Shown here piece by piece: positions 1 to 9,937 of a DNA stretch of 9,937 nucleotides. The position numbers and the translations under genes are program-made. The notes below the pieces were generated by a model. That model was not told the DNA's origin. It saw only the letters and a program-made list of their open reading frames with translations, and did no database searches. The stretch comes from Streptosporangiaceae bacterium (GTDB lineage Bacteria; Actinomycetota; Actinomycetes; Streptosporangiales; Streptosporangiaceae). The stretch is taken from assembly GCA_030052355.1 (NCBI GenBank), contig JASIGS010000223.1, positions 1-9,937 of the forward strand. Direction: 5' to 3'. Position 1 is the first letter of the stretch, and every line of letters starts with the position of its first letter.

Positions 1-885
1 GTGGTCGAGGCGACCGGCCCGGACGTGACCGGCCTGGCACCAGGCGACTTCGTGATCCTGAACTGGCGTGCCGTGTGCGGCCAGTGCCGGGCCTGCCTGC
101 GCGGCCGTCCGTGGTACTGCTTCGCGACCCACAACGCCGCGCAGAAGATGACGCTGACGGACGGCACGCAGCTGTCGCCGGCGCTCGGCATCGGCGCGTT
201 CGCGGAAAAGACGCTCGTCGCCGCCGGCCAGTGCACCAAGGTCGACCCGGCGATCAAGCCGGAGGTGGCCGGGCTGCTCGGCTGCGGCGTCATGGCGGGC
301 CTCGGCGCGGCGCTGAACACCGCGGCCGTCAGCCGCGGCGACTCGGTCGCGGTGATCGGCTGCGGCGGAGTCGGCGACGCGGCGATCCTCGGCGCCAGCC
401 TGGCCGGTGCCCGGAAGATCATCGCGGTGGACGTGGACGACAGGAAGCTGGAGTGGGCCCGCCAGTTCGGTGCCACCGACACCGTGAACTCGCGCGCGGC
501 CGACCCGGTGGACGCCATCCGCGCCCTCACCGAGGGGAACGGCGCCGACGTCGTGATCGAGGCCGTCGGCCGGCCGGAGACCTACAAGCAGGCGTTCTAC
601 GCCCGTGACCTGGCCGGCACCGTCGTGCTCGTCGGCGTCCCGACTCCGGAGATGCAGCTCGACCTGCCGCTGCTCGACGTGTTCGGTCGTGGCGGGTCGC
701 TGAAGTCCTCGTGGTACGGCGACTGCCTGCCGACGCGCGACTTTCCCATGCTCGTCGACCTGCACCTGCAGGGCCGGCTGCCGCTGGAGAAGTTCGTGTC
801 GGAGACGATCGGGATCGACGGGGTCGAGGAGGCGTTCGTGAAGATGCAGCGCGGGGAGGTGCTGCGGTCCGTGGTCGTGCTGTGA
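1..885 (+). CDS. mscR: S-(hydroxymethyl)mycothiol dehydrogenase (mycothiol-dependent formaldehyde dehydrogenase), 5'-truncated by the window edge
   Basis: Zinc- and NAD-dependent medium-chain dehydrogenase that oxidises the spontaneous formaldehyde-mycothiol adduct, a cytosolic formaldehyde detoxification step that can also reduce S-nitrosomycothiol. Seen here: the structural-zinc cysteines C26, C29, C32 and C40 in a C-x2-C-x2-C-x7-C arrangement; C95 in [10 protein letters not shown] as a catalytic-zinc ligand; the nucleotide-binding loop GCGGVG at 120-125; and the acidic residue D144 ending the second Rossmann strand. [12 protein letters not shown] and the stretch around [19 protein letters not shown] closely match my memory of mycobacterial MscR. 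The family is about 360 residues and 294 are visible. The first catalytic motifs (GVCHTD, GHE) are missing, so the first GTG is almost certainly an internal valine and the gene starts upstream. Its stop overlaps the next start by 4 bp, so translation is probably coupled. A related class III-like alcohol dehydrogenase is the main alternative. Confidence 0.92.
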
Positions 886-1604
886 CGCCCGCGCCCATCC
901 GGGTCGCGATGTGGTCGGGCCCGCGGACGATCTCGACCGCGCTGATGCGGTCGTTCGAGAACCGGCCGGACACGATCGTCGTCGACGAGCCGCTGTACGG
1001 CTACTACCTCGCGCACACGTCGGTGCAGCACCCGGGCCGGGACGAGGTCATCGCGAGCATGCCGGCCGACTGGCGCGTGGTGCTGCGCGAGCTGACGCAG
1101 GCTCCGCTGCCGGACGGCGCGTCGGTGTACTACCAGAAGCACATGACCCACCACCTGCTGCCCGAGATCGACCGGGCCGCGTTCGCCGGGCTGACGCACG
1201 CGTTCCTGATCCGCGACCCGCGCCAGCTGCTCGCGTCGTACGCGCGGGTCAGGTCGCAGCCGGTACTGGCCGACCTCGGGCTCGAGCAGCAGGCGGAGAT
1301 CTTCCGGTCGTTCGGCGGACCGGTCATCGACTCGGCCGACATCCTGCGCAACCCGCGGGCCGCGCTCGGGGCGCTCTGCGACGCGCTCGGCGTGCCATTT
1401 GATCCGGCCATGCTGTCCTGGCCGCCTGGCCCGCGGCCGTCCGACGGGGTGTGGGGCCCGTACTGGTACGACAGCGTGTGGCGATCCACCGGCTTCGGTC
1501 CTTACCGGCCGGCGTCCGGCGAGCTCGCCCCGCACCTCGAGCCGCTCGCCGCGCAGTGCGAGCCGTTCTACGCCGAGCTCAGGGCCCACCGGTTGATCCC
1601 GTAA
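882..1604 (+). CDS. Sulfotransferase-like P-loop protein (240 aa)
   Basis: Small cytosolic protein of the sulfotransferase fold; substrate unknown. The GTG start at 882 overlaps the mscR stop as GTGA; an earlier in-frame start (711) would lie deep inside mscR and is rejected. Seen: strand-loop WSGPRTIST at residues 11-19, in the place of the PAPS 5'-phosphosulfate-binding loop; DEPLYGYYL at 35-43; and [13 protein letters not shown] at 108-120, which has the Arg-Asp-Pro...Ser pattern of the 3'-phosphate-binding motif. The tail has the distinctive [14 protein letters not shown] (183-196) and WRSTGFGPY (200-208). These blocks resemble the N-terminal domain of plant proteins named branched-chain-amino-acid aminotransferase-like, in which this domain precedes a fold-type IV aminotransferase; a matching aminotransferase lies at 9121. 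Real PAPS-dependent activity is inferred, not shown. The gene ends in two consecutive TAA codons (1602-1607). Confidence 0.85.
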
Positions 1605-1689
1605 TAAGTAATTGCCGTGCCTTTACCGCCATTTGCTTGTTGTAGCGGCCACAATGGATTGCCGTCGAAGTTACGAACGGGGGGCCACC
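1605..1689 (+). promoter_or_regulatory. AT-richer gap and ribosome binding site before the secreted propeller gene
   Basis: This 85-bp gap is visibly less GC-rich than its surroundings, which suits a promoter for the following gene, but I find no convincing -35/-10 pair with 16-18 bp spacing. A G-rich run (GGGGGG, 1680-1685) lies 4 bp before the ATG at 1690 and can serve as the SD sequence. An alternative TTG at 1612 in the same frame would place 26 extra residues before the signal peptide and has no SD. Confidence 0.4.
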
Positions 1690-2889
1690 ATGAAGCTCAC
1701 AGTTGGCGGCACCGCGCTGGGGCTGGCCGTTGGCGCATTAGCGCTGGGTTGCGCGGTAGCGTCGGCGCCTGCTCAGGCGGCCACGACCGGATGGCGCGTC
1801 TACGAGCAGGTCCCGGTGGGCGGGTACATCGCGGAGCTGACGTCGGTCTCGGTCGTCAGCGCCGGCGACGCGTGGGCGGTCGGCGACTCGTTCGACGATG
1901 TCGGCACCGGCCCGGCGATCCTCCTGCACTGGACCGGAAAGGCGTGGAGTCACGTCAAGCTGCCCGCCAAGGTTGCCGCGTTCTGGAACGCTAACGGCGG
2001 CGGGCAGGCGGTGGACGTGGTCGGCGCCTCTTCCGCGAGCAACGTCTGGGCGTTCGACGGCAGTGGCGGCTACATCCACCTGGGCAGCGGGGGATGGACG
2101 TCTGGCATGGTGCCGGGGACCGCCGGCGGCTTCCTTCGGATCCTGACCGTGTCGGCTGTCAAGGTCTTCAGCCCGACCGACGTGTGGATCTTCGGATGCA
2201 TCCTCACCGGCGACCACTTCGCGGATGCCATCCCGTACGCCGACCACTTCGACGGCCGGAAGTGGGTAAGGACGGCGTTCCCCGGATCTGGCGGCGTGGC
2301 TAGCGTGAGCGCCATCTCCGCGCGCGACATATGGGCGGTGGCGGGTCCGAGTAGTGCGTCCACGGGGGTCGGAACGGCGAGCGTCGTGCGCTGGAACGGC
2401 ACCAGCTGGCAGCCGGTCACGGTGCAGCCGCCGAAGCTGCCGGTGGGTGCCGGCTGGACCGCCATCGACGCCAGGTCCGACGGCGACGTCTTCGTGGCAG
2501 GCGGCGGGGAGCCAGGGAGCGGCGAAGGTAAGGGCACGCCCGAACGGGTTTACCACTGGACCGGCAAGCGCTGGTCGGTGACGGCACTCCCGGCCCGGGC
2601 ATCGGCCAAGACGTTCACCATGGTCAGCCTCGTGGCGGACGGTTCGGGCCTGTGGGGTCTCGACTCGATCGTCATCACCCCCATGCAGGGCGGGCCGCTG
2701 CCGCTCGTGACGCCGTGCACGACGATCTGGCACTTCACCGGGACCAAGTGGACGGGCCCGACGGTAGTCGGTGGCGGCGGCGCGTGCCTCTACCAGCTCG
2801 CAAGCACTGCGGGCGGAAACTCAACCTGGGGCGTCGGAACGAATGGGGATAACGGCCTGGTCGTCCTGACCGGGGCCCTGCCGCGCTAG
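1690..2889 (+). CDS. Secreted repeat protein, probable seven-bladed beta-propeller (399 aa)
   Basis: Function unknown; predicted to be exported and extracellular. An N-terminal Sec signal peptide is clear: MK, a hydrophobic core at about residues 8-24, and an A-x-A site ASAPAQA with cleavage likely after residue 30. The mature protein consists of degenerate repeats of about 45-55 residues, each with a D-x-W-A-V/F-G-like strand followed by an H/R-W-x-G-x-x-W strand. Visible pairs are DAWAVGD (60-66) with HWTGKAW (80-86); NVWAFDG (118-124) with a degraded partner; DVWIFG (164-169) with HFDGRKW (186-192); DIWAVAG (213-219) with RWNGTSW (234-240); DVFVAGG (266-272) with HWTGKRW (289-295); LWGLD (321-325) with HFTGTKW (348-354); and STWGVG (378-383). 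About seven units suggest a closed propeller, as in many uncharacterised secreted actinobacterial proteins. No catalytic residues were recognised. The ATG at 1690 is chosen because it gives an intact signal peptide and an upstream G-rich SD. Confidence 0.85.
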   Translation: MKLTVGGTALGLAVGALALGCAVASAPAQAATTGWRVYEQVPVGGYIAELTSVSVVSAGDAWAVGDSFDDVGTGPAILLHWTGKAWSHVKLPAKVAAFWNANGGGQAVDVVGASSASNVWAFDGSGGYIHLGSGGWTSGMVPGTAGGFLRILTVSAVKVFSPTDVWIFGCILTGDHFADAIPYADHFDGRKWVRTAFPGSGGVASVSAISARDIWAVAGPSSASTGVGTASVVRWNGTSWQPVTVQPPKLPVGAGWTAIDARSDGDVFVAGGGEPGSGEGKGTPERVYHWTGKRWSVTALPARASAKTFTMVSLVADGSGLWGLDSIVITPMQGGPLPLVTPCTTIWHFTGTKWTGPTVVGGGGACLYQLASTAGGNSTWGVGTNGDNGLVVLTGALPR

Positions 2890-2904
2890 AACGGAGGCCC
2901 ATGC

Positions 2905-2982
2905 GGCCTCAGGGCCTGCGGCGCCGGCTTACACCGTGTCGCAGGCCTCAGGGCCTGCGGCGCCGGCTTACACCGCGTCGCA
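2905..2982. repeat. Tandem direct repeat, two 39-bp units
   Basis: Two units lie back to back at 2905-2943 and 2944-2982 with a single difference (T at 2937, C at 2976). Each begins GGCCTCAGGGCCTGCGGCGC. The junction creates an inverted repeat, CGCAGGCC / GGCCTGCG (2940-2947 / 2952-2959), with a 4-nt TCAG loop. It lies 15 bp after the stop of the propeller gene. Near identity points to a recent duplication. Confidence 0.9.
2940..2959 (+). terminator. Possible hairpin terminator after the propeller gene
   Basis: A perfect 8-bp GC-rich stem with a TCAG loop begins 51 bp after the stop codon at 2889. No T-run follows, but actinobacterial terminators often lack one. It could equally be a by-product of the tandem duplication. 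Confidence 0.3.
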
Positions 2983-3413
2983 CGCCGACGAGGCCAACCA
3001 GCACCAAGACGGCGCAACCGCAGATAGCGGTGCCGCATGCGACCGGAGGCCGGGTCACAGCCAGAGACCCACCACGCCCCGGCAGATCGGCCAGCCAGGC
3101 AGGAGCGCCGCGCCACGCGCTAGGCCGACGATGACGCCCGTGTCGCCGGCGGCTCGCCGCCGTCAGTGCACGCACTGCCGGTGGGCCGTGCGCATCGCGG
3201 CGCACGCCCGTGCTGTTCATCTGATCTCCCGGTGCCGCTAATGGCCCAGTCTTAGCCTGGGCTAAAGAGCTCTCCACGGGATCTGCCAAATGCACTATGA
3301 AGCTCCTCAGATTGGCGCATCGCCCCCTCAGACGGCCCAGACGGGGGCAGGCTCGTCCCTGGGCGCGCTGTAGCTTTCAGAGCGGAGAGCCTGTGCAGTG
3401 GCCGCTGCTGCCG

Positions 3414-6398
3414 TTACGCTCGTGACTCCTGCGCGGCACCGAGCCTGTGGACCACCGCCGCGGCCTCGACCCGCCCGCCGACGCCGAGTTTGGCGAGGAT
3501 GCTCGACACGTGCACGCTCACGGTCTTGGCGCTGATGAACAGGGCCTGACCGATTTCGGTGTTGGACCGGCCCGCCGCCACCAGCAGCAGCACCTCGCGC
3601 TCGCGATCGGTCAGCCTGAACCTGGCCAGTTCGTCAGGTTGCCCGGCCGCCCCATCTGGCGCCGGGTCCAGGCTGAGCCGGGCTCGCCGGGCTAGCGCCG
3701 CTGCCTCGGCTGCTATCGGCTCCGCACCGATCCGGTTCGCGATCGCGTGTGCCTCCGCGACCGCCGCTGCCGCGGCGGCCCGGTCGGCGTGGCCGCCGCT
3801 ACAGTGCGCCTCAGCCTCCCGGAGCAGCGCGTAAGCGAGCAGGTACGGCTCCTGTGCTTGCTGGAAAGCCTGCACCGCCGCAGACCACGCCGCGCCTTCA
3901 CCCACGCCGTTGGCCCTGGCCTGCTCGGCCGCGACCATTACCCGGTAACCACACCAGAGCGGGGCGGGCGTGAGCAGCCCGGCCGCGATGCTCGCCAGGC
4001 GGTCGCAGCGCTCGCGCACGTGGCCGGCGATGTCCTCACGGCGGTCTCTCGCCCTGGTTGCCTCGTCGGCCTCGACGCGCATTCCCAGCCACACCAGCGG
4101 CCAGGCGTACCGTGAAGCCCACGACGGCGCCTCGGCTGTCAGGTCGGCCGCGACCGCAGCCCGGGCAGCGGCCAGATCGCCCCTGGCCAGCGCGATCATG
4201 CCCTCGGCGAAACGCAGCGGCATCATGAACTGAACATCGGGAATCTCGCCAAACGCGTGCCGGAAGCTGTGCAGCTCGCTGACCGCCTCCCCGTACCGCC
4301 CGCGCAGGAGCGCGAGCTCGGTCCGGAACTGATGCAGCACAGCGCTAAACACTCCCTCCGGCTCCAGCCGCAGCGCGCCCGCAGTCAGCTTGTCCGCCTC
4401 CGGCCAGCGGCCCAGTCGCAGCAACGACTCCGCCTGGTTGCCCATGAGGTAGCAGCCGTCCGTCCGGGCCATGCCCACCTGCTCCGCAAGGCGCACGCCG
4501 TCGCTCGCGACTTCCAGTGCCTCGGCATGCCGGCCCATCAGTTCCAGTACGTCGGACAGGTCGATATAGCCACGCAGCGCGACGACCGGCAGGTCCAGCT
4601 CGTGAGCCAGATCGATGCCCGACCGCAGTTGGCTAAGGCCAGAGTCCGCCGGACGCAGATACGACATTGCCGACCCCAGCGTTATGGCTACATCGGCCTC
4701 CACGTCCCGCGCGCAGACAGTGCGGGCAATCGGCAGCGCGCGCGTGGCCACTTCTGCGGCTCGTTCCATGTCAGAAAATGCCAGCAGCATCCGCGCCAGC
4801 GACGCCAGCACCCTCGCGCGCTCCTGGCTGGCCCCGGCCGAAAGCAGCAGCGCGAGTGCCTGCTCCAGCGTCGCGGCGGCGACGGCCGGCTGGCCCGCAT
4901 CGCACTGAGCCTGGGCATACTGCTCGAGAAGCAGCGCCCGGCGCGCCGGATCGGTGCCGTCAGGCAGCTGCGCGAGCGCGTCGCTGAGCAGAGACTGTGA
5001 CCGGCCGATCGCGCCTGACTGGTACGCCGCTTCGGCCGCAAGGCGGCTCAGCTCGACCTGATCCAAGCCAGTCCGCTGCTCCGCGTCGTCCACCTGGGGC
5101 CAGATTTCCAGCGCTCGCTCCAGATGGCGCAGTGACTCTGCCGGGGCGTAAGTCGCCAGGGCGTGCCTGGCCGCGTCGATCGCGGCGGGCAGCGCTCGCG
5201 GCAGGTCGTGCGCCGCGTACCAGTGATAGGTGAGCGCGGCCGGCAGCGCGGTTTCATCGCCAGCCAGCCCTGGATCTGCTCCGAGCGCCGTGCCGTACGC
5301 TGCGTGCAGGCGGACCCGCTCTCCCGGCAGCATGTCCTCGTACACGGCGTCCCTGGTCAGCGCGTGCCGGAAGGCATAGCCCTGGCCGGCCCGATCGACG
5401 AGGAGCACCTGGCTCTCCACGACCTCGTGCAGCGTTGAATACAACTCGGGCTCGCCGAGTCCCGCCACCGCGAAGAGCAGCCGCTCGGCGACTGTACGGC
5501 CGGCCACCGCGGCTGTTCGCAGCAGTCGCTGCGCGTCCGGGCTCAGCGCGTCCACCCGGCTCAGCAGCACGTCCCGTACCGACGGCGGCAGCCGTGCCAC
5601 GTCGCGGTCGCCGCGTACGGCGCCGGCCAGCTCCTCGACCAGGTAGGCGTTCCCGCCGGACCGGTCGAAGATCTCCGCGGCGACGCTCGGCGCCGGGTCG
5701 CTGCCGAGAATCGCGGCGAGCTGAGCGGTCACCTCGCCGAGATCGAACCGCTCGACTTCGATCCGGTCGACGAAGCGTGCCCGTTCCCACGCCATCAGCA
5801 GCGGCCGGAGCGGATGCCGCCGGTGCATCTCGTCGGAGCGGTAAGTGGCGACCAGGAGAACCCGTGCGCCGCGCAGCGACCTGACCAGGAACGCGGTCAG
5901 GTCCAGCGTGGACTGATCGGCCCAGTGCAGGTCCTCGAGCACGAGCAGGACCGGCTGCAAGGCGCTGAGCCTGGCCAGCACGCCGAGCACCAGCTCCAGC
6001 AGCTGCCCCTTCTGAATGTCCTCGCCGACGGGTCCGGTTACCGTGTCGGGTGCCAGTTCCGGCAGCAGGCGGGCCAGGCTCGGTCCGGCGAGGCCAAGCA
6101 CCGCGGTTAGCTCACCCGGCGGCATGCTCCGGGCGAGCGTGCGCAGCGCATCGACAAGCGGCGCGAGCGGCAGGCCCTCGGCGCCCAGCTCGGCACACTG
6201 GCCCGTCAGCACGAGGAACTCCGCCGCGGCCGCGCGATCGGCGAGCTCGCCGATGAGCCGGGTCTTGCCGACTCCCGCCTCACCGCCGACGATCGCGAAC
6301 GCCGACTGCCCGCTTGCGGCCCGCTCTAATAGCGCGGTCAGCGTGCTCAGTTCCGCTCGGCGCCCGATGAAGACCGGGCTAACCAAACTCGCGCTCAT
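3414..6398 (-). CDS. LAL-family LuxR-type transcriptional regulator with N-terminal AAA/STAND ATPase (994 aa)
   Basis: Large ATP-dependent DNA-binding regulator of the MalT/LAL type, usually an activator and common in actinobacterial gene clusters. Numbering is from the ATG at 6398. The N-terminus begins with the FIGRRAEL block typical of these ATPases (about 10-17). Walker A is GGEAGVGKT (38-46) and Walker B is VLLVLEDLHWAD (150-161), with further NTPase-like sequence to about residue 370. A long alpha-helical, alanine-rich TPR-like middle follows (about 400-900). The C-terminal GerE/LuxR HTH starts at FRLTDREREV (927 on), with the recognition region ISAKTVSVHVSSILAKLGV. Length fits the family's 900-1000 residues and there is no frameshift. 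A TTG two codons upstream (6404) is the alternative start; neither has a strong SD. The gene lies 63 bp downstream of the exporter on the same strand, so it may be read from the exporter promoter. Ligand and targets are unknown. Confidence 0.93.
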   Translation of the reverse strand: MSASLVSPVFIGRRAELSTLTALLERAASGQSAFAIVGGEAGVGKTRLIGELADRAAAAEFLVLTGQCAELGAEGLPLAPLVDALRTLARSMPPGELTAVLGLAGPSLARLLPELAPDTVTGPVGEDIQKGQLLELVLGVLARLSALQPVLLVLEDLHWADQSTLDLTAFLVRSLRGARVLLVATYRSDEMHRRHPLRPLLMAWERARFVDRIEVERFDLGEVTAQLAAILGSDPAPSVAAEIFDRSGGNAYLVEELAGAVRGDRDVARLPPSVRDVLLSRVDALSPDAQRLLRTAAVAGRTVAERLLFAVAGLGEPELYSTLHEVVESQVLLVDRAGQGYAFRHALTRDAVYEDMLPGERVRLHAAYGTALGADPGLAGDETALPAALTYHWYAAHDLPRALPAAIDAARHALATYAPAESLRHLERALEIWPQVDDAEQRTGLDQVELSRLAAEAAYQSGAIGRSQSLLSDALAQLPDGTDPARRALLLEQYAQAQCDAGQPAVAAATLEQALALLLSAGASQERARVLASLARMLLAFSDMERAAEVATRALPIARTVCARDVEADVAITLGSAMSYLRPADSGLSQLRSGIDLAHELDLPVVALRGYIDLSDVLELMGRHAEALEVASDGVRLAEQVGMARTDGCYLMGNQAESLLRLGRWPEADKLTAGALRLEPEGVFSAVLHQFRTELALLRGRYGEAVSELHSFRHAFGEIPDVQFMMPLRFAEGMIALARGDLAAARAAVAADLTAEAPSWASRYAWPLVWLGMRVEADEATRARDRREDIAGHVRERCDRLASIAAGLLTPAPLWCGYRVMVAAEQARANGVGEGAAWSAAVQAFQQAQEPYLLAYALLREAEAHCSGGHADRAAAAAAVAEAHAIANRIGAEPIAAEAAALARRARLSLDPAPDGAAGQPDELARFRLTDREREVLLLVAAGRSNTEIGQALFISAKTVSVHVSSILAKLGVGGRVEAAAVVHRLGAAQESRA

Positions 6399-6461
6399 GG
6401 TCAAAAGGTGCCACAGGATAGCGCCGCCTGGCTAACAGATCCGCGGTCCTGGCGCAGCGGC

Positions 6462-7973
6462 CTAGTCGGCGAGGATGCGAGGCACGCTGCTGGCTTGATC
6501 CACCAGTTCATCAGCGCCAATGAGGGCGTCCTCGGAGACGGCGGTCCGCGGCAGCATCAGCGCGAGCACGCCGCACAAGGCAAACGCGCCGATCGCGTAC
6601 GGTGCCGCGTGCTGCAGTGCCTCGGCGAACGTGTGACCGCTGCCGACCTGGTCGAAGAACACGGTGCCGAGCAGCGCGACGCCGATCGCGCCGCCCAGCT
6701 GCTGCGCGGTGCTGAACACGCCAGACGCGCTGCCTGCGGCCTCCGCCGGGGCGGCTGCCAGCACGACGTTGACCAGCGGGATGACCAGCAGCGCGAGGCC
6801 GGCACCGGCGATGACCAGGCCAGGAACGATGGGCCACGGACTGCCGTTCGTGCCCACGTGCGGCACGAAGGCGTCGACGGCCACTATCCCGCCAGCCATC
6901 AGCACGGCACCGGCGATCAGGATCGACCGGCCGTACTTCTGCGCGAGCGGCGTAGCGGCGGGCGCGCCCAGGAAGCTGCCGACGCTGAACGCGACCGCCG
7001 TCAGGCCGGCCTTCAGCGGCGAGAAGTGCTCGCCGATCTGCAGCCACAGCGCCAGCAGCAGGAAGAACCCCTGCAGGGCGGCCGCGAACGCGGCCTGCAC
7101 GCCGAGGCCGGCCGCGAACGCGGGGACCCGCAGCAGCCGGGCGCTCAGCAGCTCAGCCGTCCGCCGCGATGACCGCAGCGACGGACGCCGCACCTCAGCG
7201 ATCGCCACCGCGGACAGTCCCGCCACACCGGCCGCAATAAGCGGCCACACCCAGGCCGGCCAGCCGAGCTGCCTGCCCTCTAGCAGCGGGTACACGATGG
7301 CGACCATGCTCCCGGCCAGCACAACGGCACCCAGGTAGTTCGGGCGCTTCGCCACGTCGTCCCTGGTCTCCGGCACCACCCGGGTCCCCGCGGCGAATGC
7401 CGCGACGGCGATCGGCACGTTCACGAAGAACACGGCGCGCCAGCTCCAGCCGAACAGGTTGGCTTCGGTCAGCACGCCGCCGAGCAGCAGGCCGAGTGCC
7501 GAGGCGAAGCCGAGCATCGCACCGTAGACGGCGAACGCCTGGCCTCGCTCCTTCATCGAGGTGAAGATCACCCGGAATGTCGCGAGCACCTGCGGCGCCA
7601 TGCACGCAGCGGCCGCGCCCTGCACGAACCTGGCCGTGATCAGCTCGGCGCCGGTCGCCGACAGCCCGGCACACAGGCTGGCGACCCCGAACACGCCGAC
7701 GCCCAGCAGGAACACCCGCTTGCGGCCGAACCTGTCGCCCATGCTTCCGGCCACAATCAGCGCGGCGGCGAACGCCAGCATGTAGCCGGACACCACCCAT
7801 TCCAGCTGTGTGGCGGTCGCGCCCAGACTCCGCCGGATCGTGGGCAGCGCCACGTTCACGATGGTCACGTCGATCATGTCCATGAGCGCGCCGACCATCA
7901 TCACGGTCGCCGCCAGCCAGCGGCCCGAGACGTGGTGATCCCCTGCCGCGGCGCTGACCTTGCTGACCCCCAC
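6462..7973 (-). CDS. MFS drug/metabolite exporter, DHA2 (EmrB/QacA-type), 503 aa
   Basis: Inner-membrane proton-driven antiporter, probably exporting a toxic or self-made small molecule. Length and hydrophobic pattern fit 14 transmembrane segments. Visible family motifs are MDMIDVTIVNVALP (31-44, motif D1 of the 14-TM drug exporters), the motif-A loop GSMGDRFGRKR (76-86), RFVQGAAAACMAP (115-127, motif B), and GFASALGLLLGGVLTE (155-170), a motif-C-like antiporter helix in which the usual GP is GL. The GTG start at 7973 is supported by a GGAGG 5 bp upstream (7983-7979 on the minus strand). The gene is divergent from a TetR gene, with paired palindromes just upstream, so repression by that TetR protein with induction by a substrate is the natural model. 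Substrate cannot be read from sequence. The LAL gene follows downstream. Confidence 0.92.
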   Translation of the reverse strand: MGVSKVSAAAGDHHVSGRWLAATVMMVGALMDMIDVTIVNVALPTIRRSLGATATQLEWVVSGYMLAFAAALIVAGSMGDRFGRKRVFLLGVGVFGVASLCAGLSATGAELITARFVQGAAAACMAPQVLATFRVIFTSMKERGQAFAVYGAMLGFASALGLLLGGVLTEANLFGWSWRAVFFVNVPIAVAAFAAGTRVVPETRDDVAKRPNYLGAVVLAGSMVAIVYPLLEGRQLGWPAWVWPLIAAGVAGLSAVAIAEVRRPSLRSSRRTAELLSARLLRVPAFAAGLGVQAAFAAALQGFFLLLALWLQIGEHFSPLKAGLTAVAFSVGSFLGAPAATPLAQKYGRSILIAGAVLMAGGIVAVDAFVPHVGTNGSPWPIVPGLVIAGAGLALLVIPLVNVVLAAAPAEAAGSASGVFSTAQQLGGAIGVALLGTVFFDQVGSGHTFAEALQHAAPYAIGAFALCGVLALMLPRTAVSEDALIGADELVDQASSVPRILAD

Positions 7974-8007
7974 TGCCGCCTCCGATGATCGAACTACATT
8001 TCGCTGA

Positions 8008-8039
8008 TCGAACAGCGTTCTATATCGAACAACGTTCTA
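8008..8039. promoter_or_regulatory. Twin palindromic operators, probable TetR-family binding sites
   Basis: Two 15-bp sites, TCGAACAGCGTTCTA (8008-8022) and TCGAACAACGTTCTA (8025-8039), differ at one central base. Each contains the dyad GAAC-N3-GTTC, and they are offset by 17 bp. A third half-site in the same orientation lies at 7989-7994, within a repeated TGATCGAAC (7986-7994 and 8005-8013). CGCTGTTC at 8083-8090 is the exact reverse complement of part of the first site. The pair lies 25-56 bp upstream of the exporter's SD, where a repressor would cover the promoter. Assignment to the neighbouring TetR protein is inferred from position. Confidence 0.65.
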
Positions 8040-8152
8040 GCATGGGATCGCCGTTTCGGTCAAACTCGGTTCGCTACTAGTACGCTGTTCGTGCAGGCGA
8101 ACTCGGACTCGCCTGCCAGCCGGGACGAGCCAGGACCAGGGCTTGACCGTCG

Positions 8153-8200
8153 GGGTGTGTGCATCTGGTCCGGCTATAGGCGGACCAGATGCACACACCC
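8153..8200. repeat. Perfect inverted repeat: 20-bp stem, 8-nt loop
   Basis: The left arm GGGTGTGTGCATCTGGTCCG (8153-8172) is the exact reverse complement of the right arm (8181-8200). The loop GCTATAGG contains the small palindrome CTATAG. No T-run follows on either strand, so it is not a canonical intrinsic terminator, although U-less hairpins do terminate in some actinobacteria. It lies 121 bp before the TetR start and could be an insulator, an attenuating leader hairpin, a protein-binding site or the relic of a small mobile element. Confidence 0.9.
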
Positions 8201-8303
8201 TCGGCGATCATGTACCTGTTCGGAGCGTGCTGGCCGCCTGCTACATCCCTTTCGCCTAGGTATGCGAGGTTAGGAAGCGAAGCCGAGGCGGCGGGCTGCG
8301 CGC

Positions 8304-8325
8304 GGAGGGAGCGATGCCGAGGTGA
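8304..8325 (+). promoter_or_regulatory. TetR ribosome binding site with overlapping three-codon ORF
   Basis: GGAGG (8304-8308) is ideally placed 5 bp before ATG CCG AGG TGA (8314-8325), whose stop overlaps the GTG start of the TetR gene at 8322. The same SD is 13 bp from that GTG, which is too far for efficient direct initiation. Reinitiation after a Met-Pro-Arg peptide, or a small sequence error, are the two explanations I see. Confidence 0.45.
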
Positions 8326-9089
8326 CGCTGGGTCCAGAAAAGCTGCCTCCGCCGCCCGGCCAGCGGCTGCCGGACAGGTCAGCGCGCCGGCGCCGCGAGC
8401 CCATCAGCCGCGAGGCGATCGTCGCCACCACCATCAGGCTGCTGGATGCCGAGGGCCTCGATGCGCTGAGCATGCGCCGGATCGCCGAGGAGCTCGGCAC
8501 CGGTGCCGCCTCGCTGTACTGGCACGTCGGCAGCAAAGACGGCCTGCTCGACCTCGTCTTCGACGAGATCATCGGCGAAGGCCTCGGCGAGCGCGAGCTG
8601 CCCGAGCCCGTTCCTGGCAAGTGGCGCGAGCAGGTCAAGGAGGTCGCCAGGGAACAGCGTGCCCTCTGCCTGCGCCATCCCTGGATCGTCCGGGTGTCGA
8701 TCGGCCGCATCCCGATGGGACCGAACGCGCTGCGCTACTCCGAATTTGTCCTGGCCATCCTCGTGTCCGGCGGACTGCCGCCGGCCCTGGCCGTGCAGGG
8801 CCATCACCTGCTGATCGCGACCATCAACGGCTTCACGCTCGACGAGACCGGAGTCGGCGACAACCCCGCGGAGGAGATCGAGGCGGGCTTGCGGCAGGCG
8901 GGGAACGCGGCGCGCGACTACCTGGCCTCGCTGCCGGCCGACACCTTCCCCAACCTGGTCGCGTTCGCCGACGAGTTCACCTACATCGACCGGGACGAGA
9001 GCTTCGAGCTGCTCCTCGATATCTTCGTGGATGGGCTAGCCCGCCTGGCCACTCTTCGCGACGGATCCGGGGGTCGGCCCCCGGGCTGA
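8322..9089 (+). CDS. TetR/AcrR-family transcriptional repressor (255 aa)
   Basis: Dimeric ligand-responsive repressor. The N-terminus is a basic, proline-rich extension (about 1-28, with RSARRRR at 19-25). The TetR HTH follows: SREAIVATTIRLLDAEGLDA (29-48), then LSMRRIAEELGTGAASLYWH (49-68) with recognition helix around GAASLYWHV, and KDGLLDLVFDEI (72-83) starting helix 4. The long C-terminal domain (about 95-245) resembles the TetR_C_1 type found in tetracycline-repressor-like proteins. The GTG at 8322 is the only usable in-frame start after an upstream stop at 8271, giving a normal N-terminal domain. It is divergent from the MFS exporter, which it likely represses through the GAAC-N3-GTTC sites, and lies 31 bp upstream of the aminotransferase gene, with which it is probably co-transcribed. 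Its ligand may be the exporter substrate. Confidence 0.93.
   Translation: MTLGPEKLPPPPGQRLPDRSARRRREPISREAIVATTIRLLDAEGLDALSMRRIAEELGTGAASLYWHVGSKDGLLDLVFDEIIGEGLGERELPEPVPGKWREQVKEVAREQRALCLRHPWIVRVSIGRIPMGPNALRYSEFVLAILVSGGLPPALAVQGHHLLIATINGFTLDETGVGDNPAEEIEAGLRQAGNAARDYLASLPADTFPNLVAFADEFTYIDRDESFELLLDIFVDGLARLATLRDGSGGRPPG
9067..9084 (+). terminator. Strong GC hairpin at the 3' end of the TetR gene
   Basis: CCGGGGG (9067-9073) and CCCCCGG (9078-9084) pair perfectly around a TCGG loop, within the last seven codons before the TetR stop. No T-run follows. It could reduce read-through into the aminotransferase gene or act as an mRNA stability element; the codons themselves encode a flexible Gly/Pro tail. 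Confidence 0.35.
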
Positions 9090-9120
9090 CACAACGGCTG
9101 GCACAACACGGAGGCGACAG

Positions 9121-9937
9121 GTGCTGCAGACCTTTGACGAACGCAATCGCGACCTCATCGTCAGCGTCGGCGGAAGGCTGGCACACCGGGACCAGGCGGG
9201 TGTCAGCCCGTTCGACTCCGTCGTGCAGGGCGGCGACGCGGTGTGGGAAGGGCTGCGACTGTACAACGGGAAGATCTTCCGGCTCGACGCGCACCTGGCC
9301 CGGCTGCGGCGGTCCGCCCAGGCGCTGGCGTTTGAGAAGATCCCGTCCGACGACGAGATCATCGCGGAGATCCGGCGCACGCTGGCCGCTAACAGCATGA
9401 CGGACAACGTGCACATCCGGCTGACGCTGACCCGCGGCGTCAAGATCACGAGTGGCATGGACCCCAGGCTCAACCAGCACGGCCCCACGCTGATCGTCCT
9501 GGCCGAGCACAAGCCGCCGGTATACGACACCGGCGGCATCACGCTCATCACGTCCAGCGTGCGGCGCAGCGCCCCGGACAGCCTGGACCCGAAGATCCAT
9601 CACAACAACCTGCTCACCTCGATCCTGGCCAAGATCGAGGCGAACGTGGCGGGCGCGGATGACGCCATCATGCTTGACCAGCGCGGTTTCGTCGCCGAGA
9701 CCAACGCGACGCACGTCTTCCTGGTCACCGGGGGCGTGCTCGGCACCCCGACGACCGCCGCCTGCCCGGAGGGCATCACCCGGCAGGCAGTGCTCGACCT
9801 GGCCGCCGACGCCGGGTTGCAGTGCGCAGTCGGCGATTACAGCCTGACCCAGCTCTACGCGGCGGACGAGGTGTTCGTCACCGGCACGATGGGCGGTCTC
9901 GTACCGGTGCTGGCGGTCGACGGCCGGACGATCGGGG
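9121..9937 (+). CDS. Fold-type IV (branched-chain-type) PLP aminotransferase, 3'-truncated by the window edge
   Basis: Cytosolic PLP enzyme of aminotransferase class IV, the group of branched-chain aminotransferases, D-amino-acid aminotransferase and aminodeoxychorismate lyase. The GTG start at 9121 has GGAGG (9110-9114) 6 bp upstream. 272 residues are visible and the frame is open at the edge; the family is about 290-320 residues. Seen: FDSVVQGGDAVWEGLRLY (31-48); R100 in HIRLTLTRG; DPKIHHNNLL (156-165) with K158 as the probable Schiff-base lysine; DAIMLDQRGFVAETNATHVF (181-200) with E193 as the probable PLP pyridine-nitrogen partner; PEGITRQAV (216-224); and the phosphate-site loop TGTMGGL (254-260). 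The DSVVQGG and PKIHHNN signatures resemble the C-terminal half of plant branched-chain-aminotransferase-like fusion proteins more than E. coli IlvE, so the substrate should not be assumed to be leucine, isoleucine or valine. Probably in an operon with the TetR gene. Confidence 0.9.
   Translation, partial: MLQTFDERNRDLIVSVGGRLAHRDQAGVSPFDSVVQGGDAVWEGLRLYNGKIFRLDAHLARLRRSAQALAFEKIPSDDEIIAEIRRTLAANSMTDNVHIRLTLTRGVKITSGMDPRLNQHGPTLIVLAEHKPPVYDTGGITLITSSVRRSAPDSLDPKIHHNNLLTSILAKIEANVAGADDAIMLDQRGFVAETNATHVFLVTGGVLGTPTTAACPEGITRQAVLDLAADAGLQCAVGDYSLTQLYAADEVFVTGTMGGLVPVLAVDGRTIG

What the first reader, a model, noticed from the sequence alone, without database searches (positions are those of the whole stretch)
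882..9937. Both halves of a plant sulfotransferase/aminotransferase fusion are present as separate bacterial genes
The protein at 882-1604 carries [18 protein letters not shown] and the GVWGPYWY...STGFGPY tail. The protein from 9121 carries FDSVVQGGDAVWEGLRLY, PKIHHNNLL and DAIMLDQRGFVAETNAT. From memory, plant proteins named branched-chain-amino-acid aminotransferase-like (Arabidopsis At3g05190/At5g27410 type) contain these same two domains in this order in one chain. Such a Rosetta-stone fusion argues that the two bacterial proteins share a pathway or complex, linking a sulfotransferase-like domain to an aminotransferase of unknown substrate. I know of no established function for the pair. 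Their co-occurrence within 8 kb next to mycothiol metabolism makes an undescribed system plausible.
Basis: partly seen in the sequence, partly recalled or inferred. Interest (0 to 1): 0.75.

Follow-up and report, generated by a model that had tools for sequence, protein, structure and literature searches.

The report
Sulfotransferase paired with lysine-less aminotransferase-like enzyme
Two genes that many bacteria keep side by side, and that plants carry as one fused gene, encode a sulfotransferase and an aminotransferase-like enzyme whose essential lysine is replaced by histidine, which points to an undescribed two-step reaction shared by bacteria and plants.

Summary
Window 882-1604 is a PF19798 sulfotransferase (ST); 9121-9937 (cut by the window end) is a PF01063 class IV aminotransferase-like protein (AT). 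All 120 listed hits of a plant-type probe carry both domains fused in that order. In even genome samples the two genes go together: 14 of 14 strong-ST genomes have AT among 245 Actinomycetota, all adjacent; 15 of 16 among 118 Planctomycetota. The 7.5 kb gap in this window looks like a later insertion. No other neighbour exceeds 12 of 80 loci.

Histidine fills that column in 80 of 80 close relatives, and the IHH motif is in 120 of 120 listed fusions. A sister branch has asparagine there; part of it is also ST-paired. It is probably not an ordinary transaminase.

Best mechanism (inferred): ST sulfonates a hydroxyl of an amino-acid-like molecule; AT, holding PLP/PMP non-covalently with His160 as acid/base as in E1/ColD, processes it, perhaps by expelling sulfate. 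Substrate and activity are unknown. The mycothiol link is confined to near relatives.

The parts
882..1604 (+). Sulfotransferase-fold protein (PF19798 Sulfotransfer_5), 240 aa, GTG start overlapping the stop of the upstream gene
912..938 (+). codons of WSGPRTIST, the putative PAPS 5'-phosphosulfate loop
   Evidence: W11, S12, P14, R15, S18, T19 shared by partners of H-type, N-type and plant-type proteins; codons checked; role recalled from known sulfotransferases
1212..1238 (+). codons of RDPRQLLAS, the putative PAPS 3'-phosphate motif (R111, S119)
   Evidence: R111, P113, S119 shared by all three groups; codons checked; role recalled from SULT enzymes
9121..9937 (+). Class IV aminotransferase-like protein (PF01063, PLP fold type IV), cut by the window end; full-length copy is 299 aa (P0001)
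9598..9600 (+). CAT codon of His160, in the column of the PLP Schiff-base lysine
   Evidence: gapless alignment here to archaeal BCATs 5mqz, 5cm0, 5e25; His in 80 of 80 close relatives; codon checked
9697..9699 (+). GAG codon of Glu193, the expected ligand of the PLP ring nitrogen (kept in H-type; Thr or Ser in the N-type rows seen)
   Evidence: role by correspondence with IlvE E194 (passage of PMC9309667; the mapping is mine)
1..885 (+). Context: S-(hydroxymethyl)mycothiol dehydrogenase (5' end cut)
   Evidence: contiguous dehydrogenase-ST-AT blocks in seven near Actinomycetota relatives
1690..9089 (.). Probable later insertion between ST and AT: secreted protein (1690-2889 +), AAA/LuxR regulator (6404-3414 -), DHA2-type MFS (7973-6462 -), TetR (8322-9089 +)
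   Evidence: in close relative L001 MFS and TetR separate ST from AT; in 8 of the 11 near relatives with both genes ST and AT are adjacent

Best explanation
ST and AT form one ancient two-enzyme unit acting on the same small molecule. Shown: the pair is kept side by side in several bacterial phyla and fused in plants; the AT has the class IV (fold type IV) B6-enzyme family and fold but His160 instead of the Schiff-base lysine; the ST has the sulfotransferase fold with its presumed PAPS motifs intact. Inferred: the ST transfers a sulfonate from PAPS to a hydroxyl of an amino-acid-like metabolite. The AT holds PLP or PMP without a covalent lysine link, and His160 replaces lysine as acid/base, as in the Lys-to-His sugar 3-dehydratases E1 and ColD on another fold. 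The likely outcome is expulsion of the sulfate leaving group (elimination or deoxygenation) rather than ping-pong transamination. My probabilities: one functional unit 0.95; AT not a standard transaminase 0.85; elimination of sulfate specifically about 0.3.
For: Linkage: of 80 AT loci, 47 have ST upstream on the same strand with a gap of 250 bp or less, and 58 have ST somewhere on the stretch held; 11 of the other 22 genomes have PF19798 elsewhere. Even samples, centre genome left out: Actinomycetota 14 of 14 (Fisher p 4.5e-23 with strong ST, 2.1e-14 with any PF19798 match), Planctomycetota 15 of 16 each way (p 7e-17). Fusions: 120 of 120 listed plant-type hits, and 14 bacterial or metagenomic proteins, 7 with a complete ST half. 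No other neighbour family exceeds 12 of 80 loci or 2 of 14. Lysine loss: His in 80 of 80; PDB entry 9j32 is the N174K mutant of the Variovorax protein, at the same column. ST: fold and motifs; its only two PDB sequence matches, also among the tied best folds, are CurM and the olefin synthase ST, which make a sulfate leaving group (recalled). Two of four plasmid relatives of the ST, the two examined, lie near cysC or cysC/cysD. Lys-to-His precedent: PMC8987622, passages. Six of seven annotated N-type plasmid stretches hold amino-acid ABC transporter genes.
Confidence: 0.55

Rival explanations
1. The AT half is a pseudoenzyme: a B6- or amino-acid-binding scaffold or sensor that positions substrate for, or regulates, the sulfotransferase, with no chemistry of its own.
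For: Lysine is lost in both branches and N-type rows have lost Glu193 as well, compatible with lost catalysis; fusion in plants fits a scaffold.
Against: 103 columns are kept in 79 or more of 80 relatives from seven phyla, including the His and (in that call's numbering) Glu192, Thr219 and Thr255 (phyla); plain scaffolds rarely keep an active site so strictly (general knowledge). AT occurs without any PF19798 found in 11 genomes and without a nearby ST on plasmids.
Confidence: 0.2
2. It is still an aminotransferase: free PLP in the pocket forms an external aldimine directly and His160 does the proton transfer, slowly; the ST modifies the substrate or product.
For: Presumed PLP-site residues are kept in H-type; its best NCBIfam matches are BCAT models and sources name its relatives branched-chain aminotransferase. 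SpnQ, a Lys-to-His enzyme, can transaminate without its reductase (PMC8987622 passage).
Against: It is under the IlvE equivalog cut-off (181.7 against 245.55 bits); the lysine is lost throughout the branch; E1 and ColD showed no transaminase activity under similar conditions (passage).
Confidence: 0.2
3. AT acts first and ST sulfonates its product (reverse order).
For: N-type pairs are written AT then ST (11 of 11).
Against: The H-type pairs (3 of 3), 54 of 58 H-type loci with ST and the plant-type fusions are written ST then AT; gene order is weak evidence either way.
Confidence: 0.15
4. Chance neighbours in this window.
For: They are 7.5 kb apart with four other genes between them.
Against: Two fixed loci fall within 8 kb in a 6 Mb genome with probability about 0.003; adjacency and co-occurrence recur across phyla.
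Confidence: 0.01

Closest known systems
Plant branched-chain-amino-acid aminotransferase-like proteins 1 and 2 (PF19798-PF01063 fusions)
   Same: Same two domains, same IHH motif in place of the lysine (120 of 120 listed); the plant rows fall inside the H-type branch of both trees
   Different: One chain instead of two genes; 37% and 55% identity of the Arabidopsis record to the window halves
Variovorax paradoxus aminotransferase-like protein (PDB 7z79; N174K mutant 9j32)
   Same: Closest solved structure by sequence; also lacks the lysine
   Different: Asn not His at that position, Glu193 replaced by Ser in the alignment; its motif LRLNSHSRLN is that of plasmid N-type members found beside amino-acid transporters, not ST
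E1 / ColD / SpnQ sugar 3-dehydratases
   Same: Aminotransferase relatives in which the catalytic lysine became histidine; PMP cofactor; His is acid/base (PMC8987622 passages)
   Different: Another fold (fold type I, recalled); sugar nucleotides as substrates
CurM and olefin synthase sulfotransferase domains (PDB 4gbm, 4gox)
   Same: The only PDB sequence matches of the ST up to E 1 and among the tied best fold matches; sulfation makes a leaving group there (recalled)
   Different: Embedded in polyketide synthases, followed by a thioesterase-linked elimination, no B6 enzyme (recalled)
Branched-chain and D-amino-acid aminotransferases (IlvE, DAAT)
   Same: Same Pfam family and fold
   Different: They keep the Schiff-base lysine; none of 16 lysine-type loci (3.6-3.7 kb stretches) has this ST on the stretch

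Membership tests
PF19798 Sulfotransfer_5 | Score over Pfam gathering cut-off | tested here: met
   195.2 bits against 23.2
PAPS-dependent sulfotransferases | Sulfotransferase fold | tested here: met
PAPS-dependent sulfotransferases | 5'-phosphosulfate loop and 3'-phosphate motif | tested here: met
   W11 S12 P14 R15 S18 T19, K86, R111 P113 S119 are the common residue in at least 90% of 63, 80% of 12 and 80% of 10 rows of the three groups; their roles are recalled
PAPS-dependent sulfotransferases | Activity with PAPS | not testable with these tools
   none
Class IV aminotransferase (PLP fold type IV) | Family profile and fold | tested here: met
Class IV aminotransferase (PLP fold type IV) | Schiff-base lysine | tested here: not met
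   His160 in that column; His in 80 of 80 close relatives
Class IV aminotransferase (PLP fold type IV) | Glutamate at the PLP ring nitrogen and threonines of the phosphate cup | tested here: met
   E193, T220, T256 of P0001 invariant and in at least 79 of 80 rows; roles by correspondence, not from a structure with cofactor
Branched-chain aminotransferase IlvE (TIGR01122) | NCBIfam equivalog cut-off | tested here: not met
   181.7 against 245.55 bits with 272 of about 299 residues in the window; plant P0137 227.3
Plant ST-AT fusion family | Both domains related over their length and the IHH motif | tested here: met
   37% over 238 and 55% over 291 residues to P0137; motif shared
E1/ColD PMP-dependent dehydratases | Fold type I sugar-aminotransferase fold | tested here: inconclusive
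   all rows listed for the plant homologue's domain are class IV type enzymes and the Pfam match is Aminotran_4; a listing cannot exclude a family, but the resemblance claimed is of mechanism only
E1/ColD PMP-dependent dehydratases | PMP-dependent C-O bond cleavage | not testable with these tools
   none

The most novel reading that the evidence does not exclude
A widespread, undescribed pathway shared by plants and many bacterial phyla in which a hydroxyl is removed from an amino-acid-like metabolite by sulfation with PAPS followed by sulfate elimination on a lysine-less, histidine-based B6 enzyme: a fold type IV counterpart of E1/ColD with a dedicated leaving-group-installing partner.
Probability: 0.25. 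Interest if true: 0.92.

Novelty: new variant of a known kind. Interest (0 to 1): 0.74.

Why it matters
Many plants carry this fused protein under the label of a branched-chain aminotransferase, although it lacks the residue that such enzymes need. The bacterial pair makes it testable in small genomes: adjacency, fusion and lysine loss together predict that the two halves share a substrate. If the chemistry is a PAPS-primed B6 reaction it would be a new enzyme pairing and would give a function to an orphan plant protein family.

Tried and rejected

Mycothiol link: tested and limited. The window's MSH dehydrogenase hits 10 of the 12 near relatives searched; over all 80 loci its dehydrogenase cluster reaches 12, two of which (L046, L062) I did not check for type.

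Third partner: over 80 loci no neighbour cluster exceeds 12 loci. Some clusters do span phyla; those with a Pfam name are large common families (Zn dehydrogenase, ABC ATPase, protein kinase). In 14 Actinomycetota loci no cluster reaches three loci (one search printed nothing; rechecked, at most 2 loci).

ST-less loci: a threonine synthase gene lies just upstream of AT in three of eight Gemmatimonadota loci (L031, L054, L066); not every neighbour of the other five was scanned. Kept as a lead only.

Shifted alignment (Lys158 as the catalytic lysine): rejected, since it is Lys in only 71 of 80 while the His two residues on is 80 of 80, and the alignment to lysine-type enzymes has no gap there.

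Co-fold: the plant fusion P0137 as one chain gave pTM 0.51, inconclusive. I ran no two-chain co-fold; the tool folds single chains.

Literature: ten searches listed no paper whose title or abstract start deals with the function of the pair. The locus names At5g27410 and At3g05190 gave no paper. Twelve papers hold the plant protein's name, seen by listing only, not read. The library is open-licence only; subscription journals are not covered. Passages were seen of PMC9309667, PMC12506393, PMC6921899 and PMC8987622; all others by search listing.

Rfam scan of the window: no match.
Full report
Observation. The window holds seven genes: S-(hydroxymethyl)mycothiol dehydrogenase (1-885, 5' end cut), a PF19798 sulfotransferase-fold protein (ST, 882-1604), a secreted-looking protein without a family over its cut-off (1690-2889), an AAA/LuxR regulator (6404-3414), a DHA2-type MFS (7973-6462), a TetR regulator (8322-9089) and a PF01063 class IV aminotransferase-like protein (AT, 9121 to the window end). 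The full AT is 299 aa (P0001, 100% identical over the window part). The nearest named sources are Streptosporangiaceae metagenome-assembled genomes.

Plant fusion. A probe recalled from memory found 7,999 scored candidates; the best 120 are listed and all 120 carry PF19798 and PF01063. Eighty-eight of them bear names, of plants as I know them; 32 bear none. All 120 are hit by both window halves, ST first in 120 of 120. Being the hits closest to the probe, they show that the fusion is general among the plants listed, not how far it extends in other eukaryotes. The Arabidopsis thaliana record P0137 matches the window ST at 37% over 238 residues and the AT at 55% over 291.

Bacterial fusions. In seven of the 14 the ST match runs to residue 235 or beyond (P0121-P0125, P0130, P0132); in the other seven it ends between residues 145 and 204, which may be frameshift or assembly error (12 of the 14 sequences were read). 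So fusion outside plants is real but rarer and partly uncertain.

Adjacency. A PF19798-type ST (own profile, E at most 1e-5) lies on the stretch held in 58 of 80: 47 upstream on the same strand within 250 bp, 7 farther upstream, 4 on the opposite strand. Stretches differ in length (3.4 to 20.9 kb), so misses are partly truncation. By phylum: Actinomycetota 22 of 23, Planctomycetota 17 of 29, Pseudomonadota 11 of 11, Acidobacteriota 4 of 4, Armatimonadota 2 of 2, Gemmatimonadota 1 of 9, Verrucomicrobiota 0 of 1, unplaced 1 of 1. Of the 22 genomes without it on the stretch, 11 have PF19798 elsewhere and 11 have none found, eight of them Gemmatimonadota; the 14 control genomes have none.

Even samples. 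Actinomycetota: 246 genomes including the centre G001, which was itself found by AT and is left out of the counts. AT (E at most 1e-70) in 14 of 245; PF19798 in 32 of 245 at E 0.001, of which 14 genomes at E below 1e-39 and the other 18 at 1e-22 or weaker. I set the strong threshold after seeing this gap. All 14 strong-ST genomes have AT and all 14 AT genomes have strong ST, with 20 to 156 bases between the profile matches; Fisher p 4.5e-23, or 2.1e-14 if all 32 count. Planctomycetota: 119 genomes, centre G005 left out: AT 16, ST 16, both 15 of 118; ST alone in G384, AT alone in G322 (weak, one stop inside); p 7e-17. Thirteen of the 15 pairs share a contig, 11 with 22 to 211 bases between matches, two with 2.2 and 3.1 kb. 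Genomes are related, so p values overstate independence.

The window's spacing. In relatives L005-L008, L010, L012 and L025 the order is MSH dehydrogenase, ST, AT with no room for another gene; in L011 ST and AT are adjacent; in L002 and L003 about 1.6 kb without a window homologue lies between ST and AT; in L001 MFS and TetR stand between them; in the window a LuxR regulator and a secreted protein are there as well. The 7.5 kb gap is thus best read as a later insertion into a compact block. No other neighbour family reaches more than 12 of 80 loci (the larger ones are a Zn dehydrogenase, an ABC ATPase and a protein kinase family), and in 14 Actinomycetota loci none reaches three.

The lysine is missing. 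Aligned to the archaeal BCATs 5mqz, 5cm0 and 5e25 without a gap in this part, the lysine of their IKSLNYL motif meets His160. In 80 of 80 relatives this column is His; the next residue is His in 79; Lys158 is Lys in only 71. The search patterns came from H-type rows but do not include this column, so the count describes the H-type branch. The 11-row alignment with plants keeps it, and 120 of 120 plant-type hits have DSKIHH or DPKIHH. PDB entry 9j32 is the N174K mutant of the Variovorax aminotransferase-like protein 7z79, the closest solved relative: it marks the same column and suggests that its depositors saw the missing lysine. Residue roles elsewhere follow passages of PMC9309667 and my own mapping.

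A second branch. Of the 14 Actinomycetota pairs, three have His and 11 have Asn at the column, the latter with Glu193 changed to Thr; in these 11 the gene order is AT then ST. In 12 genomes searched for PF01063, 30 of 34 matches were fetched as loci: 16 lysine-type loci (3.6 to 3.7 kb each) have no ST on the stretch, 11 His/Asn-type loci (3.7 kb each) all have it, three fragments cannot be told. The 11 were bound to pair, since the genomes were chosen for it; the 16 are the informative part. Trees put His-type (98/95) and Asn-type (100/99) each on one side of a branch, and both together apart from lysine-type (98/91 with 57 rows; 100/99 with 37 chosen rows). Thirteen of 70 rows (three fragments, eight repeats of loci already in, two divergent lysine-type rows) were left out of the first tree, whose bootstrap had not settled; long lysine-type branches make the deep joins less sure. 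Plants stand inside His-type next to L083, from an unnamed Actinomycetota genome with the plant-like motif LDSKIHHNNL.

Exceptions. On plasmids, 11 records hold a match; I examined eight stretches, all Asn-type by motif. None of the eight holds a match to the ST profile at E 0.001. Seven are annotated: five have amino-acid ABC transporter genes directly adjacent, one has them nearby in divergent direction, and Ruegeria has none adjacent. Four list a chloride channel protein and three a pyrroline-5-carboxylate reductase. So Asn-type also works in another setting, and amino acids are plausible substrates.

Mechanism. Shown: linkage, fusion, fold family, loss of lysine, intact ST motifs. Inferred: sulfonation by PAPS of a hydroxyl on an amino-acid-like molecule; PLP or PMP held without a lysine; His160 as acid/base. 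PMC8987622 (passages) states that E1, ColD and SpnQ differ from their aminotransferase relatives by the lysine-to-histidine change and that the histidine acts as base and acid, likely starting the expulsion of the C3 hydroxyl. A sulfate ester would make such a loss easier, as in CurM (recalled). I give the elimination step about 0.3; a silent scaffold and a slow transaminase remain open.

Novelty. Each half belongs to a known family; the lysine-less state of the Asn branch is implicit in PDB entries. I found no paper on the histidine branch, its tie to the ST or the match between bacterial pairs and plant fusions in ten library searches, within an open-licence library only and with most listed papers not opened.

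Noticed in passing
L031, L054, L066 (Gemmatimonadota), upstream of AT: Where ST is missing, a threonine synthase gene (TIGR00260 in L031 and L054; Pfam domains in L066) lies just upstream of the lysine-less AT in three of eight Gemmatimonadota loci: a possible substrate hint.
   Followed up: partly
L128, L129, L130, L132, L134 (plasmids): Asn-type lysine-less ATs lie directly beside amino-acid ABC transporter genes, with a chloride channel gene near in L128, L129, L130, L134 and a pyrroline-5-carboxylate reductase in L128-L130: a possible amino-acid breakdown cluster, perhaps releasing halide.
   Followed up: partly
L083 (unnamed Actinomycetota genome), 3023-4714: Bacterial ST-AT pair whose AT is the closest bacterial row to the plant fusions in both trees and shares the motif LDSKIHHNNL.
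   Followed up: partly
P0140, P0227, P0241 (plants): Three listed plant proteins of 922 to 928 aa also carry PF10294 (a methyltransferase domain, recalled); a true fusion or a merged gene model.
   Followed up: no
L126 (Streptomyces plasmid), L125 (Dolichospermum plasmid): Distant relatives of the ST near sulfate-activation genes and, in Streptomyces, peptide synthetase genes.
   Followed up: no
window 1690-2889: Predicted protein of 399 aa, secreted-looking, with no family match over its cut-off, between ST and the LuxR regulator.
   Followed up: no
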